Virus record (IMG/VR): IMGVR_UViG_3300003324_000515
Span: 1 to 47,374 of that record
Source of the DNA: a virus
DNA length: 47,374 bases
Direction: 5' to 3' (one strand)
Made by a program: the position numbers and the translations under genes. The notes under the pieces are model-generated. The model worked only from the letters and a program-made list of their open reading frames with translations, did no database searches and was not told the DNA's origin. Positions 1 to 47,374 of this stretch are shown here, piece by piece (the stretch's first letter is position 1; each line of letters begins with the position of its first letter).

Positions 1-309
1 TTTATCTCCGTTCTTATCAGGGTGAGGCGCGGTCGCGGGCGTAGAGTACATCATCCGCGCTATTTCGTTAGCGATTTCGTCCCATTGTTCTTGGGTAACA
101 CCAATGTGCTTATAGACGCTTAGGATGTAGTTATTGGTATCGGTAATGAGCTTCACCATGTTAGGCACATCCACACGGATGGCGGTCTTGTTGTCTATGT
201 ATTCGTGGCGCTGCAGAAAATCATCCCAAATCAGGGAAATCGGCATCAGGGTTTGTACGATTACTCGCTCATGTCCCACTAGGGGTTGGAACGCTTTCTT
301 GTCGGGCAT
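1..309 (-). CDS. hypothetical protein, split by the contig ends
   Basis: Minus-strand frame starting at ATG 309, with AGGAGG 8 nt upstream, and open to base 1. Joining the ends at the 21-base overlap lets the frame continue at 47353 and stop at 47323, giving about 112 residues ending in KKK. The joined stop lies two bases before the next gene's ATG, as expected for a compact operon. I do not recognise the family. It is mostly helical-looking with no membrane segment. The last codon differs at one base between the two ends (AAA versus AAC), probably an assembly-edge error. Confidence 0.7.
   Translation of the reverse strand, partial: MPDKKAFQPLVGHERVIVQTLMPISLIWDDFLQRHEYIDNKTAIRVDVPNMVKLITDTNNYILSVYKHIGVTQEQWDEIANEIARMMYSTPATAPHPDKNGDK
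2..22. repeat. terminal direct overlap (copy 1; copy 2 at 47354-47374)
   Basis: Bases 2-22 are identical to the last 21 bases of the window. The repeat is short and a gene reads across the joined ends, so this is most simply a k-mer-length assembly overlap of a circular or circularly permuted genome rather than a biological terminal repeat. Confidence 0.85.
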
Positions 310-709
310 TGCGTTCCTCCTCTCTTAATTTCATGCGTTTATGATTGCTCAGGCTAGGCGCATAAGGTAACTCGTAGGTGTGCGGATTCACCTTATGGCG
401 AAGCGTCCTTGCCTTTATCTTTACACCACGCTTGTCAGTTTTGTCAGTAGTCTCTACTACAAACTTGCCTTTTTTAGTGGGGGTCCGATCAACATAACGC
501 TGGCGGACGCGCCTGCGATTGACTCTTACAAGCTTCCCGCCAATCCCCATGTAGTGAGCACCATCAGCATTCGGCAGTTCTTTCTCAACATATTTTTTCT
601 TCTTTTCGTCCCAGCCCATGATTGTGACTTTCGCGCCTTTGGGATGGAATTTAGGTTTTGACAGTTCGCGGAACTTCTGTTGTTCCTTCTTGTAGTCCTT
701 CTTCGGCAT
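269..709 (-). CDS. basic hypothetical protein
   Basis: A 146-residue, strongly Lys/Arg-rich protein with no recognised domain. The centre (about residues 55-80) contains KLVRVNRRRVRQRY, which could bind nucleic acid. The 3' end overlaps the next gene's start at 309, and the 5' end overlaps the end of the upstream gene, so it belongs to the packed minus-strand operon. The high positive charge suggests DNA or RNA binding, but this is inference only. Confidence 0.65.
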   Translation of the reverse strand: MPKKDYKKEQQKFRELSKPKFHPKGAKVTIMGWDEKKKKYVEKELPNADGAHYMGIGGKLVRVNRRRVRQRYVDRTPTKKGKFVVETTDKTDKRGVKIKARTLRHKVNPHTYELPYAPSLSNHKRMKLREEERNARQESVPTPSGT

Positions 710-920
710 GTACCCTCTCCTTTGCCCTTTTAACTCTTTTATTCCAGGCTACCACAGCTTTGTGGCGCAGCGACGAATGTACACTCATAGTGCTGGTGTC
801 TTTGTGATGACGGCCATAGCGGTGCAGGCGTATATCATAGCCTTCCGCTTTACGGCGCTGGATATATTCTTCAATCCAGGCGTTGCGCTCTTCGGGTGTA
901 GCATCGAGATATTTACTCAT
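651..920 (-). CDS. hypothetical protein
   Basis: An 89-residue charged, probably helical protein. The N-terminus has a short motif (SKYLDATPEERNAWIEEY) reminiscent of a helix-capped regulator or scaffold. It overlaps the 146-residue gene downstream, and its start touches the stop of the gene upstream at 920, so translation is probably coupled. No family recognised. Confidence 0.65.
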   Translation of the reverse strand: MSKYLDATPEERNAWIEEYIQRRKAEGYDIRLHRYGRHHKDTSTMSVHSSLRHKAVVAWNKRVKRAKERVHAEEGLQEGTTEVPRTVKT

Positions 921-1189
921 TACACCTCCAACCGCATATTATCTATTTTTTTCAGGGCATCTATCGGCACAAAATACTGGGGCGGTACACCAGTATACTG
1001 CTTCAATGGATAGCTGCGGATGTCGTTGCCACTGATCTCAAACAGACCAGGATGGCTAAGCTTACCATTTTTGTCGGTGGCTAGTATGGTGACGGAATTT
1101 ATGCCATCAACGACATAGTCTTTAGCCAGGCCGACAGCTGGATAGCCGAGCCCGTAGAAAACTTTCTTGACTTTGAATTGTCCAATCAT
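920..1189 (-). CDS. hypothetical protein
   Basis: An 89-residue protein with a beta-rich look: alternating hydrophobic strands around residues 5-12, 25-37 and 45-60. It has no signal peptide, membrane segment or metal motif. Its start overlaps the end of the RusA-like gene by four bases, so both are translated from one message. It could be a small cytoplasmic phage protein of unknown role. Confidence 0.65.
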   Translation of the reverse strand: MIGQFKVKKVFYGLGYPAVGLAKDYVVDGINSVTILATDKNGKLSHPGLFEISGNDIRSYPLKQYTGVPPQYFVPIDALKKIDNMRLEV

Positions 1190-1575
1190 AGTGTTCTTGC
1201 CTCCGATAAACTGACCTGCACGCCCACACGACTTTGCTCTTTAACCACAATCCAACGCTCGTAATTGAATCCGCGTATCCACTTCTGGGTATCGCCAGGA
1301 ATTACGCCCGCCATGACGAGCCCGTCCAAGATAAACTTTTTAGCAAAGATTATGTTGTCGGGATCTCGCCTGGCGTTCGGCTCAAACCACATGAAGCTGA
1401 GTGTTACTGGAACTTGGTAAGGTACTATCTTCTGGGCTTTACACTCCCACGCTACCGCTTCGGTCCACTTCTTCTTCATATCCGCGCCCGCGTATCTATT
1501 ACGGCGGTTAGCGTCCATGAAGTCATTCAGACCTGGAAGCTGTGGCAGGAATAAGGTCTGTTTTAGAATATCCAC
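1186..1575 (-). CDS. rusA: RusA-like Holliday junction resolvase
   Basis: A 129-residue protein matching the RusA endodeoxyribonuclease family in length and motif. It has RRDPDN at residues 69-74 followed by ILDGL and a later Asp (D95), the positions of the catalytic acidic residues in RusA (D70, D72 and D91 in E. coli). RusA cuts four-way DNA junctions as a dimer. In phages it resolves recombination or replication intermediates before packaging. It sits in the same operon as an ssDNA-binding protein and a PD-(D/E)XK nuclease, which fits a recombination module. The start at 1575 overlaps the upstream gene. Function is inferred from family motifs and not tested. Confidence 0.88.
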   Translation of the reverse strand: MDILKQTLFLPQLPGLNDFMDANRRNRYAGADMKKKWTEAVAWECKAQKIVPYQVPVTLSFMWFEPNARRDPDNIIFAKKFILDGLVMAGVIPGDTQKWIRGFNYERWIVVKEQSRVGVQVSLSEARTL

Positions 1576-2111
1576 GCTCCTAGCAGGAATGCTATCGCCA
1601 GTATTACGATTATGAATACCCAGTCGGCGGTGGTCATGCCAGTTCTAGAAGTGGGCTGGGACTCTGCACTAACACGCACGCGTGTAGTTCTGGTCCGCGA
1701 TGGTTGCAGCTCAGGATCTAACAGAAATGGAGTGTCATCATCTGCTACAGGTAGTTTTGCGGTAGCGCGCAGACGGCGTTCCTCTGACTTACTAAGCGGT
1801 TTTGTGGTCCGCTTGCGTGGGGTTGATTTAGTTTTACTTGCTGTGGTTTTGGCTTTAGCCATAGAGTTATCCTCCGTTTTACTTAATAGAACCTTTCTTA
1901 AATCTTGGGGAGTGTCAAAATCCCCGCGCTCCCCTGTAGGAATCCAGTGCCATCGCCCGCGCACTGGATAGACATCCAGCACCCCTTCAATTCTTAGCTG
2001 GTAGCCGTTATTGAAGTCTTGTAGGTCGAAGCCATATTTCCTGCAGAATCGTACTATTTGCGGTGCTCGTCGCACGAAGTTATCGCGTTTCCAAGCTTGT
2101 CGCCTAGCCAT
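1563..2111 (-). CDS. hypothetical protein with C-terminal membrane anchor (possible nested second start)
   Basis: A 182-residue reading frame with three parts. Residues 1-80 form a compact domain with aromatic motifs (GYQLRI, RGRWHWIP). Residues 84-155 are a basic, low-complexity Lys/Thr/Ser linker. Residues 161-182 form one hydrophobic segment ending the protein, so it is probably tail-anchored. An internal ATG at 1862 is preceded by GGAGG at an 8-nt spacing, so a second 99-residue product (linker plus anchor) is likely. The two parts look like two genes fused by loss of a stop codon. The main start at 2111 has GGGAG upstream. No named family. Confidence 0.6.
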   Translation of the reverse strand: MARRQAWKRDNFVRRAPQIVRFCRKYGFDLQDFNNGYQLRIEGVLDVYPVRGRWHWIPTGERGDFDTPQDLRKVLLSKTEDNSMAKAKTTASKTKSTPRKRTTKPLSKSEERRLRATAKLPVADDDTPFLLDPELQPSRTRTTRVRVSAESQPTSRTGMTTADWVFIIVILAIAFLLGAWIF

Positions 2112-2646
2112 TTTTAATATCTCCCTTGATGAGAGACAGGCGTGACTGAGCCATTTTCAAAAATGTGTCAGTCCTGAAGCACAGGTCGCTCGCTTGATCG
2201 GCTATGAGCTGGCACTCGCTGGCATTCTTAAATTGCTCTTTGGCATCTAATTCAGCCTTCAATTCAGCCCGATTGACCGCTAATTTACTAGCAACATATT
2301 CAAGGGTTTTGTCGGCGCGGAAGCGTCGGGCTGCCCTGTCAGCGTTGCGCGCAAGGTACATAGCGTAGGCAGCATTCTTGCCGAGTGCGCTATTCACTCT
2401 GGCAAGCTTTAAGATAGTTCTGCTCAGGCCTTCAGGATCTCCGTTATCGGAAGCTTTCACCGCTACGGCCTGGTATTGTTTAACTTTGCTCTCTAGCTGG
2501 TCGATATTTTGTACGACTTCTTCTAAAGTGAGGTCGTCAGACGGCGCTTTATCTACGGGCGCAGCTTCTTCCTCTCCTTCGCGATAGTCGTCAGGCGAGC
2601 GGTCGCCTTCGAAAAAATCGCCAGCAGGTTCGTTCGGTTCGCTCAT
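2104..2646 (-). CDS. hypothetical acidic/coiled-coil protein
   Basis: A 180-residue protein. Residues 1-40 are acidic and disordered-looking. Residues 40-175 are almost entirely helical with coiled-coil character (EEVVQNIDQLESKVKQYQ and following). It overlaps the downstream gene by eight bases. The size and architecture resemble small phage recombination accessory or Gam-like factors, but no diagnostic motif is visible, so the role is unknown. Confidence 0.65.
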   Translation of the reverse strand: MSEPNEPAGDFFEGDRSPDDYREGEEEAAPVDKAPSDDLTLEEVVQNIDQLESKVKQYQAVAVKASDNGDPEGLSRTILKLARVNSALGKNAAYAMYLARNADRAARRFRADKTLEYVASKLAVNRAELKAELDAKEQFKNASECQLIADQASDLCFRTDTFLKMAQSRLSLIKGDIKNG

Positions 2647-2648
2647 AT

Positions 2649-2783
2649 CTAATCCTTAATGACGGCAATTACGCCGACTATTAATGCTACTATTAGGGCG
2701 AAGATTACGATTAGGAATCGCAGAACTATCGGGATCAGGACTATGCCCGCGATTACTAGTAAAAGTATTTCCCAACCACTCAT
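2649..2783 (-). CDS. small membrane protein
   Basis: A 44-codon frame, nearly all hydrophobic after residue 4 (WEILLLVIAGIVLIPIVL, then a second stretch to residue 41), enough for one long or two short membrane spans. It fits exactly between its neighbours, starting two bases after the stop of the gene upstream, so it probably uses translational coupling. There is no strong Shine-Dalgarno site. Unknown function. Confidence 0.6.
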   Translation of the reverse strand: MSGWEILLLVIAGIVLIPIVLRFLIVIFALIVALIVGVIAVIKD

Positions 2784-2785
2784 CG

Positions 2786-2998
2786 TTAGGCGCTTTTTAA
2801 AGTGGTCTCGTCAATGAACGGGAAACCTGTCTGCTCATGCAGGTTCACACCAGCACGGCGGGCATTGCCTTTGTTGTAGTAGGCTTCACTTGTAAGCATG
2901 ATCCGACCATTCGTGCCATACAGGTAAATGCGATAGAACAATGTGCGCTTCACCAATTTAATCATTGGTGTAGTTTTAGAGCTTTTTCGCTTCGCCAT
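2786..2998 (-). CDS. YegP/DUF1508-like small protein
   Basis: A 70-residue protein. Residues 20-52 (FYRIYLYGTNGRIMLTSE, then YYNKGNARRAGVNL) match the pattern of the DUF1508/YegP fold: an aromatic strand, an NG turn, a Ser-Glu strand and a helix beginning at a Tyr-Asn-Lys segment. The biochemical role of this family is not established. The basic N-terminus is short and probably disordered. The gene lies directly downstream of the ssDNA-binding protein gene. Confidence 0.55.
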   Translation of the reverse strand: MAKRKSSKTTPMIKLVKRTLFYRIYLYGTNGRIMLTSEAYYNKGNARRAGVNLHEQTGFPFIDETTLKSA

Positions 2999-3006
2999 GA
3001 TTCCTC

Positions 3007-3588
3007 CTAAAATGGAATGTCATCGAGGTTAATTTCTTCGTCAGGATCGATGTCCTCGATTACCACATCTTCTTCCTGGGTTTGTGCTGTAGGCTTCACA
3101 GTGCCTTTCTCACGGGCTGGACGGCCTTTAAGGGCATCTTTTAGCCACATAGCCCGTTCCACGCCCTTACCAGCTTCTACGGCCTTCAGGAGGTCGATTT
3201 TATCGATCTCGGCCTGCTGCTCTTCTGTAATCTGCTCGTCAGCGGGGCTTGGCACAACACTGTAGGTGGTACGCTGGCCCTCTTTGGTCCGCTTAATATC
3301 GAGATCGTATTTACCAGAAGTCGGTTCGCCCCACTTCGGGTTTTTAGCGATGTCGGCTATCATGCGGTAGGCAGTAACTGGCAACTGGATAACTTGAGGC
3401 GCATTGTCCTTCAAATTCCACACTATCCAAGAATACTTGGTAGAGATCTGCTCAGAATTGCCCTGTCGATAGACATTATCGAAAATTACAGGTTCACTTA
3501 CGATTCGCACAGTGTAGGTCTTGTCGTCCTCTAACTTGAGGTACAGCCCACCACCGCTTTCTGGAACATGTTCGTCGTAAACGCTCAT
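3007..3588 (-). CDS. single-stranded DNA-binding protein (phage gp32/gp2.5-like)
   Basis: A 193-residue protein with a beta-rich core of about 115 residues (KLEDDKTYTVRIVSEP, then LDIKRTKEGQRTTYSVVP), a helical segment, and a very acidic tail ending in DDIPF, the hallmark of SSB proteins that recruit replication partners through their C-terminus. Proteins of this type coat ssDNA during replication and recombination. RusA and the PD-(D/E)XK nuclease are encoded in the same operon. The assignment rests on architecture and the tail. I cannot decide between the gp32-like and gp2.5-like families by eye. Confidence 0.75.
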   Translation of the reverse strand: MSVYDEHVPESGGGLYLKLEDDKTYTVRIVSEPVIFDNVYRQGNSEQISTKYSWIVWNLKDNAPQVIQLPVTAYRMIADIAKNPKWGEPTSGKYDLDIKRTKEGQRTTYSVVPSPADEQITEEQQAEIDKIDLLKAVEAGKGVERAMWLKDALKGRPAREKGTVKPTAQTQEEDVVIEDIDPDEEINLDDIPF

Positions 3589-3791
3589 TAGATTTCCTCC
3601 TTCGGTTTACTTACGCGATCGTCTTCTTTTTCTTGTGCTGGAGGATCAAAAGTGACTCTTACACCAGCATCGGTTTGGTAAATGAATTGTCGGCCTCGTG
3701 CGTTGATGATGCGCTCTGCTACTTTTTCAAGCATCGCCATATCTTCGTGGTCCAAAACCATGTACGAAGCGCCTTCTTCGGTCATTCCCAT
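3588..3791 (-). CDS. hypothetical protein
   Basis: A 67-residue protein: an N-terminal helix (residues 10-30), a short beta hairpin (RQFIYQTDAGVRVTFDPP) and a charged tail. It is coupled at both ends, its stop sharing a base with the SSB start and its start sharing one with the stop upstream. No family recognised. It is likely a small partner of the replication genes, by position only. Confidence 0.6.
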   Translation of the reverse strand: MGMTEEGASYMVLDHEDMAMLEKVAERIINARGRQFIYQTDAGVRVTFDPPAQEKEDDRVSKPKEEI

Positions 3792-4018
3792 TATTTACTC
3801 CTTATTTTACTAGAATTGTATGCAATGTAGATCAGTGCCAGCACGGAAAATGCGCCCAATGTACGGCCAGCCCAAATGCGGGAGGCATCAGTCAGCTTGA
3901 CAAAATCAAGCAGGTACAACGCGCCAGTTCCTGACACTAACACGAATAGTGCAGTCACAGCGGTTTCAGCCCAAATAGCTGCCTCGCTATGCTTCACCGC
4001 GTCAAGTCTCTTTCCCAT
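3791..4018 (-). CDS. small two-pass membrane protein
   Basis: A 75-residue protein with hydrophobic segments at about residues 19-38 and 49-67 and a basic tail. I chose ATG 4018 because AAAGGAG lies 7 nt upstream. A longer in-frame start at 4168 would only read through the neighbouring gene in another frame. The start lies inside the 3' end of the 72-residue gene. Function unknown; a membrane or superinfection role is possible but unsupported. Confidence 0.6.
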   Translation of the reverse strand: MGKRLDAVKHSEAAIWAETAVTALFVLVSGTGALYLLDFVKLTDASRIWAGRTLGAFSVLALIYIAYNSSKIRSK

Positions 4019-4220
4019 TTTCTTGCTCCTTTCCTGTGGTATTATCTTGCTCGGAGCGGTACTTTTCCCATCGCCTTTGGACAGCTTTCCGCCCTCGTTC
4101 AGAATCAAATTTTCCAGTGGACTTCTTTCCACCTTCAGCCCCAATCTTCTTAAAATGGTCTTCGCCATAACGCTCCCTCGTAGTTTTTACTTGTCGCTCT
4201 CGATCATCTCGTTTAGTCAT
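4002..4220 (-). CDS. small basic KGG-repeat-like protein
   Basis: A 72-residue, very polar protein with GGKKSTGKFDSERGRKA in the middle, resembling the Gly-Gly-Lys stress-protein type often seen in phages as short basic proteins. It has no membrane segment. Its ATG at 4220 directly abuts the stop of the upstream gene and its 3' end overlaps the membrane protein gene. It may bind nucleic acid; function is not established. Confidence 0.55.
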   Translation of the reverse strand: MTKRDDRERQVKTTRERYGEDHFKKIGAEGGKKSTGKFDSERGRKAVQRRWEKYRSEQDNTTGKEQENGKET

Positions 4221-4433
4221 TTACTTACTCCCACAGCTGTATTTAACTGTTGTAGTGCTGCTATTTCCATCGTGAGTAGTAGTCTGATTTAAGACTTTGC
4301 AGTTCTTGGCTAAAAACTCATCACGACCAATGTCGCGGGAGTGGTTAATACCGATAGCCAGAAACATGAACACTATCAAAAGGATGGATAGGCAGGCGAT
4401 TAATATTGAAGTTACTTGCTGATTTCCGTTCAT
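4221..4433 (-). CDS. small single-pass membrane protein
   Basis: A 70-residue protein with one strong hydrophobic segment (about residues 8-29) followed by a polar, Thr/Ser-rich external-looking domain with two cysteines (C45 and C67) that could form a disulfide. The start overlaps the stop of the gene upstream (ATGA). Topology suggests an N-in/C-out envelope protein. Role unknown. Confidence 0.6.
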   Translation of the reverse strand: MNGNQQVTSILIACLSILLIVFMFLAIGINHSRDIGRDEFLAKNCKVLNQTTTHDGNSSTTTVKYSCGSK

Positions 4434-4600
4434 AATTCCTCCTCGCTTACAACACCCACTATCCGTACTTCTGGCTCTCCAGAGTAAGGCATAGGGCTTT
4501 CAACTACTATGAATTGGCCTGGCTGGAAATTATGTTCGGTGAGGAAGTTGCTGAGATCCCAGACCTTAACATCCCAGTGCTTCCAAGTTATTTTCTTCAT
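4430..4600 (-). CDS. small hypothetical protein
   Basis: A 56-residue frame beginning MKKITWKHWDVKVWDL, overlapping the stop of the nuclease gene and the start of the membrane protein gene by ATGA junctions at both ends. This perfect coupling is the main evidence that it is real. It is Trp- and acid-rich and probably a small beta fold. No family recognised. Confidence 0.6.
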   Translation of the reverse strand: MKKITWKHWDVKVWDLSNFLTEHNFQPGQFIVVESPMPYSGEPEVRIVGVVSEEEL

Positions 4601-5631
4601 TTAGCCATCGCCTTTCGTTTGCGGTCTGGCCGATTCTCGCGGTACTTCAGGCTCAATAATCGCATGTGGTGCTGGAATCCACGCTTTGTGCCGAGCGTGT
4701 GGATGAACCAGGTCCGATTAACTTTAGTGTCAAAGTTGTACTCGCGGTAGAATTTGCCAGTCTGCTTGTTGAGGTTAAATATGGCGTGGCCGTCAAAGGG
4801 GCTTTCATTTTTGAGATGCAAATCCCAGTGGAACTCTTCAGTGTAGCCGACATCATAGCCCCCAAGCTGGCAGAACATGTCGGGGAAAATGCCTTTTGGA
4901 TACTCCCACGCTGGATTATTGGTTTTGATGTCCACCAAATAGAGCTTGCCATCTATGCGCAGGATCATGTCAAAGCGCCCCGCGAACTCGTACTTCAAGC
5001 TCATGATGATGCGCTGGGTGTAGACGACTTCAATATTGTGCTCGTCCCACCACTCGGCAAATTCGCGCATGGCATCCACTAGGTTATTGCGCTCAAAAGC
5101 AATCTGTTTGTCGGCCTCATACAGCCAGGGATCTGCAATATATTCTTTTTGCTGCTCGTCAGAGACATCTAGCAAGTCGAATTTTAGAGCTTTGCCTTCG
5201 GCGGGCGTGTGTTCAGTAGTTTTGATGCGCTCTGGAAATTCTGGCGTTGGCTGGCCGTCGCGCTTGGCAATCATAAAGCGTTCAATCCAGTCGTCGGCAA
5301 AAGTGCCTGTGTCTTTACCGCGCTGCGATTTAATCATGTGGGCTTTGCCAGCTTCCACACACATCTGCTCGAACTCTTCGGGAGTTGGCAGCACTAGCTG
5401 GCCGTCGTTCATAGGGATAAGCTTGCGTTTAAAATACTTGATAGCTTCGGCTTTGAAATAATGCGCTAAGCCATCACTGGCAATAATATCTTTGACAGTG
5501 GTAACACCGATTAGCTTTTCATTGTCTTTTTTGTAGGCGTGGGAGTTAGGGTAATACCAAAGCTCCACTGGTTCATAATGCGGGTGATCTTGATACATCA
5601 CCAATTTTTCTACGACTGTTTGATTAGACAC
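4597..5631 (-). CDS. PD-(D/E)XK superfamily exonuclease
   Basis: A 344-residue protein with the PD-(D/E)XK nuclease signature: E201 on a strand, D221 in FAGRFDMI, then LYLVDIKTN with D234 and K236. Such phage nucleases (Cas4/lambda-exonuclease-like) degrade or process DNA ends for recombination. With RusA and an SSB in the operon it probably generates ssDNA for recombination or replication. No single-strand annealing protein was recognised nearby. It is the first gene after a promoter at 5730-5757, with a roughly 90-nt leader that can form two hairpins. Confidence 0.8.
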   Translation of the reverse strand: MSNQTVVEKLVMYQDHPHYEPVELWYYPNSHAYKKDNEKLIGVTTVKDIIASDGLAHYFKAEAIKYFKRKLIPMNDGQLVLPTPEEFEQMCVEAGKAHMIKSQRGKDTGTFADDWIERFMIAKRDGQPTPEFPERIKTTEHTPAEGKALKFDLLDVSDEQQKEYIADPWLYEADKQIAFERNNLVDAMREFAEWWDEHNIEVVYTQRIIMSLKYEFAGRFDMILRIDGKLYLVDIKTNNPAWEYPKGIFPDMFCQLGGYDVGYTEEFHWDLHLKNESPFDGHAIFNLNKQTGKFYREYNFDTKVNRTWFIHTLGTKRGFQHHMRLLSLKYRENRPDRKRKAMAK

Positions 5632-5729
5632 GCGATTCCTTTCTTAACTGTTCTAGTTTTACAACACCTCCCAGGACTCCACCTGGTTAGGTTAGAGCGC
5701 CGTGCTCGCAGCGCTCCACCCTGCAACCC

Positions 5730-5757
5730 AGTATACACACTTCGTACAAAAAGTCAA
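5730..5757 (-). promoter_or_regulatory. sigma70-type promoter (early class)
   Basis: On the minus strand TTGACT and TATACT are separated by 16 nt containing GTACGAAGTGTG. The same spacer motif recurs at other minus-strand promoters (12522 and 45935). It is placed to transcribe the nuclease-to-RusA gene block. The leader 5632-5722 contains GAGCGC/GCGCTC and CCAGG/CCTGG stems. Confidence 0.75.
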
Positions 5758-5969
5758 GTACTTTTTTCATCAAAGTCCATACGGGCTTGGGTAACGCGGG
5801 CGATCTCTACGGGATCGTTGAGAATATCTCCAAGCTTGAACTTTACTCCGTTCACCTTTACCTCTTGGCTTTCCCAGTCCGTCTTCAGCAGTATCATCAT
5901 CGACAACTTCTGGCTTTGTTCGGGAGTCGTCTCGATTATCGTGCCATCTCTCAATACCAGTTTCCCCAT
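5754..5969 (-). CDS. small hypothetical protein
   Basis: A 71-residue protein (MGKLVLRDGTIIETTPEQSQ and on), starting at ATG 5969 with AAAGGA 8 nt upstream. It looks like a compact alpha/beta protein. It lies in a different frame within the 3' two-thirds of the next gene upstream, so one of the two C-terminal regions may not be functional. The sequence looks more protein-like than the overlapping frame. Confidence 0.6.
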   Translation of the reverse strand: MGKLVLRDGTIIETTPEQSQKLSMMILLKTDWESQEVKVNGVKFKLGDILNDPVEIARVTQARMDFDEKST

Positions 5970-6117
5970 CTGGATCATCCTTTCTAAGCTCACGCAGGCG
6001 ACTAAATTGGTTAGCCAGCAGTGAGCTGTAAGCGTAATCGCTCTTACCATCAATCGCGTCCAGCGCCTCACGGGGCGATAGTCCGCGCTTGAGTATATTT
6101 TTTACTCTATCTTCCAT
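5770..6117 (-). CDS. hypothetical protein overlapping the next gene
   Basis: A 115-residue frame. Residues 1-50 look like a small helical, HTH-like domain (ILKRGLSPREALDAIDG). The rest is hydrophilic, low-complexity and overlaps the 71-residue gene for 200 bases. It may be a genuine overlapping pair, or the first 50 residues may join the next frame by a frameshift near the GGGGAAA run at about 5963-5969. Function unknown. Confidence 0.45.
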   Translation of the reverse strand: MEDRVKNILKRGLSPREALDAIDGKSDYAYSSLLANQFSRLRELRKDDPDGETGIERWHDNRDDSRTKPEVVDDDTAEDGLGKPRGKGERSKVQAWRYSQRSRRDRPRYPSPYGL

Positions 6118-6625
6118 TGCTCCGTGCCTCTGCAGCCCATAATCTCTCCGATTCTTCTTTTGTGCAAGGTACAGTGCCTGGCTGCTCCTGGTGCGGATCG
6201 TTCTTGACCATCGGCTTACGCCAGGCTATCCAGTGAACACCACCTTCTTGGGCGAGCAGTTTGTAGCTGGCCATCTTACTGTAGTAGGAGTTCCACTCTT
6301 TGCCACTAACAGGTTTTTTGTACCAGTTAGTAATAACCGCGCCCGCCATGTTCAGTATCGGCTCTGGCGGTCCGCCAAGATTTTCACCCTCTTCCAGCAA
6401 GTAGACATTGCTCTTAGGGATAAGCTGGCGCGTCTCTTCCACCGCTGAGATTGCCCGACAGTCCAAAAGCATATCCTCGCCTTCGTGCTTGAATATCACG
6501 CTCTCTTTGCCTTCAGCTTTGGCGCGGGCAATCTTCATGGCGATAGACGGAGTAACCAAAAGTGGCTCGTCCTTAAAACGCTTAATCGCGTAGTAGTACT
6601 TGGGCTTTTCAGTTACTTCGTCCAC
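6107..6625 (-). CDS. hypothetical protein
   Basis: A 172-residue soluble protein. The N-terminal half has alternating strands and helices (YYYAIKRFKDEPLLVTPS). The C-terminal half is rich in Trp and Tyr with a helix around residues 108-125. It overlaps both neighbours by a few bases, so it is co-translated. No motif allows a functional call. Confidence 0.6.
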   Translation of the reverse strand: MDEVTEKPKYYYAIKRFKDEPLLVTPSIAMKIARAKAEGKESVIFKHEGEDMLLDCRAISAVEETRQLIPKSNVYLLEEGENLGGPPEPILNMAGAVITNWYKKPVSGKEWNSYYSKMASYKLLAQEGGVHWIAWRKPMVKNDPHQEQPGTVPCTKEESERLWAAEARSNGR

Positions 6626-6845
6626 GCTTGGCCTCCTCCGTGAGATAGGTATCAGCCAGTTTATCCAGGCCGTTAAGGATATACACGATGTCGCTTTTAT
6701 TTACTTTTGTCAAGTCATGGAGCAAAACAACAATCGCTCGTTGTTTGAGTCCGCTCTTGCGCATTGCGTCAGCAGCTACTTGGATTTTGAAAATCGCTTT
6801 AGCCACTTCGTCCGTTACGCTCTGTACTTCAATCTGTTTTGCCAT
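6609..6845 (-). CDS. hypothetical helical protein
   Basis: A 78-residue helical protein. I chose ATG 6845 because GGAG lies about 8 nt upstream; an in-frame GTG three codons earlier lies too close to that site. Two helices (residues 10-35 and 45-70) could form a hairpin. It sits between the glutaredoxin and the 172-residue gene. Function unknown. Confidence 0.6.
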   Translation of the reverse strand: MAKQIEVQSVTDEVAKAIFKIQVAADAMRKSGLKQRAIVVLLHDLTKVNKSDIVYILNGLDKLADTYLTEEAKRGRSN

Positions 6846-6858
6846 GCTATACACTCCT

Positions 6859-7098
6859 TTACCTTATTGCCTCCGCTAGACGGCCTGCATTCCAGCCGAC
6901 TACGGCTTCTTTCTTATCGTCTTTTTCGATCACTGTGACTGGCACAGTTAGCGCGCCAGAAAGCTCATAGGCCTCCTGCCTGCGCTCTGGCGCTTCATCC
7001 AGATTTATTACTTCGTAAGCCTTGCCCTTGAGATCCAAAAACTTTTTGACCATAGCGCAGTACGCGCAAGTGTTGGTAGTGAAAATTGTGATTTTCAT
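6859..7098 (-). CDS. glutaredoxin (NrdH-like)
   Basis: A 79-residue protein with the full thioredoxin-fold signature of small glutaredoxins: KITIFTTNTCAYC with redox cysteines C11 and C14, and TVPVT with the cis-proline at P53. NrdH-type glutaredoxins reduce ribonucleotide reductase or other disulfides using thioredoxin reductase or glutathione. No phage ribonucleotide reductase was found, so it presumably serves the host enzyme or general redox balance. Its start overlaps the zinc-finger gene stop. Confidence 0.9.
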   Translation of the reverse strand: MKITIFTTNTCAYCAMVKKFLDLKGKAYEVINLDEAPERRQEAYELSGALTVPVTVIEKDDKKEAVVGWNAGRLAEAIR

Positions 7099-7262
7099 AT
7101 GTAGAACTCCTCTTCTCTGCGTTGTTTCCTAATGCTTTTGTTAATGGTCTTTAGCATCTGGTCCGCTTGTGCGCAAGCCTTACTGCAGAACCTTTGTGTT
7201 TTTCTTGCAGGGGTAAATAGCTCCCTGCAATTCTCGCACGCTTTTTTTTGAGGCCTCCTCAT
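7095..7262 (-). CDS. small zinc-finger protein
   Basis: A 55-residue protein with CENC at residues 9-12 and CSKAC at 26-30, a short four-cysteine zinc ribbon followed by a basic helix. Similar treble-clef mini-proteins are common in phages and may bind nucleic acid or act as adaptors. It starts with ATG overlapping the TGA stop of the replication gene (ATGA) and ends overlapping the glutaredoxin start. Confidence 0.65.
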   Translation of the reverse strand: MRRPQKKACENCRELFTPARKTQRFCSKACAQADQMLKTINKSIRKQRREEEFYI

Positions 7263-8128
7263 TCCTCGTCCTCCGTGATAACGGCGGTTTTGCTTTGCTG
7301 GTCTTTAGCTCTACGGCGAAAGTAGGACTCCAGCCTCTCCCACTTTTCCCAGAGGTCATCAAGGTTAGAAATTTGCGGAGCGTAACGCTCGTCTCTCACC
7401 AAATATGCAGCATCAATCGCGGAAAGTACACCATCAGCGCCATAGCGTCTGACCAAATTATGAGCCGTTTGGCGTTGCTTCGCAATCCGTTTAAGTTTGA
7501 AGCCGAAGGTCGTCTCAAATTTAGCTACAATCCCGTTAATGTCAGCCGAGTCCCGACGCTGGATTTTAGGTTTAAGTCCGTTATCGGTTAGTAAGTCCGA
7601 GCCCTCAATATCAATATCGGGTAGTGTGTCAGTTACTTGGTCGCGTTCGCGCGACGGCGCTTCAGCGCCTAGTATGTTACTCCTTCTATTGTTACTCTTA
7701 CTGTTACTCTTATATTGGATGTGCTGTTTTTGTCCTATCAGATGTGTCATTTTTGTCCTATCACTTGGCTTCTGATAGGAAGATTTTGTCCTATCACTAT
7801 TGGTTTTCTGATGTGCTGTTTTTGGCGCATCACTCCATTTTTTAGGTTTTTCTATCTTGACCACCAAGCCACGAGGCGCGCGGATAGTAGAAATATATCC
7901 GCCGTCTCTTAGAGCTTGCATATACCGAACATAAACGCGCTTCTTAATACTGGGGTATGATGTGCTGAAATCTTCGTATCGCACTGGCTTGCCACCGAGT
8001 ACTTTGCCGTCGCTTTTAGTTTCGCGGTCTAGAAGCCAGATATATAACCAGATCGCCTGGCCCATTGCGCGGTAGTGCTTGTCATCTACCAGCCCATTGC
8101 GTAGTCCGATATTGTGGTCTGGCCTCAT
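7259..8128 (-). CDS. replication initiator / helicase-loader-type protein
   Basis: A 289-residue protein. Residues 1-95 look like a winged-helix DNA-binding domain (AMGQAIWLYIWLLDRET, then a basic wing). Residues 96-150 are a low-complexity linker with a repeated SDRTK pattern, encoded by DNA repeats. Residues 195-270 form a helical C-terminal domain. This layout matches lambda O / DnaD-like initiators that bind the origin and bring the helicase loader. The linker DNA holds iteron-like repeats, so the origin may lie inside the gene. The ATG at 8128 has TTGGAG upstream and sits just after a terminator-like hairpin. Confidence 0.65.
   Translation of the reverse strand: MRPDHNIGLRNGLVDDKHYRAMGQAIWLYIWLLDRETKSDGKVLGGKPVRYEDFSTSYPSIKKRVYVRYMQALRDGGYISTIRAPRGLVVKIEKPKKWSDAPKTAHQKTNSDRTKSSYQKPSDRTKMTHLIGQKQHIQYKSNSKSNNRRSNILGAEAPSRERDQVTDTLPDIDIEGSDLLTDNGLKPKIQRRDSADINGIVAKFETTFGFKLKRIAKQRQTAHNLVRRYGADGVLSAIDAAYLVRDERYAPQISNLDDLWEKWERLESYFRRRAKDQQSKTAVITEDEE
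7718..7832. repeat. iteron-like repeats inside the initiator gene (candidate origin)
   Basis: Four copies of a unit containing TTTTTGTCCTATCA. Two form a 23-bp tandem (7718-7740 and 7741-7763), a third is at 7783-7796 and a degenerate one at 7819-7832. The third is part of an inverted repeat (GATAGGA facing TCCTATC). A T-rich stretch with TGTTACTCT repeated lies at 7690-7716. This resembles lambda-type origins embedded in the O gene. Function is inferred. Confidence 0.55.
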
Positions 8129-8141
8129 GCTTCACTCCAAT

Positions 8142-8171
8142 AAAAAACACCCGCCTGTTTTGCACGGGTGT
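8142..8171 (-). terminator. intrinsic terminator / attenuator upstream of the replication gene
   Basis: On the minus strand ACACCCG pairs with CGGGTGT and is followed by TTTTTTA. It lies between the promoter at 8225-8253 and the ATG at 8128, so it would reduce expression of the replication gene unless anti-termination occurs. Confidence 0.75.
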
Positions 8172-8224
8172 TCCTTTGGCCTCCACTCGTCTCACAAGTG
8201 TTCACTACCAAATTAACATTATCC

Positions 8225-8253
8225 AATATAGCACAAATTTCAGCCATAGTCAA
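8225..8253 (-). promoter_or_regulatory. sigma70-type promoter
   Basis: TTGACT, 17-nt spacer, TATATT on the minus strand, reading toward the replication gene. The predicted leader is about 90 nt and contains the terminator at 8142-8171. Confidence 0.8.
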
Positions 8254-8337
8254 TACTAACCTTCCCTCAAGGCGAATTTTACTTTGAGTGAGACGAATGA
8301 AGCACTAGCTTTTTGTTAGCGTCGGCTTCTAAATCCC

Positions 8338-8366
8338 ATCCTAGCATACTCGGCTTAAAAAGTCAA
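8338..8366 (-). promoter_or_regulatory. sigma70-type promoter (early class)
   Basis: TTGACT, 17-nt spacer, TAGGAT on the minus strand. The element begins TTGACTTTTT like the other early promoters. An imperfect palindrome, ATACG-CTT-CGTAT, at 8367-8379 overlaps the upstream edge and may be an operator. Confidence 0.65.
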
Positions 8367-8387
8367 TACGCTTCGTATATCTGATAC

Positions 8388-8416
8388 TTGCGCATTGTGC
8401 AAATTTTCCCCATTCT
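8388..8416 (+). promoter_or_regulatory. late-class promoter, leaderless start
   Basis: GATACTTGCGC then a 17-nt spacer and CATTCT on the plus strand. The ATG of the KH-domain gene lies only six bases after the -10, and no Shine-Dalgarno site is seen, so the message is predicted to be leaderless. It belongs to the GAYRCTTGC promoter family. Confidence 0.5.
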
Positions 8417-8422
8417 GTAGTC

Positions 8423-8674
8423 ATGACCAGCTTAGAACTAATAGAACAGGTCGTAACTGAACTTACAGGCGCGACACCCGACATCTCCGTTGAAGAAGAC
8501 AATCACGGAGCAGTCATCACGCTCAAAGTTGAAGGTCGCATTTCCTCGCTCATAGGTAAAAACGGCAGCACCATAGATGCCTTACGGACTCTGATAAAAG
8601 CACTAGGGTATAATGGCAAGCATAGGATTAAATTACGCATAAATGAGCAAGCTAACCCACAACCGAGTTCTTGA
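8423..8674 (+). CDS. KH-domain RNA-binding protein (KhpA-like)
   Basis: An 83-residue single KH domain. It has the GxxG loop in LIGKNGSTIDALRTL (G45-K46-N47-G48) in the arrangement found in bacterial KhpA proteins, with the preceding strand VITLKVEG. KH domains bind single-stranded RNA. KhpA with KhpB affects small RNAs and cell shape in Gram-positive bacteria. A phage copy is unusual and might act on the phage's structured RNAs, tRNAs or host mRNA. The start appears leaderless. It overlaps the next gene by 32 bases. Confidence 0.8.
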   Translation: MTSLELIEQVVTELTGATPDISVEEDNHGAVITLKVEGRISSLIGKNGSTIDALRTLIKALGYNGKHRIKLRINEQANPQPSS

Positions 8675-9221
8675 CGCGCAAACTGAGGCCCAAGTGGTCG
8701 CCATGATCGCTCGTGGCGATAGTTATTCTTCTATCCAAGAACAGCTAAAAGGCGAGGGTGTAGAAATCTCAATTTCCACCATTGCAAAGGTCAAATCGCG
8801 TAACCCGCAGGCGCTGGCAAAAATCCAGTCCATACTGGTAGAGCGCCAAGCCTCGCAAGCCGAAGCCATACTCGCAAAATCGCGGACGCTTATAAACCGA
8901 CGGCTTGACCAGGCCACACGGGTAGAAGAGGATTTAGTCAAACTCACCGAAGACTTTGATAACGAGCTGATTTCCCGCGAAGAGTATAACGCCCGTTTCG
9001 CCCATATCGTTTCACACGAGCTTTCCATCACCGAACTCAACTCGGTCAGCAAAGAGGCCTTTAGCCAGTCCCAGATTGAAGCGGGCAAGCCAACCTCCAT
9101 CACTGATAACCCAACCCAAGCTAAAGAAAACTTGCGCGTGCTTTTGGATGCCATCCAGCGCAACGACACGCGCGGAATGTTAGAAGCAATTTTCCCAGAT
9201 GCTAAGCCTAAGACAGTTTAG
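8643..9221 (+). CDS. HTH protein, candidate terminase small subunit
   Basis: A 192-residue protein with an N-terminal helix-turn-helix (residues 10-50, resolvase/HTH-23-like, AMIARGDSYSSIQEQL pattern), a long helical middle (60-125) and a short C-terminal region. This layout fits terminase small subunits, which recognise the packaging site and hand DNA to the large subunit. It is about 7 kb from the large terminase, so a transcription regulator is an alternative. The start overlaps the KH gene. Confidence 0.5.
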   Translation: MSKLTHNRVLDAQTEAQVVAMIARGDSYSSIQEQLKGEGVEISISTIAKVKSRNPQALAKIQSILVERQASQAEAILAKSRTLINRRLDQATRVEEDLVKLTEDFDNELISREEYNARFAHIVSHELSITELNSVSKEAFSQSQIEAGKPTSITDNPTQAKENLRVLLDAIQRNDTRGMLEAIFPDAKPKTV

Positions 9222-9249
9222 ATACCACCTTTTACCACTATTCCGCATT

Positions 9250-9489
9250 ATGTACCACACGGGCGCGACCTTTGAGATTGCTTATAAGGGCGTGGTCTAT
9301 GATGTCAGCGTTAAGAGAACCGACAAACCACCAAAACTCTCTCGCGCCAAGCGCGCCTCGCGCACTGTAAAAGCGGATGAGCTTATAACCGAAGAATGCG
9401 TAGAGTGTGGCTCTCTACGCATCAACGGAGTGTGTATGAATGTGAAGTGTCCTAGCGTTTTGTCGCGTCGTACCACAGAACCGCTATGA
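9250..9489 (+). CDS. zinc-ribbon protein
   Basis: A 79-residue protein. Residues 1-30 form a beta segment (GATFEIAYKGVVYDVSVK). Residues 50-68 carry CVECGSLRINGVCMNVKC, a four-cysteine zinc ribbon. I prefer ATG 9250 over an in-frame start at 9199 because the latter overlaps the upstream gene and adds an unlikely sequence. No clear Shine-Dalgarno site is present. Role unknown; probably nucleic acid or protein binding. Confidence 0.6.
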   Translation: MYHTGATFEIAYKGVVYDVSVKRTDKPPKLSRAKRASRTVKADELITEECVECGSLRINGVCMNVKCPSVLSRRTTEPL

Positions 9490-9514
9490 CAATCACGAGG
9501 GCTATGATATACAT
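9452..9514 (-). CDS. possible tiny membrane peptide
   Basis: A 20-residue frame (MYIIALVIVIAVLWYDATKR), almost all hydrophobic, starting in a TAATG junction with the preceding minus-strand gene. It overlaps the 3' end of the plus-strand zinc-ribbon gene. Coupling and hydrophobicity support it, but it is very short. Confidence 0.35.
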   Translation of the reverse strand: MYIIALVIVIAVLWYDATKR

Positions 9515-9612
9515 TATTCCAATTCAATTTCTGGAATGACTTTGCAGGCCAACCAGCAGCCAGCAGTGAGACCGACAACCACCGCCAGCACTAGCTCTAG
9601 GTAAAATGCCAT
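9514..9612 (-). CDS. tiny single-pass membrane protein
   Basis: A 32-residue frame with a hydrophobic stretch at residues 5-23 (YLELVLAVVVGLTAGCW). Its ATG overlaps the stop of the upstream gene (TAATG) with GAGGAGG upstream, a strong ribosome site. Role unknown. Confidence 0.55.
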   Translation of the reverse strand: MAFYLELVLAVVVGLTAGCWLACKVIPEIELE

Positions 9613-9791
9613 TATTCGTCCTCCTCGTTATCGTAATCTATTATTTGCACTGTGATGTTTTCAGGGCGCTTGACCACTTCAGCCACGCCCCCGCGAACCT
9701 CAATCACTACATCCGCGTTAGGCTCGCCGTCCAGTTCGTCTCCCTGCAGGGCAGAAAAACCTTCTGGCAAGCTCCGTTTAATTTTGCTCAT
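9612..9791 (-). CDS. small conserved-looking phage protein
   Basis: A 59-residue protein ending in an acidic tail. Residues 28-52 (VVIEVRGGVAEVVKRPEN, then VTVQIIDYDN) are typical of small phage beta-fold proteins of unknown function. It has AGGAGG just before the ATG and overlaps the stop of the upstream 33-residue gene. No biochemical role can be given. Confidence 0.65.
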   Translation of the reverse strand: MSKIKRSLPEGFSALQGDELDGEPNADVVIEVRGGVAEVVKRPENITVQIIDYDNEEDE

Positions 9792-9889
9792 ATTTCCTCC
9801 TTTACTTCTGGGAATAGCTTGTCAATGGCGCTTACCCAATGCAAGCGACATAGCATTTTGTAGATGAATATCTGGAAAGCCATCCCCAT
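9788..9889 (-). CDS. small hypothetical protein
   Basis: A 33-residue frame (MGMAFQIFIYKMLCRLHW and on) starting right after the stop of the YubB-like gene and ending in an ATGA overlap with the next gene. The conserved spacing suggests a real coupled mini-gene. Nothing more can be inferred. Confidence 0.45.
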   Translation of the reverse strand: MGMAFQIFIYKMLCRLHWVSAIDKLFPEVKEEI

Positions 9890-9890
9890 C

Positions 9891-10334
9891 TCAATACTCC
9901 ACTGCTGCGTCTTGGATTTTGCCAGCAGTGGCTACGGCCACGCCTGCAAAGCCCATTCCTGGCTCGTCGTACTTGAGCTTGAAGGTTAAATCAGGCCATT
10001 TGGCGCTGATAGTTTCCAGCCATTTGGTAGGTGGAGACCACGCGCTATCAAACTGGTAGGCTAATCCATTTCCCCAGTCATCAACTAGCTCGGCCTCTAC
10101 ATCCCACTTCGTACCCCAGTTTTGGATACGCCAGTCCCACCACTCTTGACCTTTGCGAACTTCTTTAGTGATGCTCGGAAAAGTGGGCTTAACTTTGACT
10201 TTGCTGTAATCAGGTTCAGGAAATAGCTTAGCCAGCGACAGCGCCGTATCTTTTGCCTTCACTCGTTTCTTAAACTTTTGGACTGTGGCCTCGTCTCCAC
10301 TTACAGTCAGTTCGTTTTCACACCAGTTAGGCAT
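9891..10334 (-). CDS. YubB ferredoxin-like domain protein (DUF1281/Api92-like)
   Basis: A 147-residue protein with the recognisable pattern of this family: MPNWCENELTVSG at the start, WWDWRIQNWGTKWD in the middle, and AWSPPTKWLETISAKWPDL with a strand-turn pair near the end. Members are common on plasmids and phages, and function is not known. It is followed two bases upstream by another family protein (MGADL type), a frequent companion of accessory phage genes. Confidence 0.8.
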   Translation of the reverse strand: MPNWCENELTVSGDEATVQKFKKRVKAKDTALSLAKLFPEPDYSKVKVKPTFPSITKEVRKGQEWWDWRIQNWGTKWDVEAELVDDWGNGLAYQFDSAWSPPTKWLETISAKWPDLTFKLKYDEPGMGFAGVAVATAGKIQDAAVEY

Positions 10335-10335
10335 T

Positions 10336-10815
10336 TTAGACGCTCCATTCTATTGAACTATTAGTCTTGACAGCATCATCTAGGAATTGTATGAGTAAGT
10401 CAAGATGATGGCGCGTGAACTTATCGTCCTGTGGGCTTAGCTCTAGGGTTTCATATACGAAATTACCTGCTTTATCGCGCTTGTACTTTTTGGCCTCGTC
10501 ATCCCAGACCATCTCCTCGCGCTTTAGGCGCGGGACATTCTCTAGGTAGAGTTTAGCGTCCCGCATCCTAGCCAGCAGGATTTTCGCGCCGTTCGGTTTC
10601 AGGTTGCCGTCTTTGTCAAAAAAGCCCTTGCCTTCGCCTTCGGTGCTGAATTGCCACCAACTGTAAGTTTTATGCGGGATTGTGGCCGTGAGCACGCCAA
10701 ACAGCCCATACGAGTTGTAAGCGTCCCTAAAATAGCCATTTTTTACGGCGCGGTCTGATACCTCAAAAGCGCCGTGCCGACTATCTCGGCCAATTATTGT
10801 TAAGTCTGCACCCAT
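10336..10815 (-). CDS. MGADL-family hypothetical protein
   Basis: A 159-residue protein starting MGADLTIIGRD, with GYFRDAYNSYGL and SWWQF segments. This combination recalls a family of uncharacterised phage/bacterial proteins that begin MGADL and contain a RDSYN-type motif. The middle has a charged helix (RMRDAKLYLENVPRLKREE). Function is not established. It is in an operon with the YubB-like gene. Confidence 0.65.
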   Translation of the reverse strand: MGADLTIIGRDSRHGAFEVSDRAVKNGYFRDAYNSYGLFGVLTATIPHKTYSWWQFSTEGEGKGFFDKDGNLKPNGAKILLARMRDAKLYLENVPRLKREEMVWDDEAKKYKRDKAGNFVYETLELSPQDDKFTRHHLDLLIQFLDDAVKTNSSIEWSV

Positions 10816-10905
10816 TTATAGTGCTCCCTTCTCTAATTGCTTTAATTTGTAGGCCAGAAAAGTTTTTCTGCGCCTGTATGCTTTTATGGTTTTGATGATT
10901 TTCAC
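10816..10905 (-). CDS. possible small basic protein (GTG start)
   Basis: A 29-residue, Lys/Arg-rich frame starting at GTG with GGGGA upstream and stopping directly before the next gene's ATG. Supported only by tight spacing and a plausible ribosome site. Confidence 0.4.
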   Translation of the reverse strand: MKIIKTIKAYRRRKTFLAYKLKQLEKGAL

Positions 10906-10946
10906 GATTTTCCCCGTTTCAGTTTCACGATTTATTGTGTACACGC

Positions 10947-11084
10947 TTACCCTAACCAGATGCACCAGATAAAGGCGAAAATCAGCAACGCCCAAAAAAG
11001 GGAGTTGAGGAGGTCGTCTTTTAACTCTTGGCGCTTAGCTTGTTTCTTGAAGTCAATATGTGTTCCAACTTTGTACTGTGTCAT
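10947..11084 (-). CDS. small membrane protein
   Basis: A 45-residue protein with a polar first half and a hydrophobic C-terminal helix (SLFWALLIFAFIWCIWLG). It is probably tail-anchored in the membrane. Neighbouring mini-genes in the same direction suggest an accessory operon. Function unknown. Confidence 0.55.
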   Translation of the reverse strand: MTQYKVGTHIDFKKQAKRQELKDDLLNSLFWALLIFAFIWCIWLG

Positions 11085-11098
11085 TGCGGTTTTACTTT

Positions 11099-11185
11099 CT
11101 ATTTATTTTCTATTTTGTATCTGTTACACCCCACAGGCCGACCACAAGCCTTACAGTCGCCCCTCTTATGACTGATTAGGTACAC
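11099..11185 (-). CDS. possible small zinc-knuckle protein
   Basis: A short frame with CKACGRPVGC, a four-residue-spaced cysteine motif able to bind zinc. The only standard start is GTG 11185; the frame stays open further upstream but offers no ATG. The lack of a ribosome site makes this tentative. It may be a remnant of a longer gene. Confidence 0.3.
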   Translation of the reverse strand: MYLISHKRGDCKACGRPVGCNRYKIENK

Positions 11186-11265
11186 AACGCTTTCGGTGTC
11201 CGTCTGGCTAGGTTCGGCTTGTGCGCCCTCCTGCGGGGTGCAATCTATGACTGACTGGGCTATTA

Positions 11266-11739
11266 TTAAACTTTAATTGTGTTTATTATGGCCTCAACCT
11301 CTGTTTTTACTTCGTCAAAGGTTGTAGCTAGGCCATAAATCCGCGCCCGAACTTCCTGCTTTTTTTGTGCCAACTCTGTCCGTATTCTGGTAGTTTCATC
11401 ACTATATGCTGATAGCTTAGGATGTACGCCACCATCACGGCTGTAAGAGTAGCCAAACTCCAACTGCGGTAAGCTGTGGATTGTCTGGGTGATGCTCAAG
11501 CTCTTAGAGGCAAGCTGGGGGCGGTTTTTTTCTACTAACTCAAAATACCGCTTGCCAGCTTCAAGCACGGCTCTAACAGCAGGGCTTTTGCGCTCGCTTT
11601 CTAAGATTTGCTGCTTTAAGGTCTCGTAACCTTTATCGCGCTTTTCTATGATTGCTCGCTCTTTCTGGGAAAATTGCTCAGTGTAGATTTGGTCTAACAT
11701 CTTGCGCTGAACATTGTTAAGGTTTCGTTTTACTTCCAT
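11266..11739 (-). CDS. hypothetical coiled-coil protein
   Basis: A 157-residue, highly charged helical protein (residues 1-75 and 115-155 are helices with heptad-like patterns), separated by a short loop region around GYSYSRDGG. No domain recognised. It is in the accessory minus-strand operon downstream of the structured leader at 12144-12520. Confidence 0.6.
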   Translation of the reverse strand: MEVKRNLNNVQRKMLDQIYTEQFSQKERAIIEKRDKGYETLKQQILESERKSPAVRAVLEAGKRYFELVEKNRPQLASKSLSITQTIHSLPQLEFGYSYSRDGGVHPKLSAYSDETTRIRTELAQKKQEVRARIYGLATTFDEVKTEVEAIINTIKV

Positions 11740-11807
11740 AGTAACTCCTTACTTTACCCAGTCAGCCATTTTCGGAGTGTGAGACCTGCCAGCCCTTAGC
11801 GGTTAAA

Positions 11808-12104
11808 TTATTGCTTGTTTAAGTCGGCCAGCTTGTACTCACCAGACTTGATTTTTTTAAGCGTTTCCGCTTTGCTTTCGCCTAAGAACTGATTTCGGTA
11901 CTTGCCCGTAGTTACGGAATAATCCCAGTAATTGCGGTCAAGTGTTATTTCATAGTGGCCGTATGGCTTATAAGTCCATTTTCTAACAGCTATGATACTA
12001 TCGTAGCTCTGAAAAATGGAGGTTGAGCCATCTACCATAATGAACTGATTGGCTATCTTGTTTCCATTGCTGGAGGTCATATTTTTCACGCTTGTAATAC
12101 GCAT
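11808..12104 (-). CDS. DUF8033-like hypothetical protein
   Basis: A 98-residue protein. It contains ANQFIMVDGSTSIFQSYDS, then ITLDRNYWDYSVTTGKYR, FLGESKAETLKKIKSGEY, a conserved pattern I recall for a phage-linked domain of unknown function (DUF8033). I chose ATG 12104. A GTG at 12143 in frame would add 13 residues, but its only GGAG lies directly adjacent to it. It is the first gene after the long structured leader. Confidence 0.6.
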   Translation of the reverse strand: MRITSVKNMTSSNGNKIANQFIMVDGSTSIFQSYDSIIAVRKWTYKPYGHYEITLDRNYWDYSVTTGKYRNQFLGESKAETLKKIKSGEYKLADLNKQ

Positions 12105-12143
12105 ATTGGTACTCGCTTTCGTGCTATGACTGGCAGATGCCAC

Positions 12144-12520
12144 ACTCCGAGTTGTTAAGGTTCTGATGCGGAGGGAGAGGCGCGACGGCTTAATTATTTA
12201 GTCTTTGCGCGGGGCTTTCACCCACTCGCGCGCCGTGTCTCCGCTTTTGGTATCGGTTAGCCGCTATGGTTGCGGGGGCGAGAGTTGCACTCACGCGCTG
12301 TGGCTTATGAGACCACCGACAGGTTACTCCCCGTCTTAGCGCGCCCCGCTTTATTAGGCACAAGCGTTATCGGAACTCATAACTAGTGGGGAAGTAATAT
12401 CCCTACCGATAACGGGCTCTTGTGCCTCAAAGTGGCTAACCGATTTGTTAATGTGGTAGTGGGATTATCCGCGAGGCGCTACTGTGTTACTTTTGGCCTG
12501 CTTGCTTATCTCACTATTCT
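12144..12520 (-). ncRNA. large structured RNA leader or ncRNA (novel candidate)
   Basis: On the minus strand, a roughly 375-nt region with no open reading frame is transcribed from the promoter at 12522-12550. A perfect 10-bp long-range stem joins 12434-12443 with 12253-12262. Inside it, a 9+9-bp stem with a 4-nt bulge joins 12406-12427 with 12356-12373. Further hairpins are at 12278-12296 (GAGT/ACTC) and 12207-12231 (GCGCG/CGCGC with a GTGAAAG loop). No terminator is visible before the first gene, so it could be a giant 5' leader or a processed RNA. I could not match it to a known class. Confidence 0.55.
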
Positions 12521-12521
12521 A

Positions 12522-12550
12522 AGTGTACTCGCTTCGTACCAAAAAGTCAA
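12522..12550 (-). promoter_or_regulatory. sigma70-type promoter (early class)
   Basis: TTGACT, 17-nt spacer, TACACT on the minus strand. The spacer contains GTACGAAGCGAG, nearly the same as in the promoters at 5730 and 45935. It drives the structured leader and the accessory genes. Confidence 0.75.
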
Positions 12551-13060
12551 GAGTTTTTTTGTAATCCCGCGCTGACTTATACACAACCGACTTAACCCGC
12601 GCGTAGTGATAGGCAATAATCAGCGCATCACTGGCGAGCGTACCTTATAAACTGCGTAGGCGAACAAGTAAGAGATTTTCGGAAAATCCCGCCTTTCGTT
12701 CAACGCTTGTATTACTGGATTACTTACATAAAACACACTAAGTGTCGCATACAGGGGCGGAGGTGCAAGCGCTCCCGCGCGCCCCGTCTCAGTTTCACAT
12801 ATTGTGCGACCTGCCATATACGGAGTGAAGGTACACTGTAAGTCGTGCCTTTCGCTAGGTATCGCGTCGCACAATGAAATAATGTGCGACACTCCAGATA
12901 AGGAAATAACAGGGGTGATGCGACAAGGGGTAAATGGTGGCGTGGAATTGACGCTATATATAGCGTCCCGCCTCGCCTCCCGCCAAACCGAGCCCCCATA
13001 GTCGGCTGGCGTGGCGAAAAAATCGTGGCATAGGCGCGTATTTGCGCCCCCGCTCGTGCG
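12551..13060. other. non-coding region with repeated operator-like sites and palindromes
   Basis: No convincing gene in about 500 bp; long frames here have repetitive, atypical sequence. It contains five related sites around TGTGCGAC or its complement at about 12743, 12802, 12866, 12883 and 12917; two of them (12866-12873 and 12883-12890) form a perfect 8-bp inverted repeat. There is an 18-bp perfect palindrome at 12950-12967 (GACGCTATATATAGCGTC) and a 7-bp inverted repeat at 12674-12688 (GATTTTC/GAAAATC). It lies between divergent promoters, so operators, an origin or a packaging site are all possible. Confidence 0.5.
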
Positions 13061-13063
13061 CGC

Positions 13064-13160
13064 CATATACATATACATATATTCCAGAAAATTTTTTTAC
13101 ATCTGTTACGCACGCTCTGTGGGACTGAGGATTGACATATACATATACATATACATATAC
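13064..13160. repeat. two clusters of CATATA hexanucleotide repeats
   Basis: About three copies of CATATA at 13064-13081 and about four at 13135-13160, the second cluster forming the spacer and -10 of the plus-strand promoter. Slippage or a regulator binding array could use them. Confidence 0.6.
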
Positions 13161-13161
13161 T
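13132..13161 (+). promoter_or_regulatory. sigma70-type promoter for the rightward genes
   Basis: TTGACA, 18-nt spacer made of CATATA repeats, TATACT. It is followed by a roughly 155-nt leader before the first gene at 13318, which has AGGAGGGT just upstream of its ATG. Copy-number changes in the repeat would change the spacer length and so promoter strength. Confidence 0.7.
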
Positions 13162-13317
13162 GATATTGCCTCGCAAAGGAATAAGGAACTGCGTGAACTC
13201 ATATACAGGTCTCAGCGCAGGTAGCTAGACACATGACATTCCGCAACTGACCTTCAGGGATGGGAGATCTCAGAGAGCCCTGTAAATGGCCGAGGCTGCA
13301 AGTTAACAGGAGGGTAT

Positions 13318-13623
13318 ATGTTAGAAAAGGGTACAGTAACAGATACGCGATACGCTGAAAATGGCGTATCACTCGCCAACATGAGCATGAATGACCGCAT
13401 CGGCTCAGCGGAGGCGAAGGCGCTTTATAGCACCGCAGGCAGCCAGGTTATCAGTTATGGTTCATACTGGTGGCCACAATACAACTGGACAGTGCGTGAG
13501 GTCCGAAACAGCTTTGAGGACGCATTTAAGATTGTCTCGATGCTGATTGAAAAGGGGTATTTGAAAAATGTACGCCTAAAAGATTTCATTCGCATTGTCA
13601 AAGAAGTTGAGTCGGAGCTTTAG
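13318..13623 (+). CDS. hypothetical protein
   Basis: A 101-residue soluble protein, first gene of the rightward operon, with AGGAGG 4 nt before the ATG. The C-terminal half is helical (EVRNSFEDAFKIVSMLIEKG). No known domain. Position suggests an early-to-middle phage function. Confidence 0.65.
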   Translation: MLEKGTVTDTRYAENGVSLANMSMNDRIGSAEAKALYSTAGSQVISYGSYWWPQYNWTVREVRNSFEDAFKIVSMLIEKGYLKNVRLKDFIRIVKEVESEL

Positions 13624-13625
13624 AT

Positions 13626-13853
13626 ATGGATTATGAGGCAGGCTACAAGAACCGCTCGATCTATTTCATGAAGAAGAACGCGCTGCTGATTAAGCTATTT
13701 GGTGGGAGGGCAATGGACCAACGCAGGGCTCGCCAGCCACGCCAGAGGGATTATCCCGAGACGGCTCAGGAGCACCGCGCAAAGCTGATGAAAATGGCCG
13801 AAGACAACCGAAAGGCGAGGGCTGTTTTTGCGGAGGCTGGCTATGATGTTTGA
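13626..13853 (+). CDS. hypothetical basic protein
   Basis: A 75-residue protein with a basic central part (AMDQRRARQPRQRDY) followed by a charged helix. GGAG lies 8 nt before the ATG. It overlaps the next gene by 11 bases. Nucleic-acid binding is possible from charge only. Confidence 0.55.
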   Translation: MDYEAGYKNRSIYFMKKNALLIKLFGGRAMDQRRARQPRQRDYPETAQEHRAKLMKMAEDNRKARAVFAEAGYDV

Positions 13854-14100
13854 CCAATTCTATAATCCCAAGGAGTGCCTGGCCCGCACCGCCGAAGGTT
13901 CGGACATCTCTGGCCACGAATGGTACTGGGCGATAGTTACCAACAAGACCAAGATTAAGCAGCTTGGTGGCACGCCTATTGAGGCCATTCTGACCACCGA
14001 GGCAGCTATTAAGAATAACCCTAAGCATTTCGCTGACATGGTAATCGTGCCAGCCTATAGGAAAGAAGATGAAGAAGTACAATCAAAAGATAGTCGATAA
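13843..14100 (+). CDS. hypothetical protein
   Basis: An 85-residue protein. ATG 13843 (or the next codon) is preferred because GGAGG lies 6 nt upstream. The sequence (FDQFYNPKECLARTAEG, EWYWAIVTNKTKIKQL) suggests a small alpha/beta domain. Overlaps the peptidase-like gene by 32 bases. Unknown role. Confidence 0.6.
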   Translation: MMFDQFYNPKECLARTAEGSDISGHEWYWAIVTNKTKIKQLGGTPIEAILTTEAAIKNNPKHFADMVIVPAYRKEDEEVQSKDSR

Positions 14101-14503
14101 CGGCATCGGGGACTGTTTCCGCGCGTGCATGGCCACAGTGCTGCAGCTGCCGATTGATGTGCTGCCGAATGACCACAGCCCCGCCTGGCACGGCATCTGG
14201 GCTGCTTTTTTAGGGCAGTTTGGTTTGGATTTGGTTTACGGCGGTCCGAAGGGGGCGATTTGGATGGGCGGGTTCTGGATAGCATCGGTAAAGAGCCTAA
14301 ACTACAAAGACACTACCCACGCTATCGTCATGGACGGCATCAAGGTGTTCCACGATCCTTCTACCAAGAAACGCTACAAGACTGGCACAGTGATGCTTGG
14401 CAAGAGTAAAGTTAGAGGTGGTTATCATCTGGTAGTTGATGACGCGACACTGCTGCACCGACTGGAAGACTACCGCCAGAAGCTAGCGCCAAAGGAGAAA
14501 TAA
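14069..14503 (+). CDS. papain/C39-like fold predicted cysteine peptidase
   Basis: A 144-residue protein with a GDCFRAC motif (candidate nucleophile C16), HAIVMDG (H84) and FHDP (D96), the Cys-His-Asp order of the papain/C39-like peptidase fold. The family of small phage and bacterial proteins starting with NGIGDCFRACMA is usually annotated as peptidase-like without proven substrates. It may cleave a phage or host protein, or act as a non-peptidase member of the fold. It shares overlaps with both neighbours. Confidence 0.65.
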   Translation: MKKYNQKIVDNGIGDCFRACMATVLQLPIDVLPNDHSPAWHGIWAAFLGQFGLDLVYGGPKGAIWMGGFWIASVKSLNYKDTTHAIVMDGIKVFHDPSTKKRYKTGTVMLGKSKVRGGYHLVVDDATLLHRLEDYRQKLAPKEK

Positions 14504-14802
14504 TGGGAAAGAACTTCACGATCTATGTCAATAACGCCAACTTTGAGCAGTTCAAAGACGAGGCCAACCCTGGAGTGTTGGTTAACCAGCTTTTGAGCGC
14601 CCACTACCAGAATGTCGGCACGACAATGGCCAGCATGAGCGCTAGTGGCTTGAACCCTGAAGTGACGCATTCCATGTCCCAGCTTCCCAATGGGGATGCT
14701 AAGATTAAATCTACTGTTAAACCGACGACCTGTCCGAACGGGCATCTGTTGGCGGATGGTAAATGCTTGACGAAAGGATGTATATATGGCAAGCGAAAAT
14801 AA
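14503..14802 (+). CDS. small protein with zinc ribbon
   Basis: A 99-residue protein. The N-terminus (residues 3-35) has a strand-helix pattern similar to ribbon-helix-helix proteins (NFTIYVNNANFEQFKDEA). The C-terminus has CPNGHLLADGKCLTKGC, a single zinc ribbon. ATG overlaps the stop of the peptidase-like gene. Could be a DNA-binding regulator. Confidence 0.6.
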   Translation: MGKNFTIYVNNANFEQFKDEANPGVLVNQLLSAHYQNVGTTMASMSASGLNPEVTHSMSQLPNGDAKIKSTVKPTTCPNGHLLADGKCLTKGCIYGKRK

Positions 14803-15097
14803 GACCGACCAAATTAAAGCCGACATGTTCCCCGATAACACTGTGACTGTTATCGTGAAGCATGATGGCAAGCTCTACACCAAAGGCACGATGCTCCAGG
14901 AGCAGCTCGATAAGGATGGTATCTACCGCTCAATGGCCCGCATTAAAGCTACTACCCACGACTTGTTGCAGACTGTGTTTTATGTGCTTGGGAATCAGCC
15001 CCAGTCTACGGATATGGATATTTGGTACGAGCGTGAGAAACGCTCCCGCCAGGACCACGACCGCTCTATGGGTGTGGTAGAAGAAGATATTACCTAG
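14786..15097 (+). CDS. hypothetical protein
   Basis: A 103-residue soluble protein with beta strands near residues 17-28 (NTVTVIVKHDGKLYTKG) and a helix after. It overlaps the zinc-ribbon gene by 17 bases. The next gene is separated by a late-class promoter that starts inside this gene's stop codon. Confidence 0.6.
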   Translation: MASENKTDQIKADMFPDNTVTVIVKHDGKLYTKGTMLQEQLDKDGIYRSMARIKATTHDLLQTVFYVLGNQPQSTDMDIWYEREKRSRQDHDRSMGVVEEDIT

Positions 15098-15101
15098 ACA
15101 C

Positions 15102-15130
15102 TTGCATTTAAATGCTGGGGTAGAAATAAT
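15102..15130 (+). promoter_or_regulatory. late-class promoter
   Basis: GACACTTGCATT with TTGCAT as -35, a 17-nt spacer and AATAAT as -10. The element overlaps the TAG stop of the preceding gene, like its copies at 24587, 32070 and 38106. Confidence 0.65.
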
Positions 15131-15147
15131 TAGCTTCGGAGGAATCA

Positions 15148-15456
15148 ATGGCTAAGATTAGTAAAGAGACCAAAGCGACGCTCAAACACCTTCATCAGGC
15201 GATGGTCGCACCGATGGAGGCGAAAATAACTGAACCGCCTTCTACGCTGGACCTTAAAGCATCGGAAGTGCCTGAGATTAAGAACTGGGATGTCGGCAAG
15301 ACCTACACTCTGACTCTTAAAGTCAAAATGAAGAGCAAGAGTGAAGGTGGTTATGATGGTAAACAGCCCTTGCGCGGAAGCTTCACTGTCGTCACTGCTA
15401 ATGACACGACTGATAGCGAAGGTAGCTCGGACTACGGGGATACTGAGGACGACTAA
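15148..15456 (+). CDS. hypothetical capsid-region protein
   Basis: A 102-residue protein. Residues 50-90 (WDVGKTYTLTLKVKMKSKS, then RGSFTVV) form a beta sandwich-like motif, ending in an acidic tail. GGAGGAATCA precedes the ATG. Placed just before packaging genes; a minor capsid or assembly role is possible. Confidence 0.55.
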   Translation: MAKISKETKATLKHLHQAMVAPMEAKITEPPSTLDLKASEVPEIKNWDVGKTYTLTLKVKMKSKSEGGYDGKQPLRGSFTVVTANDTTDSEGSSDYGDTEDD

Positions 15457-15669
15457 ATGGAGCGGTCGCGAGAGAGCACGGAAGCTCCTAAAGAGCTGGA
15501 AGATAAACCTGCCCTGCTACTAGCGTGGCGCGGGCTGGAAATAGCTATATCGGAAGGCCAGATGACCAGAAAAGACGCAATGGCCATGATTAGACGCTGG
15601 GACGAGGAAGATCCACTGCCATCGGAACTGCACGACCAGCTGGAGGCGGGTGGAGATGTCGCAGCGTGA
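15457..15669 (+). CDS. small acidic/helical protein
   Basis: A 70-residue helical, acidic protein (ALLLAWRGLEIAISEGQMTR). It starts at the base after the preceding stop and overlaps the next gene by 14 bases. Unknown; possibly a small packaging accessory. Confidence 0.55.
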   Translation: MERSRESTEAPKELEDKPALLLAWRGLEIAISEGQMTRKDAMAMIRRWDEEDPLPSELHDQLEAGGDVAA

Positions 15670-15850
15670 GAAATCCGCTTTTGACTGGGAAGAGCACGAG
15701 CGCCAACTAGCCGAGCGCTACACACAGCTCGCTCGCTACGAGGCTTTTGATAAATTGGTGGATATGGCGCTAGATGGCGTTATAAGCATGGAAGACGCTA
15801 AAACGGCGTGGGAGAGCGAGGTGCTTGATACTGGCACGAATCCCGCATAA
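15656..15850 (+). CDS. small acidic/helical protein
   Basis: A 64-residue protein. I selected ATG 15656 with GGAGGCGGG upstream; a GTG two codons earlier is less likely. It resembles the preceding protein in size and composition (both carry a helix ending near an acidic loop), so the pair might be an old duplication. Confidence 0.55.
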   Translation: MSQREKSAFDWEEHERQLAERYTQLARYEAFDKLVDMALDGVISMEDAKTAWESEVLDTGTNPA

Positions 15851-15866
15851 GTGGTAGCGTTGGCTT

Positions 15867-16160
15867 ATGCAAAAGACTTTCCAGGTCAAGCTAGGGTGCG
15901 ATAACTGCGGGCATGATGACATCTACATTCTGCCGAAACGCAGCGTCCTAGTCGACTGGAGGCCTGCGGAATCTGAGTTTGATAAATGGTCGCCCAGCTA
16001 CTACCATCCTGTTGGGCGCGAAGACGAGAGGACTTATTTGGTTTGTAATGAATGCGGGTTGGCCCGCTTAAAGGTATTTTGGTGGCGTGAGGGCGGATTT
16101 ATGCCCGCGTCCATACCAGAGGAGCAGAATGGATCTAGCGACAGCCGAAGCTCAAGCTAA
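15867..16160 (+). CDS. zinc-ribbon protein
   Basis: A 97-residue protein with CDNCGHDD at residues 11-18 and CNECGL at 60-65, one complete four-cysteine zinc ribbon separated by a 45-residue insert. It overlaps the terminase gene by 32 bases. Such ribbon proteins often sit beside terminases; role unknown. Confidence 0.65.
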   Translation: MQKTFQVKLGCDNCGHDDIYILPKRSVLVDWRPAESEFDKWSPSYYHPVGREDERTYLVCNECGLARLKVFWWREGGFMPASIPEEQNGSSDSRSSS

Positions 16161-17730
16161 AAAGATGGCGCTCGAAGCCGTAGCCGAGCGTTGTAAGACC
16201 GATTTATTCTTTTTGGTGAAGGAAATCCTGGCGATGGACTCTAATCTGGTGACAGAGCAAACCCACCGCGACCTATGTTTGATGACACGCCCGCTGCTGC
16301 CTGGCTTTGATCCCGATAATGAGGTTGTAACGCCATATATCCACGAAAAAATCAAAGAAGATGGCAAAAAAGACGAGATTCTCTCCGACCAGTTCGATCC
16401 ACACCGCAATAAACTGCTGGTACTGATGCCCCGAGGTACATTTAAGAGCTCGATTATCACTGTGGGCTTTACGCTGCAGATGATCTTGAACGATCCGAAT
16501 GTGCGGATTCTGATAGATAGCGAAACTTACTCCAAAGCCAAAGACTTCTTGAGCGAGGTTAAGGGGCATTTGGAGGACAATACCCGCTACCGCGAGATTT
16601 TCCATGTGATTCACGGCTGCTACCCTGACGACAACAAGAAAGATCCAAGCGTTCGCTGGACGGACCGCGCGGTGGACCTGGCCTGTCGGACTTATAAGCG
16701 AAAAGAGCCGAGTATTTCGGTATCTGGTATTGACCGCTCGATTAACGGGATGCACTACGACCTGGTTATTGCGGACGACCTCCACTCCGAGCGCAATGTT
16801 ACCAACAAAGACATGATTGATAATGTCAAGCGCCACTATAAGCTGATTTTCTCACTGCTAGATCCAGGCAAACCTATGGTGGTTATCGGCACGCGCTGGG
16901 ATTATCAGGATCTCTACCAGGAAATGCTTGAAAACGAGCGCCACCGCTTCAATGTGATTATTCGAAAGGCTCACTTCCCGACTTCCGACCAGCTATTCTT
17001 CCCTGAACGGCTGACTGAGGAGTTCTTGGCCGAGCAAAAGAAGACGCAGGGCAGCTATATTTACTCCTGTCAGTATGAGAACGAGCCTGTTGACGACGAG
17101 ACTGCCACCTTCAAGATGAGCTACATGAACCGCATTAAGTGGGAGCTGGTTAAAGACAAGCCGATTAACTGGTTTATGGCCATTGATCCAGGCGGAGACG
17201 GCGCATACTCCGACTTTGCTGCCTTTGTGCTGGCTGGCATGGACTACCAGCAGGAGATTTATGTGAGGCAGGTGCATCGGGCTAAAATGACTTACTCCCA
17301 GATAGTGAAGCTGATGTTTGACTGGCATTTGAAGTATGCGCCACGCACGATTGCGCTTGAGACAGTTGCTACGCAGAAGAGTATCCAGTATATCTTAAAT
17401 AGTGAGCAGAAGGATCGGGGCATTTGGCTGCCAGTCCGTGAAATCACTAGCAGGCAGTCGACTAAAGAAGACCGCATCGAAGCGCTTGCGCCGTTTTATG
17501 AGTTCGGCAGGGTGCATCACATCGAAGAATGCAACCAGTTAGAAGATTTAGAGTATGAGCTCTTGCACTTTCCAAAAGGCCAGCACGACGACATGATCGA
17601 TGCGCTGGCGACTATCCTGGAAATCGCCTCACCGCCAACAGGCCGACGCGTACGAGGCCGAGAACGCGAACGGGAACGGGATACAGTCCGCACAGAAGAT
17701 AAACCAAGGAGTCCAGTAACAGGCTACTAA
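16129..17730 (+). CDS. terL: terminase large subunit
   Basis: A 533-residue protein from ATG 16129, with GAGGAG 4 nt upstream. Residues 101-108 (PRGTFKSS) are the variant Walker A motif, and VIADD at 213-217 is Walker B with the catalytic acid. The C-terminal RNase H-like nuclease has AIDPGGDG (D353) and a DDMIDALA segment near residue 495. It hydrolyses ATP to pump DNA into the prohead and cuts concatemers. The basic tail (about residues 515-533) is Arg/Glu-rich low complexity. Followed one base later by the portal gene. Confidence 0.97.
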   Translation: MDLATAEAQAKKMALEAVAERCKTDLFFLVKEILAMDSNLVTEQTHRDLCLMTRPLLPGFDPDNEVVTPYIHEKIKEDGKKDEILSDQFDPHRNKLLVLMPRGTFKSSIITVGFTLQMILNDPNVRILIDSETYSKAKDFLSEVKGHLEDNTRYREIFHVIHGCYPDDNKKDPSVRWTDRAVDLACRTYKRKEPSISVSGIDRSINGMHYDLVIADDLHSERNVTNKDMIDNVKRHYKLIFSLLDPGKPMVVIGTRWDYQDLYQEMLENERHRFNVIIRKAHFPTSDQLFFPERLTEEFLAEQKKTQGSYIYSCQYENEPVDDETATFKMSYMNRIKWELVKDKPINWFMAIDPGGDGAYSDFAAFVLAGMDYQQEIYVRQVHRAKMTYSQIVKLMFDWHLKYAPRTIALETVATQKSIQYILNSEQKDRGIWLPVREITSRQSTKEDRIEALAPFYEFGRVHHIEECNQLEDLEYELLHFPKGQHDDMIDALATILEIASPPTGRRVRGRERERERDTVRTEDKPRSPVTGY

Positions 17731-17731
17731 A

Positions 17732-19900
17732 ATGAACGATGAAGTAATTACGATCACAGGCGAATACTACAAGCCAAAAAACAAGCAGGAGCGCTTCGCG
17801 CGCCAGCGAGTATGGGATCGCTATCGGGCGATGGCAGATGATACCCTGCGTAAGGAAGCTGAAGAGAAGTGGGATCGCGCCGACAAGATGTTTATGCAGT
17901 GGATGCCTGAGCGGGCGGTTAATGATTGGCGCAGCCATATCGTGTTGCCTGATGCCTTTGCTGGCGTGCAGGCCCACATGCAAGAGACCATCAACCGCAA
18001 AAGCCGACCTGTAATCCAGCTATCTGATAGCTCGGATATGGCCCGCGAGATGTTCGCTAATGCCATTATGAAGAACAACATGGACCGCACGGGCTATGAT
18101 TTCCAGGAGTTTCTCTCAAAGCAGTGCGCAGCCATCCGAGGCACGGGCTTCCGAATGGAGTATTACCGCCTGGATAAGCGCGATGTCCAAGATCCTGTAG
18201 ATGTTAACGACGACGGCACGCTCAAGTACGAGAAAAAAGAGATTATCGACTTTGATGATACCTACACTGAATTTATTGAAAATGAATTTATCTTCTTAGA
18301 TCCTGACGCTCGGCTGCAGGACCAGCTGCGTGACTTTATCCACCGCGAAATCTTGGACTGGAAAGAGTTCCGACGCATCTACGGCAAACGGCCTGACTTT
18401 ATGAATGTTGATTCCGTGCCAAAAGCAGGAATTATCTCGGCTCAGGTTAAGTACTGGCAAAAAGCCCACGATATGACCGACGACGATGTCGAGGTGCTCC
18501 ACTACTATAACCGCTCAACTGACAGCTACGATGTGCTGGCTAATAATGTGCTGATCCGACTCGGACCACTGCCTTACAAGCACAAAGAGCTGCCTTTGGT
18601 CGTTGACACCTTCTACCATGTACCAGGCAAGATCTACGGCATGGGTATCCCAGAAGTTATCTACTCTCTAAGTGAAGAGCGGACTACTTTCCGACGCATG
18701 AGCTCCGACCGAATGCGGATGCAGATCGACAAGATGTTCTTAGTCAATGATTTGGTCGACCTGGATGAAGAAGATGTACGCACACGGCCACACGGCTTTA
18801 TCCCTGTTAATACCAATGGTCTGCAGCTTGGCCAGGTAATTGAGCCGATTGAATACGGCGATATTCCAGCCAGTTATTACAATATCGAGCGGATGCTGCT
18901 TGACGACATCCGTCGGGCTCACGGCATTACCGACCAAATGGAGGCGGTCCAGAACGCTTCTACGGCTACTGAGTCGGCTCTGTTGCAGCAAACAGCCCAG
19001 AAGCGTATCCAGATGATTAACATGCTGTCTGAGATGGACACTGTGGTGAGATTAGGACGCTTGAAGTGGAGTAATATCCAGTTTTTCTACCCAGCACCGC
19101 GCGTGGAAATCATCACCCAGGGCGATGAGGGCCGAATCAAGAAGACCTACCGCAAGATTAAAGTCGAAGGTAAAGAGTTCTCTATTGTCAAAGATCCTGG
19201 CACTAACCAGACTAAAATCGCGGTCAATGACATCGACGGCACATCTGGCTTCACTCTAAACCGCAGCTTCGCCCGCTTTATGGATGGTGATTGGGAGGTC
19301 GTAATTATAGGTGATGGCGAAAGCCCACTGCCGAAGCCACTGCGCCAGGCCAAAGTAACCGAGATGATGAACACCTTGACCTTGAACCCGCAGTTAATGA
19401 GCGCTGTAGATCCGAAGAAGGCCGTTAAGCGCTATGTCCAGATTAACGATGAAGATCCTAAAGACTGGATGCGCGATACTGGAATGACCGACACCGACTG
19501 GAAACGCCTGGCTATCCATGAGAACTTAGTCATGATGAGTGGCCAGGTATTATCACCGACTCAGGATGCACCGACAGTCCACACGGAAGAGCACTTAAAC
19601 TTCATGAATAGTAAGGACTTTGATGCCCTGCCTGACGGAATTAAGGCAATCTTCCAGGAACACATGCTGGGAGAGCACCAGGCTAACCCCCAGACTGGCA
19701 ATGTAGCTGACTTAATGGGCGGAGCGCCGAAAGCTGGGGCTGCGATTACTGGTACACTTCCACAGGGCGGACAGTCACCACAGATCCCTGCTGGCGACAT
19801 GACTCCATCTACAGGTGGCGGTTCAGATATGCAGGATACAGTACAAGCTAATGCAGGTGGTGGCGGAGCACCAGCTCCCGCACCAGCGCCAGGGACTTAA
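17732..19900 (+). CDS. portal protein (P22-like podovirus type)
   Basis: A 722-residue protein, close in length to the P22 portal (725 residues). The core has a long helical clip/stem region with the GMGIPEVIYSLSEERTTF motif and a crown-like part after residue 500. The C-terminal 60 residues are Gly/Pro/Ala-rich and unstructured. Twelve copies form the DNA entry vertex. It directly follows terL, as in most tailed phages. The length and the gp10-like tail genes downstream support a short-tailed virion. Confidence 0.92.
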   Translation: MNDEVITITGEYYKPKNKQERFARQRVWDRYRAMADDTLRKEAEEKWDRADKMFMQWMPERAVNDWRSHIVLPDAFAGVQAHMQETINRKSRPVIQLSDSSDMAREMFANAIMKNNMDRTGYDFQEFLSKQCAAIRGTGFRMEYYRLDKRDVQDPVDVNDDGTLKYEKKEIIDFDDTYTEFIENEFIFLDPDARLQDQLRDFIHREILDWKEFRRIYGKRPDFMNVDSVPKAGIISAQVKYWQKAHDMTDDDVEVLHYYNRSTDSYDVLANNVLIRLGPLPYKHKELPLVVDTFYHVPGKIYGMGIPEVIYSLSEERTTFRRMSSDRMRMQIDKMFLVNDLVDLDEEDVRTRPHGFIPVNTNGLQLGQVIEPIEYGDIPASYYNIERMLLDDIRRAHGITDQMEAVQNASTATESALLQQTAQKRIQMINMLSEMDTVVRLGRLKWSNIQFFYPAPRVEIITQGDEGRIKKTYRKIKVEGKEFSIVKDPGTNQTKIAVNDIDGTSGFTLNRSFARFMDGDWEVVIIGDGESPLPKPLRQAKVTEMMNTLTLNPQLMSAVDPKKAVKRYVQINDEDPKDWMRDTGMTDTDWKRLAIHENLVMMSGQVLSPTQDAPTVHTEEHLNFMNSKDFDALPDGIKAIFQEHMLGEHQANPQTGNVADLMGGAPKAGAAITGTLPQGGQSPQIPAGDMTPSTGGGSDMQDTVQANAGGGGAPAPAPAPGT

Positions 19901-19910
19901 AGTTAGATAC

Positions 19911-19939
19911 TTGCATTAACTTTTTGATTGTGTAAATGT
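19911..19939 (+). promoter_or_regulatory. late-class promoter (weaker match)
   Basis: GATACTTGCATT just after the portal stop. TTGCAT with a 16-17-nt spacer gives only TAAATG/AAATGT as -10, so the -10 is uncertain, but the upstream motif is identical to the other copies. Followed by GAAGGA before the ATG at 19958. Confidence 0.5.
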
Positions 19940-19957
19940 TTATGATGAAGGACCAGA

Positions 19958-20236
19958 ATGGAAGAAGTTAGCAACAAACTAACAGCAACGGAACGGATGC
20001 TCCTCCATCACCTTTTTGAGGATATAGACACTATGAAAGTCCTCAAAAAAGCACTTTTAGAGCATCAGATGCAACTTGCGATGGCAGGGATGGCTCAAGA
20101 GACTGATTGGGAAGCACACCTGGAGAAGAAGGGCGAAATACGCGCAGCCCGCTGGGTAGTCAGCTTTATCAAGCATGTCCACAAGCAAGTCCAGGCCGAA
20201 GAAGCAGCCAAAAAAGCTAGCCAGACAAGTGAATAA
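19958..20236 (+). CDS. hypothetical helical protein
   Basis: A 92-residue helical, charged protein (NKLTATERMLLHHLFEDI and following). Placed between portal and scaffold genes, it may be a head-assembly accessory. The next 105 bp up to 20341 hold no gene and no clear promoter. Confidence 0.6.
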   Translation: MEEVSNKLTATERMLLHHLFEDIDTMKVLKKALLEHQMQLAMAGMAQETDWEAHLEKKGEIRAARWVVSFIKHVHKQVQAEEAAKKASQTSE

Positions 20237-20341
20237 ATCAATTACTACATTACCGCCAGTAGTGTAGTGATGCGTTTATTTAATGGTTAAACTGGAACAA
20301 CTTGGAGGTAAAAGCCCAAGCCAGCCCGAAAGGAAATTTAC

Positions 20342-21178
20342 ATGGCAAATCAGGAAGACGACGACGACAAAAAACCTAAGTCAGGGGATGACGAGGTAGA
20401 CACCTCGCAAGAGGAAGACGAAAACGACACCACTGACGAGGAAGACGAGTCGGGCGACGATACTGAGGATCAAGAGGAAGACGACTCTTCCGAGGATGAA
20501 GATGATTCGGGTGAAAGCGATGAAGATGAATCCGACGACGAAGAAGAATCTGACTTTAAGAAGCAATTCCCGTCAATTAAAGGTGATACTCCAGAGGAGT
20601 ACATCTCGAACCTTGAAGAAACCTACCGCAAGTCCTCTCGCGAAGGCAAGCGGTTAGCCAAGACGGTCCAGGATTTACAGGGGCGTGTCGATGCGATTAC
20701 GCAAGCCGTCGCTAAGAATCCTGAGCTCGCAAAGCTGATAAATGAAGCCGTACCAGAAGGCGGTACATCCCCTGTCCAAGATCCTGCGCTGCTCCACGCG
20801 CGTGAGCAAATGGAGTCGCAGATGGAGAAGGAGTACAACGAGTTCGTGGATGAACATCCCGAGCTGGATTCTGATCCAGAGCTTCAAGAGAAAGTTTTGA
20901 AAGAGCTAGAAATACTAGGTGCAGCCTACCGAGCCAAAGGTAAAACTTTAGGCATGAAGCGTGGACTAGCCCTAGCATACGAATCGCTTGGACTGGACGA
21001 TGGCGGAAGCAAGGAACGGATTGCGGGTGCTGCTAAAACAACTGCAGCTCGGACTAAGACCACTGGCAAGGGCGGTAAAAAACCCAAAGCCAAAGGCAGC
21101 CTTACACCTGAACAGGTGGCATATGGCAAACGCATGGGTCTAACCGAAAAACAGATGTTAGAGTTTGCGAATAAGTAG
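20342..21178 (+). CDS. capsid scaffolding protein
   Basis: A 278-residue protein. Residues 1-75 are extremely acidic (long Asp/Glu runs), then a helical coiled-coil region (90-220) and a basic C-terminal tail with Lys/Thr/Ala repeats. An acidic, helical protein placed between portal and capsid genes is typical of a scaffold that shapes the prohead and then leaves. The basic C-terminus probably binds capsid protein, as in other phage scaffolds. GAAAGGAA precedes the ATG. Confidence 0.8.
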   Translation: MANQEDDDDKKPKSGDDEVDTSQEEDENDTTDEEDESGDDTEDQEEDDSSEDEDDSGESDEDESDDEEESDFKKQFPSIKGDTPEEYISNLEETYRKSSREGKRLAKTVQDLQGRVDAITQAVAKNPELAKLINEAVPEGGTSPVQDPALLHAREQMESQMEKEYNEFVDEHPELDSDPELQEKVLKELEILGAAYRAKGKTLGMKRGLALAYESLGLDDGGSKERIAGAAKTTAARTKTTGKGGKKPKAKGSLTPEQVAYGKRMGLTEKQMLEFANK

Positions 21179-21217
21179 ACTCACCTCAATACCAACCTAA
21201 TCTATAAAGGGTACGAT

Positions 21218-21703
21218 ATGGCAGGAAAGAACAGCTATATTGGTAACGCTGACAGCCACGCTGCTGGTGTTACTAAGGAATATCCTGTAGCCAATGGTGT
21301 AACTGTTACAGATCGGGACTTCGTGTTCCTATCTAGCGGTCGCGTAACTAGCGCTTCTGTCGCTGGTAATGCCCTTCTTGGTATGGTCGTCGGACAACAG
21401 TCCAACAATCCATCAAATGTAACAGATACGCAGACAGCTACTGGCGATTCCGCAGGTACAGTCAAGGTTCTGGTTATTGCAGAGCCTGATGCGAAGTATG
21501 TAGTGGAGAACGACAATGTCGGCACTACTTTCGCAGCCTCACATGTGGGGCAATTTGCTGATCTTACTGGAACTACTGGCGCTCAACTTGTTGACACCAG
21601 CACTTTCAGCACAAGCTCAGCGCAGCTAGAATGTATCGGCTTCGGGTACAACGGAGACAATACACTCGGCGTTTTCATCATTAAAGAACACTTGTACAAG
21701 TAG
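21218..21703 (+). CDS. capsid decoration-like protein
   Basis: A 161-residue beta-rich protein without charged low-complexity regions, of a size and position (between scaffold and major capsid gene) typical for head decoration or stabilising proteins, as in lambda gpD-like order. The fold resembles a jelly-roll (GVTVTDRDFVFLSSGRV, GNALLGMVVGQQ). Assignment is by context and composition, not by a sequence match. Confidence 0.6.
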   Translation: MAGKNSYIGNADSHAAGVTKEYPVANGVTVTDRDFVFLSSGRVTSASVAGNALLGMVVGQQSNNPSNVTDTQTATGDSAGTVKVLVIAEPDAKYVVENDNVGTTFAASHVGQFADLTGTTGAQLVDTSTFSTSSAQLECIGFGYNGDNTLGVFIIKEHLYK

Positions 21704-21724
21704 GAAGGGTAAAGGGATACTACT

Positions 21725-22654
21725 ATGTTGAACGCACGACCTGAATGGCCTACCTTACTAGACCCTTCGTTCCGAACAGTCTACAACATGACCGAGAAGG
21801 AATTTCCTTCACAGATTGATCGGGTCTTTAATGTTCAAACGAGCAATAAAGCGTACGAAAAAGATACTTCAGTATCTGGTCTGGGTAAGTTAGTCCAGAA
21901 ATCAGAAGGTGACGCGATCGTTTACGAGAAGCCTTCTAGCGGTTATCCAGTGACCTACACCCACCTTACCTTCGGTAAAGGTGAAATGGTCACTTACGAA
22001 ATGTACCAGGATGACCTTACAAACATCATTAAAAAAGCGCCTGCGCGCTTGGCTCGGGCCAAGATGCACAGCCGTGAACAATTTGCTGCTGATCTGTTTA
22101 ACTACGGCTTCACCTATGGTGGCGGTGGTACAAACACCTTCAGTGGTGGTGACGGCAAAGCGTTGTTCGCTACTGACCACCCTCTAAAAGCAGGTGGCAC
22201 AGCTAGCAACTACACTACAGACGACCTCGATGAGGATTCTCTGGAGAACGCTATCGTTACAATGCGGGCTACTAAGGACAACAAGGGTGAGCTGCAAAGC
22301 GTAACTCCTAAAGTTCTAGTAGTTCCTCCAGCTCTTGAAAAAGAGGCTCGCATCCTGCTGGAAAGCACACAGCGGACTGGAACAGCTAACAACGACATTA
22401 ACCCTTACAAGGGTGCGTTGCAGTTAGTTGTCTGGGACTATCTGGGCTCAGCAGCTGGTGGCTCTGACACAGCCTGGTTCTTAATCGATCCAGATGTGGC
22501 TGAGCTTAACTGGTTCAACCGAGATGATCGCGGTGTTGAAGGACCAGAGTACGACTTCGATACTAAAACAGCCAAATGGTCTGTTGTAGCTCGATGGAGT
22601 GCTGGTTTCTCTGATTGGCGCGGTGTCTACGGATCTAAGGGAGACAACTCTTAG
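21725..22654 (+). CDS. major capsid protein (HK97 fold, Mu gpT-like)
   Basis: A 309-residue protein starting MLNARPEWPTLLDPSFR, with features of the Mu gpT family: an N-terminal arm with FPSQIDRVFNVQ, a segment KMHSREQFAADLFN (spine helix), ALFATDHPL, and LQLVVWDYLG plus AWFLIDPDV in the A-domain. It forms the icosahedral shell. Position after the decoration and scaffold genes fits. The protein lacks a recognisable prohead protease, and none is evident in the genome. Confidence 0.9.
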   Translation: MLNARPEWPTLLDPSFRTVYNMTEKEFPSQIDRVFNVQTSNKAYEKDTSVSGLGKLVQKSEGDAIVYEKPSSGYPVTYTHLTFGKGEMVTYEMYQDDLTNIIKKAPARLARAKMHSREQFAADLFNYGFTYGGGGTNTFSGGDGKALFATDHPLKAGGTASNYTTDDLDEDSLENAIVTMRATKDNKGELQSVTPKVLVVPPALEKEARILLESTQRTGTANNDINPYKGALQLVVWDYLGSAAGGSDTAWFLIDPDVAELNWFNRDDRGVEGPEYDFDTKTAKWSVVARWSAGFSDWRGVYGSKGDNS

Positions 22655-22673
22655 AACTAGCTCGACAAACTAA

Positions 22674-22701
22674 GGGAGGGTGAGCTTTCATGCCCCCTCC
22701 C
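22674..22701 (+). promoter_or_regulatory. RNA hairpin between capsid and next gene
   Basis: GGGAGGG (22674-22680) and CCCTCCC (22695-22701) can form a 7-bp stem with a 14-nt loop, without a T-run. It may stabilise or process the capsid mRNA, or lower downstream expression. Confidence 0.45.
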
Positions 22702-22724
22702 ACCAAGATAAGGAGGTGACTATC

Positions 22725-23396
22725 ATGTCACTAAATAAAACCCAGCGATTCTCTCGACATACATTTGGAGATAATGGCTATTACGGACGGCGGAATGTAG
22801 TTTCCGTCTCTTTTGCTGCTACAGACCTTAAAAAGCCTCAAGCAGCAAGTGGTAACGCTTTATTGGCTGCGACATCAGCTGGTAATGGCGGAGCTACCAC
22901 TTTAACCCCTACAGCACAGCCCGATATTCCTCGGAACATCACTCTGGCTATCGCTGCTACTACAGCTACTGATATTGCTGCTTCAGCGATTGTCATTACT
23001 GGAACGAATGTCGAAGGTAAGACAATTACTGAGAGCCTGACACCGACTGCCGATACTCCTGGTACATTAACTGGGAGCAAAGCTTTCAAGACTGTTACCA
23101 GCGTGGCTGTCCCTCAACAGGACGGCGCGAGTGTGACTGTAGCTATCGGTTATGGGGCGAAGCTTGGCATTGGGCTGCGAAGCCTAAGCACTTCTGCGAT
23201 CAAGGTCTTGACCAACAACGCAGGAACAGAGGCTTTGGAGAATGCTTCGGCATCAGCTCTAAGCTCAAGTGCGGTTGAATCTAACACAGTTACGCCTACG
23301 ACAACCCCTGACGGGACTATCGAAATGCGTGTCTATGTTCTGAACTACAACTGGCATATAAACCCAACTAACGCACAGCCAACATACGGAGTCTAA
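22725..23396 (+). CDS. beta-rich virion protein
   Basis: A 223-residue, Ala/Thr-rich protein with beta-sandwich character from residue 30 onward. I chose ATG 22725, which has AAGGAGGTGA 6 nt upstream, over a non-ribosomal start at 22680. It sits directly after the major capsid gene and may be a second decoration or head-tail protein. No family named with confidence. Confidence 0.6.
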   Translation: MSLNKTQRFSRHTFGDNGYYGRRNVVSVSFAATDLKKPQAASGNALLAATSAGNGGATTLTPTAQPDIPRNITLAIAATTATDIAASAIVITGTNVEGKTITESLTPTADTPGTLTGSKAFKTVTSVAVPQQDGASVTVAIGYGAKLGIGLRSLSTSAIKVLTNNAGTEALENASASALSSSAVESNTVTPTTTPDGTIEMRVYVLNYNWHINPTNAQPTYGV

Positions 23397-23397
23397 G

Positions 23398-23655
23398 ATG
23401 GGTAGAGTACACGCTAACAATAAGGCGTTAGAGCTCGCCCAACACGCTGCTGCTATTACTCCTAGTGATACTGACAATGTGCCGAACGCTCCTGTGTCGG
23501 TCTATGTTGGTGGCACTGGTAATGTAGTGGTTGTTACCTCTCGAGGTGACACAGTGACTTTTACGGGTGTGCCAGCTGGTACTATCCTGCCTGTGCAGGT
23601 GCGCCAGGTTAAGTCAACTAACACGACAGCTACTTCTTTAGTTGCAATCTATTAG
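23398..23655 (+). CDS. head spike base-like protein (RCAP_rcc01079 family)
   Basis: An 85-residue protein with the repeated-strand pattern APVSVYVGGTGNVVVVTSRG, then GTILPVQVRQVKST, TATSLVAIY. This matches my recollection of the spike base protein family first described in the Rhodobacter gene transfer agent. Such proteins anchor head fibres or spikes on the capsid. Placed after capsid genes, as expected. Confidence 0.65.
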   Translation: MGRVHANNKALELAQHAAAITPSDTDNVPNAPVSVYVGGTGNVVVVTSRGDTVTFTGVPAGTILPVQVRQVKSTNTTATSLVAIY

Positions 23656-23678
23656 CACAAGCTTTAAAGTAAAAGTCA

Positions 23679-23990
23679 ATGGCGAAGCGATACATTGTTC
23701 ATCCTGGGACTGTGAAGTTACTAAGTGGGAGCACTGTCACTTATGATGCAGCGACTCTGGCTTCTCTTTATGGTCTCTCGGGTGCGGATTACGATGTAGC
23801 GACTACTGGCTCGGAGCAGGAGGATGTGACTGGTTCTGACATCATTCACATCCACCTGTATCCGCGTGAGGACGGCCAATATCGAAACATTAAAACGCTT
23901 CAAGGCGATAACGGCACGGATAGCCACTGGGACTACGAGGTGGGCTATAAAGATCGTAGAGCTAAGAGGATAAGAGAGGCAGGGCTATAA
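23679..23990 (+). CDS. hypothetical virion-region protein
   Basis: A 103-residue protein. The N-terminal part (RYIVHPGTVKLLSGSTVT, then AATLASLYGL) could be an interaction tag, and the C-terminal part is charged. It overlaps the start of the next gene by one base. Unknown role. Confidence 0.55.
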   Translation: MAKRYIVHPGTVKLLSGSTVTYDAATLASLYGLSGADYDVATTGSEQEDVTGSDIIHIHLYPREDGQYRNIKTLQGDNGTDSHWDYEVGYKDRRAKRIREAGL

Positions 23991-24583
23991 TGCTATTAAG
24001 TATCATTGTCCCTGAAGCTCCGCTTGGAATGGCGCGTATGCTTGAGCGGGAGCTGCGGGGAATAGAGTCAGAAGTAATCGTTACGGACTGGAAAGTAGGT
24101 GTCCCCTTCGTCAGAGGGGATTTTGTTTGTCTTTTGGAAGCTGATTCAGCTATCGAGAAAGGCAGTATTATTAATAATTTAAAGGTGTTCATGGAGAATC
24201 CGAGTTATCGGAAGCTGGCAATGGTGGCATCACCTGTAGACTACCCGAATTACGAGAATGTTGTCTACAGCTTCACAGAAGACGCTCAGAAGCGTTTTGA
24301 GAACCATTCCGACTCAGTACACGCAATTCGCGTTGGAAGCGTTCCTGGGGCTGTTATAAGGCGCTCAAGCTTGCAAAAAGTAGCGCCTAAGCTTGGCCAA
24401 AGCCCTATGGACCTGACAATGCAGGTCTGTTTGGCATTTTGGGAGCATGGACTGCGGATCTTGCTTAACCCAGATTCGCTCTATTATGCGCCCGACACTT
24501 TCGAACGGCCTTCGCAATACTCGCCTTCATGGTCGGCTTCGCCTAATGTGCTAAGCCTATGGCAGCGGGAGTTAATTGCCTGA
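23990..24583 (+). CDS. GT-A fold glycosyltransferase-like protein
   Basis: A 197-residue protein. It opens with MLLSIIVPEAP, the first strand of GT-A family 2 glycosyltransferases, followed by DFVCLLEADSAIEKGSI, the usual DxD-like loop, here with EAD and no clear DxD. GT-2 proteins transfer sugars from nucleotide donors. Inside the virion operon it might glycosylate a structural protein, or be a catalytically dead version. It has no membrane segment. Substrate is unknown. Confidence 0.55.
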   Translation: MLLSIIVPEAPLGMARMLERELRGIESEVIVTDWKVGVPFVRGDFVCLLEADSAIEKGSIINNLKVFMENPSYRKLAMVASPVDYPNYENVVYSFTEDAQKRFENHSDSVHAIRVGSVPGAVIRRSSLQKVAPKLGQSPMDLTMQVCLAFWEHGLRILLNPDSLYYAPDTFERPSQYSPSWSASPNVLSLWQRELIA

Positions 24584-24586
24584 TAC

Positions 24587-24615
24587 TTGCATTTATGGTT
24601 GGACTTGCACATATT
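24587..24615 (+). promoter_or_regulatory. late-class promoter
   Basis: GATACTTGCATT overlapping the TGA stop of the preceding gene. TTGCAT, 17-nt spacer, CATATT. TAGGAG follows before the ATG at 24633. Confidence 0.65.
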
Positions 24616-24632
24616 AAGCGTAGGAGAAAATA

Positions 24633-25160
24633 ATGGCTGCGACATTTGAATATAACGAAGACAACGGCGCTGCGACTGGAAGCCCAGCAAAAGGGACTAC
24701 TCGCAATACTGCCGTCACGCAGGTTAACTGGAAAAATACCGATGATGTCGGCACAGCTTATAGCTCCAGCCCGATAACTGCAGGCAACAACTCTTATACC
24801 AAGTACCAATTCGGCAAATTTACAGGTACATTCAACCAGATCTCAGCAGGCTTGTGGGCTCACACGGCAGGCACGCTTGGTACTGGCTTGACGCTAAAAG
24901 GTACTGTAACGAGCACTTATGCTACGCCTTCAACTACTACTAACGCTGCTCTGACAACCGACATGACCTCTGCTATAGCTATCGGTTCTGGCTTGGCCGT
25001 TAACTTCTCTACGACAGGACCAGAAGCAGCTTCACCTACAAGCACTCTATCAGCTGCTGGCTACACACAATATCTCGCTTCCCAGCTCCAGACTACAAGC
25101 AGTGCTGCAGCTGGCGACACCGCAACAGTAACCCTAACCTTGCAGTACAATGAGAACTAG
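24633..25160 (+). CDS. beta-rich virion/tail protein
   Basis: A 175-residue Thr/Ala/Ser-rich protein with low charge and many beta strands (SYTKYQFGKFTGTFNQIS, LKGTVTSTYATPST). It is transcribed from its own late promoter, which suggests high expression. It is probably a structural protein of the head-tail region. No family recognised. Confidence 0.6.
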   Translation: MAATFEYNEDNGAATGSPAKGTTRNTAVTQVNWKNTDDVGTAYSSSPITAGNNSYTKYQFGKFTGTFNQISAGLWAHTAGTLGTGLTLKGTVTSTYATPSTTTNAALTTDMTSAIAIGSGLAVNFSTTGPEAASPTSTLSAAGYTQYLASQLQTTSSAAAGDTATVTLTLQYNEN

Positions 25161-25169
25161 GAGAATATG

Positions 25170-25439
25170 ATGGCAAAGAAACCAACGGCAAAACTCTGGA
25201 GTGTGAAGCAAGGCAAGCTTGCTAACTTCACCCTAGAGGCTGACCAAAATCACGAGATTCTTGCTACTTGTGGAGATGAGGTATTGAAATTCGCTGCTAC
25301 TACCAAAGAAGAGCTCCAGAAAATGTTCAAAGCTCACAATAATGCCAATAAGGGTACTGTGGCTCGTCCACAGAAAGAGCTTGACGCGGAAGAAGAGCGA
25401 CGCAAAGTTACCCAGGAGCTAATTGATTCATTAGGTTAA
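25170..25439 (+). CDS. hypothetical protein
   Basis: An 89-residue soluble protein. AGGAG lies 6 nt before ATG 25170; the ATG three bases earlier is too close to it. The C-terminal third is a charged helix (ELDAEEERRKVTQELIDS). Placed among tail genes; role unknown. Confidence 0.55.
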   Translation: MAKKPTAKLWSVKQGKLANFTLEADQNHEILATCGDEVLKFAATTKEELQKMFKAHNNANKGTVARPQKELDAEEERRKVTQELIDSLG

Positions 25440-25470
25440 AGCTGATACAACAGCTAGAAAGGACAATGCA

Positions 25471-25932
25471 ATGTCCACGATCGCCACAACCTTCAAATAC
25501 CTCTTCGTAGCCGAGTATGATGATGGAACTACTTATATCCAGTCTCCAGACGACCACTCTATTAATCATGATCCTACTAAAGAACACAATCCTTCCTCTT
25601 TTTCAGATGTCGACCACGATAAACTTATAAGATTCCATCTGATAGAACCGAAAGAGGGCGAGCAGATACCTATTTGTACTGTCGACTTACGCGACGGCCA
25701 CTTTGAGATGTACGGCACGCCCTTCACGATCCACGAGCAGTTTGTCGAACCTAAAGACCTGAAACTGATTTATTTTAGGGATGTCAGGCGCGAGCGAACC
25801 ATTAAAGCTACTGTACAAGAAGATGGCACTATCGCTGAAGAAGTTAGCGATAACGATTATATTGCCAAATACTACATCGGTTGGCAGGCCAAAGGTGATG
25901 CCAAACTTAAAGCAATTGTGGGAATAGCGTAA
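25471..25932 (+). CDS. hypothetical protein
   Basis: A 153-residue protein with an alternating strand pattern and several acidic segments. Residues 5-60 contain KYLFVAEYDDGTTY and DVDHDKLIRFHLI. Its stop overlaps the start of the glycine-rich gene. Probably a small structural or tail-assembly protein, by position. Confidence 0.55.
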   Translation: MSTIATTFKYLFVAEYDDGTTYIQSPDDHSINHDPTKEHNPSSFSDVDHDKLIRFHLIEPKEGEQIPICTVDLRDGHFEMYGTPFTIHEQFVEPKDLKLIYFRDVRRERTIKATVQEDGTIAEEVSDNDYIAKYYIGWQAKGDAKLKAIVGIA

Positions 25933-27215
25933 TGGCTAATGTCCAGGTGCTTGTTGTCGCGGGTGGAGGTGGTGGAGGATACTTCCGTTCTGCTGGTGGT
26001 GGTGCTGGAGGTATGGTCTATAACTCTTCTTTTTCACTACCTGCTGGGACTTATTCAGTAGTAGTTGGCGGGGGCGGTACGGCGGGCAATAGTACTACCG
26101 AGCCTGGTGGAAACGGCAGTAACTCTAGTATCTCTTCAATTACGGCTACTGGTGGTGGAGGTGGTGCTGGTTATGATGTAGCTGCTGCTGGTAGCAGTGG
26201 TGGTTCTGGAGGTGGTGGTGCTGGATGGTCTAGCGGTTCACGGCCTGGAGGTTCGGGGACAGCTGGACAGGGTAATAATGGTGGTAGTGGAGTTGGTAAC
26301 AATGTCGGTGGATGGACCGCTGGTGGAGGTGGAGGTGGTGCTGGGGCAGTTGGTGCTAATGCCACTGGTACAGGTAACTCTAACACTAACAACCTGCCTG
26401 GTACTGGTGGTGCTGGATCTTCTAACTCTATTAGTGGATCTGCTGTAACCTACGCTGGTGGTGGGGGTGGAGCGGGAATTACCTCTGCTGGAGCTAACAC
26501 TGGCGCTAGTGGTGGAAGTGGTGGCGGAGGCGCTGGTAACGGCACTGCGGGTACAGCTAATACTGGTGGTGGTGGAGGCGCGGGCGCTGGTGGATCTTCT
26601 CCGTTCTCTGGTGGAGCTGGTGGAAGTGGAATTGTTATTGTGCGATTTTTGACTACTGATTTCGTTAGTTCTAGCGGTGGGACAAAAACTACTGTTGGCG
26701 GTGACACAGTCCATACCTTCACCTCAAATGGTACTTTAACTGTCACTGGCACTACTACAAAAGCCCAAACGGGCGTGGCTCGTATTACGGCTACTACTCA
26801 AAAAACCCAAACGGGTAAAACTCGCATAACTGTCACAACCCAAAAAACTCAGACTGGTGTGGCAGATATTCGAAAAACTACTCAGCGCAACCAGACTGGT
26901 GTAGCCAACATCTTCTCTCCTATAAAATTAAAAGATCAAACAGGTGTTTCCCGCATTGAAGTTGTTAAAACTCAAGATCAAACTGGTTTGGCTGCGCTGG
27001 TGTATGTTACTCAAAAGGCGCAAACTGGTGTGTCTAAAATTAACCAAGTTACTAATCGTCTACAAACAGGGGTAGCACGCATCGTCAAAGGAGTCGACAC
27101 CACACTTAAAGCTTCTTTCGCGGGTATTGGCAATATGACACCCGCTCCTGTGACTGTCGCAGATCTGCCTAGCTTGCGTGACAGTAGACAAGATACTCCG
27201 AAAGGACTTAAATAA
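25932..27215 (+). CDS. glycine-rich adhesin/tail protein with QTG repeats
   Basis: A 427-residue protein in three parts. Residues 1-235 form a Gly-rich domain (VLVVAGGGGGGYF, GGGAGGMVYNSSFSLPAGTY) of the type folding as a polyglycine-helix sandwich in phage adhesins. Residues 276-400 contain about nine repeats ending in QTGvxxI, roughly 13 residues each, likely a beta-solenoid. A short polar C-terminus follows. It is probably a tail fibre or receptor-binding protein. It overlaps the upstream stop by one base. Confidence 0.7.
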   Translation: MANVQVLVVAGGGGGGYFRSAGGGAGGMVYNSSFSLPAGTYSVVVGGGGTAGNSTTEPGGNGSNSSISSITATGGGGGAGYDVAAAGSSGGSGGGGAGWSSGSRPGGSGTAGQGNNGGSGVGNNVGGWTAGGGGGGAGAVGANATGTGNSNTNNLPGTGGAGSSNSISGSAVTYAGGGGGAGITSAGANTGASGGSGGGGAGNGTAGTANTGGGGGAGAGGSSPFSGGAGGSGIVIVRFLTTDFVSSSGGTKTTVGGDTVHTFTSNGTLTVTGTTTKAQTGVARITATTQKTQTGKTRITVTTQKTQTGVADIRKTTQRNQTGVANIFSPIKLKDQTGVSRIEVVKTQDQTGLAALVYVTQKAQTGVSKINQVTNRLQTGVARIVKGVDTTLKASFAGIGNMTPAPVTVADLPSLRDSRQDTPKGLK

Positions 27216-27219
27216 CATT

Positions 27220-28392
27220 ATGATTCTCCGAGCCTATAATCCCTCTACCGATAACCTAGAGAAAAGTTACTTGACTCAGGATTACGCTGCAGGCGTGACC
27301 GCTATAAAGGTGCGCAACAACGATTCTTTTGCTCAAGATGACCGCATTATGATCGGAGAAATGGGGCGTGAGCGAACTGAAATCGTGACTATCGGTGCTG
27401 CCGTTACTGCGGGAGAAGACTTAACTGTGGGCGCTACGCTGTTCCCTCACTCAGCCGACGATCCTGTTTATGTGCTGAAGTATGACCAAGTCAAGTTTTA
27501 CCGCTCAACCACTACAATCGATGGATCTTATGGAGCTCTGGCAACAGTCGCTCTGGATGTCGATAATGCCGATGACGAAACACATTACGATGACACTACG
27601 GGCCTAAGCAGTTATTACTATAAGGTTAGTTACTACCACAGCATCGCTGGCACGGAGTCTTCGCTATCTGATCCAATGCCTGGCTCTGGCTACACGCGAG
27701 ACCAGCTTGGCTCAATCGCTAATGAGTTCTTAACAGAGGTGGCGGATCTCCAGCAAAAATACATGACTATCCCAGAAATCATAAGCCTTTGTAATGAGGT
27801 TAATGACGATTTGACCAGCCAGTCACGCAAACCCTACCGCTTCCAGCACACTAGTTCCACTTTAAGTATTGCTGCAACGACAGAGACTGTGGACCTGCCC
27901 GCAGATTTATTGAAATTTGATTATGTTCGCTACAATTACAATTTTACTGGCACTAACCGCAAGGACCGCATCCGCGTCATTTCAATGGCCCAGATGGATT
28001 ATTTGCGCTATGACCAGAATGCTCTTACAGATAACGACACGCTGTTTATAGCGATTGATGACACTACTAATAAGCTGGTGCTTTATCCTATCCCAACTGA
28101 CGCTCAGTCTAATGTATTACAGGTGTTCTACTGGAAGAAAATTACTGATTTCGATAGCTTAGGTGACGCTATTTTGACACCTACGCCTCGGGTGTACAAA
28201 TTATTCTTGCTCTACAAGTTTTACTTAGCGCGGTCTGTCAAAGAGAACGCGTTCTTGGCCCAGGCGCAGGAGTACAAAGGCGATTATGGCTCAGAGGTTG
28301 TCAAACTGCAGCGGATGAACAAGCTGAATGTTGGCAGTCCTACGGGCTTCCAGCCTGATACTCTAACTGCGAAAGGGCTGAATAAGTACTAA
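27220..28392 (+). CDS. tail adaptor protein (gp4/gp11-like)
   Basis: A 390-residue protein. The first 170 residues are beta-rich (including a fibronectin-like part around KFYRSTTTIDGSY); the C-terminal half is helical (EFLTEVADLQQKYMT, IISLCNEVNDD), typical of adaptors that attach tail parts to the portal. An in-frame start at 27178 would overlap the previous gene; ATG 27220 is preferred though it lacks a strong ribosome site. The position before the nozzle gene supports the assignment. Confidence 0.65.
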   Translation: MILRAYNPSTDNLEKSYLTQDYAAGVTAIKVRNNDSFAQDDRIMIGEMGRERTEIVTIGAAVTAGEDLTVGATLFPHSADDPVYVLKYDQVKFYRSTTTIDGSYGALATVALDVDNADDETHYDDTTGLSSYYYKVSYYHSIAGTESSLSDPMPGSGYTRDQLGSIANEFLTEVADLQQKYMTIPEIISLCNEVNDDLTSQSRKPYRFQHTSSTLSIAATTETVDLPADLLKFDYVRYNYNFTGTNRKDRIRVISMAQMDYLRYDQNALTDNDTLFIAIDDTTNKLVLYPIPTDAQSNVLQVFYWKKITDFDSLGDAILTPTPRVYKLFLLYKFYLARSVKENAFLAQAQEYKGDYGSEVVKLQRMNKLNVGSPTGFQPDTLTAKGLNKY

Positions 28393-30398
28393 TGGCTAGA
28401 ATTGAGAGACGCTTTGATTTTTCAGGAGGGATGCAGACCGCGACGAGCTGGCTTCTTCGGAAGTCGAATGAAGTGGCTCTGGCTATCAATGCTCGGTTTA
28501 ATAATAAGCTGGGCGCTCTTACTCGTCGTAGAGGCTACTCTAGCGCTTCTAATGTTCTTCAGGCTAATAAATCTAGTCTCGGACTACACGAGGCCAAATT
28601 CAGTACAGGTTCAAAAATCTATGCAGCCACAAACAACTCAGGTGATACAGCTACCCAGCTCAAAACCCTAAACACTGGCACTGGGGCGTGGAGCGCCCAG
28701 AGTATGCCAAATACTATCGATCCCAACACTCAGCTTTCTATGATTGATAGCTTGGACGAGATGTATGTGGCGGGCAAATCTACCTCTACGGGCGTGCGTA
28801 TGAGCCCTGTGAACATCAAAAAAGATGGTACGGCTTCTGCTAGTAGAAACTTGGTTGGCTGTCCTGCCTGTATGTTCTTGGTGGAGTTCGGCGGAGCACT
28901 TTACGCTATTAACTGTACAGTGAACGGCACGGATTATCCTGACCGCGCCTACCGCTCTTCTCAAGCTTTGGGAGCGATTACTTATGTCCAGGGCGTGCAA
29001 GTGCCAACCAGTACCTCTTCTTTCGTTGTTTTAGTCGATAGCGTGCGCTATCTAAAAACCTCTCTAGCGTTAGACCTCTATCAAGCTGGTACGGATAATG
29101 CTTTGCGCAGCAATGTGACTCCATCAGCAGTAGACAAGAGCGCCAACACCATTACTATCACTCCTACTACTGGGACATTTGCCAGCACAGATGTCAATAC
29201 CACTACCGATGTTATTACAGTTGGTTCTACTATTGGAGCAGCCATTGTGACTGGCCGACCAATCAGCTTTACTGCTGGGACTACTATCCCGACAGGATTG
29301 ACGGCAGGAACTGTTTACTACGCAATTAAGGTATCTTCTACCACTATAAAAGTGGCTACCAGCTATGCGAATGCTATTGCTGGCACAGCTGTGGACATCA
29401 CAGGCGCTGGCTCAGGCACAAATACTATCTACCTAGGCTTCAACGATAATGACGAAATCTGGGGGACTGGGCGCAAAGGCGAGCTGGCCTACTACTGGAA
29501 CACCGACTATCCGACAACTGAAGATGCCGACTTCTTGCACATTCCGCCTGGGCTCGGCTCTGATGATGATATTATCGGCTACGGCAAGAGCAATAACCGA
29601 CTCTTCCTATTCACTAAAAGCGCGGTCCTGAAGTGGGATAACCAGAACCTAGTGACTGTTTATCCGAATGTCGGCCTGGCCAGCTTTGATAGCCTGCAAT
29701 ATGTGGGCGATGACAGTTGGATGCTGTGGCTGGACCAGACAGGGCGTATCCGCGCTTATAATGACGCTACAGGGCAGCGAGAAATCATCTCTCGGGCGGT
29801 CTGGAATGACTGGCTAGAGAATGTACCTACGGCTAATGCTGAGGCTTCGGCTGCCAGTGTGGATAGGGAGAATGTCTATAAATTGTGGGTAGGCAACTTG
29901 ACTCTTAATAAGCGTACTGGCCACTGGCGCTTCTGCTATGACTTCGATGGCAATGATTGGTGGTTGGAACTGCATACGCGTGGCTTTACGAAATCTCTAA
30001 ACAGTGATTTTGGTGGCAGCATGGCAACTTACTTCTTTGATGATACCGCTGGCAAGCTTTACAAAGACAATGATGGAAATCTAGATGATACCGCAACTAT
30101 CCCAATGTTCGTACAATTCGGCCGAAGTAACGATGGCGTGGAACTAGAGAAGGCTTATCATGGCATTTATGTGTTTGGTACGGCAGTTACAGGAGCTGAA
30201 GTTAAGATTATTCTCGATAATGGCGATCCTGTAGCAGTAGGCGAGCTGACTGGCTACACTACTAAAATCGCTCTTCCCAGAGATGTAGAGAACGCGCGTG
30301 ACATTGATTTTGAACTGACGCATAATGGAGATGGCGACGCACCTGAAATTGAGGGCATCGCGACTTACTACGATCCACAGGAGGATAAATTTGCCTAG
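28392..30398 (+). CDS. tail nozzle / stabilisation protein (P22 gp10-like)
   Basis: A 668-residue protein starting MARIERRFDFSGGMQTATS, a form common to podovirus proteins of the P22 gp10/T7 gp12 kind (FSGGM...N...RRRGY). The chain has repeated strand blocks suggesting a beta-propeller, with a middle insertion (residues 250-350) rich in Thr/Ile. Six copies would plug the portal. The start overlaps the adaptor stop by one base. Confidence 0.75.
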   Translation: MARIERRFDFSGGMQTATSWLLRKSNEVALAINARFNNKLGALTRRRGYSSASNVLQANKSSLGLHEAKFSTGSKIYAATNNSGDTATQLKTLNTGTGAWSAQSMPNTIDPNTQLSMIDSLDEMYVAGKSTSTGVRMSPVNIKKDGTASASRNLVGCPACMFLVEFGGALYAINCTVNGTDYPDRAYRSSQALGAITYVQGVQVPTSTSSFVVLVDSVRYLKTSLALDLYQAGTDNALRSNVTPSAVDKSANTITITPTTGTFASTDVNTTTDVITVGSTIGAAIVTGRPISFTAGTTIPTGLTAGTVYYAIKVSSTTIKVATSYANAIAGTAVDITGAGSGTNTIYLGFNDNDEIWGTGRKGELAYYWNTDYPTTEDADFLHIPPGLGSDDDIIGYGKSNNRLFLFTKSAVLKWDNQNLVTVYPNVGLASFDSLQYVGDDSWMLWLDQTGRIRAYNDATGQREIISRAVWNDWLENVPTANAEASAASVDRENVYKLWVGNLTLNKRTGHWRFCYDFDGNDWWLELHTRGFTKSLNSDFGGSMATYFFDDTAGKLYKDNDGNLDDTATIPMFVQFGRSNDGVELEKAYHGIYVFGTAVTGAEVKIILDNGDPVAVGELTGYTTKIALPRDVENARDIDFELTHNGDGDAPEIEGIATYYDPQEDKFA

Positions 30399-30678
30399 TC
30401 GAACTACTTATTCCTGGTCTTCAGCTGGATTCAACTCCTTTTTCAGGCGGAGCATTGATAATTATGCTGGCTCGGTCAGCAACTTAAATGACGCTGCCAC
30501 CTTCGCGACGCGCAATAATAACCAGGAACTTAACTTTGACAGCCAGCAGACACGCGGGGCTTTAGGTGATGTTATCCAGATTGGCAAAAGAGTTGTTATA
30601 GATGGAAGTAACGGCCGTATTTCGGTGAATGACCAGAACGAGCAAGAAGTCGTACGGCTTGGCGATTTAGGAGACTAA
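30391..30678 (+). CDS. small tail protein (TTG start)
   Basis: A 95-residue protein. I chose TTG 30391 because AGGAGG lies 6 nt upstream; the frame before it has no usable start. It overlaps the nozzle gene by eight bases. Residues 55-90 (DVIQIGKRVVIDGSNGRI, then VVRLGDLG) look like a small beta hairpin. Probably part of the tail complex. Confidence 0.6.
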   Translation: MPSRTTYSWSSAGFNSFFRRSIDNYAGSVSNLNDAATFATRNNNQELNFDSQQTRGALGDVIQIGKRVVIDGSNGRISVNDQNEQEVVRLGDLGD

Positions 30679-30679
30679 C

Positions 30680-31549
30680 ATGTCAAATGGTTTGGAAGTT
30701 TCGGCTCAAGGAGTTCCTCTTCGCAATGCTGCTGATTATCAGAAGGTGCTCGATACCCGCTGGGAAGTTTTAGAAATAGAGAACGAGATTAACCTCGACC
30801 TGACCGCTAATATTTCCCAGAATGGTTGGGTAGGCAATGTAGTGACGCTGGCGACTCACTCACTCGGCCATCCCGCTGCTTTTGAATTTTTCCCTGAAGA
30901 TACCTCTACGCATGTGTTGAGGGGGTTTGGCACTAGGGCTGGCTTTACCTACACCTATCCGCCTGCTGGATTTACCGAAGACTTTTTACTGCAATCTGAT
31001 GATACTGGGGTTTACTTGACGCTCCCTAAATTCTCTGGGGACGCAGCTTATTCAGTGGCAGTGAAAGGTCTGTTGCGAATTTACAAAAATGATATTACTA
31101 CTACCTTCAAAGCGCCTGTAGAGGATGTGTCGACCATTCCTGCCACTAACACTAAAATAGGGGCGCGGATCGCGAAAATAGGCCACCGCGTCAATGACAG
31201 TGCCAGTGTGGATTATAAACTTAATACTGACGCTCGAATGATAGGCGTACAGAGTCGTGGACTACAACAGGTGGGAACAGTGGAAGCAGGCAAGCTGACG
31301 ATTAACCACGATGCTGGTTATCGGCCGACTTATTACACAGCTTATTACGACGATCATGCTACCCCCAATGTGAGTGGCGGAGTTTACCCTGATCCGTTCT
31401 ATGGCAAGAAGACGCTTTACCCTATGGTCCAGTTCTTCACCTTCGCTTTCGCTGACAGCCATACCATAACTTTACGGGGTGTACAATCGGCGCTGGCAGG
31501 GACTTTCGCCTACTTAATACTTAAAGATCCAGTGGATTTAGGTTTATGA
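30680..31549 (+). CDS. tail fibre/spike-region protein
   Basis: A 289-residue beta-rich protein. The last 90 residues (YYTAYYDDHATPNVSGG, and FTFAFADSHTITLRG) are similar in pattern to the next protein's C-terminal half, so the two may share a fold by duplication. Placed after the nozzle gene; likely a tail or receptor-associated protein. No enzymatic motif seen. Confidence 0.6.
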   Translation: MSNGLEVSAQGVPLRNAADYQKVLDTRWEVLEIENEINLDLTANISQNGWVGNVVTLATHSLGHPAAFEFFPEDTSTHVLRGFGTRAGFTYTYPPAGFTEDFLLQSDDTGVYLTLPKFSGDAAYSVAVKGLLRIYKNDITTTFKAPVEDVSTIPATNTKIGARIAKIGHRVNDSASVDYKLNTDARMIGVQSRGLQQVGTVEAGKLTINHDAGYRPTYYTAYYDDHATPNVSGGVYPDPFYGKKTLYPMVQFFTFAFADSHTITLRGVQSALAGTFAYLILKDPVDLGL

Positions 31550-32058
31550 GCAGACTTGGCCTACGCATTGCGACCGATGGAAAGCCTATCTCTAGCAGGC
31601 AGTTCCAGTTCGATACCGAGAAAGAGCACCTCCAGGTGGACCTTAATCACACACCAAAGTTTGCGGATTTACTGGATACTCCTAAACTAACCCTTTACGC
31701 GAACGGCTCGGTAGGAAAGTACGAGACACTCCTGACTATCGCGCACGGCCTTACTTTTATACCTAAGTGTTCGGCTTTCTTTTACATCTATGACGAGCCT
31801 GCCACGATGCCAGATACGCGGATGCTATCGCAGTACGCGGGAGATTTGGCTCTTATAAGTGGCGGGGCAGCTTATTCGGATATTGTTTACTGGACAGTTG
31901 ATGATACTAACTTCTACATTAAGCACTATTTCGATGATTCTGGTGGCTGGTTATCTGCGGTAGGGCAGACTGCTCAAACTGACCAAGTTAAAATGAGGAT
32001 TAAGTACTTCATCTACAATAACCCTGGCCGAAAGCCCCGCTGGAGTTTTGATGGATAG
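31546..32058 (+). CDS. tail-region protein, paralog-like to the preceding one
   Basis: A 170-residue beta-rich protein. The segment AHGLTFIPKCSAFFYIYDEP with VKMRIKYFIYNN echoes the end of the upstream protein, suggesting a related domain. It overlaps the upstream stop by four bases. It may form part of the tail tip or spike. Unknown family. Confidence 0.6.
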   Translation: MSRLGLRIATDGKPISSRQFQFDTEKEHLQVDLNHTPKFADLLDTPKLTLYANGSVGKYETLLTIAHGLTFIPKCSAFFYIYDEPATMPDTRMLSQYAGDLALISGGAAYSDIVYWTVDDTNFYIKHYFDDSGGWLSAVGQTAQTDQVKMRIKYFIYNNPGRKPRWSFDG

Positions 32059-32069
32059 ACGCTTGACAC

Positions 32070-32099
32070 TTGCAAGCGAGAAGTAATTGCTCTCATAAT
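32070..32099 (+). promoter_or_regulatory. late-class promoter, leaderless start
   Basis: GACACTTGCAAG, preceded by TAGACGCTTGACA overlapping the stop. TTGCAA, 18-nt spacer, CATAAT, then only seven bases to ATG 32107 with no ribosome site. The first ejection protein is therefore predicted to be translated from a leaderless message. Confidence 0.55.
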
Positions 32100-32106
32100 A
32101 GCGACT

Positions 32107-33126
32107 ATGGCCAACTTCTTCCAAAAAGCTCTAGGTTCAGTCGTCGGATCTGCTGGCCTGGCGTATGACTATCTTACCCCTGGTAAAGGATCAAGCCGAG
32201 TTACTAACTGGGGTGCTAATTATGCTTTCGGCTCGCCTACCCCAAAGACTCCGAGCGGTCCTAGCGGGACAGTAAGAGCCCCAACACCAGCTCCGAGCGC
32301 GCCTGACACTTCTGGATTGGACGCGCAAATTGCTGCGTTGAACCGACAGACTGCTGCTCTAGAGGCTCAGATAGCAGCCCAGCCACGACTTCCTTATTAC
32401 AATACTTCCGCTGCGTGGGCGCAGGCTCAAAAAGCAGCTTCAGGAGTGGTAGATCCTGTTTATACGGATAAATTGAACCAGTACCTACAGAAAGAACAGC
32501 TTGGGATTAAACAACAGACAGCCGAACAACAGGCTCAGGAGGCTGCTTCTAATACCGCTTTGCAGCAAGCTATCGAGGACTTTACTACTAACACTAACAG
32601 GGAGAACCAGGACCTTTCTACCAATCTGGGAGATGTCAAGACGGCTGAGACTAATTATCAGCGGGACAGCGGGACTCAGTTTGATGCAGCGCGGGCAGCT
32701 TTGCTTGGCACTATCGCCAATTCTGGCCTGACTACTTCTGGTATCGGACGGCAGCAGGAAACCGCAGCTGTCGGAGCGCGAAATACCCAAGAGGCGGAAC
32801 AGCAACAATCCTTCGACCAACAGCGACGCGACTTCCAGACTAAAGCTACGCGCAATATCGAAGACCTTACTACTGGTAAAACACGGACTGAGCAGAAAAC
32901 TGCTATCGATATTGCGGATCAGAAGCGAGCTCTTCAAGACTACATCGACAGTGCTGCGGTAGAGGAACAAGGCTTCCGAACCCAAAACGAAGCCGACCGA
33001 TTGGCTGCTATCGCTAACGAGGCCCAGAACCAGTACAAGATAGGTGTAGGCAACTTCATCCAGTCATTAATAGGTGGTGGCGCACGGGCTCAGGACATCG
33101 CCCTGGCGCAACAGGTATACGGGTAA
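32107..33126 (+). CDS. internal virion/ejection protein, first of three
   Basis: A 339-residue protein. The first 70 residues are Pro/Ser/Thr-rich and the rest is long helices with high Ala, Gln and Glu (coiled-coil). Three consecutive large or helical proteins between the tail genes and the lysis genes match the T7 gp14-gp15-gp16 arrangement, where such proteins travel inside the head and form a channel through the host envelope. Its last helix could be membrane-active (NFIQSLIGGGAR). Confidence 0.65.
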   Translation: MANFFQKALGSVVGSAGLAYDYLTPGKGSSRVTNWGANYAFGSPTPKTPSGPSGTVRAPTPAPSAPDTSGLDAQIAALNRQTAALEAQIAAQPRLPYYNTSAAWAQAQKAASGVVDPVYTDKLNQYLQKEQLGIKQQTAEQQAQEAASNTALQQAIEDFTTNTNRENQDLSTNLGDVKTAETNYQRDSGTQFDAARAALLGTIANSGLTTSGIGRQQETAAVGARNTQEAEQQQSFDQQRRDFQTKATRNIEDLTTGKTRTEQKTAIDIADQKRALQDYIDSAAVEEQGFRTQNEADRLAAIANEAQNQYKIGVGNFIQSLIGGGARAQDIALAQQVYG

Positions 33127-33129
33127 AAT

Positions 33130-33870
33130 ATGGACCAAGCAACACTTACGCAATTTAGAAACGCGCTACTGGCAGCCCCTAACACGACTGTACCTGGCGC
33201 TGGCACATCTCCGAACCTATCGGGCGCTAACCCCTTTGTTACTCAGGCTATCGGCCACTTACAGAATCTCTCTCGCGGAACATTCCAGGCTCAGGCCTCT
33301 GGCTCAGCGCAGGCTGCAGCTGGCGGGGCTGCGGGCGCGCAAGCCGACCAAGAGAAGGCTGATGCTAAATTGGCTTTGCAGCAGGCCAATGATAAACTTT
33401 CTACCCTACAGCAAGCTAAACAGGATATGGCCGATCCTAACAAGTACCGACGCGTGCCAAATGAAAGCGGTGGCTGGGACTACTACGATCCATTAGGGAA
33501 TAAGATTAGTGCGGTCCAGTACGCTTATGTGAAAGGCCAGCATATTACTGATGCGCTTAAAGGTTCACAAAATATTCAGGACCAGAAATTCTCTCAGGAC
33601 TACGACACAATCCTAAAAATTGGTCAAGCTATTAACAATAATGACAAAACTGCTCTGGATAAATTGTATAAAGCCGATCCGACGCTCAAGTCCCGAATTA
33701 GCGGTATGAGTTATTCCGATATTGTCAAACAGTTCCGCCAGGCCTATCCTATGTACTTCCCGCAGTCGTATCAAAGCAATGTAGGCGCGGGCGGTAATAC
33801 TACACCTAACCAAGTAGGAGGGGGAGGTGGCAACTTCCTGTCAAGGTTGATGCACTTCTTTGGTAGCTAA
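33130..33870 (+). CDS. internal virion/ejection protein, second of three
   Basis: A 246-residue helical protein, Ala/Gln/Asp-rich, with a Gly-rich C-terminus and a final FLSRLMHFFGS amphipathic helix. It begins three bases after the preceding stop. The next gene overlaps its end by one base. Probably the mid-sized ejection protein of the trio. Confidence 0.6.
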   Translation: MDQATLTQFRNALLAAPNTTVPGAGTSPNLSGANPFVTQAIGHLQNLSRGTFQAQASGSAQAAAGGAAGAQADQEKADAKLALQQANDKLSTLQQAKQDMADPNKYRRVPNESGGWDYYDPLGNKISAVQYAYVKGQHITDALKGSQNIQDQKFSQDYDTILKIGQAINNNDKTALDKLYKADPTLKSRISGMSYSDIVKQFRQAYPMYFPQSYQSNVGAGGNTTPNQVGGGGGNFLSRLMHFFGS

Positions 33871-36818
33871 TGCTAGATTTTATTGGTAATCCCAAGAACC
33901 AGGATAATCGCAACTTCTTAGAAAAGGCTGCGAGCTTTCTATTTGGCAACACCTTAAAAGCAGTAAACACTGTGGGTGATACTGTTAATCTTGCCTACGA
34001 TGTAGGACGGCAGCATTTAGCTCAGGCGACACATAACCAGGAAGCTGCTCAGAACGCTGATATTGCAGCCCAGAATGCCTCTAACCGCTTCAAAAATACT
34101 GGTGGCTTATTTGATGCGGGGACATTTTATAAAGATCCGCAGGAAGCTTCAAAACCCATCTCATTCAAAGAGGCTGCTAAAAAAGCTGCTGGCGCTACCA
34201 TTGGCATCGGCACAGAAATACTGCCATTCGCCAAAGGAGCTGGCTTAGGAGTGAAGGGTGCTGAAGAAGCCAGCAAGCTTAGCCGAGGCGAGCAGTTCGC
34301 CCAGAACTTGATACGCTCTGCTGGCACGGGCGCAGCTTATGGCGCAGCGGGTGGGGCAGGCCAGGACTTACTAAATAAAGGCCAGATAGATCCTGCTGAC
34401 ATCGTTAAAAGTGCTTTCACCTCTGCGCTACTAGGCGGGGCTGGCTATACCGCAGGGCGTGGAGCTGGCGAAGTTATTAAGGGCGGTCGGGCAGTTAAAA
34501 ACGCTGTGGCCGACAGTATTGATAACCATCCTTCCTTGCAAGCCTTAAATGACCACTACCAGACTCTCCAGGTGGCTTATGATAACGCTAACACTAATCG
34601 TATGAAGACTGTACTTAACAAAGCGATGGCCGACAACCGAGCCCAATATCGGGCGGAACGCAAACAGATTAGCGAGGGCGGATACATTAAGAACCCATTA
34701 GCTTCCAATGAAACACCCCCTCCTGAGCAGCCACAGTCAGGCGCTAAGAAGGCTATGGATGTACTTGCGCCTGCGCCAGAGAAGACACAGCCAAAGACAG
34801 CTGACATCACCCTAGAACCACAGAAGCCAGCCACTATTCAGCAGGCCTTGGCAGGTGAAATTCAAAAAGGTACAGGGGTGGAGACTCCGCAGAATATCCA
34901 GGATGCGTTGGCTAACAGCCGAGCTGTAAGTACGCCTTCCTCAAAATCGCATACCCTAGAAGCTTTTCGTGATCCTACAGCTGTTTTGGGCTCACACTTT
35001 GGTGAAGTAGGCTCTACGGCTGCCTATAAGCTCCAGCAGGGCGCTAAAGTGGTCTCAGACCTAGAGGAAGCTATCCGACCAGAAATCCGAAAATCTCAGC
35101 AGCTCCTAAATAAGATTGCCAAAACCGATGTCGGGAAGGCAGATGTGCAGTCACGCATTTATAACGCTTTAGAGGACCGCGCCAATGTTGATAAATACCT
35201 ACACACTCCTCAAGAGAAAGAGCTGTTCCAGAATGTGCAGCGGGTTTTGGACTTTTATAAGGGCCAGCGTGAATCGCGTGGATTAGGTGTTCTAACTGAT
35301 TACTCGCCACGCACACAGGTCAAAGATGCCCTGGATGCGCCAGATCGCTTGCTGCAGCACGCGAAGCAGGCCTTCTCGCCAAATGTACAATCTGAGTTCT
35401 CTAAGACTCGTATAAATGATTTGCCTGACAGCGAGATTAACAAGCGGATTGTGGAGCTTCTACCCCACTACGCCAGCTCACAGGCTAAGGAGTTCGGCTA
35501 CACTGATGCGATGAATTATATTAAAGATAACCTGAAAAATGTAAATCCAGCCTATGTTACCGACCAGGGCTCACGACGGCAGGGCGAGAAATATCTGCAG
35601 ACTCTGATGACTCAGATCCTGCAGCCGACACCTGCCACTAAATTTGAGCGTCTGCAGAACAAAGCTTTGGCCCAAACTTACAAATCAGCGCTAGGTTTCT
35701 CACCAAAGTTCGCAGCCCAGAACCTTACCCAGCGATACGCGACTCGGTCACAGGTATCAAAAGAGGCGGTTAAGCTGGTAGGCAAGATGGACAAAGCTGA
35801 CCTAGCAGACCTGCGCAAAGAAATCACTACTGGCTACAATCCTATCCTAACTGAAATGGACCAGGGAGCGGAGAGTGTGGGTGGCAAGCTCAAGAATTAC
35901 CGCAACTTAGATCCTGGCGTTAGAGTTGAAAAAGGCAATGTCGGTGGAGCATTTGATAGAGGAGCAGCGCAGGCTATCGTTGAATCTGACGCTTATAAAG
36001 CAGCTATTAAAGATGGTCTGAAGCCAAAAGAGGCTGCTAAACAAGCGTTGGCGGACCAGAGCGTGCGAGACTTGGCTGTACGGCGCGGAAATATGGTGGT
36101 TAACACTACCCAGTTCGGCGGTAACTTCGCTGCCAAACCTGAATTTTTACGAGACAGCGGATCATTCTTAGGCCTAAGTAAAAGATGGTATCAGCAGTAC
36201 CAGCGATTCCCGACTGGCATGTTGCAACTTATGGGTAATATTGTAAAACCTACGGAAGCGCGGGCAAATGATATTTTGCGACGCGGTGATCCGCGCCAAA
36301 CTCCGATAGTAGACTACTGGAAAGCTACAAAATCGTACCAGGCTGGCGTAGACGACCTGATTAAAGGTATTAAGAAAGGCGAAGTTAAGAGTGTTAGCCT
36401 GCAGGACGCGAAAAACTATAAGAGTCTGCTGGATGAAGCTGCGGGCAACTTAGAGAAGCAGATGAAAGATGCCTCGCAGATCCGTGCGGGAAAGACCGCT
36501 AAAAATATCGCGAAGATGTGGGCTGCAGCCTCAATAGTACAATTTCTATTTGACGGCGGGACTACTAGCTCAACAGCCCAGAAGAACGGCACTGGCGCAG
36601 AAGTCAGCCGATCTGTCCAGTTCGGCGCACCGATTAACATTCCTACCAAGAACCAGAACCCGCTGGCTGGGGCTCGTATCCCGAGCTCGCCTGCTAAAAC
36701 CTCATCACCTTACATTAGCGGTAAGAAATTGCTGGACTTCGTGCCTGTAGTCGGTCCTGCTGTGAACAGGGGCAGAGACATTAATAAGCTCATAACTGCA
36801 TTGACTGGTAGCCAGTAG
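33870..36818 (+). CDS. large internal virion/ejection protein, third of three
   Basis: A 982-residue helical protein, the biggest in the genome. It has an N-terminal amphipathic region, Gly/Ala membrane-like stretches around residues 110-200 (AAYGAAGGAGQDLLN), a central coiled coil and a hydrophobic segment near residue 900. This fits the large T7 gp16-like or P22 gp20-like ejection protein that inserts in the host membrane. No lytic transglycosylase motif is seen. The gap to the next gene (36819-36874) has a weak TTGGCT/TTAATT promoter-like pair. Confidence 0.6.
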   Translation: MLDFIGNPKNQDNRNFLEKAASFLFGNTLKAVNTVGDTVNLAYDVGRQHLAQATHNQEAAQNADIAAQNASNRFKNTGGLFDAGTFYKDPQEASKPISFKEAAKKAAGATIGIGTEILPFAKGAGLGVKGAEEASKLSRGEQFAQNLIRSAGTGAAYGAAGGAGQDLLNKGQIDPADIVKSAFTSALLGGAGYTAGRGAGEVIKGGRAVKNAVADSIDNHPSLQALNDHYQTLQVAYDNANTNRMKTVLNKAMADNRAQYRAERKQISEGGYIKNPLASNETPPPEQPQSGAKKAMDVLAPAPEKTQPKTADITLEPQKPATIQQALAGEIQKGTGVETPQNIQDALANSRAVSTPSSKSHTLEAFRDPTAVLGSHFGEVGSTAAYKLQQGAKVVSDLEEAIRPEIRKSQQLLNKIAKTDVGKADVQSRIYNALEDRANVDKYLHTPQEKELFQNVQRVLDFYKGQRESRGLGVLTDYSPRTQVKDALDAPDRLLQHAKQAFSPNVQSEFSKTRINDLPDSEINKRIVELLPHYASSQAKEFGYTDAMNYIKDNLKNVNPAYVTDQGSRRQGEKYLQTLMTQILQPTPATKFERLQNKALAQTYKSALGFSPKFAAQNLTQRYATRSQVSKEAVKLVGKMDKADLADLRKEITTGYNPILTEMDQGAESVGGKLKNYRNLDPGVRVEKGNVGGAFDRGAAQAIVESDAYKAAIKDGLKPKEAAKQALADQSVRDLAVRRGNMVVNTTQFGGNFAAKPEFLRDSGSFLGLSKRWYQQYQRFPTGMLQLMGNIVKPTEARANDILRRGDPRQTPIVDYWKATKSYQAGVDDLIKGIKKGEVKSVSLQDAKNYKSLLDEAAGNLEKQMKDASQIRAGKTAKNIAKMWAAASIVQFLFDGGTTSSTAQKNGTGAEVSRSVQFGAPINIPTKNQNPLAGARIPSSPAKTSSPYISGKKLLDFVPVVGPAVNRGRDINKLITALTGSQ

Positions 36819-36874
36819 ACAGTTGGCTTCACACGAGTTATGTGATTAATTTAATAGCGTAAGGAGAACGAAGA

Positions 36875-37249
36875 ATGGTTAAGTATAAAAGAATAGATAC
36901 GAAGAACGGCAGGACTCAATACTGGCTCTACGACAAGCAAGACGCGGAGGGCAAGTGGCTCAAGGGTAAAATGGTTAGCCCAAGAAATATTCCACAAGAT
37001 ATTTTGACGGATCTAGCCTTCCCTGGTGAGATAGAAGTCCCAGACAGCACCACAGAGACTGACAAAAGCGAATCGACGGAAGCCCCACAGCAAGAAGATA
37101 AGCCTGAGCGACCTTGCTTATTCTGTGGCCAGTATGGTAACTTCAGCAAATTTATAAATGGAGTTACTGTTTACCTGTGTGATGACGACTACCGCAGTCA
37201 CACCACAGGAGAAGTTGCTGCCGAGATGCGCGCCCAAGAACTAATTTAA
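36875..37249 (+). CDS. zinc-ribbon protein
   Basis: A 124-residue protein with a polar N-terminal half and CLFCGQYGNFSKF with YLCDDDY in the C-terminal third, a CxxC...C zinc site (the fourth ligand is perhaps an Asp or His). AAGGAG precedes the ATG. Unknown role, at the start of the lysis region. Confidence 0.55.
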   Translation: MVKYKRIDTKNGRTQYWLYDKQDAEGKWLKGKMVSPRNIPQDILTDLAFPGEIEVPDSTTETDKSESTEAPQQEDKPERPCLFCGQYGNFSKFINGVTVYLCDDDYRSHTTGEVAAEMRAQELI

Positions 37250-37262
37250 ACAAAGGGAGCGT

Positions 37263-37730
37263 ATGGAACACTTCAAGGCGGAGCTCAAAAGAGCTCGGCC
37301 ACATCTACATACAGTAGCGCCACTGACCTTTTGGGTGTTAGTGTGCTTTGTTATCTTCAATATTTGGATCGGCATTGCTCTTTGGATCTTGCCCTCACCC
37401 TCTCTACCTTTCATTGAGAACTCTGTCATAGGCAATCATGCTTATGCCTATGCGTTTTGGTTTGTAGCATTTTTACTGGCGTGGGCGATTGCATCTAAGA
37501 ATTGGGAGCTAGGGCGACGATCTATGATGGGAGGCTTGTTCTTGAAATCGGTAATTTTTTACGACCTACTGGCAGTTGCCCTCCAGAATAGCTGGCGTAG
37601 CGTCTTTCCGACAATCGGCCTGTGGGGATTTGCGTATGCTATCCAGCTGGGCGCTTGCATCCATTTTGCTCCTCCAAAGTCATTGGAGATGGGAGGTTTC
37701 ATAAAAGATGGTAAAAGGAAGAAGTTGTGA
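37263..37730 (+). CDS. multi-pass membrane protein
   Basis: A 155-residue protein with hydrophobic segments at about residues 22-42, 59-76, 90-107 and 115-133, so four membrane spans. It is placed with the TM-plus-coiled-coil protein and lysin, suggesting a holin, antiholin or superinfection-related membrane protein. Its last bases overlap the next gene. Confidence 0.6.
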   Translation: MEHFKAELKRARPHLHTVAPLTFWVLVCFVIFNIWIGIALWILPSPSLPFIENSVIGNHAYAYAFWFVAFLLAWAIASKNWELGRRSMMGGLFLKSVIFYDLLAVALQNSWRSVFPTIGLWGFAYAIQLGACIHFAPPKSLEMGGFIKDGKRKKL

Positions 37731-38101
37731 GCAACGATCCTTGGGTACAATTCTGGATCATGATGGGCGGGATTATAACTACCGCTATCGCCTGGTTCTT
37801 CCGCGACCATATCGCCAAGCTTACTCGAAAACCTAAAGACCGCGTAGAAATCATTTTCGATGGTTATGAGCAGCTTCTACATAAGCAGCAGAGTGAGCTG
37901 GAGCGCAAAAACCATGTTATTAAACAGTTGGAAACCTTGAGTGATGAGCTCCACCAAAAGCTAGAAAAAGCGGACCAGATAATTTTTGATTTAAAAGAAG
38001 ACCTTAAAAAGGAGCGGTTTGAGCACCGCGCCGTGCGTCGGGAACTGGGCCGTTTGCGCTCCCAGTATGTGCATAGCCCTGAAGCCAAACAGAGTTCCTA
38101 G
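37727..38101 (+). CDS. membrane protein with coiled coil (spanin- or holin-like)
   Basis: A 124-residue protein, GTG start overlapping the preceding stop, with AAGGAAGAA upstream. One membrane segment (residues 8-27, FWIMMGGIITTAIAWFF) is followed by a long charged coiled coil (42-110). This topology occurs in Rz-like spanins and some phage holin partners. Located immediately before the lysin promoter. Not proven. Confidence 0.6.
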   Translation: MSNDPWVQFWIMMGGIITTAIAWFFRDHIAKLTRKPKDRVEIIFDGYEQLLHKQQSELERKNHVIKQLETLSDELHQKLEKADQIIFDLKEDLKKERFEHRAVRRELGRLRSQYVHSPEAKQSS

Positions 38102-38105
38102 ACGC

Positions 38106-38134
38106 TTGCATTGACTTTATTAAGTGTGTACAGT
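38106..38134 (+). promoter_or_regulatory. late-class promoter for the lysin, leaderless start
   Basis: GACGCTTGCATT overlapping the TAG stop of the previous gene. TTGCAT, 17-nt spacer, TACAGT, then eight bases to ATG 38143 with no ribosome site. Confidence 0.6.
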
Positions 38135-38142
38135 TAGCGAAT

Positions 38143-39936
38143 ATGGCAACGATGTTAGGTATAGATACAAGCCATTGGAAGGGTGACATCGTCAACACGA
38201 ATGTCGCGATAGACTTTGTCTATACCAAAGCCACTGAGGGTACTTATTATGTGGATGACGCATGTGATCCTATAGTCCAGTGGGCCATCCGCCGAGGCAA
38301 GAAATGGGGTGTCTACCATTTTGCTACCAACCTCCTTACTGATCCCATAAAAGAAGCTGATTACTTCGTAGACAACTGCCTGGGATACATTGGTAAGGGT
38401 ATTTTAATGCTCGATTACGAGGATTACTGGAACGCTGCTCATACAGTCCGTTATAACAACCCCTTCAATGTAGCGTGGGCGAAGCAGTGGCTGGACCGCG
38501 TATATGCACGCACAGGCGTGAAGCCCGTTATTTACATGAGCGCTAGCGTGGTTTCAGGAGCGGATTGGTCGCCTGTCATAAATGCAGATTATGGCCTATG
38601 GGTGGCAGCTTATCCTTGGAACAATACTCCTGTTGCTAACTATCAGATGAACTTCGACCTAGATCCAAACCCTCGCTGGGGGGCAGTTGGCAATATCGGC
38701 TGGCAATTCACCAGCACAGGCCGACTAAACGGCTATAACGCTAATCTTGACTGCGACATTTTCTATGGCAGTGCTGCTACTTGGGATGCTTATGCTGGAG
38801 TTAAGCCAGCTCCAGTTCCACCTCCGCCACCACAGCCCGTGATTACCACTAAGACAATCACAACCACTACGGCTATTCCGTTTAATAAAATTAGCAAGAT
38901 GGACGACACGCTGCCTCAAGGCCAGACCAAAATAGAGCAGGAAGGCGTAGAAGGCGTGCGCACCCAAACCTACCTGGTCACTTATTCTGACGGCGTGGAG
39001 ACTAAGCGCGAACTACAGAGCGATAGCGTGACTAAATCTCCAGTGGATGAAATTACAGGAATCGGTACAAAAGTACCTGATCCTACACCAACGCCTCCAC
39101 CGCAGCCAGATCCGCCTCCCACACCAGATCCAGTACCTACCCCAACTCCTACACCTAGCGGTAAGGAAGCTTGGTGGGTGACATTCATAAAAGCTTTGAC
39201 GGCACTTCTTGCTGCTGCTTTCTTAGGCGCGACTGTCCTACGAGACAAGAGAACTGTTGTCAGGGATAAGCGTTATGACCGAATAAAGAGCTTTGATCCA
39301 CGCTCTCGCAATTACGATATTAAAGAGTTAGTCGCAGACAAACCGCTGCGTAAGCGCCACTGGACTGTTAAGCGGGTATTGGACCAGGGCAATGATGGCG
39401 CATGTGTCGGCTTCGGTTGGGCGGGCGAGCTGATCGCTACTCCTGCGGTTAATTTAGTGGACAATAAATACGCCCAGACTGTGATTTACTGGGGTGCTCA
39501 GAAGATAGACGAGTTCCCTGGTGGTGAATATCCAGGAGCAAATCCAGGCGGACAGCAGGGAAGTTCTGTGCTGGCAGGCGCAAAGACTGTTAAATCACTT
39601 GGCTACATTGGTGAATATCGCTGGGCCTTCAACTTCCAGGATGTACTTAAAACCCTATCCAATGTCGGACCTGTCGTGGTCGGTACTAACTGGTACTACG
39701 ATATGGAGAATGTTGACCAAGATGGCTTTATACATATAGGCGGAGGAATTGCTGGTGGCCACTGTTATGTGCTAGTCGGCCACGATCCCGCCGAAAAGAG
39801 TGTGACTATCCAAAACTCATGGGGTGAGAACTGGGGGAAGAAAGGCCAGGCTAAGATTAGCTACGCTGACTTGCAGAGACTCTTGAACGAAGACGGAGAA
39901 GCATGTATACCTTTACACAGGAAGGTAATAGTTTAG
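38143..39936 (+). CDS. modular lysin: GH25 + G5 + membrane segment + papain-like peptidase
   Basis: A 597-residue protein in one chain. Residues 1-215 form a GH25 lysozyme, with the catalytic acidic residues likely D91 and E93 in LMLDYED and the strand GIDTSHWKG (D8). Residues 235-310 resemble a G5 domain. 311-340 are Pro-rich. 351-368 are hydrophobic. 395-590 form a C1A papain-like peptidase with Q415, C421 (GACVGFGWA), H540 (GGHCYVLVG) and N558 (QNSWGENWG). It would cut peptidoglycan glycans and a peptide or protein target. The joined domains and membrane segment are unusual. Confidence 0.9.
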   Translation: MATMLGIDTSHWKGDIVNTNVAIDFVYTKATEGTYYVDDACDPIVQWAIRRGKKWGVYHFATNLLTDPIKEADYFVDNCLGYIGKGILMLDYEDYWNAAHTVRYNNPFNVAWAKQWLDRVYARTGVKPVIYMSASVVSGADWSPVINADYGLWVAAYPWNNTPVANYQMNFDLDPNPRWGAVGNIGWQFTSTGRLNGYNANLDCDIFYGSAATWDAYAGVKPAPVPPPPPQPVITTKTITTTTAIPFNKISKMDDTLPQGQTKIEQEGVEGVRTQTYLVTYSDGVETKRELQSDSVTKSPVDEITGIGTKVPDPTPTPPPQPDPPPTPDPVPTPTPTPSGKEAWWVTFIKALTALLAAAFLGATVLRDKRTVVRDKRYDRIKSFDPRSRNYDIKELVADKPLRKRHWTVKRVLDQGNDGACVGFGWAGELIATPAVNLVDNKYAQTVIYWGAQKIDEFPGGEYPGANPGGQQGSSVLAGAKTVKSLGYIGEYRWAFNFQDVLKTLSNVGPVVVGTNWYYDMENVDQDGFIHIGGGIAGGHCYVLVGHDPAEKSVTIQNSWGENWGKKGQAKISYADLQRLLNEDGEACIPLHRKVIV

Positions 39937-39945
39937 GAGGCTATT

Positions 39946-40176
39946 ATGGCTAGAACATCTAAAAAGAGTTCTGGTGGCAGCAAGAAATTCATGCAGACCG
40001 CTGTGAAGCGTCCTGGTGCATTCTCTGCCAAAGCCAAGAGTGCGGGTATGAGCACATCAGCTTATGCCAATAAGGTTCTTAAAAAGGGCAGTAAGGCCAG
40101 TACACGCACAAAGCGCCAGGCTAACCTAGCGAAAACTTTTGCAAAGTATCGGCCGAGCGGAAGGAAGAAGAAGTAA
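39946..40176 (+). CDS. small basic protein
   Basis: A 76-residue, strongly basic protein (KKFMQTAVKRPGAFSAKA, ending in RKKK). It resembles a group of small basic phage proteins with PGAFSAKAK. Likely nucleic-acid or virion binding. Follows the lysin with GAGG near the start. Its last base overlaps the next gene's ATG. Confidence 0.65.
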   Translation: MARTSKKSSGGSKKFMQTAVKRPGAFSAKAKSAGMSTSAYANKVLKKGSKASTRTKRQANLAKTFAKYRPSGRKKK

Positions 40177-40352
40177 TGGCTAAGAAGTCTACGAGTGGTC
40201 GCAAAGTAACTAAGGTGATGCGCGAGTATAAGGCTGGCAAACTTAAAAGCTCTAGTGGTAGTAAAGTTACCAACCGAAAGCAAGCCATCGCCATCGCGCT
40301 GAGCGAACAGCGTAGAGCCAATAAGAAGAGCTCAGGAAGGAGAAAGAAATGA
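40176..40352 (+). CDS. DUF6496-like small basic protein
   Basis: A 58-residue basic protein with VMREYKAGKLKSSSGSKV and RKQAIAIALSEQ, the pattern of the DUF6496 family of short phage and bacterial proteins. Function is not known. Its start and stop overlap both neighbours (TAATG and ATGA junctions). Confidence 0.7.
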   Translation: MAKKSTSGRKVTKVMREYKAGKLKSSSGSKVTNRKQAIAIALSEQRRANKKSSGRRKK

Positions 40353-40555
40353 GCACAGAAGTTAAGACAGCAATTTTAGAGTTCCTACGAATGGTAGTGT
40401 TTGCCATACCAGGATTTTTGATCTTGGTTATCCAAGCGCATCCTACTTTACTCGGGGGAACTATCGGGGCGTTGATTCTCGTAGTTCTGAAGGCGATTGA
40501 CCGCGCTGTACACGAGAGCACTAGCACTACAGCCACAGGACTGTTGCCGTTCTAA
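40349..40555 (+). CDS. holin-like two-pass membrane protein
   Basis: A 68-residue protein with hydrophobic segments at residues 15-31 and 34-50 and a short polar C-terminus. Size, topology and position near the lysin are typical of a holin forming the lysis pore. GGAAGGAGA precedes the ATG. A different membrane role cannot be excluded. Confidence 0.6.
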   Translation: MSTEVKTAILEFLRMVVFAIPGFLILVIQAHPTLLGGTIGALILVVLKAIDRAVHESTSTTATGLLPF

Positions 40556-40765
40556 ATGGAAGAAGAACAGAAAAACACCTCAATCATCCGTAGGGTTAAA
40601 GCTCTGCGCCGTGATGTGGCTAAGGTCATCCGAGAGGTGGAAGGCAACTATAACAATCCCGAGATGAATCAGGCTCGCACAAAATTGATGGAAGCTCGGC
40701 ACTGGATGGGCGAACACCTTAAAGTGCTAGGTCACGAGCTACCAGAGAAGTATCGGGATGAGTAA
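40556..40765 (+). CDS. Acb2/Tad1-like helical protein (candidate anti-CBASS)
   Basis: A 69-residue, mostly helical protein. ARTKLMEARHWMGEHL resembles the conserved A-T-L-EA-W stretch of Acb2/Tad1-domain phage proteins that sequester cyclic nucleotides and so block CBASS or Thoeris defence. The start is one base after the holin-like stop. The match is by eye over a short motif, so the alternative is an unrelated helical hairpin. Confidence 0.45.
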   Translation: MEEEQKNTSIIRRVKALRRDVAKVIREVEGNYNNPEMNQARTKLMEARHWMGEHLKVLGHELPEKYRDE

Positions 40766-40853
40766 ACTATTTAAAGCAATATCGGGGGTAGCAGTGGTAT
40801 ATTTTCTGATTGTACTAATCTTAATAATCATCTTGCTTAAACTGGTATTCTAG
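40758..40853 (+). CDS. small membrane peptide
   Basis: A 31-residue frame with a hydrophobic stretch (VVYFLIVLILIIILLKLVF). Its ATG lies inside the end of the preceding gene. The single hydrophobic span and tight overlap suggest a tiny lysis or membrane factor. The AGGAGG following serves the next gene. Confidence 0.5.
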   Translation: MSKLFKAISGVAVVYFLIVLILIIILLKLVF

Positions 40854-40861
40854 GAGGTTAT

Positions 40862-41065
40862 ATGATAACTACTCTTGAAACTACGGGCAATGGCGCTGAT
40901 GCGTGGCAAATTATTGTTGGCATTGCAGCGATTGTCTTTTTCACTGGCTATGCTATTACAGCATTAGTCGCGCTTAAACCACCAACAGCTCGGACTGTGG
41001 CTATCGTCACGGGCATAGCTGCAGCGGTTTGCGCAGTAGCTCTGTTGATCGACATCCTTAGCTAA
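40862..41065 (+). CDS. small two-pass membrane protein
   Basis: A 67-residue protein with hydrophobic segments at residues 18-38 and 46-65. TAGGAGGTT precedes the ATG at good spacing. It is the last rightward gene before a terminator. It could be an additional holin or antiholin. Confidence 0.65.
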   Translation: MITTLETTGNGADAWQIIVGIAAIVFFTGYAITALVALKPPTARTVAIVTGIAAAVCAVALLIDILS

Positions 41066-41084
41066 GAACTTTTCACATGAAAAT

Positions 41085-41116
41085 ACCCCGCCTGATTTGG
41101 ACGGGGTGTTTTTATT
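41085..41116. terminator. intrinsic terminator, bidirectional
   Basis: ACCCCG and CGGGGT form the stem, with GTTTTTATTT on the plus side and TATTTTC on the minus side. It ends the rightward late transcript and the leftward transcript of the 70-residue gene. Confidence 0.8.
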
Positions 41117-41136
41117 TGAAAGAGAATTGTGAGGTG

Positions 41137-41349
41137 TTACTTGTTCTGGGTTCGGGATCGGTTGCTTGATGCAGGCTTGCTGCCACTACGACGATTGCTG
41201 CTAGAGCTTCGGCGTGGGGCTGCTTCTTTGGGTTCTTTGGCCTGGTCATCGATAGTCTTCATCTCAGACTTTAACTGAGATTCAGACATCTGGTCAGCGT
41301 TTACGATGCCGTATTCGCTGCGTGCCTTTTCCACTAGATCTTCTGCCAT
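41137..41349 (-). CDS. small hypothetical protein, late-expressed
   Basis: A 70-residue protein with a helical N-terminus and a Ser/Arg/Lys-rich, disordered C-terminus. AAGGAGGAA precedes the ATG. Its upstream promoter (41381-41409) is the only minus-strand copy of the late-class element seen, so it is likely expressed late. Role unknown; possibly a virion or lysis-timing protein. Confidence 0.6.
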   Translation of the reverse strand: MAEDLVEKARSEYGIVNADQMSESQLKSEMKTIDDQAKEPKEAAPRRSSSSNRRSGSKPASSNRSRTQNK

Positions 41350-41380
41350 AAAATTCCTCCTTAGTTGTTATTACCGCTTC

Positions 41381-41409
41381 ACAGTAGCATCCCCATAAAT
41401 GCCTAGCAA
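41381..41409 (-). promoter_or_regulatory. late-class promoter on the minus strand
   Basis: GACACTTGCTA, TTGCTA, 17-nt spacer, TACTGT on the minus strand. It shares the upstream motif with the plus-strand late promoters. Confidence 0.55.
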
Positions 41410-41421
41410 GTGTCTAAAGAA

Positions 41422-41445
41422 CGAAAAAAGCCAGTAAAACTGGCT
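41422..41445 (-). terminator. intrinsic terminator of the small RNA
   Basis: AGCCAGT and ACTGGCT form a 7-bp stem with an AAA/TTT loop, followed by TTTTTTCG on the minus strand. Confidence 0.8.
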
Positions 41446-41730
41446 CTCTTCATCGATGGGCTCTTCTACAGATCACTGGGTCGGAATCACCACTTCTGGC
41501 GTTCACCGACATGAATCCCGTTTGCAGTAGTACATCGCGTTAACTTTGTTAGCTGAAAGTTGATGTTACGGGCATTTACGAGTAGGCTTTCGCCCTGGGC
41601 TTATATCACCGCTTACCAGCCAATAGCCACTTTCAGCTACCGACCTGCATCTCTTTCGAGACCTCCTCGCAGTCCTACGGCTGCAACCCCGTTATTAAAC
41701 GACCAATGATCTTAGATGTAAAAGTGCTTA
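41422..41730 (-). ncRNA. structured small RNA, about 300 nt (novel candidate)
   Basis: A stretch with no gene, running from a predicted start near 41730 to an intrinsic terminator at 41422-41445 on the minus strand. A perfect 11-bp long-range stem pairs 41629-41639 with 41550-41560. Hairpins capped by GAAA loops occur (TCTC-GAAA-GAGA and GGGC-GAAA-GCCT), plus GCAG/CTGC and GTCGG/CCGAC stems. It has its own promoter at 41737-41765. It does not match tmRNA, RNase P or 6S by the features I looked for. Abundant base-paired structure and discrete ends support a functional RNA. Confidence 0.6.
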
Positions 41731-41736
41731 TGAGTT

Positions 41737-41765
41737 AATGTAGCGACTTTAAATTAACTTGTCAA
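41737..41765 (-). promoter_or_regulatory. sigma70-type promoter of the small RNA
   Basis: TTGACA, 17-nt spacer, TACATT on the minus strand. It overlaps the end of the 58-residue gene. Start expected near 41730. Confidence 0.8.
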
Positions 41766-41925
41766 GCATTTGTTTTAGCTGTAAGTCATTAGGATGTTTT
41801 TTAAAATGTTTTAGTTGGCGACGGCGTTTGTTGGCTGGCACTTTTAAGTAATGAGCTTTGTACTTTGCCTTTTGATGTTCATTGGTAGGTTTGCGACCTT
41901 TAGCCAAGCGCTGTTTTTTAGGCAT
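41749..41925 (-). CDS. small basic protein
   Basis: A 58-residue protein (MPKKQRLAKGRKPTNEHQ, then a Lys/His-rich helix). Its end holds the promoter of the small RNA. It lies downstream of the tRNA-like element and could be on the same transcript. Probable RNA or DNA binding from charge; not established. Confidence 0.5.
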   Translation of the reverse strand: MPKKQRLAKGRKPTNEHQKAKYKAHYLKVPANKRRRQLKHFKKHPNDLQLKQMLDKLI

Positions 41926-41942
41926 GACTACTCTCGTAATAA

Positions 41943-42025
41943 TGGTGGACCTGCTGGGAACTGCCCCCAGGTTGCTGCCAGAGGTGTGTAGCCTCTGGGA
42001 TCAGCTCTAAGCTAAGTTCAGGCCC
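41943..42025 (-). tRNA. tRNA-like element / pseudo-tRNA
   Basis: A tRNA-shaped sequence with a 7-bp acceptor (GGGCCTG/CAGGTCC, one wobble), discriminator A and encoded CCA. The T arm is CTGGG-GGCAGTT-CCCAG. The D arm is reduced to a 3-nt loop, and the anticodon arm has 7 bp with loop CTACACA (nominal anticodon ACA, C37), which is unlike a decoding tRNA. Probably a tRNA mimic or degenerate tRNA. Confidence 0.5.
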
Positions 42026-42066
42026 AAATAAATAACCCTCGAACGCTCTCGCAAGGCGCTCCAGGG
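42026..42066 (-). terminator. terminator-like hairpin upstream of the tRNA-like element
   Basis: On the minus strand CCCTGGAGCGC folds back on GCGTTCGAGGG and is followed by TTATTTATTT. It lies between the promoter at 42103 and the tRNA-like element. Confidence 0.55.
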
Positions 42067-42102
42067 TTTGTCCAAGAAGAAAAATTAACCTAGTACTCTT
42101 TT

Positions 42103-42130
42103 AATGTATCACGGAATTTATAAAAGTCAA
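42103..42130 (-). promoter_or_regulatory. sigma70-type promoter
   Basis: TTGACT, 16-nt spacer, TACATT on the minus strand, directly after the last true tRNA gene, reading toward the hairpin and the tRNA-like element. Confidence 0.65.
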
Positions 42131-42132
42131 TA

Positions 42133-42209
42133 TGGCTGGGAAGGTAGGATTCAAACCTACGACATCCTGGTTCAAAGCCAGGCGACTCTATCACTGGTCT
42201 ACTTCCCAG
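42133..42209 (-). tRNA. tRNA-Gln(TTG)
   Basis: 7-bp acceptor CTGGGAA/TTCCCAG, anticodon loop CTTTGAA, encoded CCA. The D-loop has GTGAT and the T-loop is TTTGAAT, so the G19-C56 elbow pair appears changed to A19-T56. Confidence 0.85.
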
Positions 42210-42211
42210 TA

Positions 42212-42297
42212 TGGCGGAGGGCGGAGTAGTCGAAACCCAACCCTTTCGGATCGCTTCGCTTAGCGGGCGAGCGCAGCCCCTGGCTGCTTCACCCTCC
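42212..42297 (-). tRNA. tRNA-Ser(GCT)
   Basis: Type II tRNA with a long variable arm. Anticodon loop CCGCTAA, so position 33 is C instead of the nearly invariant T. Acceptor GGAGGGT/GCCCTCC, encoded CCA. Confidence 0.85.
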
Positions 42298-42300
42298 ATC

Positions 42301-42373
42301 TGGCTCGCACGCATGGACTCGCACCATGATTACTTGATTCAGAGTCAAGCGTCCTACTTTAGACGACACGCGA
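42301..42373 (-). tRNA. tRNA-Gln(CTG), remodelled elbow
   Basis: Anticodon loop CTCTGAA, encoded CCA. D-loop TAAAGTAG lacks GG and has AG. T-loop TGCGAGT has G55. Acceptor TCGCGTG/CGTGCGA has two wobble pairs. Confidence 0.8.
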
Positions 42374-42376
42374 TTA

Positions 42377-42450
42377 TGGCTCTTCGAACAGGGCTCGAAC
42401 CTGTGACCTCTGGTTAACAGCCAGGCGTGTTCCCACTACACCATCGAAGA
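42377..42450 (-). tRNA. tRNA-Asn(GTT)
   Basis: Anticodon loop CTGTTAA, canonical T-loop TTCGAGC and D-loop with GG, encoded CCA. Confidence 0.9.
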
Positions 42451-42455
42451 TTATA

Positions 42456-42529
42456 TGGCGCTCGCAACGAGACTCGGACTCGTTACCCATCCGTGACAGG
42501 GATGCGTGATACCCATTCACCATGCGAGC
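42456..42529 (-). tRNA. tRNA-Asp(GTC)
   Basis: Anticodon loop CTGTCAC, D-loop with GGG, acceptor GCTCGCA/TGCGAGC, encoded CCA. Confidence 0.88.
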
Positions 42530-42533
42530 AACT

Positions 42534-42610
42534 TGGGGTGATGTACAAGGTTCGAACTTGCGTCTACTCCTTCACAGGGAGTCGTATGTGGCCACTCTAC
42601 CAACATCACC
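42534..42610 (-). tRNA. tRNA-His(GTG)
   Basis: Anticodon loop CTGTGAA, T-loop TTCGAAC. An extra 5' G pairs with C73, as needed for the histidine synthetase. Encoded CCA. Confidence 0.9.
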
Positions 42611-42613
42611 ATA

Positions 42614-42701
42614 TGGCGGAAGGCTAGCGAGTCGAACGCTAAAGGGGGTTAACCTCGACTATTTTCAAGATAGCTGCCGTCGCCAATCGGCTTGGCCTTC
42701 C
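42614..42701 (-). tRNA. tRNA-Ser(TGA)
   Basis: Type II tRNA with a long variable arm, anticodon loop CTTGAAA, T-loop TTCGACT, encoded CCA. Confidence 0.9.
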
Positions 42702-42703
42702 AT

Positions 42704-42779
42704 TGGTACTCCACGCTAGACTCGAACTAGCACTGTATCGGGTTTAAGCCGACTCCCTCTGCCATTGGGGTAGTGGAGC
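42704..42779 (-). tRNA. tRNA-Leu(TAA), short variable arm
   Basis: Anticodon loop CTTAAAC, T-loop TTCGAGT, discriminator A and encoded CCA. The variable region is only about six bases, unlike normal bacterial leucine tRNAs. First pair G1-T72. Confidence 0.88.
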
Positions 42780-42855
42780 TGGTACTCTCGGTCAGATTCG
42801 AACTGACACTGGGCTGGTTCTAAGCCAGCTGCCTCTGCCGTTGGGCTACGAGAGC
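42780..42855 (-). tRNA. tRNA-Leu(TAG), short variable arm
   Basis: Anticodon loop CTTAGAA, T-loop TTCGAAT, discriminator A, encoded CCA. No long variable arm; G1-T72 wobble. Confidence 0.88.
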
Positions 42856-42856
42856 G

Positions 42857-42932
42857 TGGTACTCGCAGTTGGATTTGAACCAACACTGGATGAGGTTTGA
42901 GCTCATTGCCTCTTCCGTTGGGCTATGCGAGC
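42857..42932 (-). tRNA. tRNA-Leu(CAA), short variable arm
   Basis: Anticodon loop CTCAAAC, T-loop TTCAAAT, discriminator A, encoded CCA. No long variable arm; G1-T72 wobble. Confidence 0.88.
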
Positions 42933-43007
42933 TGGACGCACAGATCGGATTTGCACCGATGACTTTCCGCTTTGCAGGCGGTCGCGTTTCTACTCCGCCA
43001 CTGTGCG
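42933..43007 (-). tRNA. tRNA-Cys(GCA), remodelled elbow
   Basis: Anticodon loop CTGCAAA. D-loop GAGTAGAAA has AG in place of GG; T-loop TGCAAAT has G55. Encoded CCA. Confidence 0.85.
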
Positions 43008-43010
43008 ATA

Positions 43011-43097
43011 TGGTTACACGCCTGGGTAACGCTCCCAGCCTGCCCTATGGACGACAGTTTTACAGACTGCCCCTCGTCTTTAGAGGTATAGCGTGCA
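43011..43097 (-). tRNA. tRNA-Tyr(GTA), remodelled elbow
   Basis: Type II with a long variable arm, anticodon loop CTGTAAA. D-loop TAAAGAC (AG) and T-loop AGCGTTA (G55). Acceptor TGCACGC/GCGTGTA, encoded CCA. Confidence 0.85.
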
Positions 43098-43100
43098 TTA

Positions 43101-43174
43101 TGGCTTCCACTCGCGGTACTGCCCCGCGCCACATCGGGCTTCAACCGATTGCTCTACTTCTGAGCTAAGTGGAA
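43101..43174 (-). tRNA. tRNA-Phe(GAA), remodelled elbow
   Basis: Anticodon loop TTGAAGC. T-loop GGCAGTA with a 5-bp stem CGCGG/CCGCG. D-loop has CAGAAGTAGA, where GG is replaced by AG. Encoded CCA. Confidence 0.88.
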
Positions 43175-43185
43175 TTAATTGTTAA

Positions 43186-43216
43186 AGAAAAAACCGCCTT
43201 CTTGCGTTGGCGGTTA
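43186..43216 (-). terminator. intrinsic terminator upstream of the second tRNA block
   Basis: ACCGCC/GGCGGT stem followed by TTTTTTC on the minus strand, 12 nt before tRNA-Phe. Like the one at 44641 it precedes a tRNA block. Confidence 0.8.
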
Positions 43217-43243
43217 TCTTAACTTTTGGGAGGTAGACTATGA

Positions 43244-43318
43244 TTACACGCCAACAACAATACTGTCGAAATTATAATCCGACTGGTAATGACTGAGTTG
43301 TTGACACAATGCTTTCAT
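43244..43318 (-). CDS. possible 24-residue leader peptide
   Basis: A short frame (MKALCQQLSHYQSDYNFDSI and four more) with GAGGAAG just upstream, ending about 28 nt before the terminator at 43186. An AT-rich extended -10-like TATGCTAATAT lies upstream. Either a leader peptide controlling read-through into the tRNAs or a chance frame. Confidence 0.35.
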   Translation of the reverse strand: MKALCQQLSHYQSDYNFDSIVVGV

Positions 43319-43349
43319 AGCTTCCTCATATTAGCATACTTGTCAAATT

Positions 43350-43424
43350 TGGTCATCCCACAGGGTTTCGATCCCTGTTCTCCGCGATGAAAGCGCAGTA
43401 TCCTAGCCAGTAGACGATGGGACG
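43350..43424 (-). tRNA. tRNA-Glu(TTC)
   Basis: Anticodon loop CTTTCAT, T-loop ATCGAAA, D-loop with GG, acceptor CGTCCCA/TGGGATG, encoded CCA. Confidence 0.85.
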
Positions 43425-43430
43425 ACGGAC

Positions 43431-43469
43431 GAGTGGCGCGACCACTCCCGCACCCAGGCGCGACCTGGG
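43431..43469. repeat. twin hairpins with identical CGCGA loops
   Basis: GAGTGG-CGCGA-CCACTC and CCCAGG-CGCGA-CCTGGG, separated by five bases, lie between tRNA-Glu(TTC) and tRNA-Lys(CTT). They could be RNA processing or stability elements. Confidence 0.5.
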
Positions 43470-43481
43470 CTCTTTATAAAT

Positions 43482-43556
43482 TGGAGGGCTTAGAGAGTTT
43501 CGAAATCTCGACAACCTGTTTAAGAGACAGGTGCTCTTCCTCTGAGCTATAAGCCC
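43482..43556 (-). tRNA. tRNA-Lys(CTT)
   Basis: Anticodon loop CTCTTAA, D-loop with GG, T-loop TTCGAAA with one mismatched T-stem pair, encoded CCA. Confidence 0.88.
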
Positions 43557-43558
43557 AC

Positions 43559-43633
43559 TGGTACGCCGTAGGAGATTTGAACTCCTGACTCCACCTTGAG
43601 AAAGTGGTGACTTGCCCGCTTGTCGAACGGCGC
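43559..43633 (-). tRNA. tRNA-Glu(CTC)
   Basis: Anticodon loop TTCTCAA, T-loop TTCAAAT, D-loop GCGGG, G1-T72 wobble, discriminator A, encoded CCA. Confidence 0.8.
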
Positions 43634-43638
43634 TTAGT

Positions 43639-43714
43639 TGGTGGAGACACTCGGTACTGCCCCGAGTCTTACTGCTTGCAAAGCAATCGTGCTGGCTGTT
43701 GACACTATGCCCCC
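43639..43714 (-). tRNA. tRNA-Ala(TGC), remodelled elbow
   Basis: Anticodon loop TTTGCAA, T-loop GGCAGTA with stem CTCGG/CCGAG, D-loop CAACAGCCA (AG for GG), encoded CCA. Acceptor GGGGGCA/TGTCTCC has two wobbles. Confidence 0.85.
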
Positions 43715-43789
43715 TGGTACTTCCTCTCCGACTCGAACGGAGATTCTGGGCTTAGAACACCCCTGTTCTTTCCATTGAACTAAGGAAGC
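43715..43789 (-). tRNA. tRNA-Arg(TCT)
   Basis: Anticodon loop GTTCTAA, T-loop TTCGAGT, D-loop with GG, G1-T72 wobble, discriminator A, encoded CCA. Confidence 0.82.
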
Positions 43790-43794
43790 GTATA

Positions 43795-43869
43795 TGGTGC
43801 GCGTACTCGGATTCGAACCGAGAAATCCTACTTGGAAGGAAGGCGGTTTGGCCATTAGCCTACACGCGC
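43795..43869 (-). tRNA. tRNA-Gly(TCC)
   Basis: Anticodon loop CTTCCAA with one mismatch in the anticodon stem, T-loop TTCGAAT, D-loop with GG, encoded CCA. Confidence 0.85.
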
Positions 43870-43872
43870 ATT

Positions 43873-43949
43873 TGGAGGTCCGTGTCGGTGCTGCCCCGAC
43901 TACTCCTCTTTACAAGAGAGGGATTATAGCTAGCGTTAACTAACAGACC
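43873..43949 (-). tRNA. tRNA-Thr(TGT), remodelled elbow
   Basis: Anticodon loop CTTGTAA, T-loop GGCAGCA, D-loop without GG (AACGCT, nominal C18), discriminator T, encoded CCA. Confidence 0.82.
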
Positions 43950-44027
43950 TGGTCGCCCTTCAAGGATTTGAACCTTGAACATCCTCTTTGTAGGAGAGGC
44001 GCTCTGGCCAGATTGAGCTAAAGGGCG
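43950..44027 (-). tRNA. tRNA-Val(TAC)
   Basis: Anticodon loop CCTACAA, so position 33 is C. T-loop TTCAAAT, D-loop with GG, acceptor CGCCCTT/AAGGGCG, encoded CCA. Confidence 0.85.
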
Positions 44028-44102
44028 TGGTAGCGGATTCGGGTACTGCCCCCGATTGAAAGGCGTATGAAACCTTCAAGATGTCTTCACCTACCATCCG
44101 CA
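44028..44102 (-). tRNA. tRNA-Met(CAT), remodelled elbow
   Basis: Anticodon loop TTCATAC, T-loop GGCAGTA, D-loop GAAGA (AG), T1-T72 mismatch, encoded CCA. The anticodon stem lacks the three G-C pairs of an initiator, so it is an elongator or possibly a lysidine-type Ile tRNA. Confidence 0.82.
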
Positions 44103-44105
44103 GCA

Positions 44106-44184
44106 TGGTACTCGCAGAGAGATTCGAACTCCCGACAACCCAGGTTCGAAGCCTGGTGCTCTAAATCCGCTGAGCTATGCGAGC
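44106..44184 (-). tRNA. tRNA-Arg(TCG)
   Basis: Anticodon loop CTTCGAA, T-loop TTCGAAT, D-loop CGG, G1-T72 wobble, discriminator A, encoded CCA. Confidence 0.88.
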
Positions 44185-44237
44185 ATGTGTGCGTTCAGCA
44201 TGACAGTTGGCGCAGACGACCTCACATTTTTCTTTCT
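44180..44237 (-). pseudogene. HNH endonuclease C-terminal remnant between tRNA genes
   Basis: The minus-strand frame reads KCEVVCANCHAERTHAR, the typical zinc-binding C-terminal end of HNH endonucleases, between tRNA-Ile(TAT) and tRNA-Arg(TCG). Only the tail remains and it runs into the tRNA-Arg sequence. It suggests a deletion or insertion event mediated by an HNH element. Confidence 0.55.
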
Positions 44238-44311
44238 TGGTGGGCGTACCACGAGTCGCACGCGGATCACGAGGATATAAGCCCCGCGCTCTTCTGTTGA
44301 GCTATACGCCG
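44238..44311 (-). tRNA. tRNA-Ile(TAT), remodelled elbow
   Basis: Anticodon loop CTTATAT. D-loop AACAGAA has AG in place of GG and T-loop TGCGACT has G55. C1-C72 mismatch; encoded CCA. Confidence 0.82.
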
Positions 44312-44314
44312 TTA

Positions 44315-44388
44315 TGGTAGGCGATACAGGTACTGCCCCTGTGTCACTGCAGTATCAGTGCAGAGTTCTACTTTTGAACTAATCGCCA
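44315..44388 (-). tRNA. tRNA-Ile(GAT), remodelled elbow
   Basis: Anticodon loop CTGATAC, T-loop GGCAGTA with ACAGG/CCTGT stem, D-loop AAAAGTA (AG), T1-T72 mismatch, encoded CCA. Confidence 0.85.
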
Positions 44389-44391
44389 ATA

Positions 44392-44466
44392 TGGAGGGCC
44401 TAGAGGATTCCGACACCTCGACCGATCGCTTAAAAGGCGACTGCTCTGCCTCTGAGCTACAGGCCC
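44392..44466 (-). tRNA. tRNA-Lys(TTT)
   Basis: Anticodon loop CTTTTAA, D-loop GAGGCA with GG, T-loop GTCGGAA (T55 kept, G54 and G58), encoded CCA. Confidence 0.85.
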
Positions 44467-44469
44467 GTA

Positions 44470-44546
44470 TGGTCAGGGCAGCTGGATTTGAACCAGCGAC
44501 CTCCTAGTTCCAAGCTAGGCACGCTGCCTGACTGCGCTATACCCTG
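44470..44546 (-). tRNA. tRNA-Pro(TGG)
   Basis: Anticodon loop CTTGGAA, T-loop TTCAAAT, D-loop with GG, acceptor CAGGGTA/TGCCCTG, encoded CCA. Confidence 0.88.
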
Positions 44547-44549
44547 ATA

Positions 44550-44623
44550 TGGCAGGAGATGAAGGTGCTGCCCCCTCTCACGCGGGTTTGGAATCCGCTG
44601 CTCTGCTGTTGAGCTAATCTCCT
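44550..44623 (-). tRNA. tRNA-Trp(CCA), remodelled elbow
   Basis: First gene of the array. Anticodon loop TTCCAAA, T-loop GGCAGCA, D-loop AACAGCA (AG), acceptor AGGAGAT/ATCTCCT, encoded CCA. Confidence 0.87.
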
Positions 44624-44640
44624 TTAAGTTGTTAAGCTAC

Positions 44641-44669
44641 AAAAAACCGCCTCTGGGATGGAGGCGGTC
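44641..44669 (-). terminator. intrinsic terminator / attenuator upstream of the tRNA array
   Basis: CCGCCTC/GAGGCGG stem followed by TTTTTTG on the minus strand, 18 nt before tRNA-Trp, downstream of the promoter at 44767 and the 20-residue frame. Confidence 0.8.
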
Positions 44670-44696
44670 GATTGGTGTACTTTGTGGGTGCGTGCT

Positions 44697-44759
44697 CTAA
44701 CCAACCACCTCCTTGCGGGGTGTGCCTTCTTTCATGACGGCGGTTACAAACTCAACCAT
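44697..44759 (-). CDS. possible 20-residue leader peptide of the tRNA operon
   Basis: A short frame (MVEFVTAVMKEGTPRKEVVG) whose ATG begins seven bases after the -10 box of the promoter at 44767, so it is a leaderless-type start. It ends 28 nt before the terminator at 44641. A translated leader followed by a terminator and then tRNAs suggests attenuation. Too short to be sure. Confidence 0.4.
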   Translation of the reverse strand: MVEFVTAVMKEGTPRKEVVG

Positions 44760-44764
44760 GCCTT

Positions 44765-45235
44765 TTAGTATGCACTTCCCGCTTCGTTTGTCAAGGTTTT
44801 TGGCTCTACTATCTGTAAAGCGTCTTCATTAGGTTCGATTATTTGCTGGAGCAGGCGAGTTCGTCGGCCTGTCTTCCAGCGCCATTCATTCACATTTTCG
44901 TTATGGGCTTTACGGCAGGACTCGCATCGGCATTTGTAGTACTCGTAGCCATTGTTCGTGCCATGCACCAGGCCCGCGTCGCGCTCTTTCATTGTTTTTT
45001 CGATGTGGCAGCTTTGGCAAAGTACCTGGCATTTTGCAGTTTCGGCAATAATGCGAGCCCAGCTCCACGACCAAATCCGATGGTCTACTTTTTGGGTAGG
45101 ATCTATGTGGTCGAGCTCTAAATGCTCTTTCGTCCCACAATTAGCGCAGACTTTATTTCGAAACCATAGTCTCCTGCGTTCCGCAACCCAGTTCCTTTGA
45201 TACGCGTTCTGTTCCGCTCTGTTCTTGTACGGCAT
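44765..45235 (-). CDS. HNH endonuclease
   Basis: A 156-residue protein with CANCG at about residues 30-34, LELDHIDP (catalytic His in DHI), then CQVLCQSCHIEKT. This is a zinc-bound HNH nuclease as in free-standing homing endonucleases. Such genes insert in phage genomes near tRNAs and promote recombination. The 3' end overlaps the tRNA promoter. Two more HNH genes lie upstream and an HNH tail remnant is within the array. Confidence 0.85.
   Translation of the reverse strand: MPYKNRAEQNAYQRNWVAERRRLWFRNKVCANCGTKEHLELDHIDPTQKVDHRIWSWSWARIIAETAKCQVLCQSCHIEKTMKERDAGLVHGTNNGYEYYKCRCESCRKAHNENVNEWRWKTGRRTRLLQQIIEPNEDALQIVEPKTLTNEAGSAY
44767..44794 (-). promoter_or_regulatory. sigma70-type promoter for the tRNA array
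   Basis: TTGACA, 16-nt spacer containing ACGAAGCGGG, CATACT on the minus strand, inside the end of the HNH gene. It is the first promoter upstream of the 28 tRNA genes. Confidence 0.75.
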
Positions 45236-45259
45236 CCTACCCTCCTGGATGTTTTTTAT

Positions 45260-45880
45260 TTAGTAACAAGCAACCTTATATCTACAAGTCGTAAATCCCC
45301 AGGGTTGCCAACCCCTATTTGAGTATAGTGCGTACGCTTGGGCTATGTTAGCGTACGGATCAAACATCCCTGCATAGTTACTTGTACTATCGCAGCCGAT
45401 CTGGAACAGCCCTCTAGATCCGTAGCAGGTGGCATGGTAGTCGCCTGGATTATCGTTGTTAGGGTTGCCTCCACTTTCGGCGTTGCAGACATTAACCGCC
45501 ACATCTACATTCCAGCTGTATTGGGCTAGAATGCTGCGCCATTGGTTACAGTCTCCGCCAGAATAGCTGGCTCGGACGGGCGCTGGATTAGTCGCCTGAG
45601 CCACTACGGGCGCTTGTGCTGGCTTTTTGGCGCATTGGCCATTATCTGCCCGCACATACTCATCTTCCGCGCATTTAGGCCATGTAGCAGGATTTGCTGC
45701 ATTAAAAACAGGTGCGACTGCTACTGGAGCTGGATCGACTTTTACGGCCGTATGTATGCTTGCGACTGTTCTCGGCGTGCTGGATTGCTTCGATGCTTGG
45801 GCCACACTGACCTTCTGCACAGGTGCTGGTAACGCGATGAATCCTGCGATAATCAGCACTAAAGCTATCAGTTTACGAAT
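45260..45880 (-). CDS. secreted lytic transglycosylase-like protein (ATT start proposed)
   Basis: A 206-residue protein if translation begins at ATT 45880, which has AAGGAG 8 nt upstream and gives a perfect signal peptide (MRKLIALVLIIAGFIALPA). The standard alternative is GTG 45859 (199 residues). After a low-complexity linker (about 25-105) the C-terminal 90 residues are a lysozyme-like SLT domain: CNAESGGNP with catalytic E135, GSRGLFQIGCD, ANIAQAYALYSNRGWQPW. It would cut peptidoglycan from outside the membrane, perhaps for lysis or entry. Confidence 0.75.
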   Translation of the reverse strand: MRKLIALVLIIAGFIALPAPVQKVSVAQASKQSSTPRTVASIHTAVKVDPAPVAVAPVFNAANPATWPKCAEDEYVRADNGQCAKKPAQAPVVAQATNPAPVRASYSGGDCNQWRSILAQYSWNVDVAVNVCNAESGGNPNNDNPGDYHATCYGSRGLFQIGCDSTSNYAGMFDPYANIAQAYALYSNRGWQPWGFTTCRYKVACY

Positions 45881-45910
45881 ATGCTGTTCTCCTTTTTTAA
45901 CAAAAAAATT

Positions 45911-45928
45911 GTAACATAAGAATGTTAC
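45911..45928. promoter_or_regulatory. operator-like inverted repeat
   Basis: A perfect 7-bp inverted repeat, GTAACAT facing ATGTTAC, within 20 bp downstream of the -10 of the promoter at 45935. Likely a repressor site. An extended -10 TGTTACAAT also overlaps it. Confidence 0.5.
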
Positions 45929-45934
45929 CTTACC

Positions 45935-45963
45935 AAGTTAACACACTCGGTACAAAAAGTCAA
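45935..45963 (-). promoter_or_regulatory. sigma70-type promoter (early class)
   Basis: TTGACT, 17-nt spacer with GTACCGAGTGTGT, TAACTT on the minus strand. It shares the early spacer motif and drives the transglycosylase-like gene. Confidence 0.7.
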
Positions 45964-45966
45964 TAC

Positions 45967-46263
45967 CTACCATAGATTATCTAGTTCGTCAGGAACGCTC
46001 GGGCTATTTTGTTGAAGCTTGACATCCCCAGAGCCCTTGCTCGCATTACAACTACTACACGCGAAGACGAGGTTGCTGAAATCAAATCTAAGAGCAGGCG
46101 CTCTTGAGCGGGAAACAATGTGATCGAGGGTGATTTCAGATGCAGGTATCCATCGGTGGCAATAGAAACAGATGTAATAACCTTGATGGTTTGGTGGATG
46201 CGCTTTAAGGAACGCTCTTCGGGTTTTGAGCCACCGCTCGGTGATTTTGCCACTATTTTTCAT
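45967..46263 (-). CDS. HNH endonuclease
   Basis: A 98-residue single-domain HNH nuclease: CFYCHRWI, LDHIVSRSRAPALRFDF with the catalytic His in DHI, then LVFACSSCNASKGS. Metal-binding cysteines are complete. It is co-directional with the HAD gene and overlaps its end by a few bases. Function in the phage is unclear (DNA processing, packaging nicking or selfish element). Confidence 0.88.
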   Translation of the reverse strand: MKNSGKITERWLKTRRAFLKAHPPNHQGYYICFYCHRWIPASEITLDHIVSRSRAPALRFDFSNLVFACSSCNASKGSGDVKLQQNSPSVPDELDNLW

Positions 46264-46603
46264 CCACTATTAAGTTTATCTTACCCAGTACGCAGGCGTG
46301 TATATCGTCAACAGCAATATCAGGTACGATGTCTGGCGCAAAGATATGTACGCCCTCGATCTGGCCGACATGGTTCTTGCTGGCATACTTGTCGACATAA
46401 TGGTCTATGCCGATAGCATTGGCCACCTGACGCGCGTAGAGCTCGCCTGAGCCACTCCATACCACGATGCGGGTATTTTTACATTTGGACAGCAAAATTA
46501 GCAGGGAGCGCACATTCTCGTTAGCCACAGGCGCTTTGGCTTGGTCCACTGTATTGCTACGCAATGTGCCGTCTATGTCAAAAGCTATCGTTACTTTTTT
46601 CAC
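46253..46603 (-). CDS. HAD-like phosphatase
   Basis: A 116-residue protein with DIDGTL at residues 9-14 (nucleophile D9 and D11), SGSGELYARQ (motif II), and PDIAVDDI near residue 95 (motif III/IV). Such short HAD proteins hydrolyse small phosphates or sugar/nucleotide phosphates. It lacks a cap domain. Placed between an HNH and a zinc-finger gene. Confidence 0.8.
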   Translation of the reverse strand: MKKVTIAFDIDGTLRSNTVDQAKAPVANENVRSLLILLSKCKNTRIVVWSGSGELYARQVANAIGIDHYVDKYASKNHVGQIEGVHIFAPDIVPDIAVDDIHACVLGKINLIVDEK

Positions 46604-46865
46604 GCTTAATCCTTATGAAGTTACGATCCAACAGTTCAAACTTCGGATAGAAAAAGTCTCGGGCTTCGGTAACATCTCTCTCTTCCTTGCAGACATCGCA
46701 CACGCCAGGATGATAGGTAGAGATTGTTGATTTAAGTTCATTGGGGCGCTTGCCGTATTTCTCCAGGCAGGTCAGCACATTAGCTGAGATCCCGCACGGC
46801 GCGCATACCCAGTGCGGATAACTTTCTTTAATTTTAGGCGGGGATGGCCGACTAAGCGTTTTCAT
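46578..46865 (-). CDS. small zinc-finger protein
   Basis: A 95-residue protein with CAPCG at residues 21-25 and CDVC at 56-59, two CxxC pairs that can form one zinc site, followed by a charged segment. It overlaps the HAD gene by 26 bases and the HNH gene by 14. No family recognised. Confidence 0.55.
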   Translation of the reverse strand: MKTLSRPSPPKIKESYPHWVCAPCGISANVLTCLEKYGKRPNELKSTISTYHPGVCDVCKEERDVTEARDFFYPKFELLDRNFIRIKREKSNDSF

Positions 46866-47178
46866 AGCGATTTCCTTTCTCTCGATTACATTTACTATGG
46901 GCCAGCTGCATGTTCTCTAGTGTATCTGCGCCACCTTTACTAAGCGGTACGATATGGTCGATGGTTACATCTTTCATATTTTCAATGGGTTCTCCACAAA
47001 TATCGCAGCGATTGCCACGCGCGTTTATGAGGTGCTTGCGATTCCAGCGGTTGCTCTTGTAGTCGATTTTCCTCTGGGACTTGAAAAACCGCTTCTTGCA
47101 GGCGGGGCTGCAAAATTGTCGGTCTAATAATTTCTTCGCGTGGCGGTGACAGACGATACACTGTCGCGTGACTTTCAC
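46852..47178 (-). CDS. HNH endonuclease with extra zinc finger
   Basis: A 108-residue protein. Residues 7-30 have CIVCHR...FCSPACKK, a short zinc finger; residues 58-105 have CDICGEP, TIDHIVPLSKGGADT, AHSKCNREKG, a complete HNH domain. GTG start with AAAAGG 4 nt upstream. It overlaps the membrane-protein gene in another frame. Likely an accessory nuclease or homing endonuclease. Confidence 0.85.
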   Translation of the reverse strand: MKVTRQCIVCHRHAKKLLDRQFCSPACKKRFFKSQRKIDYKSNRWNRKHLINARGNRCDICGEPIENMKDVTIDHIVPLSKGGADTLENMQLAHSKCNREKGNRYENA

Positions 47179-47320
47179 CTTTTAACTCCTTTACTATGCT
47201 ATTCACCAGTACAATTAGCAGGATTAAACTTGCACCCTCCAAGATTATTATCTGCCACATCGGGGCGTGTATGGCCCACCATCCTGTTTCTGTAAAAAAC
47301 CACTCTAATACCCACCACAT
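46982..47320 (-). CDS. possible membrane protein overlapping the HNH gene
   Basis: A 112-residue frame whose N-terminus is Trp-rich with one membrane segment (about residues 22-42, WQIIILEGASLILLIVLV); the C-terminus is polar and overlaps the HNH gene for 197 bases in another frame. Its ATG is two bases after the stop of the gene crossing the junction. Only the N-terminal part may be meaningful. Confidence 0.5.
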   Translation of the reverse strand: MWWVLEWFFTETGWWAIHAPMWQIIILEGASLILLIVLVNSIVKELKGESHATVYRLSPPREEIIRPTILQPRLQEAVFQVPEENRLQEQPLESQAPHKRAWQSLRYLWRTH

Positions 47321-47322
47321 AA

Positions 47323-47374
47323 TTACTTCTTCTTTGTAGCCACATCTGGCGGGTTATCTCCGTTCTTATCAGGG
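47323..47374 (-). CDS. end of the junction-spanning gene
   Basis: The last 52 bases hold the C-terminal end of the protein that starts at 309, with stop TAA at 47323-47325. The codons are PPDVATKKK after joining. This is the strongest sequence evidence that the window ends should be joined. Confidence 0.7.
   Translation of the reverse strand, partial: PDKNGDNPPDVATKKK
47354..47374. repeat. terminal direct overlap (copy 2)
   Basis: Identical to bases 2-22. See copy 1. Confidence 0.85.

Follow-up and report, generated by a model that had tools for sequence, protein, structure and literature searches.

U55 of tRNA is the target of TruB and G18 that of TrmH. Some phage tRNAs evade host tRNA nucleases through changes in the anticodon loop, and the Steinberg laboratory reportedly obtained active suppressor tRNAs from D/T-loop-randomised libraries, with G54-G58 said to be accepted in functional suppressors. 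Reviews describe pseudouridine-55 as universally conserved and take G18-Psi55 to be a constant feature of the elbow (PMC4810234, PMC7912444). The elbow is recognised by stacking (PMC4810234), and the substrate consensus of TruB is 53-GUUYRANYC-61 (PMC7912444). Eukaryotic tRNA-Ala(AGC) and initiator tRNA contain A54-A58 and a purine at position 60 while retaining G18 and U55, and the combination of R15-A48 with A54-A58 is stated to be unseen in bacteria (PMC7566577). Mitochondrial type II tRNAs have no conserved D-loop/T-loop interaction (PMC7609411). No previous report of an A18/G55 elbow was found in a search confined to the open-access literature.

The window analyzed here is a 47,374-nucleotide stretch of viral DNA (IMG/VR record IMGVR_UViG_3300003324_000515). 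A cloverleaf finder blind to nucleotides 15–20 and 54–60, and thus ignoring the elbow bases, located 26 tRNA genes. Val and an atypical gene at 41943 bring the array to about 28 genes, which together cover all 20 amino acids (Table 1). The array tRNAs show the RF00005 cloverleaf features, namely four stems, U33, a 7-nt T-loop and CCA or a discriminator; the exceptions are C33 in Val and the irregular D-arms of Met and of the gene at 41943. The finder placed G55 in Trp, Ile(GAT), Ile(TAT), Met, Thr, Ala, Phe, Cys and Gln(CTG), and Tyr joined them once its register was corrected (CTGGG-AGCGTTA-CCCAG). All ten G55 tRNAs listed in the initial annotation were thus recovered, together with an eleventh G55 gene at 41943. 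The annotation's D-loop AG in nine of the ten holds as A18-G19 in each of the nine whose register is clear (D-loops AACAGCA, AAAAGTA, AACAGAA, ACGCTAGCTA, CAACAGCCA, AGAAGTA, TAAAGAC, AGTAGAA and AAAGTA); for Met, whose D-arm is ambiguous, A18 is likely from TGAAGACA. As described earlier, the D-loop GG is kept in the T55 tRNAs except Gln(TTG), which reads G18-A19 with T55-T56, and C56 is kept in the G55 set. The 19-56 pair is kept there as well. G18 is present in every T55 or C55 tRNA of the window. The 18/55 association within the window alone gives a Fisher p of ~ 1e-7, a value that ignores shared descent. The confirmed pattern also extends beyond its first description, which overlooked coupled changes in two T55 tRNAs, Lys(TTT) with G54-G58 and Glu(TTC) with A54-A58.

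Table 1 tRNA genes of the array and their elbow bases.
Gene	Position	Strand	Elbow and other features	Detection or score
tRNA-Trp(CCA)	44550..44623	-	A18-G55; T-loop GGCAGCA (G54-G58)	elbow-blind finder; RF00005 36.5 bits
tRNA-Lys(TTT)	44392..44466	-	G18-T55 yet G54-G58 (GTCGGAA)	elbow-blind finder
tRNA-Ile(GAT)	44315..44388	-	A18-G55; GGCAGTA; T1.T72 mismatch	elbow-blind finder; RF00005 47.5 bits
tRNA-Ile(TAT)	44238..44311	-	A18-G55; TGCGACT; C1.C72 mismatch	ARAGORN; elbow-blind finder
tRNA-Met(CAT)	44028..44102	-	G55 (GGCAGTA); A18 likely, D-arm register ambiguous; T1.T72 mismatch	
tRNA-Thr(TGT)	43873..43949	-	G55 (GGCAGCA); D-loop ACGCTAGCTA	elbow-blind finder
tRNA-Ala(TGC)	43639..43714	-	A18-G55; GGCAGTA	elbow-blind finder; RF00005 33.1 bits
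tRNA-Glu(TTC)	43350..43424	-	G18-T55; A54-A58 + A60 (ATCGAAA)	
tRNA-Phe(GAA)	43101..43174	-	A18-G55; GGCAGTA	elbow-blind finder
tRNA-Tyr(GTA)	43011..43097	-	A18-G55; AGCGTTA (A54-T58); long variable arm	corrected register
tRNA-Cys(GCA)	42933..43007	-	A18-G55; TGCAAAT	
tRNA-Gln(CTG)	42301..42373	-	A18-G55; TGCGAGT; 6-nt D-loop	
tRNA-Gln(TTG)	42133..42208	-	G18-T55; A19-T56 replacing G19-C56	
Odd tRNA-like gene	41943..42025	-	T-loop GGCAGTT (G55); 7-bp acceptor, long anticodon stem, loop CTACACA	
Pro, Arg x2, Val, Gly, Glu(CTC), Lys(CTT)	within 42377..44546	-	G18 with T55 or C55	
Leu x3, Ser, His, Asp, Asn	within 42377..44546	-	G18 with T55 or C55	

The A18-G55 tRNAs share with the canonical elongator elbow (RF00005; G18-Psi55, G19-C56, T54-A58) the cloverleaf, U8, A14, A21, U33, G53-C61 and CCA, and their facing pairs occupy identical positions. 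They differ from it in having A18-G55 for G18-U55, often G54-G58 or A54-T58, and any Watson-Crick pair at 19-56. The purine-purine 54-58 pair and the purine at 60 resemble those of eukaryotic tRNA-Ala(AGC) and initiator tRNA (PMC7566577); however, the main phage form is G54-G58 and accompanies A18-G55. The A54-A58 pair itself is present in the Glu(TTC) tRNA of this phage. Compared with the laboratory-selected suppressors, the A18-G55 tRNAs are natural and have exchanged 18-55 as well. Like the nuclease-evading phage tRNAs they belong to phage arrays with altered loops, but the change lies at the elbow and not in the anticodon loop. In contrast to the mitochondrial type II tRNAs (PMC7609411), their D/T pairs covary.

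Outside the window, at other loci and with the seed genes left out, a blind register restricted to 7-nt D-loops yielded 100 A18-G55, 111 G18-T55 and 11 G18-C55 tRNAs, no A18-T55, and a single G18-G55 that is misregistered. The restriction was imposed because counting a loose D-loop motif in loops of any length scored 42 T55 tRNAs as 'AG', which is attributed to loops such as A16-G18-G19 being read as AGG. Longer D-loops are indeed ambiguous, and a shift of the loops that gives back G18 and T55 would make the swap an alignment artefact. No such shift was found: the 7-nt D-loops allow little choice of register and the CCA end fixes that of the T-arm. The two registers agree with zero mixed cases, which refutes an artefact for 7-nt D-loops and makes one extremely unlikely overall. 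A class-neutral viral sample contained 12 A18-G55 and 204 G18-T/C55 tRNAs, again with 0 mixed, ~ 5% of the tRNAs being G55. A collection-wide scan returned 29 matches for A18 with GGCAG versus 2 for G18 with GGCAG, and at least 120 for A18 with TGC versus 14 for G18 with TGC. At 54-58 the non-seed genes comprise T-A (604), G-G (46), A-T (19) and A-A (16), with nearly nothing off these pairs. Position 19 is the predicted complement in 32 of 37 non-C56 tRNAs (shuffles: mean 14, maximum 25), and all four Watson-Crick pairs are seen at 19-56. The three contact pairs 18-55, 19-56 and 54-58 therefore all covary, consistent with a retained D-loop/T-loop contact.

The swap has arisen repeatedly. With phylogenetic control over the seven families read, ~ 30 of 31 supported independent pairs were concordant and none was opposite. 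A recent switch is seen in L168, where adjacent Ile(TAT) genes, one of each class, are 90% alike outside the loops. A18-G55 tRNAs are known from each of the 20 isoacceptor families, and a named phage, vB_EliS-L02 of Erythrobacter, has a Val and a Cys tRNA of this class. Sequence matches to Trp tRNAs of known phages and to tRNA arrays of plasmids and phages were also run through the finder; among those shown, the phages of Corynebacterium, Mycobacterium, Serratia, Rhodobacter and Caulobacter and the Arthrobacter-type plasmid had no G55. Relatives identified through the capsid protein had almost no tRNA genes in eight records.

Taken together, the A18-G55 tRNAs are probably functional tRNAs whose alternative elbow is compensated. 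In the best reading, this elbow would retain the intercalated fold and dispense with modification sites (U55 and G18, often U54 and A58). Residue 18 would still insert into the T-loop opposite residue 55, 19 would still pair with 56 and 54 with 58, and the bases would be replaced as sets: G18-U55 by A18-G55, often with U54-A58 by G54-G58 plus A60, and sometimes G19-C56 by another Watson-Crick pair. The tRNAs are predicted to keep their L-shape and the flat 19-56 face that the ribosomal L1 stalk and RNase P recognise, and they are presumably charged and used in translation. Position 55 is G, at variance with the TruB consensus, and the target bases of TruB and TrmH are gone; in the GGCRGYA class those of the U54 and A58 enzymes are gone too. 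Judging from these known targets, Psi55 and Gm18 should be absent from A18-G55 tRNAs, and T54 and m1A58 also from the GGCRGYA class; the elbow would therefore have to hold without the usual modifications. That these genes are degenerate pseudo-tRNAs or decoys outside translation is very unlikely. Eight real genes of the array are missed by ARAGORN and the gene at 41943 is irregular; however, compensatory changes preserve the stems, CCA, U33 and every elbow pair, the array covers all amino acids, and sole-copy chromosomal cases exist.

Those chromosomal cases are His and Tyr tRNAs in some Patescibacteria, and the swap is hence not restricted to phages. In an incomplete Levybacteria genome, the only His and the only Tyr tRNA found among 40 are A18-G55, where sole copy means as found, since MAG genomes are incomplete and 40 of 41 tRNA matches were inspected. 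This His tRNA was missed by ARAGORN, and similar His tRNAs occur in other Levy- and Amesbacteria. Five of the 11 matches to the tRNA-Tyr pattern were dropped, as they were not recovered as A18-G55 cloverleaves. TruB is absent from nine of 15 Patescibacteria with A18-G55 tRNAs (60%) versus 94 of 279 others (34%), with a Fisher p of 0.05 that ignores kinship and genome completeness. An elbow stable without modification, suiting phage tRNAs that are produced rapidly or in hosts with little TruB, TrmA or TrmH, is possible but on the improbable side. GGCRGYA tRNAs with A18 lack all four classical elbow target bases, as this explanation would have it. However, the TruB association is confounded and of borderline significance, genomes with A18-G55 tRNAs carry canonical ones as well, and the six carriers that have TruB indicate that its loss is not required; TruB loss as the cause is suggestive only.

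With the same neutral pattern, the swap was detected in eight of 99 viral versus none of 154 cellular cases (p 5e-4), two ascertained genomes being left out and the cellular sample covering two phyla only. This enrichment, and the fact that changes hit several elbow positions and all isoacceptors, would fit protection from a nuclease or toxin of the host that recognises the sequence of the D/T-loops. Such evasion is nonetheless unlikely: the candidate nuclease is hypothetical, bacteria carry the swap too, and arrays are mostly mixed, as in this window, so that T55 members would stay exposed. Another reading, itself rather doubtful, holds that phage elbows are selected to change sequence yet keep shape because the canonical bases are recognised by host factors, either modification enzymes or elbow-reading nucleases; the A18-G55, G54-G58 and exchanged 19-56 pairs would then be escape states readable by a ribosome and RNase P that stack on shape. 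Near-neutral drift between two elbows that serve equally well, plainer in viruses through population size and mutation, is a real possibility if short of a probable one. Every isoacceptor family contains both classes and switching is frequent, but mixed states are absent, so every switch must pass through a poor intermediate, and drift alone fails to explain the near-absence from the cellular sample. The explanation favored here for the frequency in phages, though weakly indicated, is that such an elbow makes the tRNA independent of host factors that modify or read the elbow. The alternative tertiary elbow proposed in the initial annotation is supported by covariation in the window and in other genomes, where the pattern recurs, whereas avoidance of host enzymes or nucleases as its purpose goes beyond the observed loss of target bases.

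Recurrence of the paired swap in many phages and a few bacteria implies that the 'universally conserved' contact is exchangeable as a unit. A natural, repeatedly evolved and fully compensated elbow provides ready double and quadruple mutants for probing elbow contacts and modifications. Because tRNAs of the GGCRGYA class escape ARAGORN, the tRNA sets listed for phages may be incomplete, as may the tallies in genome checks based on tRNA number. Regarding other genes of the phage, the only match in a terminase search was a fragment of the same phage, and one of 41 Saccharimonadia-class genomes contains a 33% match to a lysozyme-like protein.

The 47 kb IMG/VR phage record, whose genes include those for terminase, portal, capsid, exonuclease and endolysin, carries a large tRNA array. 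ARAGORN reported 20 tRNA genes in the window, one of which (plus strand) is spurious. A cloverleaf finder of our own, which scores the stems, U8, A14, A21, U33 and the CCA end and ignores nucleotides 15–20 and 54–60, identified 26 genes on the minus strand. Together with tRNA-Val, detected by ARAGORN and excluded by our finder for its C33, and one irregular gene, the total is about 28, serving all 20 amino acids. The phage's capsid relatives are nearly tRNA-free: eight records (18 to 51 kb, four of at least 47 kb) share just one tRNA match, and thus the array looks to have been gained or lost as a block. The irregular gene has the nominal anticodon ACA, or CTA on a wider loop reading, and could be an odd Cys-anticodon tRNA, an amber-reading tRNA or degenerate. 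Mismatched 1-72 pairs, seen here in Ile and Met tRNAs, are elsewhere typical of bacterial initiator tRNA.

Coordinates of the tRNA array, its neighbor and individual tRNA genes in the window and in surveyed loci (L-numbers).
Feature	Location	Strand	Observation
tRNA array	41.9–44.6 kb (41940-44623)	minus	All-20-amino-acid set
Irregular tRNA-like gene	41943-42025		7-bp anticodon stem; loop CTACACA; T-loop GGCAGTT
tRNA-Val(TAC)	43950-44027		C33 replaces near-universal U33; loop CCTACAA
tRNA-Met	44028-44102		1-72 T.T
Both tRNA-Ile	44238-44388		1-72 C.C and T.T
HNH endonuclease gene	44765-45235		Adjoins tRNA array
tRNA-Arg, Pseudarthrobacter plasmid array	L393:5665-5737		T55; 19-56 A-T
Odd tRNAs, Streptomyces and Embleya	L056:7678-7824; L033:6122-6193; L397:2996-3067		Near-identical bodies; G55 T-loops

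When the T-loop is registered from the CCA end, G55 is found in the Trp, Ile(GAT), Ile(TAT), Met, Thr, Ala, Phe, Tyr, Cys and Gln(CTG) tRNAs and in the irregular gene. All ten regular tRNAs that the initial annotation had assigned G55 were recovered by the elbow-blind finder, Tyr after register correction. The replacement of the D-loop GG by AG, claimed for nine of the ten, is clear as A18-G19 in nine and probable in tRNA-Met. G18 is kept not only in every T55 tRNA, as had been noted, but also in every C55 tRNA, and the proposed swap to A19-T56 in Gln(TTG) is confirmed. Lys(TTT) and Glu(TTC), absent from the earlier list, combine G18-T55 with G54-G58 and A54-A58, respectively.

The A18-G55 combination, in place of the canonical G18-U55, recurs in other phage genomes. 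An A18 D-arm with the T-arm GGGGCAGYACC matched 29 stretches in viral contigs and 26 in 85,000 prokaryote genomes; the crossed pattern, G18 with the same T-arm, matched two. The TGC T-loop gave at least 120 matches with A18 versus 14 with G18, and A18 with an ordinary TTC loop gave 16, mostly with odd spacing. In a blind scan of the fetched loci, from which genes matching any seed pattern were dropped, 7-nt D-loops comprised 100 A18-G55, 111 G18-T55, 11 G18-C55 and no A18-T55; a single G18-G55 was a misregistered Leu. Because these loci had been chosen for carrying one A18-G55-type tRNA, the search was repeated with a neutral seed, favoring neither class at positions 18 and 55. That viral sample contained 12 A18-G55, 204 G18-T55/C55 and no mixed tRNAs, with G55 in 25 of 538 tRNAs and at least one G55 tRNA in 13 of 107 tRNA-bearing loci. 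The coupling is neither chance nor confined to the window's phage.

Since Fisher values overstate under shared descent, phylogenetically independent pairs were counted on trees built from the tRNA body minus loops. Across seven isoacceptor families (tRNAs grouped by amino acid), positions 18 and 55 changed together in about 30 of 31 supported pairs and oppositely in none; the Thr family alone gave p 0.008. Both classes are present in all 20 amino acid families, and in one phage contig (L168) two adjacent Ile(TAT) genes with 90% identity outside the loops belong to different classes.

The other elbow pairs vary as well. In the surveyed loci, 54-58 is T-A, G-G, A-T or A-A and hardly anything else, and A60 accompanies G54-G58 in 72 of 81 cases. 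Among 37 non-C56 tRNAs, 32 have the predicted complement at 19 and the class-appropriate base 18, where shuffling expects 14; at least three of the remaining five were read as G-U wobbles. The whole elbow thus appears, from these sequences, to be exchangeable. Erythrobacter phage vB_EliS-L02 encodes a tRNA-Cys with U19-A56 and A18-G55 and a tRNA-Val with A18-G55 and T-loop GGCAGCA, neither annotated in its record. Some arrays are nearly all G55 (19/21 in L031, 16/21 in L015).

In the textbook elbow, residue 18 lies between 57 and 58 and contacts 55, with pairs 19-56 and 54-58 (PMC4810234, PMC7912444). Because all three pairs covary, the same architecture is probably retained with different bases. 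Recognition of the elbow by the L1 stalk, RNase P and T-boxes relies mainly on stacking against its flat face (PMC4810234), so they should still recognize a face formed by a different base pair. Base-specific enzymes would not act on A18-G55 tRNAs, for example TruB, which requires U55 within 53-GUUYRANYC-61 (PMC7912444).

The class also occurs in bacteria. An incomplete draft Levybacteria genome (40 of 41 tRNA matches read) has A18-G55 in the sole His and sole Tyr tRNA found, which is strong but not final evidence for use in translation. A similar tRNA-His, combining GGCAGCA with AACAG, lies close to further chromosomal tRNAs on contigs of Levybacteria and Amesbacteria. A18-G55 Tyr was verified in six of a sample of 287 Patescibacteria, and A18-G55 His was found in three Patescibacteria. 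The class is otherwise rare in cells: the neutral pattern found it in 0 of 154 cellular tRNAs (Pseudomonadota and Patescibacteria, two ascertained genomes left out) versus 8 of 99 viral ones. Among Patescibacteria, 9 of 15 carriers of the class lack TruB, compared with 94 of 279 non-carriers (p 0.05); kinship and genome completeness both confound this hint.

No report of an A18/G55 elbow was found in the open-access papers searched, and the reviews of the elbow, T-loop modification and odd tRNAs among them mention neither base. Laboratory selections reportedly accepted G54-G58. Given this search scope and these selections, the A18-G55 elbow is regarded as a new variant, occurring in nature, of an already known structure rather than as a novel type of molecule.

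Two further oddities were observed in the surveyed loci. In phages and plasmids, several tRNA-Arg genes with T55 have A-T at 19-56, with D-loop GA and T-loop TTT. The Streptomyces and Embleya tRNAs, with bodies CGACGTG...CACGTCG or CGGCGTG...CATGCCG, G73 and Pro, Tyr or Arg anticodons, form a tRNA-like gene family with changing anticodons.
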